From positions 1 through 41,950 of the forward strand of contig JADZAR010000036.1 of NCBI GenBank assembly GCA_020852475.1: DNA of 41,950 nt. Direction: 5' to 3'. Shown here one piece after another: positions 1 through 41,950 of the stretch (its first letter is position 1; each line of letters starts with the position of its first letter). The position numbers and the translations under genes are program-made. Under the pieces are notes generated by a model that saw only the letters and a list, made by a program, of their open reading frames with translations, was not told the DNA's origin and searched no databases. This DNA is from Nitrosomonas sp. (GTDB lineage: Bacteria; Pseudomonadota; Gammaproteobacteria; Burkholderiales; Nitrosomonadaceae).

Positions 1-26
1 AGGTTTCATCATATCAAACTTTGTTA
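1..26 (+). repeat. Direct repeat copy 1 (aggtttcatcatatcaaactttgtta)
   Basis: Identical 26-mer at 38045..38070; similarity continues a few bases with mismatches (CCACAAA shared). It precedes an integrase-like remnant in both places. Confidence 0.9.
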
Positions 27-275
27 TATCCACAAATATTGCCTGGATAAAGCGCTCTATTTTCTTTCACGATAAGCGGCATCCGAACACGATGGGAGAA
101 AGGGAGATTGAATCGTTCCTGAACTCATCTCGCCGTTCAACGCAATGTAGCCGCGTCTACACAAAATCAGGCCTTGTGCGCACTGCTGTTGTTATACAAG
201 GAAGTACTCGGACGTGAATTGACATGACTGAAGTCGATGCAGCGCGCCGCCCGAGGAAATGCCCGCAAAAATACC
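1..275 (+). pseudogene. Degenerate tyrosine recombinase / integron-integrase-like fragment
   Basis: Frame 3 reads [27 protein letters not shown], then after a frameshift [33 protein letters not shown], then after another shift [13 protein letters not shown]. These are typical of the SAM-like N-terminal domain of IntI-type integrases. No intact ORF and no catalytic domain are visible. Confidence 0.8.
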
Positions 276-369
276 TTAATCAATCGTAAACCTTCCAGGC
301 CAATCCAATCCGGCTGCATAGACTGGCGGTGAGCTTGCGAACCGCCGGCATAAATGGTGCAACAAGCAT

Positions 370-407
370 GTTGGGGTGATGTTGGGAATCATCTCATTCA
401 CCCCAAC
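370..407. terminator. Inverted repeat, possible terminator downstream of the NxxGxxAF-repeat protein gene
   Basis: GTTGGGGTGA ... TCACCCCAAC perfect 10-bp arms; no clear T-tract. Confidence 0.35.
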
Positions 408-497
408 CTAGCCGGGCTGGTATCTGAATACGGCGGCTATTACGCGACTCCGGAAGCGAGCATTTTTAATCTGCCGCAGCTTGATACAATCTCCGTC

Positions 498-2369
498 TCA
501 CCGAACCATGGATTCCAGCAACGCCAGTGTTTCGTCGACAGTACCAATACGCGTTATACCTGCGCCAAAAGACGCACCGAGAACAAAGACTTCTTCATCT
601 TTGATGCCGATATACGCATTGGTCCCGGAATAGAAACGGTATTCAAAGCCTTCCAACAAGCGATCCTCGGCGTTGGCGGGGGCAAAAAACTGTGGGAACA
701 ATTGTTCGGCCAAGGTAAAAATGCGTTGTTCGCGCTGATCGTTCGGGATCAGCAAAATAGACTTGAAACTGCCATCGACTTCCCCGGCGAAGACAAAATC
801 TCCGGCGTCACTGAACTGGCTGGGCGTTCCGCTGGTATTGCCCTGCGCCTCACCCGCATTGCCACCACGATTATTTCTATCAATTGCAAATATCTGGCGG
901 AGAATCCGTTCCTGTCCATTCGCATTGATTTTCATGCCGGTCATTGCTTTCAGGCGTGGCTCTCCGCCAATCTTTCCACGCCAGATCGCATCGACTATCG
1001 CAGTATTGGGACTGACCGCATCCCGGGAACGGGCATTGAAAATGAAATCACCGTTACGGTTAAGCGCTTGTCCCAAAAATTCGGAATAAAACCAGGTCTG
1101 ATCAAACCCGGGCGGCCGGCGATTTTGCCTTGTAATCACGGACAATTGAATTTCACCGGTTTCTTGTAAACTGGAGTATGGCTGACTGGCTCTGGGCAGG
1201 CCTGAAAGTAAAGCGGTTTCCCCGGTTGTCAATGTAACAGGCACAACCGATGCGCCATTATTGCTCACGCTACTGGAAAAGAAAGGAAAAGGCAGATCGG
1301 CAATAATAGCGTTCGGATCACTCGGCAAGATTTCTTCCGCCAGCACAATCAGTCTGGGTTGCTCTCCTTCCGCCTTGTACCAGAAACTACCTTTGTTTTG
1401 TGTAATAGATGACGGATTTCTGAGGAAAACGGGAAAAGCCACGTTGCCTTGATCATCAACAATCGGTTGTGACAGGGGCAGGAACGCATTTTGGAAATTG
1501 AATTCCGCTTGCGCCATGTCGGGCACCGCTTCTCCCCCTCCTGGCAACAAGGAATCCTGAACTATCACAGCTTGCCATTGCCCGTTTTGCCATTTGAACA
1601 GGCCAGCTACAGGTGCGCAAGGACGATTATCCTCGCCAATAAATCCCAATCCTCCGGTTGCCAAGGCAACCACACCTGACTGATTAATGGAGACGGCTGG
1701 CGGAGCTAAAAAGCGACAGCCTGACACTGGACTCGGGAGACGGGTGATAGTACTAAAATCATGCAGCCAGATACCTGCTTCATTCGAAGTCGTCATCCCC
1801 GAAATCACCATACCGGCATCCGACATGGCAAAACCAAAAATTCCAATGACTCCAATGAATGTTCCCGCCGGAAAACCAGGCGCAGGATCACCATCTCGCA
1901 AAATGCCCAAAGTTGTCCCGTCGACATGCGCCAGAAGTGCCCTTTGGGTCGACTGGCCCGCGCCTTTCATCATGGCCGGAAAACCGATCAAGCCGGATGG
2001 TGTAACGACAAATCGACCAACATTCTGTGCGGCATCAGTTGAGTCAAATAACACGTTAGGCGGAAATCCACTAACCGCCTCATTCTCTCGCACAATAGCG
2101 CGCAACTGGCCAGGCAGGCCAGCCCAGACTGCGTTAGTGTTGTTTTCAGTTGAACCAAGGCTGATATCAGCTGCACCGGAAAAAGCAATATGCCCGGATG
2201 CGCCAACGACTGGATTATCGACACTCCAGTAAATAAACCCCTCGGGGAAACCAACCGCCGGTTGCCCGGTATCGGCAATCATCTTGACCGCTGCATGAGA
2301 ATGAGCAGGCAGCATGATTATCAGCATTGCAGTTAAACACCGATTTGCTATTCGGAATATATTTTTCAT
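498..2369 (-). CDS. Secreted protein with NxxGxxAF-type tandem repeats (choice-of-anchor-like)
   Basis: Long ORF; likely start is MKNIFRIANRCLTAMLIIMLPAHSHA (signal peptide) rather than the upstream extension. Repeated motifs such as GASGHIAFSG, DDQGNVAFPV, NRNGDFIFNA, SDAGDFVFAG. Confidence 0.75.
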   Translation of the reverse strand: MKNIFRIANRCLTAMLIIMLPAHSHAAVKMIADTGQPAVGFPEGFIYWSVDNPVVGASGHIAFSGAADISLGSTENNTNAVWAGLPGQLRAIVRENEAVSGFPPNVLFDSTDAAQNVGRFVVTPSGLIGFPAMMKGAGQSTQRALLAHVDGTTLGILRDGDPAPGFPAGTFIGVIGIFGFAMSDAGMVISGMTTSNEAGIWLHDFSTITRLPSPVSGCRFLAPPAVSINQSGVVALATGGLGFIGEDNRPCAPVAGLFKWQNGQWQAVIVQDSLLPGGGEAVPDMAQAEFNFQNAFLPLSQPIVDDQGNVAFPVFLRNPSSITQNKGSFWYKAEGEQPRLIVLAEEILPSDPNAIIADLPFPFFSSSVSNNGASVVPVTLTTGETALLSGLPRASQPYSSLQETGEIQLSVITRQNRRPPGFDQTWFYSEFLGQALNRNGDFIFNARSRDAVSPNTAIVDAIWRGKIGGEPRLKAMTGMKINANGQERILRQIFAIDRNNRGGNAGEAQGNTSGTPSQFSDAGDFVFAGEVDGSFKSILLIPNDQREQRIFTLAEQLFPQFFAPANAEDRLLEGFEYRFYSGTNAYIGIKDEEVFVLGASFGAGITRIGTVDETLALLESMVR

Positions 2370-2596
2370 GGTTTTCCTTATTTTTTCTGATTTCTGAAAA
2401 AAGAATAAATCATTCATCCATGACATCTTAAGGGCATACAACCGGCTTAACAAGCCGCAACCCCTGCCCCATATCAACACCACACTTCACAACATGGTTG
2501 ATTTTCATGCGCCGGTCGCCATATGATGAATATTACCGGTTTGCACACCGATAGGGCGGCATGCCGATTCCCGCGCCACCATGAGGAAAGATAGCA

Positions 2597-4990
2597 ATGA
2601 ACACGGCGACACAAAAACACATCGAATTACCCATTGAAGGCATGACCTGCGCTGCCTGTGCGACACGCATCGAGAAGAATCTGAACAAACTTCCCGGCGT
2701 TGAAGCCGCAGTCAATTTCGCCAGCGAAAAAGCACGCGTTCTCTATGACGACCGGCAAATCAAAACCGGCGCGCTGATCGAAGCTATCGAAAAAGCGGGT
2801 TTCCACATTACACCGCAAACCGTGCAGTTGCAGCTGCACAAAATGACCTGCGCGGCCTGCGGCACGCATATCGAGAAAGCGTTGAACAAGCTGCCCGGTG
2901 TCACCGCCAGTGTCAATGTCGCCACCGAAACCGCAAAAGTCCGTTTTGTTCCCGGCACGGTGGCCGTCGACCAGTTGATCGCAGCAGTGGTTGATGCCGG
3001 CTATGGCGCAACCGAAATCAGCGACACCGGCCACGCCGAAGAGAAAGCACGACGCCAGGCCGTCTATCAGGCCGAACTGCGTTTATTCTGGATTTCCGCA
3101 CTGCTCACACTGCCACTGGTTCTGCAAATGATCGGGATGTTTACCGGTCACGGCATGGATCTGTTGCCACACTGGCTGCAATGGCTGCTGGCGACACCGG
3201 TACAGTTCTGGATCGGCAGGCGTTTCTATATCGGCGCATGGCATGCGCTGCGCGGCGGCGGCGCCAATATGGATGTTCTGGTCGCGCTGGGCACCAGCAT
3301 GGCTTATTTTTTCAGCGCGGCCGTCACTATCTTTTCGCTCGACCAGCATGTCTATTTTGAAGCCAGCGCAGCCATTATTACGCTGGTGTTGCTCGGCAAA
3401 CTGATGGAAGCGCGCGCCAAGGGCAAAACATCCGAAGCCATCGAGGCGCTGATCAAACTGCAACCCAAAACCGCCCGCATCGAACGCGACGGTAAAATTG
3501 TCGAAGTGTCCGTCGACAGCCTGCAAGCCGGTGATATTTTCATCGTGCGGCCAGGCGAAAATCTGCCGGTCGATGGCGTGGTCGTCGAAGGTTCGTCCAG
3601 TGTCAATGAATCCATGCTGACCGGTGAAAGCCTGCCTGTCGGCAAGCAGCCCGGCGCGGAAGTCTTTGCCGCTACGCTCAATCAGCAGGGGCTGCTCAAA
3701 TGCCGCGCGACCGGCGTCGGTGCGCATACTCAGCTTGCCGCCATTATTCATCTGGTTGAAGAAGCCCAGGGTTCTAAAGCGCCGATCCAGCGCATGGCCG
3801 ACACCGTATCCGGCATCTTCGTACCGGTCGTGGTCGTCATCAGCATTGTCACGCTCGGCATCACCTGGTGGTTGACCGCCGATTTTGTCACCGCATTGAT
3901 CAATGCTGTCGCTGTCCTGGTGATTGCCTGCCCGTGCGCGTTGGGATTAGCCACGCCAACCGCCATCATGGTCGGCACCGGCCGCGGCGCGCAGACCGGC
4001 GTGCTGGTCAGAAATGCCGCCGCACTCGAACACGCCGAAAAAATCCAGACCGTGATTGTCGACAAAACCGGCACGCTGACGGAGGGCAAACCGCAAGTCA
4101 CCGATATTATTCCCGCCGGCGCGCTCGACGAACAGGCATTCATGCAAATCGCGGCTTCACTGGAACAAGGTTCCGAACATCCGCTCGCCCGCGCCGTCAT
4201 GGATCGCGCGGAAAAGATGAATGCGACACTCAAGCCGGTTACTGATTTCTCTGCCGTCACCGGCAGCGGCATCAAGGCCAGTATCGATGCCACACAATAC
4301 CTGCTCGGTTCCCCGCAGTTCCTGATGCAGCATGGCGCAACTCTGGATGACGATAAAATCACGGCTTTGCAGTCCGAAGGCAAAACGGTGATTGGCATTG
4401 CAGCGCTGAGCAATGATAGTGCGCAGATTCTGGGTTATCTCGCCATCGCCGATCGTCTGCGTGACACCTCGATCAAAGCCGTGCAGCGCCTGCAGACAAT
4501 GGGTATCGAAGTGGTCATGCTCACCGGCGATAATGCATTAACCGCCGACGCCATTGCCAAACGCACCGGCATTACCACCTATCGCGCTGAAGTGCTGCCG
4601 CAGGACAAGGCGGCAGAAATCAAAAAACTGAAAGAAAATGGCACGGTCACCGGTATGGTCGGCGACGGCATCAACGATGCGCCGGCGCTTGCCGCCGCCG
4701 ACGTCAGCTTCGCTATTGGCGCAGGTTCCGATGTTGCCATCGAGGCGGCGGATATTACGCTAGTCCGCAACGACCTAATGAGCGTCGCCGATGCGATTTC
4801 GCTGTCGCGCGCAACACTCAGGAAAATCCGCCAGAACCTGTTTTTTGCTTTTGTCTATAATTCGCTGGGCATACCGCTGGCCGCAATCGGCATGCTGAAT
4901 CCCGTCATCGCAGGCGCGGCCATGGCCATGAGCTCGGTCTCCGTGGTCAGCAATTCGCTGCTGCTGAAACGCTGGCGACCCAATCAATAA
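2597..4990 (+). CDS. copA: Copper-translocating P1B-type ATPase with two HMA domains
   Basis: Two GMTCAAC/KMTCAAC HMA motifs, CPC membrane motif ([11 protein letters not shown]), [24 protein letters not shown]. Confidence 0.95.
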
Positions 4991-5016
4991 ACATACGAAA
5001 AAAAGGAGAGTACCGA

Positions 5017-5226
5017 ATGCAGACTACCACGCTTAAGATTCAAGGCATGACCTGCGGCGGCTGTGTGAACAGCATCAAAACCGTGCTGGAGAGACTGTCC
5101 GGCGTTGATCAAGTCGACGTGTCACTCGAAAACGCCGAAGCAGTCATTCAATATGACCCGTCCCTCGCAAGTATCGATCAGCTGAAGACAGCGATCAGCG
5201 ATGCCGGATTTGACGTAGCCGATTAA
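5017..5226 (+). CDS. copZ: Heavy-metal-associated (copper chaperone-like) protein
   Basis: 69 aa HMA domain with GMTCGGC; directly downstream of copA. Confidence 0.85.
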   Translation: MQTTTLKIQGMTCGGCVNSIKTVLERLSGVDQVDVSLENAEAVIQYDPSLASIDQLKTAISDAGFDVAD

Positions 5227-5660
5227 GCTGTTTTACCGGAAACCCAGCGCACGATATCCGCAGCACTCATAGCACCGGCTTGGCGCGCCGTTTCGCGACC
5301 ATGCTGAAACAGCACCAGCATCGGAATACTGCGGATACCATACTGCGCGCCAAGCATCTGCTCAACCTCGGTATTCACTTTCACCAGCCGGACACGCGGC
5401 TCAAGCTGCGCCGCCGCCTGCACGAACTGCGGCGCCATCATCCTGCACGGCCCGCACCACGGCGCCCAGAAATCAACGAGCAGCGGAATATCATTATGCT
5501 GAACCTGCTTCTGAAAACCGGACGCCGTCAATTCCACCGGCTGACCGTTAAACAAAGGCCGATGACACTTGCCGCACTTCGGCCCATCGCCCAGCCGGAC
5601 GAAAGGAATGCGATTAACCGCTTCGCAGTGCGGACAAATCAGGTGAATTGATTCATTCAT
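5223..5660 (-). CDS. trxC: Thioredoxin 2 (zinc-ribbon thioredoxin)
   Basis: N-terminal CPHC/CGKC Zn motif and WCGPC active site. Confidence 0.92.
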   Translation of the reverse strand: MNESIHLICPHCEAVNRIPFVRLGDGPKCGKCHRPLFNGQPVELTASGFQKQVQHNDIPLLVDFWAPWCGPCRMMAPQFVQAAAQLEPRVRLVKVNTEVEQMLGAQYGIRSIPMLVLFQHGRETARQAGAMSAADIVRWVSGKTA

Positions 5661-5738
5661 GATGTTTCGGAAATTTGACGACTGTAGATAACTGCCTGTA
5701 CGGTGTAATTATAAGGCAATCAGAGACTGTCAATTAAA

Positions 5739-5878
5739 GGGCGTCTCTAAAAATTCAGCGTTTTAACAAGGCGAGGCGAGAATAAAAAAATATTGACGCC
5801 ACATATGATTGATATTTAGGGATATTCTTTTGCGATCAACAACGCATTGTAACGAAACATGAATTTCTACAGATGCTC
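5739..5878. mobile_element. Possible MITE / IS remnant (non-coding, imperfect TIRs)
   Basis: GGGCGTCTCTAAAAATTCA at the left end and the reverse complement of GAGCATCTGTAGAAATTCA at the right end (15/19 match), 140 bp, AT-rich, no ORF. Confidence 0.5.
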
Positions 5879-5921
5879 TTAGGATAAGAGTGATTTACAA
5901 TCATGTAAATAACTGTTTATT

Positions 5922-5997
5922 TGGTAGGCCGTGCGCGATTCGAACGCGCGACCAACGGATTAAAAGTCCGCTGCTCTACCAGCTGAGCTAACGACCC
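5922..5997 (-). tRNA. tRNA-Lys (anticodon TTT), CCA encoded
   Basis: Reverse complement gggtcgttagctcagctggtagagcagcggacttttaatccgttggtcgcgcgttcgaatcgcgcacggcctacca folds as a cloverleaf with TTT anticodon. Confidence 0.96.
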
Positions 5998-6146
5998 AAA
6001 AAATGAAAACGGGATTATACCTCAATTGCTCTTTAATGCCCAAGTAGTTTGTGTCAATTTTCTGTTATCAACGGATTGGATTGCTACCGGCTTTCAGTTC
6101 ATTCAAAATTTTTTGGATTTGGCGGGTTCCGTATTACTATTCAGCG

Positions 6147-6899
6147 ATGCGAAAGAAAAAAACATCAATCCGGAAAACAGCGCGTGACAACAAGCGATAT
6201 TCTGACACAAGCATTGGTCGCTGGTTTCTAAGACTGGCTTTGTGGGTCATTTACGGCATTTTTTTATACCAGATCTGGTTGCTCTTTCATGTGTTGTACT
6301 GGAAGCATAATAACCCCCAAAGCACCGCATTTATGGAGAATCAACTGGAAATCCTGCGTGCGGATCGCGCGGACGCCACACTGCACCACCAGTGGAAATC
6401 CTATCAACATATTTCAGATGAAATAAAACGGGCGGTTGTTGCTGCCGAGGACAGTCAGTTTCTGCGGCACAGCGGATTTGATTATGATGCCTTATGGCAT
6501 GCTTTTCAAAAGAATCTGTCCCAAGGCAGAGTCACTGCCGGCGGGTCGACCATTAGTCAGCAGTTAGCCAAAAACCTCTTTCTGTCCGATAATAAATCTT
6601 TTTTGCGGAAAGCGCAGGAAGCGATGGTCGCGGTTATGCTGGAGCAAGTTATGTCCAAGCAGCGTATACTGGAAATCTATCTGAATGTTATCGAATGGGG
6701 TAACGGCGTGTTCGGCGCGGAAGCCGCCGCGCAGCATTATTTCGGCCGATCCGCAGCGGATCTAACCCCCCATCAGGCGGCTCTGCTGGCAGCTATGATT
6801 CCCCGTCCACGCTATTACGATAACAACCGGGATTCGCTGCATTTGTTAAAAAAAAGAGACATACTTCTTAAGCGCGCGCATTCAGCAAAGATTCCTTGA
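6147..6899 (+). CDS. mtgA: Monofunctional biosynthetic peptidoglycan transglycosylase
   Basis: GT51 motifs: EDSQFLRHSGFD, GGSTISQQLAKNLFL, KQRILEIYLNVIEWGNGVFGAEAAAQHYF. Start placed at MRKKKTS. Confidence 0.93.
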   Translation: MRKKKTSIRKTARDNKRYSDTSIGRWFLRLALWVIYGIFLYQIWLLFHVLYWKHNNPQSTAFMENQLEILRADRADATLHHQWKSYQHISDEIKRAVVAAEDSQFLRHSGFDYDALWHAFQKNLSQGRVTAGGSTISQQLAKNLFLSDNKSFLRKAQEAMVAVMLEQVMSKQRILEIYLNVIEWGNGVFGAEAAAQHYFGRSAADLTPHQAALLAAMIPRPRYYDNNRDSLHLLKKRDILLKRAHSAKIP

Positions 6900-7036
6900 A
6901 CTGTCTGCCTGCTTCTTTGCTAAATTTGCAAACCGGGCATCAGCTTCTCCAGCAAGAATGAATACAGAGAAGAGCTGTCAGTTATTCTCATTGACTTATC
7001 ATAATTTTTATATGCATCCAAAATAACCGGCCAATC

Positions 7037-8479
7037 ATGACAGAAGAAAATAAAAATGAGGATAACGAAAAATTGCAGTCCTATTTGCAGCGTGTCATTG
7101 CGCTATTAAGCAAATACAAGCTGCTGGAAGGTTTTGTCCATTTGCAGGGTGACCAGGATGAAACACTCGCCGATTCTTCTGTACAAAGAAACAACCTGGA
7201 TGAATTACAGCAATTACTGGACAAGCTGCACCCGGCAGATGTCGCGCATATTCTGGAAGCTTTACCGCTGGAAGACAGGCTTATCATCTGGGGAATGATC
7301 AAGCCGGAATATGACGGCGAAGTATTGCTGGAAGCGTCTGATGCAGTGCGGGAAACGTTGATTACCGACATGGGCTCGCATGAACTCGTCGCTGCGGCAG
7401 AACAACTGAATGCAGACGAAATCGCCGATCTTGCGCCGGACTTGCCGCAGGATGTCATAGAAGACGTGTTCCGTTCGCTGCCGATCGCGGAGCGCGAGCA
7501 ATTGCGTGCGGCAATGTCCTATCCGGAAGACTCCGTTGGCGCTTTGATGGATTTCGATGTGATAACCGTGCGTGAAGATGTGCGCATTGAGGTTGTACTG
7601 CGTTATTTGCGACGCCTTGAGGAATTGCCGGACCATACCGATCAGTTATTTGTAGTCGACCGGGAAGAACATTTAAAGGGCGTCCTGCTGATCAGCAAGA
7701 TCCTAGTCAGCGATCCGGATACGCTGGTGGAAAATGTCATGTCCAGGGAAATCATTACGTTGCATCCCGGAGATAAAGCACAGGACGCGGCCTACGCGTT
7801 TGAACGTTACGATCTGGTATCCGCATCCATCATCGATCACGATAAAAAACTGCTTGGCAGGGTCACCGTCAATACAGTCATCGACTATATCCGCGAGAAG
7901 TCTGAAAACGAAGCACTCAATCTTGCCGGTTTGCGGGAAGAGGAAGATCTTTTTGCGCCGGTGCTGAAAAGCGTCAAGAACCGCTGGGTGTGGCTTGCCG
8001 TTAATCTTGTTACGGCATTTGTCGCGTCGCGCGTTATCGGCCTGTTTGAAGATTCCATCGAACAGCTCGTCGCACTCGCGGCATTGATGCCTATCATTGC
8101 GGGTATTGGCGGTAATTCCGGTAATCAGACAATTACCATGATTGTGCGCGCACTGGCTTTGGATCAGATCAATTCCGGCAGCGCCTGGAAGCTGATTCGC
8201 AAGGAGATCGGCGTAAGCATCGTGAATGGGTTGATATGGGGCGCCGTGGTCGGCATGTTTACTTTTGCGATTTATCAGAATATCGAGCTGGGTTTGGTCA
8301 TGATGCTGGCCATGTTGCTTAATCTACTGCTCGCCGCATTACTTGGCGTGCTCATTCCCATGACGCTGCGTAAACTTGGCCGCGATCCCGCGCTGGGTTC
8401 CAGCGTCCTGATCACCGCAGTAACCGACAGTGGTGGCTTTTTTATTTTTCTAAGCCTTGCGACACTCTTTTTGCTGTAA
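7037..8479 (+). CDS. mgtE: Magnesium transporter MgtE
   Basis: MgtE N domain, CBS pair, C-terminal TM domain with PIIAGIGGNSGNQT. Confidence 0.95.
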   Translation: MTEENKNEDNEKLQSYLQRVIALLSKYKLLEGFVHLQGDQDETLADSSVQRNNLDELQQLLDKLHPADVAHILEALPLEDRLIIWGMIKPEYDGEVLLEASDAVRETLITDMGSHELVAAAEQLNADEIADLAPDLPQDVIEDVFRSLPIAEREQLRAAMSYPEDSVGALMDFDVITVREDVRIEVVLRYLRRLEELPDHTDQLFVVDREEHLKGVLLISKILVSDPDTLVENVMSREIITLHPGDKAQDAAYAFERYDLVSASIIDHDKKLLGRVTVNTVIDYIREKSENEALNLAGLREEEDLFAPVLKSVKNRWVWLAVNLVTAFVASRVIGLFEDSIEQLVALAALMPIIAGIGGNSGNQTITMIVRALALDQINSGSAWKLIRKEIGVSIVNGLIWGAVVGMFTFAIYQNIELGLVMMLAMLLNLLLAALLGVLIPMTLRKLGRDPALGSSVLITAVTDSGGFFIFLSLATLFLL

Positions 8480-8665
8480 ACATGAATTTTGTTACAACGC
8501 AAATCAATAATATTGACGACATCATAAAAACACCGAACATTACAGAAAAAGATTGCTACTTGACGCACAAAGCTTGTCTGACTAAGATAGCATGGGAAAA
8601 TAAGCCATTTCGGCTGTTTTCTATGCTTTTTATCAATCATTATCAATCATTTAAAGGGCTTTATT

Positions 8666-9235
8666 ATGTCAAAGTTTAAGAAAGCTTTATTATGCAGCAT
8701 TGCTCCAATGCTGGTAGCCGGCATGCTCGGTGTTACAACTCAAGCAGTGGCTTCCGGCGAAAGATTGTATGGCCGGTTCACTAACGATAACGAATTATAT
8801 GCCCCAAGAGATTATCGTGAATGGGTTTTCATTGGCTCAAATGTAACGCCTAATGATATGAATGACGGCGCGGCCGCATTCCCAGAATTCCATAATGTTT
8901 ATATTGATCCGGGCAGCTATGCACACTGGAAAAAAACCGGTGAATTCCGCAGCGGAACGGTCATTGTTAAAGAATTAGCAAGCATAGGCACAAAAGAAGC
9001 ACCAAGTGGACATGGTTATTTCCAAGGTGAATTCGGCGGCATCGCTGCAATGGTCAAAGATGCAAAACGCTATCCGGATAAACCAGGGAACTGGGCTTAT
9101 TTCGGCTTCTCTGCTGACTCCAGGCATGGTGCAATTCAAGAAGAATCAGCATGCTCAGCATGTCACCAACAAAATGCAGGGCAGGATCAGGTGTTTACCC
9201 AGTTCTATCCTGTATTGCGCGCCGCAAAACCATAA
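8666..9235 (+). CDS. Cytochrome P460
   Basis: Signal peptide, YREWVFIG, TGEFRSGTVIVKEL, GNWAYFGF, CSACH heme-binding motif, VFTQFYPVLR; matches the recalled cytochrome P460 family pattern. Confidence 0.92.
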   Translation: MSKFKKALLCSIAPMLVAGMLGVTTQAVASGERLYGRFTNDNELYAPRDYREWVFIGSNVTPNDMNDGAAAFPEFHNVYIDPGSYAHWKKTGEFRSGTVIVKELASIGTKEAPSGHGYFQGEFGGIAAMVKDAKRYPDKPGNWAYFGFSADSRHGAIQEESACSACHQQNAGQDQVFTQFYPVLRAAKP

Positions 9236-9257
9236 GCCGGACGGTATTACAAATGCG

Positions 9258-9296
9258 AACGGATAACTGTCAATCGACGGTTATCCGTTTTTATTT
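9258..9296 (+). terminator. Rho-independent terminator after cytochrome P460
   Basis: AACGGATAAC-tgtcaatcgacg-GTTATCCGTT perfect 10-bp stem followed by TTTATTTAT. Confidence 0.85.
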
Positions 9297-9366
9297 ATCC
9301 CCAACCGCACTCACTTCACTCTCAGATCACCCTAAGCACATAGCCCAACAGATTACTACCTGCTAA

Positions 9367-10149
9367 TCAGAAAATATTTTTCCACTCACGTAATGCAGTG
9401 AAAACATCAACCGGATCAGTAAGTTTTCTTCCGGAGAATTGCTCCACGCAGCGAATAATTTCAGGATGCTGACAGCGCAGAAACGGATTGCAGGCCTTTT
9501 CGGTTGCCATGTCAGTCGGTAGTGTCGGCAAATGCTGCCGCCGCATTTCATTTGCCCGTTGTTCCAGTTCTCGCAAATCAGCATTGCCGGGCTCCACAGT
9601 TCTGGCGAAAGCGATATTTCCAAGCGTGTACTCATGCGCGCAATAAACCAGCGTATCATTCGGCAAGGAAGTCAGCTTCTGCAATGCATGGTACATCTGT
9701 CGTGGTGTGCCTTCGAAAATACGCCCACAGCCACAGGAAAACAGCGTATCGCCGCAAAATAGAAGATTGCTCGGTTGCGAAGCCGCAAAATAGGCGATAT
9801 GCCCACGCGTATGTCCGGAGATTTCCATGACATCCAGTGTTAACTCCAGAGACTCAAGCTGGATAAGGTCTCCGTCCCGAACGGGACTATTGACAGTAGC
9901 TATTTTCTCATGCACCGGCCCATAAACAGGCAAATCGAAATGTTCGAGCAACTGAGGATTGCCACCGGCATGATCACTGTGGTGATGCGTTATTAAAATG
10001 GCCGTGGGGCGCAATTGCTTTGCATTCAAGTAACTGATAACCGGAGCGGCATCCCCGGGATCAACAATTGCTGCATGTACAGTATTATGAATAATCCAGA
10101 TATAATTATCCCTGAAAGCAGGGACAGGGTGAATTTCCAGGTTGCTCAT
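9367..10149 (-). CDS. gloB: Hydroxyacylglutathione hydrolase (glyoxalase II)
   Basis: THHHSDHAGG metallo-beta-lactamase motif, GHTRGHIAYF, FCGDTLFSCGCGRIFEGT. Confidence 0.94.
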   Translation of the reverse strand: MSNLEIHPVPAFRDNYIWIIHNTVHAAIVDPGDAAPVISYLNAKQLRPTAILITHHHSDHAGGNPQLLEHFDLPVYGPVHEKIATVNSPVRDGDLIQLESLELTLDVMEISGHTRGHIAYFAASQPSNLLFCGDTLFSCGCGRIFEGTPRQMYHALQKLTSLPNDTLVYCAHEYTLGNIAFARTVEPGNADLRELEQRANEMRRQHLPTLPTDMATEKACNPFLRCQHPEIIRCVEQFSGRKLTDPVDVFTALREWKNIF

Positions 10150-10384
10150 ATGCGATTGTATCCATGCGAACTGTTTAGGCGGTTTATGTTGGCAATGTTG
10201 CTCACTCGTGTTTGGTCGCGCACATTAAAGATTCCAAAATAAGATACCATACGCTGCGGGTTGATGCTGCTCATAAATGATAGTGCGTTTCCCGGGAACT
10301 TGCTGCTTACAGCGCAAATCTCATTTTCGAGTCAATCCAAGCCAGATTATTTGATCATCAAACTTAGCTTTCCAATTAACCGGC

Positions 10385-11158
10385 ATGACTGAACACACTG
10401 CAAACAACCCACAGGTATCCCTGACAGATCCGCGCTGGCTCGCCACATCACTGGGACAATATATCATCAACAATGAATTTGACTATTTTGATCAACTGGT
10501 AGCCAATATTTTTGGATATAACGCAATACAACTGGGTTTGCCGCACTATGACTTCTTAAGGGCGAATCGCATGCCGCTGAGATTTTCAGCGGGATATGAA
10601 CCGATGGTGGCACTACGAGCGCGGGTGGATCATCTGCCTATATCCAGCGAGAGCATTGACCTTGTCATCATGCCGCATGTGCTTGAATTTAACGCCAACC
10701 CGCATCAGATACTGCGCGAGGTTTACCGTGTTTTAATTCCTGAAGGCCATATTGTTATATCGGGCTTTAATCCTTTCAGCTTGTGGGGACTACACCGACA
10801 TTTCACCTCCAGTCGCAACGAATTTCCCTGGAATGGCAATTTCATTGCATTGTCACGTGTAAAAGACTGGCTAAAATTACTTAATTTTGAAATGAAAGGT
10901 GGCAAGCTGTGCTGCTATACGCCGCCTTTTTCGAAGGAAAACTGGCGCAAACGTTTCAAATTCATGGAAGACGCGGGAGATCGCTGGTGGCCGATTTCGG
11001 GTGGCGTTTATTTTTTACATGCCGTAAAACACAAGCATTGCATGCATCTGATTAAGCCAAGCTGGAAAACCAGTCTGGCCGGAAAAAGAAAAATAGTGGC
11101 CGCGACACAGCGCAGCAAGGACAACTCAGATCGCAACAGAATGATCTTTCCCCAATGA
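10385..11158 (+). CDS. SAM-dependent methyltransferase (type 11-like)
   Basis: [38 protein letters not shown]; gloB/methyltransferase/rnhA/dnaQ order is common in betaproteobacteria. Confidence 0.85.
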
Positions 11159-11625
11159 CTGAAACAAAAAAAGAAAAAATAGTTGAGATATACACTGACG
11201 GCGCGTGTAAAGGTAATCCCGGCATGGGTGGCTGGGGAGCATTGCTTAAGTACAACGGACATGAACAGGAAATCTGCGGCGGCGAACTGCATACGACCAA
11301 CAATCGTATGGAGCTGCTTGCTGTCATTCGCGCGCTGGAAATGTTGAAGCGCCGCTGCAAAGTGCAATTACATACGGATTCTCAATATGTCCATAAAGGC
11401 ATTAGTCAATGGATGCAATCCTGGAAAATACGTGACTGGAAAACAGCAGCTAAAAAACCAGTCAAGAACGCAGATTTATGGCAGATACTGGATCAGCTAT
11501 CCCATCAGCACGATATTCAATGGATCTGGGTACGCGGACATGCCGGCCATGAAGGCAACGAAAGAGCTGACGCGATAGCAAATCGTGGTGTTGCAAAAAT
11601 AATTGCCGAACATTCCAACAAATAA
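11155..11625 (+). CDS. rnhA: Ribonuclease HI
   Basis: [55 protein letters not shown]. Confidence 0.96.
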
Positions 11626-11650
11626 GTTGAACGATAAATAAATATTTACC

Positions 11651-12361
11651 ATGCGGCAAATTGTACTGGATACGGAAACCACCGGACTGGAACACAAATC
11701 AGGACATCGCATTGTCGAGATCGCGGCGGTTGAGATTCGCAACAGACAGTTGACAGGCAATCATTTTCATCAATACCTGAATCCTGAGCGTGACAGTGAT
11801 CCTGGTGCCTTGCAGGTTCACGGACTGACACGCGCTTTTCTTGAAGACAAACCCAGGTTCAATGAAATCTGCGCATTATTTATTGATTTCATCAGTGATG
11901 CAGAACTGATCATACACAACGCACCATTCGATGTCGGTTTTCTAAATCATGAGCTGGGGCTGGCAAAACGGCAAACGCTGGATACCTATTGCGCTGAAAT
12001 TACCGATACACTTAAGCTGGCTAAAGAGCTTCACCCCGGAAAACGCAACAATCTGGACGCGCTCTGCGAACGTTACAAGGTTGACAACTCCAGGCGGACA
12101 CTGCATGGCGCATTACTGGACGCGGAGCTTCTGGCGGAAGTGTATCTCGCGATGACACGTGGGCAGGAATCACTGCTCATCGATCTTGATCTTTCCAATC
12201 CGATTGACAGTCCGTCGGTTTGTGATATTGGAAGTCTGAACCTGCGCATTTTGCCTGCTTCAACCGCAGAAACAGAACGGCATAATCAGCTTCTGACTCA
12301 TATCGATAAAGAAAGTAATCATCGCTGCATATGGAAGAAACTACAGTCCACAGATAATTAG
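11651..12361 (+). CDS. dnaQ: DNA polymerase III subunit epsilon
   Basis: RQIVLDTETTGL, HNAPFDVGFLNHEL, HGALLDAELLAEVYLAMT. Confidence 0.95.
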   Translation: MRQIVLDTETTGLEHKSGHRIVEIAAVEIRNRQLTGNHFHQYLNPERDSDPGALQVHGLTRAFLEDKPRFNEICALFIDFISDAELIIHNAPFDVGFLNHELGLAKRQTLDTYCAEITDTLKLAKELHPGKRNNLDALCERYKVDNSRRTLHGALLDAELLAEVYLAMTRGQESLLIDLDLSNPIDSPSVCDIGSLNLRILPASTAETERHNQLLTHIDKESNHRCIWKKLQSTDN

Positions 12362-12403
12362 AATCCCCTTGGCTCCCGGCGATTTTTGCTCCAGATACCC
12401 GTT

Positions 12404-13027
12404 TTATTCCCGCCAGCGACCGGCAGAACGTAACTGCTGTTTCAACCCTTGCAGTGGAAAATCCTGGTCATAGGCTTTCTTAGCGAAATGAACCGCTTTT
12501 TCATAGTCTCTTTTTTTTAAATACACCAACCCAAGATTATAAGCCGTCAGTGGATTATCCGGTTCCAGGTCAATGGCAAACAGCAATTGCTCCAGCGCCA
12601 GATCCGGTTTATTGATTTTCAGCAAATGATTGCTGAAAACCAGACGCACCATCGCGTCATCCGGCTTGAAACGTACAGCGCGCTCGAAATAACACAGCGT
12701 TGTAAATCTTGCGCCTTGCGGCTTAGGCGTCCTGTCCCTTATACTTAGCCGGCCCAATGTTTCCAGTGCGCGATGATGGTTAGGAAAAGTACTGAGGACA
12801 AAATCAAGATCGCCACCGAATGTTCCGGTATCGGGCGCAATGAGCTGCTCGACATTCTTTGAGAAATGATGAACTTCGACCGTGTTAAGCAGTGCTCTTT
12901 GTTCGTTTCTATAATCAAAAGGACCCCTGCCGCGATTGCCATCCAGCTCGCCGCAAATGGACGATGCCTGGCTTATCGTTGCGTTGAGCAGAAAAAATGA
13001 AGCGATCAAAAACGAGAAATGTTTCAT
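12404..13027 (-). CDS. TPR-repeat secreted protein
   Basis: Signal peptide; LLFAIDLEPDNPLTAYNLGLVYLKKRDYEKAVHFAKKA TPR motif. Confidence 0.75.
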   Translation of the reverse strand: MKHFSFLIASFFLLNATISQASSICGELDGNRGRGPFDYRNEQRALLNTVEVHHFSKNVEQLIAPDTGTFGGDLDFVLSTFPNHHRALETLGRLSIRDRTPKPQGARFTTLCYFERAVRFKPDDAMVRLVFSNHLLKINKPDLALEQLLFAIDLEPDNPLTAYNLGLVYLKKRDYEKAVHFAKKAYDQDFPLQGLKQQLRSAGRWRE

Positions 13028-13164
13028 AATGTAATCAATATATCTGTTGAAAACGATTGCTTCGCAGTGTTTTTCGCTACTGCGTATATAAGAAATTTTT
13101 CCGGGAAAGGCATAATCTTGCCATCAAATTACATAGACTTACAATCATTAAATAAAGTTTGGAT

Positions 13165-13647
13165 ATGAATAATGATTACAATCCTTTCAAGGCATTTGAA
13201 AAGGATGCGACAAAACTGAAAGAAACATTGACTGATCTTCAGTATCACGTCACGCAGAAGGCTGGAACCGAGCCGCCGTTTCAAAACGAATTCTGGGACA
13301 GCAAGGAAGAAGGCATCTATGTGGATATCGTCTCGGGTGAACCGCTTTTCGCATCAATCCATAAATTTGATTCAGGCACTGGATGGCCAAGTTTTTTTCA
13401 ACCGATTGATGCAAAATACATCCAGCTGAAGAAAGACTATAAGCTTCTGGTGCCACGCGATGAAGTACGCAGCCGGTACGCCGACAGTCATCTCGGACAC
13501 GTGTTCAATGACGGGCCACCACCGACAGGGTTGCGTTACTGCATCAATTCGGCTGCTTTGAAATTCATACCGCGCAACGCACTTCAGGCAACAGGCTATG
13601 GCGAGTTTATCAGTCTTTTCGATGATCATTCCAGACAACAGGAATGA
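13165..13647 (+). CDS. msrB: Peptide-methionine (R)-S-oxide reductase
   Basis: [43 protein letters not shown] at 13165 preferred over the TTG start at 13159. Confidence 0.93.
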
Positions 13648-15095
13648 CTCATCCCGGAACACCATCATCGAATAACAGCCCCCTCGAAACAAGGCTGGAA
13701 GCACTGCTGGCGGAAAAACGGCTGCCGTCACTGGCACACGCAGTCGGGTGTTTCTGCGGCGTATTTTTGATGATTTCATCGGGTTTGTTCATTTTTGAAA
13801 TCAGCCTGCACATCATCATGTTTCTGGCACTGATCTGGATTGTGATTCAGGCATCCTGGCTTGGACATTCGTTTATCATTGTGCGTCAGATGATGAATCA
13901 CGGCATCAGCAAGGCTCTCCCCGCACTGTATATTTTCCTGCTGATCGGCATGGTCATTGCAAGCTACATGCAAAGCGGCACAATCGCAAGCCTGCTCTAT
14001 TACGGGATTGACTGGCTCAGTCCCGTCATTTTCCTGCCCGCCGGACTGATATTGTGCTGCTTTATGTCACTGGCAACCGGCACTTCATGGGGAACGGTGG
14101 GAACACTCGGCGTTGTACTGATGGGCATCGGGGAAACCATGGGCATCCCGTTACCCCTTGTTGCTGGCATGATCATTTCAGGCGCCACATTCGGTGATAA
14201 GCTATCGCCCATATCCGACACGACCAACCTGGCGGCCATGAGCGCGGATACCCCGCTTTACCGCCACATTCATTCCATGCTCTATACCACCGTGCCGACG
14301 TTCCTGATCGTGCTCTGCCTGTTTATCGCGTTCGGGCTCCAGTTTACCGATACGGTATTGCCTCGAACAGATATTGATGAAATCCGCTCCGCGCTGTCAG
14401 GCGCCTATCGGCTCACCCCGTGGATCACACTGCTACCGCTTGCAGCCATGTTCTTTTTGAGCATAAAACGCTATGCGCCTGAAATCAGCATGTCGGCAAG
14501 TGTTCTGCTTGCCGCGCTAATCGCCATTTTGTATCAAGATAAAAACGGTATTGACGTATTGAACGCACTCTGGCTGAATACCGACGGTTCGACAGGTATC
14601 GATAATCTCGACGCATTGCTGGGCCGCGGCGGCATTTACAGCATGGCCTGGACGCTGCTGCTCTCGATCATGGCGCTGGCGCTGGGCGGCATATTGCATC
14701 ATGCCGGTTTTCTGCGCGTTTTGCTGGTGAATATCATCATGCATATCAAACGCATCAGCACCTTGATTGCCACCACAATTACCGCTGGTTTTATCAGCAA
14801 TATCGCCATGGGCGAAGCCTATATCGCTATTATTCTGAACTGCCAGCTGTTTAAAAGCACCTACGAAGAGAAAGCCATTGATAAGGCTGTATTGTCCCGT
14901 TCCGTGGAAGAAGGCGCTACGCTGACTACGGCATTGATACCTTGGACAACGACCGGCACATTCTACGCCGCCACACTGGGCATTGCGACACTGGATTATG
15001 CACCCTATGCCTTGTTGAATCTGTTGAATCCTTTTGTTTCGATCATCATGGCATTACTCGGCTGGGGTATATTAAGAACCACCGCCAGCAGATAA
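13644..15095 (+). CDS. nhaC: Na+/H+ antiporter, NhaC family
   Basis: Polytopic protein; [39 protein letters not shown] overlap with msrB. Confidence 0.85.
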
Positions 15096-15136
15096 ACCGT
15101 TTAACACCGATTGGCGCTGCACTAAACGAACGTCTG

Positions 15137-15778
15137 TTAATCCCGCGATTCCAGTCGCGGCGATTTGTTTTGCCGCTCAAACCGGTAAAAAGCGAGCTTT
15201 CCCATCAGGTTAGGCAGAAACCTGATCTGCCGGTCTTGCTGCATAACGCGGCGCTCCAGAATTTTCGCATCGCACTGCTGACAGAAATCCTCAAAATCTC
15301 CGAGCGTGCAAAGATGGATATTCGGTGTGTCGTACCAATGATAAGGCAAGGCTTCCGACACCGGCATATGGCCCCGGATGACCTGCAAACGGTTCTTCCA
15401 GTAACCGAAATTCGGAAAGGAAACAATACCCTCGCGTCCGACGCGCAGCATTTCCCTGATAATTCTTTCGGTATGCCGCATCGCTTGCAGTGTCTGCGAA
15501 AGAATCACATAATCAAATGCGTCATTGGCGAAACCGGAAAGCCCGGTTTCGAGATCGCTTTGAATGACATTAATGCCATTCTTCAGACAACTCAGCACAT
15601 TCCCGTCATCGATATCCACGCCATAACCAAAAATATGGCGCTCCTGTTGCAGATATTTCAATAATGCACCGTCTCCACAACCCAGATCCAGTATTTTGGA
15701 GTCCGCCTTGATCCAGCTGGCGATGGCTGCAAAATCGGGACGTAGTGCAGCCGCTGTTGATGATGTCGTCGTAATCAT
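15137..15778 (-). CDS. metW: Methionine biosynthesis protein MetW
   Basis: SKILDLGCGDGALLKYL, SQTLQAMRHTERIIREMLRVGREGIVSFPNFGYWKNR; next to metX. Confidence 0.93.
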   Translation of the reverse strand: MITTTSSTAAALRPDFAAIASWIKADSKILDLGCGDGALLKYLQQERHIFGYGVDIDDGNVLSCLKNGINVIQSDLETGLSGFANDAFDYVILSQTLQAMRHTERIIREMLRVGREGIVSFPNFGYWKNRLQVIRGHMPVSEALPYHWYDTPNIHLCTLGDFEDFCQQCDAKILERRVMQQDRQIRFLPNLMGKLAFYRFERQNKSPRLESRD

Positions 15779-15792
15779 AATGACTGTATTTA

Positions 15793-16920
15793 CTAAACCT
15801 CGATATTATTCATATAAGCCCGCACCAATTGATGATAATAGACATCATTCATCAGAAATGAGTCATGACCGTGCGCTGAAGTGATCTCCGCGTAACTGAC
15901 ATTGATGTTATTTTTCAGCAACGCCTTAACGATATCCCGCGAGCGTTCCGGCGAGAAGCGCCAGTCCGTCGTGAACGAGAGCACCAGGAAACCGGCTTTG
16001 GCCACTTTAAATGCAGCAGTCAAATCGCCATTATAGGCATGAGCCGGATCAAAATAATCCAGCGCCTTGGTCATCAGCAGATAACTGTTGGCATCAAACA
16101 AATCGCTGAATTTATCGCCTTGGTAACGCAGATACGATTCAATCTCAAACTCGACATCATAACCAAAAGAGAATTTTCCATCCCTCAAGTCGCGTCCGAA
16201 TTTCGTCGCCATCGAATGATCTGAAAGGTAGGTAATATGACCCAGCATACGCGCCAGTCTTAAACCGCGGCGTGGTACTGTATTGTAGGCATAGTAATCA
16301 CCACCATAAAAATCCTGATCAGTCAGAATGGCCTGACGCGCCACATCGTTAAATGCAATATTTTGTGCGGTGAGTTTTGCCGCTGCGGCGATGACAACAG
16401 CGTGACGAACCTTCTCAGGATAATTCAACGTCCATTGCAGCGCCTGCATTCCGCCAAGACTTCCGCCAACCACTGCGGCAAACTGCGCAATACCAAGATG
16501 CTCAGCCAGTTGCGCCTGGGTTTCGACCCAATCTTCCACGGTAACGAGGGGAAATTTGGCACCATAGGGATGGTTTGTCGATGGATCGAGGCTTGCCGGA
16601 CCAGTGGAACCATGACAGCCACCCAGATTGTTGACACCGACAACAAAAAATTTATCTGTATCAATGGGCTTTCCTGGTCCCACCATGTTGTCCCACCATC
16701 CGGTGCTCTTGGGTTTATCTGCATAAATGCCTGCAACATGATGATTTCCCGAAAGCGCGTGACACACCAGTAAAGCATTTGAACGATCAGCGTTCAACCG
16801 GCCATAGGTCTCGTAGACCAGATGATAGCCGTTCAATGTCGAGCCGCTTTTCAGTTCCAGAGGTTTATCGATATGCACGAACTGCGGTGTTACGATACCG
16901 ACGGAGTTTGAATCTTGCAT
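15793..16920 (-). CDS. metX: Homoserine O-acyltransferase MetX
   Basis: [40 protein letters not shown] alpha/beta-hydrolase acyltransferase motifs. Confidence 0.94.
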
Positions 16921-16979
16921 TGAATAATATCGAGAAATTTTCCGCTAAAAAAACATGTGATTATATCGCTAAAAATAAG

Positions 16980-17014
16980 ACAACATCATCACCCTGCCGT
17001 GGCGACGATGTTGT
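16980..17014 (-). terminator. Probable terminator downstream of ptsI
   Basis: On - strand ACAACATCGTC...GATGATGTTGT (one mismatch) followed by CTTATTTTTA. Confidence 0.65.
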
Positions 17015-17016
17015 TA

Positions 17017-18744
17017 TCAACTGTTCAGTTTCCTGAGAAGAAGATGCATTTTCTCTGGATTATCCGCGCGTACAATACGCTGCGCCAAAGGAATAATATC
17101 AGGTAAATTACTTTTCAGTATCTGATTCTTGATGGTCAGCAACTGCGAAGAATACATGGAAAACTGCTGCAACCCCATACCGAGCAACAAGCGCGTAAAC
17201 TGGAGATCGCCCGCCATTTCACCGCAGATTGAAACCGGTTTCCCGACGCGCCCTGACATCTGGATGACTCGCGACACCAGCCATAACACAGCAGGATGAA
17301 AAGGATCGTAAAGATGCGCCACAGTGTCATCCACGCGATCAACAGCCAGCGTGTATTGAATCAGATCGTTGGTGCCAATGGACAAAAAATCCAGCCGTTG
17401 CAGAAAAATTTCCACACTGAGCGCCGCAGCGGGAATCTCGATCATGCCGCCAACCTGTATCTTTTCATCAAAACTGGCCTGTTCGTCGCGCAATGTCTGC
17501 TTGGCATATTCAATCATATGCAGCGCCTGATTGACTTCGTTCAAATTCGACAGCATCGGAATCAGCAGTTTAACGTTGCCGAATTGCGATGCGCGCAATA
17601 TTGCGCGTAACTGCGTCAGAAACATTTGCGGCTCTGACAGGCTCAGGCGGATTGCGCGTAACCCCAATGCCGGATTTGCCGCAAGCTGGGAAACATGTTT
17701 CAAATTCTTATCCGCACCCAGATCAAACGTCCGGATCGTCACCGGCTTGCCGCGCATCTGCGTTGCAACGGTTCGATACGCTTCGAATTGTTCCTCTTCT
17801 CCTGGCAGGTCATCGCGGTTCATGAACAGAAACTCGCTGCGAAACAACCCGATACCGGCAGCGCCGTTTTCCTTGACCTGTTCCAGATCACCGGGTAATT
17901 CTATATTGGCCAGCAAGTCTATGGCTGTTCCATCCAGTGTTACCGCCTTAACACTTTTCAAGCGCCTGAGTTTCTGTTTTTCCAGTTCGAATTGACTCTG
18001 CCGCAGGCGGTATTCATCAAGAACATACTTGTCGGGATTCACGATAATGATCCCCTGACTGCCGTCGACAATCAGACAATCGCCTTCAAGAATCAGCTGA
18101 TGCGCATGATGCAAGGCTACAATAGAAGGAATATTCAGGCTGCGCGCGACAATTGCGGTATGCGATGTCAGGCTGCCCATATCGGTCAGAAAAGCAATGA
18201 ACTGGTGCGGTTTGTATTGCATGATATCGGCAGGACTCAAGTCATGCGCCACCAAGATGTGATCACCCGAGTTTCTGGAAGGTGGCGGGTGATAACCGGG
18301 ATGCCCCAGCAACGCCTTGAGCACCCGATCGACTACCTGCTCCACGTCTGTCCGGCGTTCGCGCAAATAAGCATCATCAATCGCCTCAAACTGTTCCAGC
18401 AAAGCGTTTTTCTGCTGCAACAGCGCCCATTCCGCATTACACTGCGTCTGCGAGATTATAGCGCGCGTCGCTTCTGTCAAAGTTGGATCGTCCAGAATCA
18501 TGTGATGCAATTCGAGAAATGCACTGAATTCCGCCAGCGCAGGCCCGTCTGTCACTGACGAACGCAGTGCCTCAAATTCAGCGCGGACCGCGGCGAATGC
18601 ATTGTCCAGGCGCTTAATCTCGGCATCGATCTGATTCCTGGGTATCAAATAGTGCATGACTTCCAGCGTCGCGGATGCCGTCATATGCGCATGTCCTATC
18701 GCGATACCGCTGGATACGGCAATACCGTACAGGATGAAACTCAT
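17017..18744 (-). CDS. ptsI: Phosphoenolpyruvate-protein phosphotransferase (PTS enzyme I)
   Basis: TDMGSLTSHTAIVARSLNIPSIV phospho-His region, GIGLFRSEFLFM, IGTNDLIQYTLAVDR. Confidence 0.95.
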   Translation of the reverse strand: MSFILYGIAVSSGIAIGHAHMTASATLEVMHYLIPRNQIDAEIKRLDNAFAAVRAEFEALRSSVTDGPALAEFSAFLELHHMILDDPTLTEATRAIISQTQCNAEWALLQQKNALLEQFEAIDDAYLRERRTDVEQVVDRVLKALLGHPGYHPPPSRNSGDHILVAHDLSPADIMQYKPHQFIAFLTDMGSLTSHTAIVARSLNIPSIVALHHAHQLILEGDCLIVDGSQGIIIVNPDKYVLDEYRLRQSQFELEKQKLRRLKSVKAVTLDGTAIDLLANIELPGDLEQVKENGAAGIGLFRSEFLFMNRDDLPGEEEQFEAYRTVATQMRGKPVTIRTFDLGADKNLKHVSQLAANPALGLRAIRLSLSEPQMFLTQLRAILRASQFGNVKLLIPMLSNLNEVNQALHMIEYAKQTLRDEQASFDEKIQVGGMIEIPAAALSVEIFLQRLDFLSIGTNDLIQYTLAVDRVDDTVAHLYDPFHPAVLWLVSRVIQMSGRVGKPVSICGEMAGDLQFTRLLLGMGLQQFSMYSSQLLTIKNQILKSNLPDIIPLAQRIVRADNPEKMHLLLRKLNS

Positions 18745-19010
18745 TCACCTTCCTCGAAATAATTGTCAATCAATGCCACCAGCGCATGCATCGCTTCATT
18801 TTCGTCATCGCCATCGGTTTCAATGCGCAACTGAGTTCCCTTGCTGGCGGCCAGCGTCATGACACCCATGATGCTTTTGGCATTGACGCGCCGGTTATTG
18901 CCGGAAATCCAGACCTCGCATTTGTATTGACTGGCCAGTTTAGTCAGCTTGGCGGATGCGCGTGCGTGCAATCCCAGTTTATTGATAATTTCGACTTCTC
19001 TAAGCTGCAT
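18741..19010 (-). CDS. ptsH: Phosphocarrier protein HPr
   Basis: NKLGLHARASAKLTKLA, NAKSIMGVMTLAASKGT. Start at MQLREVEI; upstream ORF extension overlaps EIIA. Confidence 0.93.
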   Translation of the reverse strand: MQLREVEIINKLGLHARASAKLTKLASQYKCEVWISGNNRRVNAKSIMGVMTLAASKGTQLRIETDGDDENEAMHALVALIDNYFEEGE

Positions 19011-19404
19011 GATCGGTAACCTCGGGAATAACGATGATGCCGTTTTTTCCGCCGCCCAGCGCCTTCTCAACAACCGTGGACAACGTTTCATTACGGTAGG
19101 TCAGCGCCCTGACCAGCATGGGCAGATTGACGCCGGTAATACAGGCAACCCGATTGGCTTCTGTCAATCTTGTCGCAATATTGCACGGCGTCGCGCCAAG
19201 GATATCGCACAGCACCAGGACACCGTCACCGGCATCAAGCTGACGCACAGTTTCGCGCATATCAACCAGAACATCATCGGGATTGTCTGCTGCAAAAACA
19301 CCCAGATGCATCAGCCGTTCCGGTTTCTCAGCCACGACATGACATGCGCAGCGAATCAGATGTTCGCCAAGATGTTCATGCGTGACAATCAGTATTCCGA
19401 TCAT
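19000..19404 (-). CDS. PTS EIIA component, mannose/sorbose (ManX-type) family
   Basis: MIGILIVTHEHLGEHLI, VLCDILGATPCNIA. Confidence 0.88.
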   Translation of the reverse strand: MIGILIVTHEHLGEHLIRCACHVVAEKPERLMHLGVFAADNPDDVLVDMRETVRQLDAGDGVLVLCDILGATPCNIATRLTEANRVACITGVNLPMLVRALTYRNETLSTVVEKALGGGKNGIIVIPEVTDHAA

Positions 19405-19456
19405 GTTGTATTTTCCTGGGTGCTAAAAAAATGAATGTATCAAACAGACTGAGAAT

Positions 19457-20974
19457 TTACGGTATCTTTCGCCGCGCGGAAACGGCAGAGATCCAACCCA
19501 AACATAATAGCAAAACAGCCAGTCCCAATACCAGATAGTTTCCCGTTAGCACATAAAGTGTTGCGCCACTGAAACCCTGTACGATGCCATGCAATCCGGC
19601 GGTAGTGAACACTTCAAGCTGATCAAGAATTTTTCCGCGCTCATCGATAATCGCAGTCACGCCGGTATTCGTCGACCGCAACATGTAGCGTCCGGCTTCC
19701 AGTGCACGCATTTGTGATATCTGCAAATGCTGATGCGGCCCGATTGAACGGCCGAACCAGGCATCGTTGCTGACGTTAACCAACAAAGTCGCCTGCGGCA
19801 GCTGAGTGATGATTTCTTCTCCAAAAACATCCTCATAGCAGATATTCACGGCAACCTGCTGTCCCGCCAGCTGCATCGGCTGCTGATCGCCACCACCACG
19901 CGAAAAATCGGATAACGGAATATGGAGCAGGGTAATAATCCAGCCAAAAACAGGTTTGAGCGGAATGAATTCACCGAATGGCACCAGATGATTCTTGCGG
20001 TACACCTGCTCGGGAGAAACGCCGAAACTGAACATGCTGTTATAGTACGTATCGATGCCATTAGTCGCATGCTCAGCCAGACCAATAAGCACATCGCCAT
20101 TGTTTTCCCGCGCATGCTCGGCCAGATAGCCCAGATAATTCGGCGGAACCGCGTCATTAAAGAGCGGAATGGAAATTTCCGGCGTGACGATCAATCGGCT
20201 TTCGCTCTCCAGAATCAATTCGGCATAAGTCCGCATGGTTTTCTCGACATGATCTTCACGCCATTTCAGATCCTGTTCGATATTGCCCTGCAGGAGACTG
20301 ACGGTTAGCGGCTCGCCAACCGGTTCGACCCAGTTGATCGACTGCAGCCCCCATCCTCCCAGCCAGATGACACCAAGAAGCAGACCCATCCGTCCCGCCG
20401 CAGCAACATTTGCCAACCACAAGCCCAGCAGCGCCGCACTCAGCACCAGAATCAACGAAACGCCATACACACCGAATACCGGCGCATACCCCGCTAATGG
20501 GCTATCAGGCGCCTGGGAATAACCAAGCGCTAGCCATGGAAAGCCGGTAAACAGAGTGCCGCGCAACCATTCGGTGAGCATCCAGGCGGCCGCGAGCGCC
20601 AGTGCCCAGACATAGGGTGAAGCCGCCCGCATGCGGAAAGCCAGCCAGCCACATAATGCCGGATACAACGAAAGATAGGCACAGAGCAGGATCAAAGCAA
20701 AAGCCGCCAGCGCAGGCGGCATAGCGCCGAAATCATGCAGACTCACATACAGCCAGGTCACACCGGCGCCAAACAGGCCCATGCCATACGCGAACCCCAG
20801 CCAGGTAGATTGCGCGGCAGTCGCGCATCGGCGCCAGAATAGAAAAAGCAACGCCAGCGTAAACAGCGGCACCGGAAACCAGTAAAAAGGCGCAAAACCG
20901 GAAACGGTCAGCATGCCCAGAAAAAGGGCCAGCATGTAGCGCATGGGAGTGTCAGGCAGTCGGGCGGCGCGCAT
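19457..20974 (-). CDS. lnt: Apolipoprotein N-acyltransferase
   Basis: N-terminal TM region plus nitrilase domain: VTPEISIPLF, YRKNHLVPFGEFIP, NICYEDVFGE, NVSNDAWFGRSIGPHQHLQISQMRALE. Confidence 0.94.
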   Translation of the reverse strand: MRAARLPDTPMRYMLALFLGMLTVSGFAPFYWFPVPLFTLALLFLFWRRCATAAQSTWLGFAYGMGLFGAGVTWLYVSLHDFGAMPPALAAFALILLCAYLSLYPALCGWLAFRMRAASPYVWALALAAAWMLTEWLRGTLFTGFPWLALGYSQAPDSPLAGYAPVFGVYGVSLILVLSAALLGLWLANVAAAGRMGLLLGVIWLGGWGLQSINWVEPVGEPLTVSLLQGNIEQDLKWREDHVEKTMRTYAELILESESRLIVTPEISIPLFNDAVPPNYLGYLAEHARENNGDVLIGLAEHATNGIDTYYNSMFSFGVSPEQVYRKNHLVPFGEFIPLKPVFGWIITLLHIPLSDFSRGGGDQQPMQLAGQQVAVNICYEDVFGEEIITQLPQATLLVNVSNDAWFGRSIGPHQHLQISQMRALEAGRYMLRSTNTGVTAIIDERGKILDQLEVFTTAGLHGIVQGFSGATLYVLTGNYLVLGLAVLLLCLGWISAVSARRKIP

Positions 20975-20996
20975 AATGAAAATCGCTCAAACAGAA

Positions 20997-22646
20997 TCAC
21001 GCATTTCTAAAGCGCGAATGCTTAATCAGAATGATGGATACAATCGGCAACACCAGTCCGATCACTGTGACCGTGACCAGCAGGTGCCCCAATTCGCTGT
21101 AATCAGCCGGTATGCTGATTTCTCCGGTTACGCTATCTTTTACTTCACGTGTAACCACGTAAAACTGATTCAGGTATTTAGTGCCCAGTTGCGAAGCCGA
21201 AAGCGCCAGATTGGTAAACGAAGCCATGACCGCAAAAAATGTCGCCTTGAGTTTGTCCGGCGCGGAATTGGCAATCCATGCCAGCATCGGAATCATCGCA
21301 ATCTGCCCCAGCGGCGATTCCAGCGCGGTATCGATCAAGGCAATAAAATGGGCATCCACCACGCCGCCGGTTATCGAAGCCGTCCACACATGAAAATCAT
21401 AGAACATGCCGATAATCGGCAATGACAAAATAGTGCCGACAATCGTCAGAAAACCAATGATGTACGCAATTGAACGCTCGGCCATGAAACGCCGGAAGAT
21501 AAACATCCCCAGTAACGTAAGACTCGCACCGACCAGCGACAATACCGCAAGGAATTGCTGATCAAAACCCAGCTCATCGATCATCCACCAGGTGGAACCG
21601 GCCCCCGGGCCGGGAATGGCGCGAAAAATAAATACCAGAAATGCGGTACCGACCAGCACATTGCGCGCTTCCGGCTCGAGTTCGCCGACCAATTGCCGCA
21701 TCAGAAACAATACAATCGCCATCGAAATCAGAAAAATTATTTCTTCCCCTCCCGGGATACGGCTCAAGCCCACCGTGAGCGATACAATTGTAAAAACCAG
21801 TCCGCCGCCAAGAATCCACCAGTTGACCGGCGGCGGCTCCGCATGAACGGCAAGCAGACCGATCGCATCGCGTTTACTGTAGCCTTGCCGGACAAACCGG
21901 TTAATTTCTCTGCGATGCAGCCATGAAGCCAGCATCACGCCACATATTGAAACCAGCGGGATAATCAGCGCGAGTTCGTAAACCAGCAAATAAAGTGCTT
22001 CCTTTTCGGCCTCGGGCAGTGCCGCGGCATCGCGCAACAGAAAAACATTGACCACGGATACCAGTATGCCGCCACCGACGATAGCCACGCGCCCCAGCGT
22101 TTGCATGGTGACATGCATGAATTTGCGTTTCCCTGCATCCATTTTCTGCCCGTTCTCGTCAACTTGCGGCACAGCTTCCACAGTCATGGCGTCCGCAACG
22201 ACATCCTGCAAAACATAACCAATCGGTGCCAGCAACGCGGAAGTCACATACCAGAACTCTACCGAAGCGACTTCAGTCATGGTTTCAGTATGTCCCAGCA
22301 AACCGATCATAATCAGCAGACTGAGCATGATGAGACTTGCGCCGAGATAGACCAGCAGTCCTTTCCAGCGCCACATCAAATCGACAAGGTGGCCCAGTGG
22401 CATTTTCAGCGCCCAGGGCAACATCATCCAGAAACCGAGCATAGCCAGGAATTCGGCTGAAAGCCCCAGCTTCTCCTTGACATAGAAAGTTCCAACGATG
22501 CCGGTTAATCCCGAGATACCCGCGGCAACGTAAACCATCAGCGGCGGCATATAGGACAGGCGCATCTCGCGTCCGAGGGAAAGGATATTGGCGCTAAACC
22601 ATTGAATAACGATAGAGACAAAGCCACCGATGACTGAATGTTTCAT
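20997..22646 (-). CDS. MFS-like transporter, folate/biopterin (BT1)-type
   Basis: Polytopic, with QDVVADAMTVEAVP. Start at MKHSVIGGFV likely, since the longer ORF overlaps the HtrA gene. Confidence 0.65.
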   Translation of the reverse strand: MKHSVIGGFVSIVIQWFSANILSLGREMRLSYMPPLMVYVAAGISGLTGIVGTFYVKEKLGLSAEFLAMLGFWMMLPWALKMPLGHLVDLMWRWKGLLVYLGASLIMLSLLIMIGLLGHTETMTEVASVEFWYVTSALLAPIGYVLQDVVADAMTVEAVPQVDENGQKMDAGKRKFMHVTMQTLGRVAIVGGGILVSVVNVFLLRDAAALPEAEKEALYLLVYELALIIPLVSICGVMLASWLHRREINRFVRQGYSKRDAIGLLAVHAEPPPVNWWILGGGLVFTIVSLTVGLSRIPGGEEIIFLISMAIVLFLMRQLVGELEPEARNVLVGTAFLVFIFRAIPGPGAGSTWWMIDELGFDQQFLAVLSLVGASLTLLGMFIFRRFMAERSIAYIIGFLTIVGTILSLPIIGMFYDFHVWTASITGGVVDAHFIALIDTALESPLGQIAMIPMLAWIANSAPDKLKATFFAVMASFTNLALSASQLGTKYLNQFYVVTREVKDSVTGEISIPADYSELGHLLVTVTVIGLVLPIVSIILIKHSRFRNA

Positions 22647-22692
22647 AGTATTTTTTATTGTGATTAAATTTCGACGCACATGACCGGATAGA

Positions 22693-23832
22693 TCATACTT
22701 GCTTGGGACGAACGCCAACCTTGATCTGAATTTCCATTTCCTTCTTGTCGCGGATAATGGTCACTGTCGCCGTAGCACCGGGCGCAAGCGCCGCAACTCT
22801 GTTCAACAGCTCGGATGAATTAAGGACCGGCTCCCCTTCAATGGCAATCATGATATCACCCGCCTTGATGCCTGCGCGGTCTGCCGGACCATCCTTGAGC
22901 ACGCCGGCAATCAGCGCGCCAGTTGTGCTGCTCAGCTTGAATGAATCGGCAAGCTCTTCGGTCATATCCTGCATGCTCACACCCAGCCACCCGCGCGTCA
23001 CGCCACCGGCACGAATAATCTGTTCCATGATTTCTTTGGCAATGTGCACCGGAATAGCGAAACCGATGCCCAGAGAACCGCCGGAGCGTGAATAAATTGC
23101 GGTATTGATACCAATCAGATTTCCGGCCGTATCGGTCAAAGCACCGCCCGAATTACCAGGATTGATTGCGGCATCAGTCTGGATAAATTCCTCAAATGTA
23201 TTGATACCCACCTTCGTGCGACCCAGTGCGCCGATAATACCCATCGTGACCGTCTGCCCGACGCCGAAGGGATTGCCGACCGCCAGAACGACATCACCGA
23301 CTTTGGCTTCCTGGGAATGGCCAAACGTAATTGCAGGGAGGTCTGTCAGATCAATTTTCAACACCGCCAGATCCGTTTCCGGATCCGAGCCGGCAACCGC
23401 CGCTTTGATTTTACGTCCATCGCTCAAGGCAACCTCCACTTCATCAGCCGCTTCAATGACGTGATGATTGGTCAATATATAGCCGTTGGAACTGACGATC
23501 ACACCCGAGCCCAGATTTGACCTGCGCCGCAATCTGGGTTCAAACTGATCGCCAAAAAAGCGTTGAAAAACCGAGTCATTCAGTAATGGATGCGATCGTT
23601 CATCGACTGCCTTGGTGGTAAAAATGTTCACCACCGAGGGCATTGCACGGCTGGCCGCCTCAAAATAACTGTCGTGCCGGAGCTCGCTGATATCAGGCAT
23701 GATCTCCTTGATCGGTATCAGTTCCGCGCGGGGTTTCCAGGGCAATAACTCCGGCCTTAGTGTGGAGACCACAAAAAAAATAGCCAACAGGATAGTCGCG
23801 GCTTGTGCAAAAATTAACCAAAGCCTGTACAT
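22693..23832 (-). CDS. HtrA/DegS-like trypsin-like serine protease with one PDZ domain
   Basis: N-terminal TM anchor, TNHHVIEAAD, DLAVLKID, TDAAINPGNSGGAL, C-terminal PDZ. Confidence 0.92.
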   Translation of the reverse strand: MYRLWLIFAQAATILLAIFFVVSTLRPELLPWKPRAELIPIKEIMPDISELRHDSYFEAASRAMPSVVNIFTTKAVDERSHPLLNDSVFQRFFGDQFEPRLRRRSNLGSGVIVSSNGYILTNHHVIEAADEVEVALSDGRKIKAAVAGSDPETDLAVLKIDLTDLPAITFGHSQEAKVGDVVLAVGNPFGVGQTVTMGIIGALGRTKVGINTFEEFIQTDAAINPGNSGGALTDTAGNLIGINTAIYSRSGGSLGIGFAIPVHIAKEIMEQIIRAGGVTRGWLGVSMQDMTEELADSFKLSSTTGALIAGVLKDGPADRAGIKAGDIMIAIEGEPVLNSSELLNRVAALAPGATATVTIIRDKKEMEIQIKVGVRPKQV

Positions 23833-23913
23833 AAACGCTTATAACTCCAGAAACAAATGTAGTTATTCAGATTAAAACCATATTGTATGTGTAACCCAGC
23901 CGGAAAAGAACCC

Positions 23914-24660
23914 ATGTTACGAAATGAACTTGAAAATTACCTCAATCAATTGCTGGACACAGCCCGCTTTCAGGATTATTGCCCAAACGGACTGCAAGTG
24001 GAAGGACGCGATCGTATTGAAAAAATTATCACTGGCGTCACGGCCTCGCTGGAGCTTCTGAAAGCGGCCATAACACATGAGGCGGATGCGGTCATTGTGC
24101 ACCATGGCTACTTCTGGCGCGGTGAAAATCCCTGCATTACCGGCATGAAACATCGCCGCATCGCATTGCTGATGCAACACAGAATCAATCTGTTCGCCTA
24201 TCATCTGCCACTGGATTTTCATCCGGAACTGGGCAATAACGCACAGTTGGCAAAACGCCTTGATTTCATTGAGAATGAACGGTTTGGCGAGCAGAGTATC
24301 GCTGTCCGCGGTCAATTAAAAGAAGCAATGCCGCTACGCGCACTGGGCAACAAAATCTCACAGGTTCTGGAGCGGGAACCGCAAATCATCGGCAATCCTG
24401 ATCACGCCATCAGGCAACTGGCGTGGTGTACGGGTGCCGCGCAAGGTTATTTTGAAACGGCTATTGCGCAAAATGTTGACGCGTATCTTACGGGAGAAAT
24501 TTCCGAACAGACGGTACATGCCGCGCGCGAATCCGGCGTAGCCTTCATCGCAGCAGGTCATCATGCCACGGAGCGTTACGGCGTGCAGGCACTGGGCGAA
24601 CATCTGGCGGATCGATTCAACATTCAGCATCAGTTCATCGATATCGACAATCCGGTGTAA
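23914..24660 (+). CDS. NIF3-like dinuclear metal centre protein
   Basis: YCPNGLQVEG, ADAVIVHHGYFWRGE, AYHLPLDFHPELGNNAQLAKRL, AAGHHATERYGVQALGEHL. Confidence 0.93.
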   Translation: MLRNELENYLNQLLDTARFQDYCPNGLQVEGRDRIEKIITGVTASLELLKAAITHEADAVIVHHGYFWRGENPCITGMKHRRIALLMQHRINLFAYHLPLDFHPELGNNAQLAKRLDFIENERFGEQSIAVRGQLKEAMPLRALGNKISQVLEREPQIIGNPDHAIRQLAWCTGAAQGYFETAIAQNVDAYLTGEISEQTVHAARESGVAFIAAGHHATERYGVQALGEHLADRFNIQHQFIDIDNPV

Positions 24661-24780
24661 CGTAACAGCCCGATTACGCGCGCCTAATTCGGGTTTCGCG
24701 TGACGGAAGAAGATCGAATGAAGTGCTTGGAAACGCCGGATTTAACAGACTGTTACGCCAGCTTCGTTCTTCATTCTCGC

Positions 24781-24930
24781 TTAGTCTTCAGTTTTGTTCG
24801 TATCTTTGCCCTCAGTCCGGGATGCCGTGTTATCCTTTTTCTTACCGGAAAACATGGTCCACCAGATAATAAACAGAAATAAACCCAGCGCCACGGCCGC
24901 TTCAACTAACAGTATCCACCAATTATCCAT
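24781..24930 (-). CDS. Small single-pass membrane protein (49 aa), absent from the supplied ORF track
   Basis: MDNWWILLVEAAVALGLFLFIIWWTMFSGKKKDNTASRTEGKDTNKTED*. One clean TM helix followed by positive charges and a polar tail. Confidence 0.7.
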   Translation of the reverse strand: MDNWWILLVEAAVALGLFLFIIWWTMFSGKKKDNTASRTEGKDTNKTED

Positions 24931-25062
24931 ATGAAAAATTCCAGGCTTGTTGTATATTTAACAGGCTGTTAAAGCTTCAGGATGCGCCCGAAAATCATCG
25001 AACACAAGTGACAGATTCTTCGGAGCGCACTTTAGAAAACAACATACTGTAACGAATATTCA

Positions 25063-26286
25063 ATGAAATTCCAAACTTGTTTTCTCCCGCTTCTGTTATT
25101 GCTCATGCTTGTCGCATGCTCCACCCAGACGACGGTTCCACCCGAGACGGCCGAACAATCCGCAAAACCTGCGCCCCCTCCGTCTCCCTCGCCTTCGTCA
25201 TCCAGGCCGCAGGAGCCCATTACATTATCCAAACATGTGCCGGTTCAGTGGTCCGATCTGACGGGATGGACTGACGACGATTTGCGGCCCGCCTGGCAGG
25301 CTTTTCTGCAAAGCTGCAATGTATTGAGAAAACAATCCTTGTGGCAGGAAAGTTGTGCCGCGGCCACTTTTTTGCAGGCGGACAATAATGCCAGTGTGCG
25401 GCATTTTTTTGAACAGCATTTCGTGCCACACCGGATTATCAGCCACGACGGCAGCAACGAAGGTATGGTAACCGGATATTATGAACCTCTGCTGCACGGC
25501 AGCCGCAAACCGACCGCGCGGTATCGTTACCCGTTGTATACCGCGCCGGAGGAGTTGCTGGTTATCGATCTCGGCGACCTGTATCCTGAACTGAAAGACT
25601 TGCGGTTGCGCGGGCGCCTGGAAGGCCGCCGGGTCGTACCCTATTACAGTCGCGCGGATATCATGAATAATCCGGCCGTACTGAAGGGCAATGAATTACT
25701 CTGGGTGGATGATGAGGTTGAGTTATTCTTTCTGCAGATACAGGGCTCCGGACGCATACAGCTCGATACCGGCGAAATTGTCAAAATCGGTTTTGCCGAA
25801 CAAAATGGCTACCCCTATAACTCGATCGGCCGGATTCTGGTGCAGCAAGGCGAACTGCCGCTGGAGAAAGCTTCCATGCAGGGTATCAAGCAATGGGGGC
25901 AACAAAACCCGGGAAAACTCAAAGCATTGTTGCAACAAAACGCGCGCTTCGTGTTTTTCCGTGAATTACCCAGTGACCTGAGCGGTCCGATCGGCGCACT
26001 GGGCGTGCCACTGACAGCCGGGCGCAGTATTGCCATTGATCCGCGTTCCATTCCACAGGGCGCGCCGGTTTTTCTGGCAACGACCTGGCCCAATTCCAGC
26101 AAGCCGCTGAGTCGTTTGATGGTGGCGCAGGACACCGGCGGCGCGATAAAAGGCGGCATACGCGCCGATTTCTTCTGGGGCTATGGCCCTGAGGCCGCCA
26201 ATCAGGCAGGCAAAATGAAGCAACAGGGAAAAATGTGGGTATTGATGCCCAATGGCTATGCAGCGCCGCGATTGAGTCAGCAGTAA
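25063..26286 (+). CDS. mltA: Membrane-bound lytic murein transglycosylase A
   Basis: Lipoprotein signal (LMLVACS), GYYEPLLHGSRKPTARYRYPLY, FFLQIQGSGRIQLDTGE, VAQDTGGAIKGGIRADFFWGYG. Confidence 0.95.
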   Translation: MKFQTCFLPLLLLLMLVACSTQTTVPPETAEQSAKPAPPPSPSPSSSRPQEPITLSKHVPVQWSDLTGWTDDDLRPAWQAFLQSCNVLRKQSLWQESCAAATFLQADNNASVRHFFEQHFVPHRIISHDGSNEGMVTGYYEPLLHGSRKPTARYRYPLYTAPEELLVIDLGDLYPELKDLRLRGRLEGRRVVPYYSRADIMNNPAVLKGNELLWVDDEVELFFLQIQGSGRIQLDTGEIVKIGFAEQNGYPYNSIGRILVQQGELPLEKASMQGIKQWGQQNPGKLKALLQQNARFVFFRELPSDLSGPIGALGVPLTAGRSIAIDPRSIPQGAPVFLATTWPNSSKPLSRLMVAQDTGGAIKGGIRADFFWGYGPEAANQAGKMKQQGKMWVLMPNGYAAPRLSQQ

Positions 26287-26310
26287 TTGATGCAGCGATT
26301 ACCGGAATAA

Positions 26311-27654
26311 CTAAGAAGACTCGTCAAACAAAACAGCACGCTGCCGCGCGCCATTCGTCAGCGTAGCGTCCGGTGGTTGCGGTTTCCTCCCTGGTAAATG
26401 GCCAGGCAACCGCAGCTTTGCCAGCTTCAGCAGCGGCCCGCCATGCAGGACAATCGCATCCTGCAGCAAAGAGCCATTAGCCTCCTTGATGCTGAGATAA
26501 AATTGCAGATAATCGTTCATTTCGCTATTGTCATGACCATCGGGCGGCGCGCCGGGATTATACAGTCCGGCTGACAACGACAATTCAGCCGTCAGAAAAA
26601 CCGGATCTCCTCCCAATTGCATTTTAGTGAACTCCAGATACCGCGGTTCGACATAGACAACAACCTGCTGCTCCAGCGTCAGATCAATAACATCCTTGCG
26701 GTGACCGGAAAATGACAATTCAACTTCCATCAACCCATCGTCCCTGATCATTTTGTTATTGGCGGCAGTTTCCCGCTCATTTCGATTACCGGGAATAACC
26801 TGCGCAATCACATTATTGACAAAACCACCTTGTTCCTGCTCCGCCTGGTGCAGGGTTGCGATCTGTTGATCGAGCGTGTTGCCCGAATCATAAATTTCGT
26901 GAATCGCCATAAGCGTTTTCTGTCCGGCACCCGGTATGTCAGTATCGTCATCGAGAAAGCTGAGCGCCGGATCGTAATCCAATTCGACCTCCAGCGGGTA
27001 AGGCACATCCTCGTTGGTATTGACTGTACCGCTCATGAATGATGTCACGACAATTCTGCGATTGGTCTGCGGATCGACCCGCATACCCAGTGGAATCGGG
27101 CTAACCATAATATGCCCGGTGCTTTTGAGGTTGATGTCCAACGTCGCCAGCCAGCGGTCTTCAAACGGCACGACCGATGCATCCAGGTTATCGGCCAGCC
27201 AGTCTGGAATCAAGTCAAAAAATCTCAATACGCCGGTTGCCCGTATTTCCTGGCGATTATCCTCTCCGAATTCATCGCCTTCCAGCATCTCGGCTTGAAA
27301 AAACTCATGCGTGCGATCGATGGGTACATTGATTTGCGGCACAGGCCGCTCGGCCGTACCCAGCGCCATGCCAACCATGCGGGATACCGCGCTGATGTTA
27401 AAAACCTTGTTCAGGATTTCGGGAATGCTGCCATTGTCCGGTATCGGCACGCATAATATGGTGGATTTGCTGCGTCCGTCCGCCCGCACTTCGGCCAGCC
27501 GTTCATGAAAATGCTGGCTCAGATACAGCGACTCCGCCGAGTATCCCCGTATTTCCGGTTTGGAAAAACAATCACCCGCCTCATATTTCCGATGAATTGC
27601 ACGGGTTTCTACACGCTGAAGAAAATACTCATCCAGTGAAACATAATCACTCAT
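26311..27654 (-). CDS. Hypothetical protein (447 aa), no family recognised
   Basis: Long ORF with protein-like composition; no signal peptide. Confidence 0.7.
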   Translation of the reverse strand: MSDYVSLDEYFLQRVETRAIHRKYEAGDCFSKPEIRGYSAESLYLSQHFHERLAEVRADGRSKSTILCVPIPDNGSIPEILNKVFNISAVSRMVGMALGTAERPVPQINVPIDRTHEFFQAEMLEGDEFGEDNRQEIRATGVLRFFDLIPDWLADNLDASVVPFEDRWLATLDINLKSTGHIMVSPIPLGMRVDPQTNRRIVVTSFMSGTVNTNEDVPYPLEVELDYDPALSFLDDDTDIPGAGQKTLMAIHEIYDSGNTLDQQIATLHQAEQEQGGFVNNVIAQVIPGNRNERETAANNKMIRDDGLMEVELSFSGHRKDVIDLTLEQQVVVYVEPRYLEFTKMQLGGDPVFLTAELSLSAGLYNPGAPPDGHDNSEMNDYLQFYLSIKEANGSLLQDAIVLHGGPLLKLAKLRLPGHLPGRKPQPPDATLTNGARQRAVLFDESS

Positions 27655-27732
27655 ATCGCATTTCAGTTAACCTGCTGGAAACGCGAAGCAAATGAAAATG
27701 ACACGCTCCCAGCCTGCAAACAGAAAAAAGGA

Positions 27733-28578
27733 TTAGTTGACTTGCAAAGTACCGCCAGTACCCAGACCGCCTTCCACATTCTGCGCTTCATAATGCTTCA
27801 GCGCGCGAACCATGCCATTGTATGCGTCGATAAAAGCGGCAACAGTGGCTTTTCCGGATGGCGTCTGTGAAAATCCGCTCAATGCCGCGCCACCTCTGCT
27901 GCCAAATACGCCAAGCGCCGCGCTGAAGTTACTCGCGGTCGCACTGCCTTCGGACGCGGATATCTGAATGGCCGAACGAATGTCAAACAGCGACAGCGTC
28001 ACGACGGAAACCCTGGATTCCATCATGCCACCCATATGACCGATCGACGGATGGACAAAAGCGCCCAGCACGCCCGCCACCGCGCCGCCAAGCTGACCCG
28101 TGGATGCATTATCGATAATGATGCTCGGTTCCATGTAGTAGTCCGCGGCAACGCGCTGACCGGCATGCTGATTTGAACCGGCGCGGTATTCACCGGAATT
28201 GCGCTGAATGTCGGTGATACGTGACAGCCGACTGTCTGTTCTTAAATTGCCGATGGAAGTAATCACAAAACAGTTGGATTGCTGTACAGCCAGACGGATC
28301 AGCGGCTCAATAGTGGTTATATTGGTAGCGCTGCCAAACTGACCATACCAGTCAGCCGCGCGCCCATCGTCCACGGCCAGCGTACCAAGTGTTTTTTCGC
28401 AGCGCTCCAGCGTTGGGTTGGCGCCTACGCTGGCGCCGCCGGCGGCAGCTCCCGTGCTGGCGGTTTGGTAGGTACCCGGCGTGACGTTAGCACAACCGGT
28501 CAGCACCAGAATACATCCTGAAAGAATCAGTCCCGGGCTTGATATGACACCGGCTTTAATCTTGTCTGTCATCGACAT
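27733..28578 (-). CDS. CsgG/HfaB-like lipoprotein
   Basis: Lipobox LVLTGCANV; VAADYYMEPSIIIDNASTG...VVTLSLFDIRSAIQISASEGSATASNF resembles CsgG-family proteins. Start at MSMTDKI. Confidence 0.6.
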   Translation of the reverse strand: MSMTDKIKAGVISSPGLILSGCILVLTGCANVTPGTYQTASTGAAAGGASVGANPTLERCEKTLGTLAVDDGRAADWYGQFGSATNITTIEPLIRLAVQQSNCFVITSIGNLRTDSRLSRITDIQRNSGEYRAGSNQHAGQRVAADYYMEPSIIIDNASTGQLGGAVAGVLGAFVHPSIGHMGGMMESRVSVVTLSLFDIRSAIQISASEGSATASNFSAALGVFGSRGGAALSGFSQTPSGKATVAAFIDAYNGMVRALKHYEAQNVEGGLGTGGTLQVN

Positions 28579-28670
28579 GTTATCCCCTTTATAAAGTGAG
28601 CAGAAACGCGCTTGCCAGCGCTTAATTTGACGCCTGATTTTGATTGAACGAGACTTTTGCACGGCGTCAT

Positions 28671-28715
28671 GAGCGGTACGAGCGGTACGAGCGGTACGAG
28701 CGGTACGAGCGGTAC
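28671..28715. repeat. Tandem repeat (GAGCGGTAC)x5
   Basis: Five perfect 9-bp units, with a partial GAG after; between two divergent lipoprotein genes. Confidence 0.95.
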
Positions 28716-28914
28716 GAGAATAAGGCAAAATTTGCGAAAAAGCGGAGTTTACACGGGGTAAATGAGTATTTTTCGCGAATTTTTAATGCAATTATCGAGC
28801 CGCGTAGTAGTCGTGCAAAGGTCTCAAGCGTAACATTATATATATTCTTATGCCTTGATTATAGTATGATAATTATCATATGGTTAAATAAAATACTGAA
28901 CAGAAAACTGAAAA

Positions 28915-29514
28915 ATGCAACAACACCATACATTTAAGGCACTTATTATTATAACTGTAACCGGCTTGACAGCATGCGCCACGCCGCCACCGCATACCGG
29001 TTTTGACCGGGTTTGCGATTCCTCGGGTTGTTATGACCGCCCGAGGAATGTAGCGCAGTATCGCAGCGCATCCGATCCGGCGATGACACCCGAACAGCAT
29101 CAGGCTGCGACTTTGATCGCAATGGCTGAAAATGATCCGGCGGCGGCTTACGATCTTGCGTTACGTTACTTCCGCGGCGATGGTATCAAGCGTAACAGTT
29201 ATCAATCCATTCAATGGATGCGCAGCGCCGCCGACCGCGGCCATCTGGAAGCGCAAAAAGCACTGGGCCGGCTTTACCTGACGGGACTGGAAGAAATGGG
29301 GCCGGATTTCCGCGAAGCGGAAAAGTGGCTGTCAATGGCTGCCACAGCAGGCGATGCGGAATCCGAAAAACTCCTGGCCGAAGCTTCGCGACTCAAGCAC
29401 ACTGAACGGCAGTTTTACCAGTGGAGCAACCGCTGGCGTCCGGTCTTTCAGCGTTCCTGGCACTCCAGCTATCCATATCAATACCAGTGGCGCAATAATG
29501 GTTGGTATTACTGA
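28915..29514 (+). CDS. Sel1-like repeat lipoprotein
   Basis: Lipobox GLTACATPP; AAYDLALRYFRGDGIKRNSYQSIQWMRSAADRGHLEAQKALGRLYLTG...AEKWLSMAATAGDAESEKLL. Confidence 0.8.
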   Translation: MQQHHTFKALIIITVTGLTACATPPPHTGFDRVCDSSGCYDRPRNVAQYRSASDPAMTPEQHQAATLIAMAENDPAAAYDLALRYFRGDGIKRNSYQSIQWMRSAADRGHLEAQKALGRLYLTGLEEMGPDFREAEKWLSMAATAGDAESEKLLAEASRLKHTERQFYQWSNRWRPVFQRSWHSSYPYQYQWRNNGWYY

Positions 29515-29565
29515 TTATTGAACAAGCGGCTGGCAGGATAATTTGATACGCGCACCGCAACGGTT

Positions 29566-29925
29566 TTACTCTATGGCAATCGTGAGCGTAAACGGCTCGT
29601 TCGTCACAGACCGCATCAACTGGCTGACAGTGATCCGGTAAGTTTTCTTTTCAGTGGTAAACCGGTACTTGTCCTGCGCATCGGTGACGCCATCGATGGA
29701 AAACATCATATTGACGCCCGAAATCGCGATATCGGCGGTTTGTCCGGCAGCGGTCGTGATCTGATAGCATAGCGCGCTGTCCGGCGGTACGACGCCTTCA
29801 ATTGCCGCACTGCTGTGTCCGCGCTGAAACCTGATCGTTTCGCAGTTCTCAGCCCAAGCTGCTGTCACTGCGAGCATTGAAAGGGTCAATGCCAGCGTGA
29901 AGATAGTGATTTTTCGGGTTGTCAT
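29566..29925 (-). CDS. Small secreted protein, PPC-like beta-sandwich possible
   Basis: Signal peptide MTTRKITIFTLALTLSMLAVTAAWA; 119 aa. Confidence 0.6.
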   Translation of the reverse strand: MTTRKITIFTLALTLSMLAVTAAWAENCETIRFQRGHSSAAIEGVVPPDSALCYQITTAAGQTADIAISGVNMMFSIDGVTDAQDKYRFTTEKKTYRITVSQLMRSVTNEPFTLTIAIE

Positions 29926-30057
29926 GGCTGGGAATCCTGTTGTTTTTGTCGTGTCAGTCTGGCGTAATATAAAAACCGGAAGATTTCAGCTGCTCAGGAA
30001 TTATGCCTCTCGCACACCAGACGCTTTGCATAATTCCTGTGGATGCAGTTGATAGGG

Positions 30058-30777
30058 CTATTCAACGACCTTGGTCAAAATAGCGGTTTCCACGGGATCT
30101 TTAAAGTCCGCGCCGTTATCGCTGAACAATCCGATAATCAGTTGATCGCCACTCTGCCGCACACCGATCAGCTCATTTTGATCCCAATTTCGATTAATTG
30201 GACTAAACCCCCCACTTTCTACGTCAGTATTCTCGGAAATGAATCCGTAGACATAATTATCGACCAGACTTGGCACAATTTCCCGGCTGCCAATATCCGG
30301 ATGCCCGCTAGCGGGACCTGAAACGATGGACGCTGCAAATCTATCTAATCCTCCACAATTGGCAGAGAAATTTCTATCTACACCCCTGATCGTATACAAG
30401 CTGCGATTGGCGTCGATCATCGAAGGCCCTTCCAGCAGATAGCATATACCGCCCTGGCTCTTATATAGTCCCGGTGTAATATTCGTCACCGGAACCGGCG
30501 GCGATGGCGTGACCGAAGAAATCTGCTCGAAAATAAACCCGTCGGTGGGGTTAAACGTGAACCGGAACGCAACATCGAACAATGTCGTCTGCCCGGTATT
30601 GACGTCCACGACCGGCACGCGATGCATATTGATATTGCGGCCGCTGCCTACGACATTGCCGGACTCGAAATGAACGCTGAGATTGGTGCCCGGAATAACT
30701 TCAGCGGATAAACCGGTCGGCAGAAAACAGGCCAGACCCACTGAGAGCGCTGAAATAATCGCTTTGGTTTTCATCAT
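30058..30777 (-). CDS. Hypothetical secreted protein
   Basis: Start MMKTKAIISALSVGLACFLPTGLSA (signal peptide); ORF to 30058. Confidence 0.65.
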   Translation of the reverse strand: MMKTKAIISALSVGLACFLPTGLSAEVIPGTNLSVHFESGNVVGSGRNINMHRVPVVDVNTGQTTLFDVAFRFTFNPTDGFIFEQISSVTPSPPVPVTNITPGLYKSQGGICYLLEGPSMIDANRSLYTIRGVDRNFSANCGGLDRFAASIVSGPASGHPDIGSREIVPSLVDNYVYGFISENTDVESGGFSPINRNWDQNELIGVRQSGDQLIIGLFSDNGADFKDPVETAILTKVVE

Positions 30778-30990
30778 CTTATCCTCCTCTGTTTCAGATT
30801 GATGAAACAGCAGGTTAACATATGTCAATCGATTTGACGATTATTCTCATAAAAACAACCCCTTTGCCTATGCAGCGTCGGGTTAACAGGATATTGAAGT
30901 GAAAACGCCCCGCCGTCCGCCAGGAGTGGTAGGATAAACATGGCCAGTCAACCAGTCTACCAATAAACCCATCGACAGCAAGGTGAGTCC

Positions 30991-31578
30991 ATGACCAGAC
31001 GAATAGCGATTATTCAGGGACACCCTGACACAACCGCCAGACATTTTTGTCACGCCCTGGCGGAAGCGTATCTCAAAGGCGCGCAAAGCAGCGGATTTGA
31101 AGTCCGCCTTATCGACGTGGCGGCGATGGATTTTACCCTGCTGCGGTCAAAAGCCGATTTTGAAAGCGGTGCGCCTGCTCTATCGATTATTCAGGCCCAG
31201 GATATGCTCCGCTGGGCGGATCATCTGGTTGTTTTCTTTCCTTTGTGGCTCGGCGGCATGCCCGCGCTGCTCAAGGCCTTTTTTGAACAAACTTTCCGCC
31301 CCGATTTTGCCTTTGAATACGGCGAAGCCGGGCAGGTCACCCGCAAACACCTGACGGAAAAATCAGCACGCGTCATCGTCACCATGGGCATGCCGGCATG
31401 GGTCTACCGGTGGTTTTATTGCGCACACGGCGTTAAAGCGCTTGAGCGCAACATTCTTGCATTTGGCGGCATCAGTCCGGTCAGAACCAGCTTGATCGGC
31501 TCAATAGAAAACCTGTCCGAGGCGCAGCGGCTGAGATGGTTGAATAGCGTGCAACAATACGGCGTGAAAGGCCGATAA
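30991..31578 (+). CDS. NAD(P)H dehydrogenase (quinone) / flavodoxin-fold family protein
   Basis: IIQGHPDTTARHFCHALAEAYLKGA, WADHLVVFFPLWLGGMPALLKAFFEQTFRPDFAFEY. Confidence 0.85.
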   Translation: MTRRIAIIQGHPDTTARHFCHALAEAYLKGAQSSGFEVRLIDVAAMDFTLLRSKADFESGAPALSIIQAQDMLRWADHLVVFFPLWLGGMPALLKAFFEQTFRPDFAFEYGEAGQVTRKHLTEKSARVIVTMGMPAWVYRWFYCAHGVKALERNILAFGGISPVRTSLIGSIENLSEAQRLRWLNSVQQYGVKGR

Positions 31579-31654
31579 TGTGCTACAAAAATAACCCGCC
31601 GGATGCCGATTGCTAAAACTTACTGCAACATATACCGTGGATCGTTGTCTCATG

Positions 31655-31680
31655 GGCATCTCTGAATATCCAGAGATGCC
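31655..31680. promoter_or_regulatory. Perfect hairpin upstream of the His-rich gene
   Basis: GGCATCTCTG-AATATC-CAGAGATGCC, 10-bp perfect arms, about 88 bp before the ATG; no T-tract. Confidence 0.55.
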
Positions 31681-31767
31681 TGTACAGGATTAGATACTCG
31701 AAGCATTCAACCCGGGTATGAAAATTTTCACAGGGTCATTTTTATCAAAACCTAAAGGAGAAATACC

Positions 31768-32559
31768 ATGGCCAATCATAAACTCATGATTTCCGGTATC
31801 GCCGCGTCGATGTTTTTTGTGGTATCAGGCACCGCCACGACTGCTTCGGCAACAGCGAATTCCGCTGCCAACTCAATCGGAAGTCAAGGTTTAATACTTG
31901 CAGAAGCGCAACACCAACATGGCCAGGAAAAAGGAAACCGGCAAGGCGGTAACATGCGTGATGGCGAAAACCACGGCGAAGGCGGGAAGCACAGACATGG
32001 CCAAAAAGACGACGCGCACGGGGAACATGGACATGGTGGTCATGGCGGCGGGCATGATGGCGCAAGCGGTGGCGGCCACGGCAAGAAAGGCGGCAGCGAT
32101 CATGGCGCCGACAAGGAAAAAGGCAAGAAACACGGCGACAAAAAAAGCGGCGATAAGCAAAAAGGCAAGCCTGATTACGCGCACATGATTATTTCGCACA
32201 CGGATGAATTGAAACTGACTGACGAGCAACTGGGCAAAATCGTGCGACTGCATCTCAAGCATGACAAAGCCCATGAAACAGTCAAACATGCGCTGCAGGA
32301 CAGCATGAAAGCATTCAGAAAAGAAAGCCTCAACCCGGCTGCGAGCGATGAGCAATTGCGGGATCTGAGCAAGGCTGTAACAACTGCCTTTCACAAAATG
32401 GCCGAACACCATATCAAGGAACGCCAGGCCCTACATGCCATTTTGACCGAAGCACAGAAAAATCAGCTGGCAACCATGAAAATGGATCATGACCATGGCC
32501 ATAATGACGATCACGGTGGCCACGGTGGTGGCGGACATGGTGGGCATGGCGATCATTAA
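31768..32559 (+). CDS. Secreted His/Gly-rich Spy/CpxP-like (LTxxQ) protein
   Basis: Signal peptide; HGHGGHGGGHDGASGGGHGKKGG; LTDEQLGKI and LTEAQKNQL motifs; C-terminal HGHNDDHGGHGGGGHGGHGDH. Confidence 0.7.
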   Translation: MANHKLMISGIAASMFFVVSGTATTASATANSAANSIGSQGLILAEAQHQHGQEKGNRQGGNMRDGENHGEGGKHRHGQKDDAHGEHGHGGHGGGHDGASGGGHGKKGGSDHGADKEKGKKHGDKKSGDKQKGKPDYAHMIISHTDELKLTDEQLGKIVRLHLKHDKAHETVKHALQDSMKAFRKESLNPAASDEQLRDLSKAVTTAFHKMAEHHIKERQALHAILTEAQKNQLATMKMDHDHGHNDDHGGHGGGGHGGHGDH

Positions 32560-32650
32560 ACCCGTGTCAGTCTGGCAGCAAGCGGCAACCAACTCGTGTT
32601 GCCGCTGAGTCAGAATACCTGATGGTATTTTTCACTCGGAGAACTGAACG

Positions 32651-33104
32651 ATGAACAGGCTTTCTGAAAACGATATCCAAGTTCTGCAAGAAGCGCTTGA
32701 CGACGAATATCACGCCTGGTCGACTTATGATCAAGTCATCCGTGATTTGGGTGACGTGCAGCCATTCAGCAATATCCGGGAAGCCGAGGCGCGCCATATT
32801 GAAGCATTGCAATCCCTGTTCGTTCAATATGCGCTGCCTGTCCCTGAAAATCCATGGATTGGCAGGGTTGAGCGATACGCTAATCTTCAGGCCGCCTGTG
32901 AAGCGGCTGCCGCAGCCGAAATCGCTAATGTAAGAATGTATGACCGCCTGCTCGGCGCTGCGCGGAATCCCGATGTCGCCACCGTGCTGCGCAATCTCCA
33001 GGAAGCATCAAGAATGCGCCATCTGCCGGCTTTTCAGCGCTTGTATCGAACGCGCCGGCGGGCAGAAGCACTGCGGTCTGCGGCATCGTCGGGGCATGGA
33101 TTAG
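32651..33104 (+). pseudogene. Ferritin-like DUF2202-type protein, frameshifted near its C-terminus
   Basis: EALDDEYHAWSTYDQVIRDLGDVQPFSNIREAEARHIEAL; removing one T at 33041/33042 restores HLPAFQRCIERAGGQKHCGLRHRRGMD* ending at 33104. Confidence 0.7.
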
Positions 33105-33137
33105 TGCCATCGACTCGAGAATGCAGCCGCTCCATCC

Positions 33138-33884
33138 TTACGCATGAAAAAACGCGATGGTGCCGATCCCCGCCAGCAACAGCACAAGCTGACACAAAGC
33201 GGATGAGAACGTCACCCGCCGATGCAATCCCGGAATCAGATCGGCAATCGCAATATAGATGAAACTGGCTGCCGAAAGCGCAAGGATATAAGGTATCGCT
33301 TCGCGCATTTCGTCCAGCCACCAATAAGCCAGCAAAGCACCAGGTAATGTGGCAGCCGCAGAAAGACTGTTCAATAGTATGGCTTGTTTGCGTTCATAGC
33401 CGTTATCCAGCAGTATCGCAAAATCGCCGACTTCCTGTGGGACCTCATGGGCAATCACTGCAAATGCTGTTGTTATTCCCAATGGAATGGAAGTCAGAAA
33501 AGCTGCGGCGATGACTGCGCCATCGACAAAATTATGCAAGGCATCTCCGACCAGAATCAGCGGCCCGGCACTGCCATGCACTTTGCATTCGCGATCATGG
33601 CAATGCCGCCATAACACAAATTTTTCCATTGCGAAGAAAATGACGATGCCTGCCAACAGCGTTATCATCACCGCGTCAGCCGGCACTTGCGCCAACCCGG
33701 CCGGTATCATGCCAAGAAACGCAGCGCCCAATAAGGTTCCCGTCGCATAACTGATGAGGTGAGGCACCAGATTCCTGCGGCTGTTCTCTGGAAAAAACAG
33801 CAACAGACCAGCACCAGCCAAAGCCCCGATACTGCCCAGCAAACTGAATCCAATAATCCAAAGCAGTATCTGATCTTCACTCAT
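33138..33884 (-). CDS. ZIP-family metal transporter
   Basis: LVGDALHNFVDGAVIAAAFL, VIAHEVPQEVGDFAILL. Confidence 0.9.
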   Translation of the reverse strand: MSEDQILLWIIGFSLLGSIGALAGAGLLLFFPENSRRNLVPHLISYATGTLLGAAFLGMIPAGLAQVPADAVMITLLAGIVIFFAMEKFVLWRHCHDRECKVHGSAGPLILVGDALHNFVDGAVIAAAFLTSIPLGITTAFAVIAHEVPQEVGDFAILLDNGYERKQAILLNSLSAAATLPGALLAYWWLDEMREAIPYILALSAASFIYIAIADLIPGLHRRVTFSSALCQLVLLLAGIGTIAFFHA

Positions 33885-33894
33885 ATTTCAGCTG

Positions 33895-35295
33895 TTATTT
33901 TGCAATAGTAATACCCGGCGGACTAAAAAGCGGCGCATCGGTCACCGTCATGCGGAACAGAATGTTCAATAATTGGAATGCATTCAGATTCCAGTGCGCC
34001 AGAGAACCTTCGGCATTGACGGCATAATACTTGCCGTGTGAACGAACGGATAGACCGACGTTCTTCAGTGGCGTTTCCGATACTACAAGATCCAGCGTCA
34101 TGACGGGATTCTCATCACGCTTGATAGGCGGCGTGCGCGGATCTTTCTCGACATGATATTCCGCCTCCTCTCCCAGGGAATGGCCAAGAAAATTCAGAAT
34201 CGAATGAAAGCTTCTGAGCCGGAAAGATCCTCGAATAGGCCATTCGCCGCCGACGGAATCAGCGCGAATGTCAAAAGCCACGTCATGTTCAATCCATGAA
34301 CTGGTCAGATCAAACAACTCCGCCCTCTCCTCGCAGCACACAATATCCGGATCGTAATTGGTGATCAGCACCGGCCCCAGTATCTGCTTGCTCAACGTGT
34401 AGGTATTGTCTTCCGGATTGTAATGAACGGTAAATTCCTTCTCCAGCGCCTGAAATCCTTCTGCTGTAACTGATCCGGCAGGGATCGTCCAGCTGCGCTC
34501 AAACGTCAGCGGCTCGGCGTAAAGTTTCCGCTGATCCTGGATAGCTGAAAGATGCAGCACGACCCGGCGGAACATTTCATATTCGGTCTGGCTGGACGGA
34601 TTGTTGCGATAGGCAATTTGCCTGCGGTGGCGCTCGCTGCGCTGACGTACACGGCGTTCCTGTTCCTCAGTCAATTGAATCGCGTGTTCGGACAAATCAT
34701 GCTGCTCCCGTACGTGCTTTGGATCAACGTGACCTTCTTGCCGGCTACCGTGGTGGTGTTTGCCGCGCCTGAAGCGGAAATGATGTTCGGGATCATTCCG
34801 GGCTTCATCGGTTCTGTTTTGTGCGTGGCCATGCTGCAAATGCACTTCCTGCGCCAGCATACGCAGCAACAGATCGACATCGAAATGCTGACGCAACAGC
34901 AGTGTCAGCTTGCTTTGATGAAATGGCGTAAGCAGCCGCTTGGTGAATTCCTCACCCTCAATCGGCACAATGGTGAAAGTCGGATTATCGGCGATGCTTC
35001 CGCCAAATAAAGGCATCAGCATACCGCCCGACTCCCCGGTGAGGGCTGGCGTGCCGCCTGCATTGACACGAAAATCAAAAGTAGCCGCGATATTGGGAAC
35101 CCGCGTAAAATGAATCGACTGGTGATGCTGGGCGCGCGCAATATTGATCAGCAACTGTTCCGATTCGGCCTTGCTGACCGCTTCGTCATAAGCGATCACC
35201 GCGCGATTTAGCGTGATTGGTGATAAACAACCGGCAAGCGTGAAAATACAAGCGACGCAAAACAGAATGCGCAGCATGGCATGACTTCCTGACAT
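33895..35295 (-). CDS. Lipoprotein of unknown function with His/Arg-rich internal segment
   Basis: Lipobox FTLAGCLSP; conserved-looking N- and C-terminal parts flank HGHAQNRTDEARNDPEHHFRFRRGKHHHGSRQEGHVDPKHVREQHDLSEHA. Confidence 0.7.
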   Translation of the reverse strand: MSGSHAMLRILFCVACIFTLAGCLSPITLNRAVIAYDEAVSKAESEQLLINIARAQHHQSIHFTRVPNIAATFDFRVNAGGTPALTGESGGMLMPLFGGSIADNPTFTIVPIEGEEFTKRLLTPFHQSKLTLLLRQHFDVDLLLRMLAQEVHLQHGHAQNRTDEARNDPEHHFRFRRGKHHHGSRQEGHVDPKHVREQHDLSEHAIQLTEEQERRVRQRSERHRRQIAYRNNPSSQTEYEMFRRVVLHLSAIQDQRKLYAEPLTFERSWTIPAGSVTAEGFQALEKEFTVHYNPEDNTYTLSKQILGPVLITNYDPDIVCCEERAELFDLTSSWIEHDVAFDIRADSVGGEWPIRGSFRLRSFHSILNFLGHSLGEEAEYHVEKDPRTPPIKRDENPVMTLDLVVSETPLKNVGLSVRSHGKYYAVNAEGSLAHWNLNAFQLLNILFRMTVTDAPLFSPPGITIAK

Positions 35296-35318
35296 GAAGA
35301 CTGAACCTTATATACGTT

Positions 35319-35548
35319 ATTAAACCGCCCGATCAATAATCACAATAAGCCATCCTCGACTTCGACACCTAAAGCGCGGTACTGATGACCAACGCGAACG
35401 GAGTAATACTTTCCAACCATTTTGAAGTGCAATGATGGAGCCTAGGGTCTACTTTGAGCAATTCATCGTTCTTGCACGCCAAGCACTGAACCTGATCCGG
35501 CAGTTTGTCAAAGCACTCCCAGAAAGACGGCGCGGCGTCATGTTTCAA
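35319..35548 (-). pseudogene. Degenerate type II toxin (RelE/BrnT-like size), 3' truncated
   Basis: TTG start overlapping the antitoxin stop: (M)KHDAAPSFWECFDKLPDQVQCLACKNDELLKVDPR, frameshift, LHFKMVGKYYSVRVGHQYRALGVEVEDGLL, then TGA at 35340..35342 where W is expected. Confidence 0.65.
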
Positions 35549-35745
35549 ATCTCGGGACTGTCACCGCGCTTATGCGACGCAATTGCTTTCTTCGCCAATT
35601 CGTCAAGTTTGCCACTTGCGGCATCGTCTTCGATTTGCCAATTCCAAGAATCTGAATCGAATTCAATAAACCACTCGCGCAGCAATTTAAGTTCATCCAC
35701 CGGGAGCGCTTCGATTTCTTTTTCCAGCATTTCAACTTTGCCCAT
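35545..35745 (-). CDS. Antitoxin-like small protein (addiction module component)
   Basis: MGKVEMLEKEIEALPVDELKLLREWFIEFDSDSWNWQIEDDAASGKLDELAKKAIASHKRGDSPEI; overlaps the toxin remnant. Start may instead be 35772. Confidence 0.75.
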   Translation of the reverse strand: MGKVEMLEKEIEALPVDELKLLREWFIEFDSDSWNWQIEDDAASGKLDELAKKAIASHKRGDSPEI

Positions 35746-35836
35746 GACACATACTTCCGGGGTAACTTGCACCCTATTTTACTATCATTCGGATGCAATA
35801 TATCTTGCTTTTTTTCAGCACGTTGCGCCCCACTTG

Positions 35837-35908
35837 GGCTAACGAACGCGCTAACCCGCCGGAGTGAAGCGTAGCGAAACTCTGCTCGGGTTGAGTGTTT
35901 TGTTCGGC
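35837..35908 (-). other. attC-like integron recombination site
   Basis: - strand GCCGAAC-AAAACA-CTCAACCCG-...-CGGGTTAG-CGCGTTC-GTTAGCC. R''/R' and L''/L' pair, with one unpaired base in L'' (CTCAACCCG vs CGGGTTAG). Lies 3 bp after the hicB stop. Confidence 0.7.
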
Positions 35909-35911
35909 ACG

Positions 35912-36124
35912 CTATGCATAGACAAGACGGCGACCTTTCGGCTCTGGAACTGGGTCTCCAAATTCTCGCGCCGTATCAAGCCAAAGCTGCATGGCCTCTT
36001 GAGCATTCGCCAACGCCTCATTTGGAGATGCACCATGTGCCATACAACCAGGCAGTTCCGGTACATCGGCGATGAACGATTGATCTTCGTCGCTCCAATA
36101 AATAATAGTTTCGTACTTATGCAT
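35912..36124 (-). CDS. hicB: HicB-family antitoxin
   Basis: YWSDEDQSFIADVPELPGCMAHGASPNEALANAQEAMQLWLDTA. Confidence 0.92.
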   Translation of the reverse strand: MHKYETIIYWSDEDQSFIADVPELPGCMAHGASPNEALANAQEAMQLWLDTAREFGDPVPEPKGRRLVYA

Positions 36125-36126
36125 AG

Positions 36127-36378
36127 CTATTCACCTGCTAAATGATATTTCAGTAGTATTTCGCGAATCTGACTTATTTGATATGGCTTGGCCTTGTTTC
36201 CCGCCTTCTGCATGTTTATCTTTTCCTCAATTCCCACCTTTCGATAAAGGTGATGACTACCGCGAATTCGTTCATCGAAGCCAAGATGGATCAGCAAGCC
36301 TCGAATATCATCAAATGCGATATTCGCATCCGATGTGCCGCGAAGGATTTTTTCAATTAGTTTATCGTGCTTTCCCAT
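36127..36378 (-). CDS. hicA: HicA-family toxin
   Basis: IAFDDIRGLLIHLGFDERIRGSHHLYRKVGIEEKINMQKAGNKAKPYQISQIREILLKYHL; upstream of hicB. Confidence 0.92.
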   Translation of the reverse strand: MGKHDKLIEKILRGTSDANIAFDDIRGLLIHLGFDERIRGSHHLYRKVGIEEKINMQKAGNKAKPYQISQIREILLKYHLAGE

Positions 36379-36402
36379 GCCACATCCTTCTGATCTCTAG
36401 GC

Positions 36403-36475
36403 GTCGAACGTTCAAGGTGAGCGGCGCGGAGCCGCGCTTTTTGGCGGAGCGTCCTGCTCGACCGCAGTGTTAGGC
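36403..36475 (-). other. attC-like integron recombination site
   Basis: - strand GCCTAAC (contains the TAA stop of the OLD-like gene)-ACTGC-GGTCGAGC...GCTCACC-TTGAAC-GTTCGAC; L''/L' pair with one extrahelical base; GCGCGG-CT-CCGCGC terminal hairpin. Confidence 0.72.
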
Positions 36476-37923
36476 ATTTACTTCCCTTTCAATGTCGGCA
36501 ATAAGATTATCAAATTCACTTTGTATTTCTGAAATATATCGTTCTATAGCCACTGTTCGTATTACGCTCTCTTCAGTTTCTGCCTCATCAGCAAGACACT
36601 TGGCAAACTTATGATGATCTGTAATTTCCTTTTTCTGAAGTTCCCAATCGACATCTAAACCATACTTGGTCTTGAGTAGGGATTTCACTTCTGGGTGTGT
36701 AAAAACCTCTTTTTCTGGGGGCTTAGTACCAGGAAAGGAATACATTTTATCTTGTGGTGCTGCTCCAATATCCGCATCTCTGACTGCAATTGCTTTCTTT
36801 CCTGTTTTGTTGAGGACACGGACGGCCTCACGGACAGCATCTGTGTCTCCGATATCGTGAATCGCAACCGTCTTTAGTAAATCTAGCTTCTTGATTCGTA
36901 TTACTTCTGTCAGCAACACCTTGGCAAAAATATCTTCAACACAAATATCGAGCTGACGAACATGACCTGATGACAATATGGAGCGCACTTGATTTGAAGA
37001 TATTTTATTCCTGATATCGACTCCGGTTTCATCTCGAAGAATTAGTTTTCTAGCTTCAGGTGGGAGTGCATTAATTATTACGCTCGAATGCGTTGAAAGA
37101 ATTATCTGATGGTGTCGCCTATAGCACACATCCAATAAATATTTGGCGAATTCGTGTTGGGCGCTTTCGTGTAGTGATGTTTCCGGCTCCTCAAGAATGA
37201 ACAGACTTTGTTCCGGCGAGGTTTCTAACTTGTCGACAGTATAGAGGATTCTGCCTTCACCAAACCCCATGTTATTTTCTGAGTATGAATATCCAAGCCT
37301 TGAGGCTATTCCAACTTCTGATTCCTTTCCTTTGTGCGAGATGCCTTGGAACATTACATCGTCATATTTGTGGCCGATGATTCGAGCCATTTTTTTGATC
37401 ACTTCAGCATCAATTTCCCGTTTTTCAGTAAATTGGAGAGTGGCACCGCCATAGACGCTTAAGTCACGACGTTCAACTTTCGGTATGTAAACTGTGAAAC
37501 CAACATAGTAGCAATGCCGTTCTGGCTGCCTTTTGTATCCAGACCAAGCAGAGTTTGCTCGTGAAATAGTCAATTCTTGAGGCTTCTTATGATCATCAGT
37601 CTCATAGAAATAAATGACCTTTGCTTCGTCTGATATTGGCTTTGGATCAGCCAGTGAAATAGGAAAAAATCCTTTATGTACTGCCTCTTATAGTCTACTG
37701 ACGTGGATGGTTTCTTATAAGCACAAATTGCCAGTTGGCCGATTGTACTTTTGCCCGCACCATTCAACCCGGAAACTACCGTTATCGGAAAGTCGAGTTC
37801 GAAATCGATATTGTAGATACCTCTAAATCCGTCAATGTGAATTTTGCGTAAGCAAGGTCCAAAGTTCGAATAGCGATTTTTCTCGGAATACTTTGCTTGA
37901 AGTTTTTTGGCTATATCTGCCAC
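36470..37923 (-). pseudogene. OLD-like AAA ATPase / TOPRIM-type nuclease, split by a frameshift
   Basis: GTG start; SGLNGAGKSTIGQL Walker A, LFILEEPETSLHESAQHEF, QIILSTHSSVIIN, VEDIFAKVLL, DADIG. Adding one T in the T6 run (37664..37669) fuses YIKDFF to PISLADPKPISDEAKVIYFYETDDHKKPQELTISRANSAW. Confidence 0.8.
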
Positions 37924-37938
37924 TGTGTCTCCTTCTTT

Positions 37939-37994
37939 GCCTAACTAGAATTAGGCGTCCGAAATGACGCAATAGCTTACGTCACAAGCCTAAC
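37939..37994 (-). other. Putative attI / core-site region: two GTTAGGC core motifs
   Basis: - strand GTTAGGC at 37994..37988 and 37945..37939, 49 bp apart, between the integrase remnant and the first cassette gene (RBS AAGGAGA, GTG start). Confidence 0.5.
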
Positions 37995-38044
37995 ACGGAA
38001 AATTGCATGCTATCTCCTTCAATTTTCTAATAATACGCCAACTC

Positions 38045-38070
38045 AGGTTTCATCATATCAAACTTTGTTA
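38045..38070 (+). repeat. Direct repeat copy 2 (aggtttcatcatatcaaactttgtta)
   Basis: Identical to window positions 1..26; 18 bp upstream of the integrase remnant ATG. Confidence 0.9.
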
Positions 38071-38088
38071 GACCCACAAACAAATCCG

Positions 38089-38150
38089 ATGAATAGAGCC
38101 GTAGAAAACAAGCCTCGCTTTCTGGATCAGATGCGAAACAAACTCAGCCC
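38089..38150 (+). pseudogene. Integron-integrase N-terminal remnant
   Basis: MNRAVENKPRFLDQMRNKL resembles the N-terminus of IntI-type integrases (..KPxxLLDQVRxxI..), then diverges. Confidence 0.55.
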
Positions 38151-38169
38151 GGTCGGCATATCCTACCGA
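38149..38169 (+). repeat. Short dispersed repeat copy A
   Basis: ccggtcggcatatcctaccga; 18/21 match to 39054..39074. Confidence 0.5.
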
Positions 38170-38324
38170 AACACACGCAATGCCGGTGAAAGAAATTCTG
38201 ATAAGCAAAAAAAGGGGGGGAATTTCCCCATCGGGTCAACAAGAAGATCGATCCCTTGAATCTGCCCCTTGAGCCTGTCGATTGACACACACGTTGCGTC
38301 AACATACCCTATCAAGCTGGACAA

Positions 38325-38348
38325 TGATCATACTTACTCGTATGATCA
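38325..38348. promoter_or_regulatory. Operator-like palindrome upstream of the mazEF-like operon
   Basis: TGATCATAC-TTACTC-GTATGATCA, 9-bp perfect arms, about 30 bp before the antitoxin ATG; related half-site TGATCAGTATGA follows. Confidence 0.7.
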
Positions 38349-38378
38349 CAATGTTCCCTGATCAGTATGAGATAAAAT

Positions 38379-38609
38379 ATGACACATCGAATCACCATCA
38401 CGCTGGATGATGATATTTTTGCATTTCTTAATCAAGTTGCCGGTGATAACCGTAGCGCTTACATCAATCAGCTTTTGCAGCAGGAACGCAATAATTTTCT
38501 CAAACAAACACTCATCAAAGCAAACCGGGAAGAAGCTGAAGATATGGACTATCAGGAAGAATTGCAGGCATGGGACAGCACTCTGTCCGATGGTCTGACC
38601 AATGACTAA
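38379..38609 (+). CDS. MazE-like / RHH-type antitoxin
   Basis: MTHRITITLDDDIFAFLNQVAGDNRSAYINQLLQQERN; overlaps the toxin start. Confidence 0.82.
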   Translation: MTHRITITLDDDIFAFLNQVAGDNRSAYINQLLQQERNNFLKQTLIKANREEAEDMDYQEELQAWDSTLSDGLTND

Positions 38610-38943
38610 ATTCAAACAACTGGATATTCACTGGATCGACCTTGAACCGGCAAAGGGTGCGGAAACCAGGAAACTGAAACCATGCGTGATTGTTCAAAGC
38701 GATCTTGTGAATATTCAATCCCGCACGTTGATTGTTGCTCCTCTGCTGCCCAATCATAAACCCTGGCCTTTCGCAGTCAATCTGGAACCAACCCAGGAAA
38801 ACGGTTTGGACAAAAACCGTCATATCAATCTCAAACAATTACGCGCTGTCGATGTTTCGAGGATTGGCAAAAAACAAGGAGAACTGGAAAGTCAATATAG
38901 CGATGCTATTAAAGCTGCCTTAACTATCGTGTTTGATTTGTAG
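38602..38943 (+). CDS. MazF/PemK-family endoribonuclease toxin
   Basis: GAETRKLKPCVIVQSDLVNIQSRTLIVAPLLPN, LDKNRHINLKQLRAVDVSRI. Confidence 0.88.
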   Translation: MTKFKQLDIHWIDLEPAKGAETRKLKPCVIVQSDLVNIQSRTLIVAPLLPNHKPWPFAVNLEPTQENGLDKNRHINLKQLRAVDVSRIGKKQGELESQYSDAIKAALTIVFDL

Positions 38944-39053
38944 ATCAAAAAATAATGTTACGCATTACATGACCTGACCTGAGCGTAAATTCAAAGACCT
39001 TGTAACTTGCAGTCAATCGCCTGACCGAATCATCCGCCACCATATAGTGCAGG

Positions 39054-39074
39054 CCGGTCGGTACATCCTACTGA
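39054..39074 (+). repeat. Short dispersed repeat copy B
   Basis: ccggtcggtacatcctactga; 18/21 match to 38149..38169. Confidence 0.5.
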
Positions 39075-39084
39075 GTTATCGTTA

Positions 39085-40446
39085 CTATTTCCCGATACAA
39101 AATTCTGAAAATATTTTCCCCAGCAAGTCATCGGCTGTGAAGCGTCCGGTGATGGATGACAGCGCTTCCTGCGCAATTCTCAATTCCTCGGCAAGCAATT
39201 CCCAATTCGATTCGTTTTCGCTGTATGTCCATGCTGCATTGATGTGTTGCTGCGCGGTGTGCAGCGATTCCAGGTGGCGCTGGCGGGCCATGAAAAGTCC
39301 TTCTTCGGTCTGATTCGTTTGCCAACCGGCTGTTTTCAGGATCTGTTCGCGCAGCATGTCTATCCCCGCGCCGGTTCTGGCTGAGAGATGGATTTCAACG
39401 TGATTATCGCTGACCACCATCCTAGGTTGCGCATCGAGCAGGTCAATTTTGTTGATCACGGTGATATGCGGCTTGTCGATGGAAAACGCCGCCAGGGCGG
39501 ATTGACTGGTGTCATCGGCCAAGCGGCGGCTGCCGTCAATCAAGTGTATCCGTATGTCGGCGTTTCTGACTGCCGCCTGGGTGCGTTCGATGCCTTTCTG
39601 TTCAACGATATCCGTGGTTTCTCGCAGCCCTGCGGTATCGATCACGTGGATGGGCACACCCGCGATGGCGATGGTTTTCTGGATACTGTCCCGTGTGGTG
39701 CCGGGGATTTCGGTGACTATGGCGACATCATCCTCGACCAGTTGATTGAGCAGACTGGATTTTCCCACATTCGGTTCGCCGATCAGCACCACGCTGATAC
39801 CTTCCTGCAGCAGGTTGCCGCGAACCGCCGATGACATGACGCGCGCAAGCTGTTCGCTGATGGTGCCGAGCCGTGCGCGGATTTCAGTGTCATAAAGCCC
39901 TTCGATTTCCTCTTCCGGGAAGTCCAGCGTTGCCTCGATGAGCATGCGCAGCGTGGTCAGCGATTGCACCAATTCATTGATCGCATGCGAAAAGACACCT
40001 TGCAGTGAGCGCACTGCGCACCGTACCGCTTCGCTTGTGCTGGCTTGAATAAGATTGGATACGCTTTCGGCTTGCAGCAGATCGATCTTGTTGTTGAGAT
40101 AGGCACGCAATGTGAATTCGCCCGGTTCCGCCAGCCGCGCGCCGCATGCGAGGCATTGGCTGAGCAGCAGATTCATGATGGCGGGACCGCCGTGGCCCTG
40201 TAATTCCAGCACGTCCTCACCGGTGTAGGAATGTGGCGCAGGAAAATAAAGTGCAATGCCTTGATCGATAATTTGGCCTCCGGTATCGAGAAACCGGCTT
40301 AACCGCGCCTTACGCGGCTCAGGAAGCCCGCCCAGTATGGTTTGGGCAAGCGAAGTGAGGTTTTTACCTGAAATACGGACGATGCCCACACCGCCACGGC
40401 CGGGCGGTGTTGCGATTGCAGCGATAATATCAGGCTTTATCTGCAA
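39085..40446 (-). CDS. mnmE: tRNA uridine-5-carboxymethylaminomethyl(34) synthesis GTPase
   Basis: DIIAAIATPPGRGGVGIVRISG, GEPNVGKSSLLNQL, DTAGLRETTD, C-terminal FCIGK. Confidence 0.97.
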   Translation of the reverse strand: MQIKPDIIAAIATPPGRGGVGIVRISGKNLTSLAQTILGGLPEPRKARLSRFLDTGGQIIDQGIALYFPAPHSYTGEDVLELQGHGGPAIMNLLLSQCLACGARLAEPGEFTLRAYLNNKIDLLQAESVSNLIQASTSEAVRCAVRSLQGVFSHAINELVQSLTTLRMLIEATLDFPEEEIEGLYDTEIRARLGTISEQLARVMSSAVRGNLLQEGISVVLIGEPNVGKSSLLNQLVEDDVAIVTEIPGTTRDSIQKTIAIAGVPIHVIDTAGLRETTDIVEQKGIERTQAAVRNADIRIHLIDGSRRLADDTSQSALAAFSIDKPHITVINKIDLLDAQPRMVVSDNHVEIHLSARTGAGIDMLREQILKTAGWQTNQTEEGLFMARQRHLESLHTAQQHINAAWTYSENESNWELLAEELRIAQEALSSITGRFTADDLLGKIFSEFCIGK

Positions 40447-40549
40447 AATGAGTAACCTGTTGATTTCTTATCGAACCTGATTCGCTTGCTGAAAAACGCA
40501 GAATCGGTCTGGCTGAATATGAGCAGCCAGACCGAAGCAGAAATAAAAA

Positions 40550-41950
40550 TTACCTTCTTTTATCCTTTCTGGTTTTAACTCTACCTTTTGCAGGTGGTTT
40601 TGCAGCCGGTTTCTGCAGTTTGGATGCAGGCGCCGGTTTCTCTTCTTTTGCCTCGATGATTTCCGCGTCTTCAATTTCCTGACCGTCCACGGTATCGGAT
40701 TCGTCAGTACGCGCAATTTGTTTAGGCTGGTTGTTTTCTTCGGATGCCGCAGCTTTTCCTTTGGGACGAACCGCCTTTCCTTTGCTTCTTTTTTCTTCTT
40801 CCAGCTGTGCCGATTTTTCGAGCTTGCGCGTAATATACCATTGCTGCGCAATCGATAAGACGTTGTTACACAGTGAATAGAGCACCAGACCCGCCGGGAA
40901 GAAGAAGAAAAAGATACTGAACGCGATCGGCATGATCTGCATGACTCGCGCCTGTATCGGGTCTGTCGGTTTGGGGCTGAGTTTGGACTGCAACCACATG
41001 GACACACCCATAATCAACGGCAGCACATAGTAAGGATCAGGCACCGACATATCGGTAATCCAAAGCGCCAGCGGCGCGTAACGCAATTCCACCGCAGCGA
41101 GGAGTGTCCAGAACAATGCGATGAATACCGGAATCTGCACAAGAATCGGCAAACAGCCACCCAATGGATTGATTTTCTCTCTTTTGTAAAACTCCATCAT
41201 CGCCTGGTGCATGCGTTGCCGATCACTGGCATATTGCTCACGAATACGTTGCAATTCGGGTGTCACGACGCGTAATTTCGCCATCGACCGATAACCGGCG
41301 GCAGACAATGGGAAAAATAACAGCTTCACGGTCAGGGTCAGCAGAATAATGGCCAGACCCCAGTTATCCACATAGGAATGATAAAAAGACAATAACCAGA
41401 ACAGTGGTTTCGCCAATATCGTCAACCAGCCATAATCCACGGTCAGATCGAGTCCGGGAGACAATTCAGCCAGCTTGTCCTGCTCCTGCGGGCCGGCATA
41501 GAAAGGCATGACTACAGTGCCTGAATACCCTGGCTCGATTGTGCCGACCGGCGCGATAACCCCGGCTGTATATTGGTTGTAGGCCAGTTGCTTGACATAG
41601 TATTCCCGCGGCTTTCCCTCCTCGGGCAGCCAGGCTGTCAGGAAATAGTGCTCAAGCATCGCGATCCAGCCATTGTCGGCATTTGCCGGATAGGTGGCTT
41701 TGTTCTTATCCAGGTCGGAAAACTTGACCTTGAGAAACTTCTCATCTTCCGTATAAAGTGCTGGACCGGTGTAGGAGTGCACCAGGAAACCCTGTCCCGT
41801 CGGTTCCTTGGCATCGCGCATCATCTGGAAGTATGCAAAAGGCATGATCGTGTTCTGACTGTTGTTGACAATCTCGAACTCGACATCAATGACATACGTG
41901 CCGCGGTGAAAGGTGTAGATTTTTGCGATTTGCAGACCGTTTTCTTCGGG
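40550..41950 (-). CDS. yidC: Membrane protein insertase YidC, N-terminus beyond the window end
   Basis: YidC periplasmic domain and conserved core (LLFFPLSAAGYRSMAKLR, NPLGGCLPILVQIPVFIALFWTL). The frame stays open upstream of 41845 to the window edge. Confidence 0.95.
   Translation of the reverse strand, partial: PEENGLQIAKIYTFHRGTYVIDVEFEIVNNSQNTIMPFAYFQMMRDAKEPTGQGFLVHSYTGPALYTEDEKFLKVKFSDLDKNKATYPANADNGWIAMLEHYFLTAWLPEEGKPREYYVKQLAYNQYTAGVIAPVGTIEPGYSGTVVMPFYAGPQEQDKLAELSPGLDLTVDYGWLTILAKPLFWLLSFYHSYVDNWGLAIILLTLTVKLLFFPLSAAGYRSMAKLRVVTPELQRIREQYASDRQRMHQAMMEFYKREKINPLGGCLPILVQIPVFIALFWTLLAAVELRYAPLALWITDMSVPDPYYVLPLIMGVSMWLQSKLSPKPTDPIQARVMQIMPIAFSIFFFFFPAGLVLYSLCNNVLSIAQQWYITRKLEKSAQLEEEKRSKGKAVRPKGKAAASEENNQPKQIARTDESDTVDGQEIEDAEIIEAKEEKPAPASKLQKPAAKPPAKGRVKTRKDKRR

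Follow-up and report, generated by a model that had tools for sequence, protein, structure and literature searches.

An integron is usually pictured as one attI site leading one array of gene cassettes. Pseudogenes make up about a third of all intI genes, and more than one intI is found in about a fifth of the bacteria that contain integrons (PMC2426708). In the chromosomal integrons of Xanthomonas, intI has been inactivated by frameshift or deletion in many lineages, while the cassettes remain (PMC12444791). Clusters of attC sites without an integrase are filed by IntegronFinder as CALINs, and this program does not detect attI sites other than those of class 1 (PMC9024848). Pieces of attI have also been described within cassettes, namely the Delta-attI-type cassettes of class 1 and 2 integrons (PMC12901181).

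The DNA analyzed here, referred to as the window, is a 41,950-nt stretch of a Nitrosomonas sp. genome (assembly GCA_020852475.1; contig JADZAR010000036.1, positions 1 to 41,950). We conclude, with a probability of roughly 0.9, that its region 35325-38181 is the remnant of an integron, and that the same attI is scattered over Nitrosomonas chromosomes, where nearly every copy precedes an accessory gene, mostly without an integrase.

Among the systems closest to this locus is the integron of N. halophila Nm1 (accession no. NZ_FNOY01000086.1), which belongs to the same attI family and with which both the intI remnant of the window and the stretch upstream of it can be aligned. Unlike the window, the N. 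halophila integron contains a full-length intI, several clear attCs and a first gene that resembles merR by eye. As in Xanthomonas, an ancestral platform has lost its integrase and the cassettes have been left behind; however, intI of Xanthomonas occupies one conserved place, next to ilvD, whereas the Nitrosomonas attI is found in many places, mostly with one or few genes each (PMC12444791). A superintegron (many cassettes in one long array, with attCs that are almost identical) was not found in the window, where the two attC sites are unlike each other. The nearest filed class is the CALIN (PMC9024848): two attCs (36403-36475 and 35837-35908) lie close together without an intact intI, although the second of them might miss a covariance-model threshold. 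Since CALINs are defined by attC only and attI sites outside class 1 go undetected, a lone attI followed by gene units would be missed. The location of attI away from the integrase within a moving unit is a feature shared with Delta-attI-type cassettes (cf. the tandem units of L145 described below), but the latter mostly contain short attI pieces downstream of resistance genes in mobile arrays, whereas the Nitrosomonas sites are chromosomal and lie on the promoter side (PMC12901181). In a search of the open-access literature, no description of attI sites scattered over Nitrosomonas genomes was found.

Array and integrase remnants in the window

The features identified are listed in Table 1. 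As had been proposed in the initial annotation, three gene units are located on the - strand with two sites of 72-73 bp between them. Read from 38081 to 35325, the array consists of attI, an AAA/OLD-type ATPase gene, attC1, hicAB, attC2, an antitoxin-like gene and a toxin gene that is broken and cut, i.e. two complete cassettes and one truncated.

Table 1. Features of the integron remnants identified in the window.
Feature	Position	Strand	Basis and remarks
attI element, 147 bp	37939..38081	-	homology to attI of the intact N. halophila integron
Candidate cassette promoter Pc	38052..38080	-	-35 TTTGTG (38080-38075), 17 bp, -10 TATGAT (38057-38052); read from sequence
Leader ORF remnant, frameshifted	37982..38008	-	20 codons, MQLxVLDFIFDVIYCVISDV, in other attI copies
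Cassette 1, AAA/OLD-type ATPase gene	36409..37944	-	ORFs, Pfam, 7/7 complementary ends
attC1	36403..36475	-	R'' GCCTAAC, R' GTTCGAC, extrahelical C in L''; covariance model R3
Cassette 2, hicAB	35843..36408	-	Pfam; T. brandeum pTBH13 counterpart with the same ends
hicA	36127-36378	-	Pfam HicA, below cut-off
hicB	35912-36124	-	Pfam HicB_lk_antitox, above cut-off
attC2	35837..35908	-	R'' GCCGAAC, R' GTTAGCC, extrahelical C in L''; cassette comparison
Cassette 3, truncated, without attC	35325..35842	-	ORFs, cut end
Antitoxin-like ORF of cassette 3	35545-35772	-	likeness to the L145 1475-1687 ORF, by eye
Toxin remnant of cassette 3, frameshifted and cut	about 35335-35548	-	reading frames, cut end
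intI remnant, N-terminal part only	38090..38181	+	tblastn with N. halophila IntI, aligned DNA
Second decayed platform	1..262	+	last 35 nt of attI and IntI codons about 38-109, stop and frameshift

The attI had not been recognized in the initial annotation and is added here. Nitrosomonas genomes were queried with positions 37925 to 38380 of the window, and this revealed repeats that align over 147 bp. One copy directly precedes the intact integron integrase of N. halophila Nm1, with the attCs on its other side; since the element lies between the intact intI and the attCs, it represents the attI region of that integron. In the window the element adjoins the intI remnant and heads the array; on the - strand its predicted crossover point (G|TT) falls between 37945 and 37944. 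The candidate Pc region is kept among the attI copies. A near-perfect palindrome, TGACG-AATATATT-CGTCA (37965-37984), is present in most copies and may be a protein-binding site.

In class 1 integrons, attI1 contains orf11, a short leader ORF with a ribosome site that ends near the attI crossover. The leader ORF of the Nitrosomonas element is similarly short, has a ribosome site and ends near the crossover; in 50 of 69 attI copies its frame is open over the standard length. It differs from orf11 in having 20 codons, and codon-level selection was not detected (pN/pS 0.84, compared to 0.87 and 0.99 in the other frames). A coding gene was rejected at this position, as its codon positions bear no mark of protein-level selection, and the ORF is retained only as a possible orf11-like leader.

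The gene of cassette 1 is split by one frameshift near 37680 into two ORFs (37570-37923 and 36470-37573). The original label "OLD-like nuclease" applies to its ATPase part only (Pfam AAA_23, AAA_15 and AAA_21), and its stop codon (TAA, 36472-36470) does lie within GCCTAAC, as annotated. The ends of this cassette (start TTAGGC, end GCCTAAC) are complementary at 7/7 positions, which would pair with each other in a free circular cassette. The corresponding value for the hicAB cassette (TTCGAC, GCCGAAC) is 6/7, and 7/7 for its counterpart on plasmid pTBH13 of Thiolapillus brandeum, with which it shares 84% identity. The similarity between these two cassettes spans exactly the region from G|TT of attC1 to G|TT of attC2, i.e. 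between the predicted crossover points. Most genes near the hicAB unit of pTBH13 are on the same strand and attC-like stretches are located between them. An antitoxin-like ORF resembling that of cassette 3 (by eye) was observed immediately behind an attI at locus L145 (1475-1687). Cassette 3 itself is cut at about 35325-35335, at the start of a block common to another species.

Both sites were folded as single-stranded DNA, along the lines advised in the initial annotation, but neither site folded better than shuffled sequences (z -0.75 to +0.5). For this reason folding is not counted as support, and a covariance model (R3) was built instead from 35 Nitrosomonas attCs in consistent orientation, none of them from the window; these came from arrays that adjoin an intact integrase as well as from further attI loci. 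In a search of the whole genome attC1 was one of only two sites reported (26 bits, E 0.0044; 16.9 bits in a search of the window only). The match of attC2 was weak (7.8 bits, E 4.5), compared to 19.4 bits for its T. brandeum counterpart. By a combined score of motif and pairing, the two sites came first and third among those of the window, although either score alone was matched by some shuffles. For the putative attC2, the comparison with the T. brandeum cassette is a stronger argument than the covariance model. The cassettes are bounded by attC sites, attC1 according to the model and both ends of the hicAB cassette according to the T. brandeum comparison.

The divergent MNRAVENKPRFLDQMRNKL start noted on the + strand (ATG at 38090) directly adjoins the 147-bp attI element. 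The IntI similarity predicted near 38089-38150 was present: tblastn of N. halophila IntI against the 42-kb window gave a match at 38059-38181 (44% identity over 41 aligned residues, E 3.5e-4). A second decayed platform was identified at the very start of the window (1-262), where two tblastn matches to N. halophila IntI have 93% and 77% identity and the DNA is 82% identical to N. halophila intI; the attI end located there is 94% identical to 38045-38080. Since the contig starts inside this attI-intI repeat, the cassettes of the second platform are not in view. The genome contained no match above the cut-off of the integron integrase model TIGR02249 (503 bits for the N. halophila integrase), and the window holds only the remnants. 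The intI remnant, the attI homology, the attC1 match and the cassette ends together support the view of the initial annotation that the locus is what is left of a chromosomal integron without integrase function.

Beside the intI remnant (38379-38943) there are genes for an antitoxin-like protein and a PemK/MazF-type toxin; this region has 86% DNA identity to a sequence in genome G025.

Distribution of the attI element in Nitrosomonas

The attI copies in 85 Nitrosomonas genomes, several of them MAGs or drafts, were counted with a sequence model (R1); 37 candidates per genome were scored, and the counts are therefore lower bounds. The element was found in 69 of the 85 genomes, with at least 345 copies altogether and at least 14 in the genome with the highest count; nine single-contig genomes contain from at least 2 to at least 11 copies each. 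When 399 genomes were sampled from the order, the element was detected in 10 of the 11 belonging to Nitrosomonas and in 0 of the other 388. The search of plasmids gave no match. The source genome of the window contains at least eight attI places, including positions 1-35 of the window and a second copy on contig C90. With this many sites in the genome and the genus, the locus is not a lone sedentary integron. Its attI belongs to a large set of scattered docking sites, and the integrase proper to these sites has almost died out.

At 89% of the 66 copies with enough sequence for this count, an ORF of 100 aa or more begins no further than 100 nt from attI (median 16 nt) and reads away from it, compared to 6% on the integrase side and 29% at random places. 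In an alignment of 62 attI junctions the information per position was mostly above 1 bit up to TTA, 0.8 bit at the next G and about 0.4 bit or less past it. Conservation that stops inside GTTRRRY is expected if the end of this motif and everything beyond it arrive with the cassette. Ten first genes encode HEPN, GIY-YIG, glyoxalase, TIR, deaminase, Ham1, DUF4160, HEPN/RES, GFA and PLD proteins. The attC models placed an attC in the proper orientation behind the first or second gene at about fifteen attI loci, some of which (e.g. L126, L120 and L130 3492) had been held out from model training. The remaining loci gave none, and no attC was detected at more than half of the lone attI copies examined, at which the genes may have been captured as cassettes. 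To judge by eye, the intact attI of N. halophila (L087, about 5700-6600) is followed first by genes like merR and that of a mercury transport protein.

All flanks of the attI copies were then compared, together with the first 600 nt and the first proteins behind attI. This analysis revealed about ten places with a common integrase-side flank and attI but an unrelated gene behind it, with the exception of one pair in group G. Nine of these places represent one locus in different species, one of them resting on a 212-bp match only. The tenth is a duplicate (97%) within genome G041, in which the similarity stops at the attI crossover; as G041 is a MAG, this case is taken cautiously. One shared locus is flanked by an aminotransferase-like gene and by a guanidine-I riboswitch (Rfam RF00442): five species contain attI there with five different genes behind it, and in G083 the flanks are about 56 bp apart without an attI.

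Locus L145 (1352-6338) contains four tandem attI copies with genes between them. A unit composed of an attC-like site, an intI start and attI is repeated there with 89% identity. The attI crossover marks its end, as would be the case for a platform that had moved in the manner of a cassette.

The cognate IntI is full-length only in N. halophila (1/85 genomes), and the other full-length integron integrases of Nitrosomonas share at most 67% identity with it. An integron integrase above the cut-off was present in 9 of the 16 genomes without this attI, compared to 12 of the 69 with it; phylogeny may be the cause of this difference. Two copies in genome G049 part ways just past the intI stop, near GTTGCGC, and the vicinity of this motif as a defined far end of the attI-intI unit is suggestive only.

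Possible origins of the scattered attI copies

The observed homology of the attI and intI remnants, the cassette ends, the copy numbers, the ORF orientation and the unrelated genes behind a fixed attI would be explained by the following course of events. In the window, an integrase would have joined circular cassettes at attI (37945|37944), giving the order attI, ATPase gene, attC1, hicAB, attC2 and antitoxin/toxin genes. Of intI, no more than the first few dozen codons would then have survived decay, frameshifts would have arisen in the ATPase gene and in the toxin gene at the end, and the array would have been cut at about 35325. Elsewhere, each gene behind an attI would likewise have arrived as a cassette by attI x attC recombination, with the integrase acting in cis while present or in trans from another copy. 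The candidate promoter in the attI stretch (TTTGTG, 17 bp, TATGAT) would drive the captured genes. The integrase and attC would have been lost while attI and the gene stayed, and the attI stretch probably persists because it drives the captured gene.

The spread of the platform may have been passive: an ancestral attI-intI platform would have been duplicated or transferred, each copy using and then losing its own integrase, with neither action in trans nor integrase-made spread of attI. We give this account even odds. The unit common to the copies is attI plus intI, with nothing shared past the intI end; a recognizable intI is kept at 15 of 69 attI copies, always from near the N-terminus; and both the 97% duplicate in G041 and the tandem unit in L145 speak for it. 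However, neither flanking repeats nor a transposase common to the attI copies were found, and intI was undetectable at 54 of the 69 copies, among them those at shared loci where each species compared has another gene. The nearest neighbor of an attI copy was in the same genome for 9 of 69 copies, compared to 2 expected; this clustering is weak because the least decayed copy attracts many others.

Alternatively, many attI sites may have served as docking sites filled in trans by one integrase, a possibility we hold only tentatively. The orthologous slots occupied by unrelated genes without a local integrase point in this direction, as does the N. halophila genome, in which one intact and at least two decayed copies coexist. 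However, with the cognate integrase intact in that genome only, any present action in trans would be limited to N. halophila at most, and action in cis before the decay of intI gives the same pattern. We would lean against, but still consider, the proposal of a distributed integron that was once present in Nitrosomonas and may persist in N. halophila, i.e. many attI sites at conserved chromosomal positions, each with one or a few exchangeable cassettes behind its own promoter, served by a single trans-acting integrase that has since been lost in nearly all species.

It is very improbable that the 147-bp element is a MITE-like interspersed promoter repeat that happens to lie beside intI at some places. 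It is multicopy, short, often without intI, and contains the palindrome described above; however, it adjoins the intact N. halophila intI with the attCs beyond, one of its ends is GTTRRRY followed by a gene, and at its other end the intI remnants are in register. The terminal inverted repeats and the pair of uniform ends typical of MITEs were not found, and the end that runs into intI is cut at varied places. The notion that no integron is involved, and that attC-like motifs occur by chance among chromosomal genes, can practically be dismissed: the folding, no better than that of shuffles, and the single motif scores reachable by chance agree with it, but the cassette ends common to a plasmid array of T. 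brandeum, the attI and intI homology and the genome-wide covariance-model match of attC1 do not.

The integron remnants of Nitrosomonas, with attI at many places in one genus and mostly before one or few genes, contrast with the picture of a single attI per array and document, in nature, gene capture that involves no long array. They yield candidates for captured genes across the genus (TIR, HEPN/RES, PLD, deaminases and others) and represent a class of integron remains invisible to searches by attC and integrase alone. They also offer a test of whether attI sites far away on the same chromosome can be used by an integron integrase.

Surroundings of the array

The window region 33102-35324 is 96.7% identical to a contig of Nitrosomonas genome G086, whereas the core gene mnmE of the two genomes is only about 69% alike. 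This block ends at 35324, where the truncated cassette 3 begins, which suggests a recent transfer and the cut of the array. An empty site corresponding to the window's own locus was not found; the left flank is the near-identical G086 block and mnmE, with its about 69% likeness, lies on the other side.

A tandem 9-bp repeat, GCGGTACGA, is located at positions 28664-28717 of the window. Loci L038 (about 1250-1100) and L185 (after 2223) contain a common short repeat (taactattcagcgcactttgtcattccg...) that looks like a MITE; it was observed both beside integron remains and at the G086 junction.
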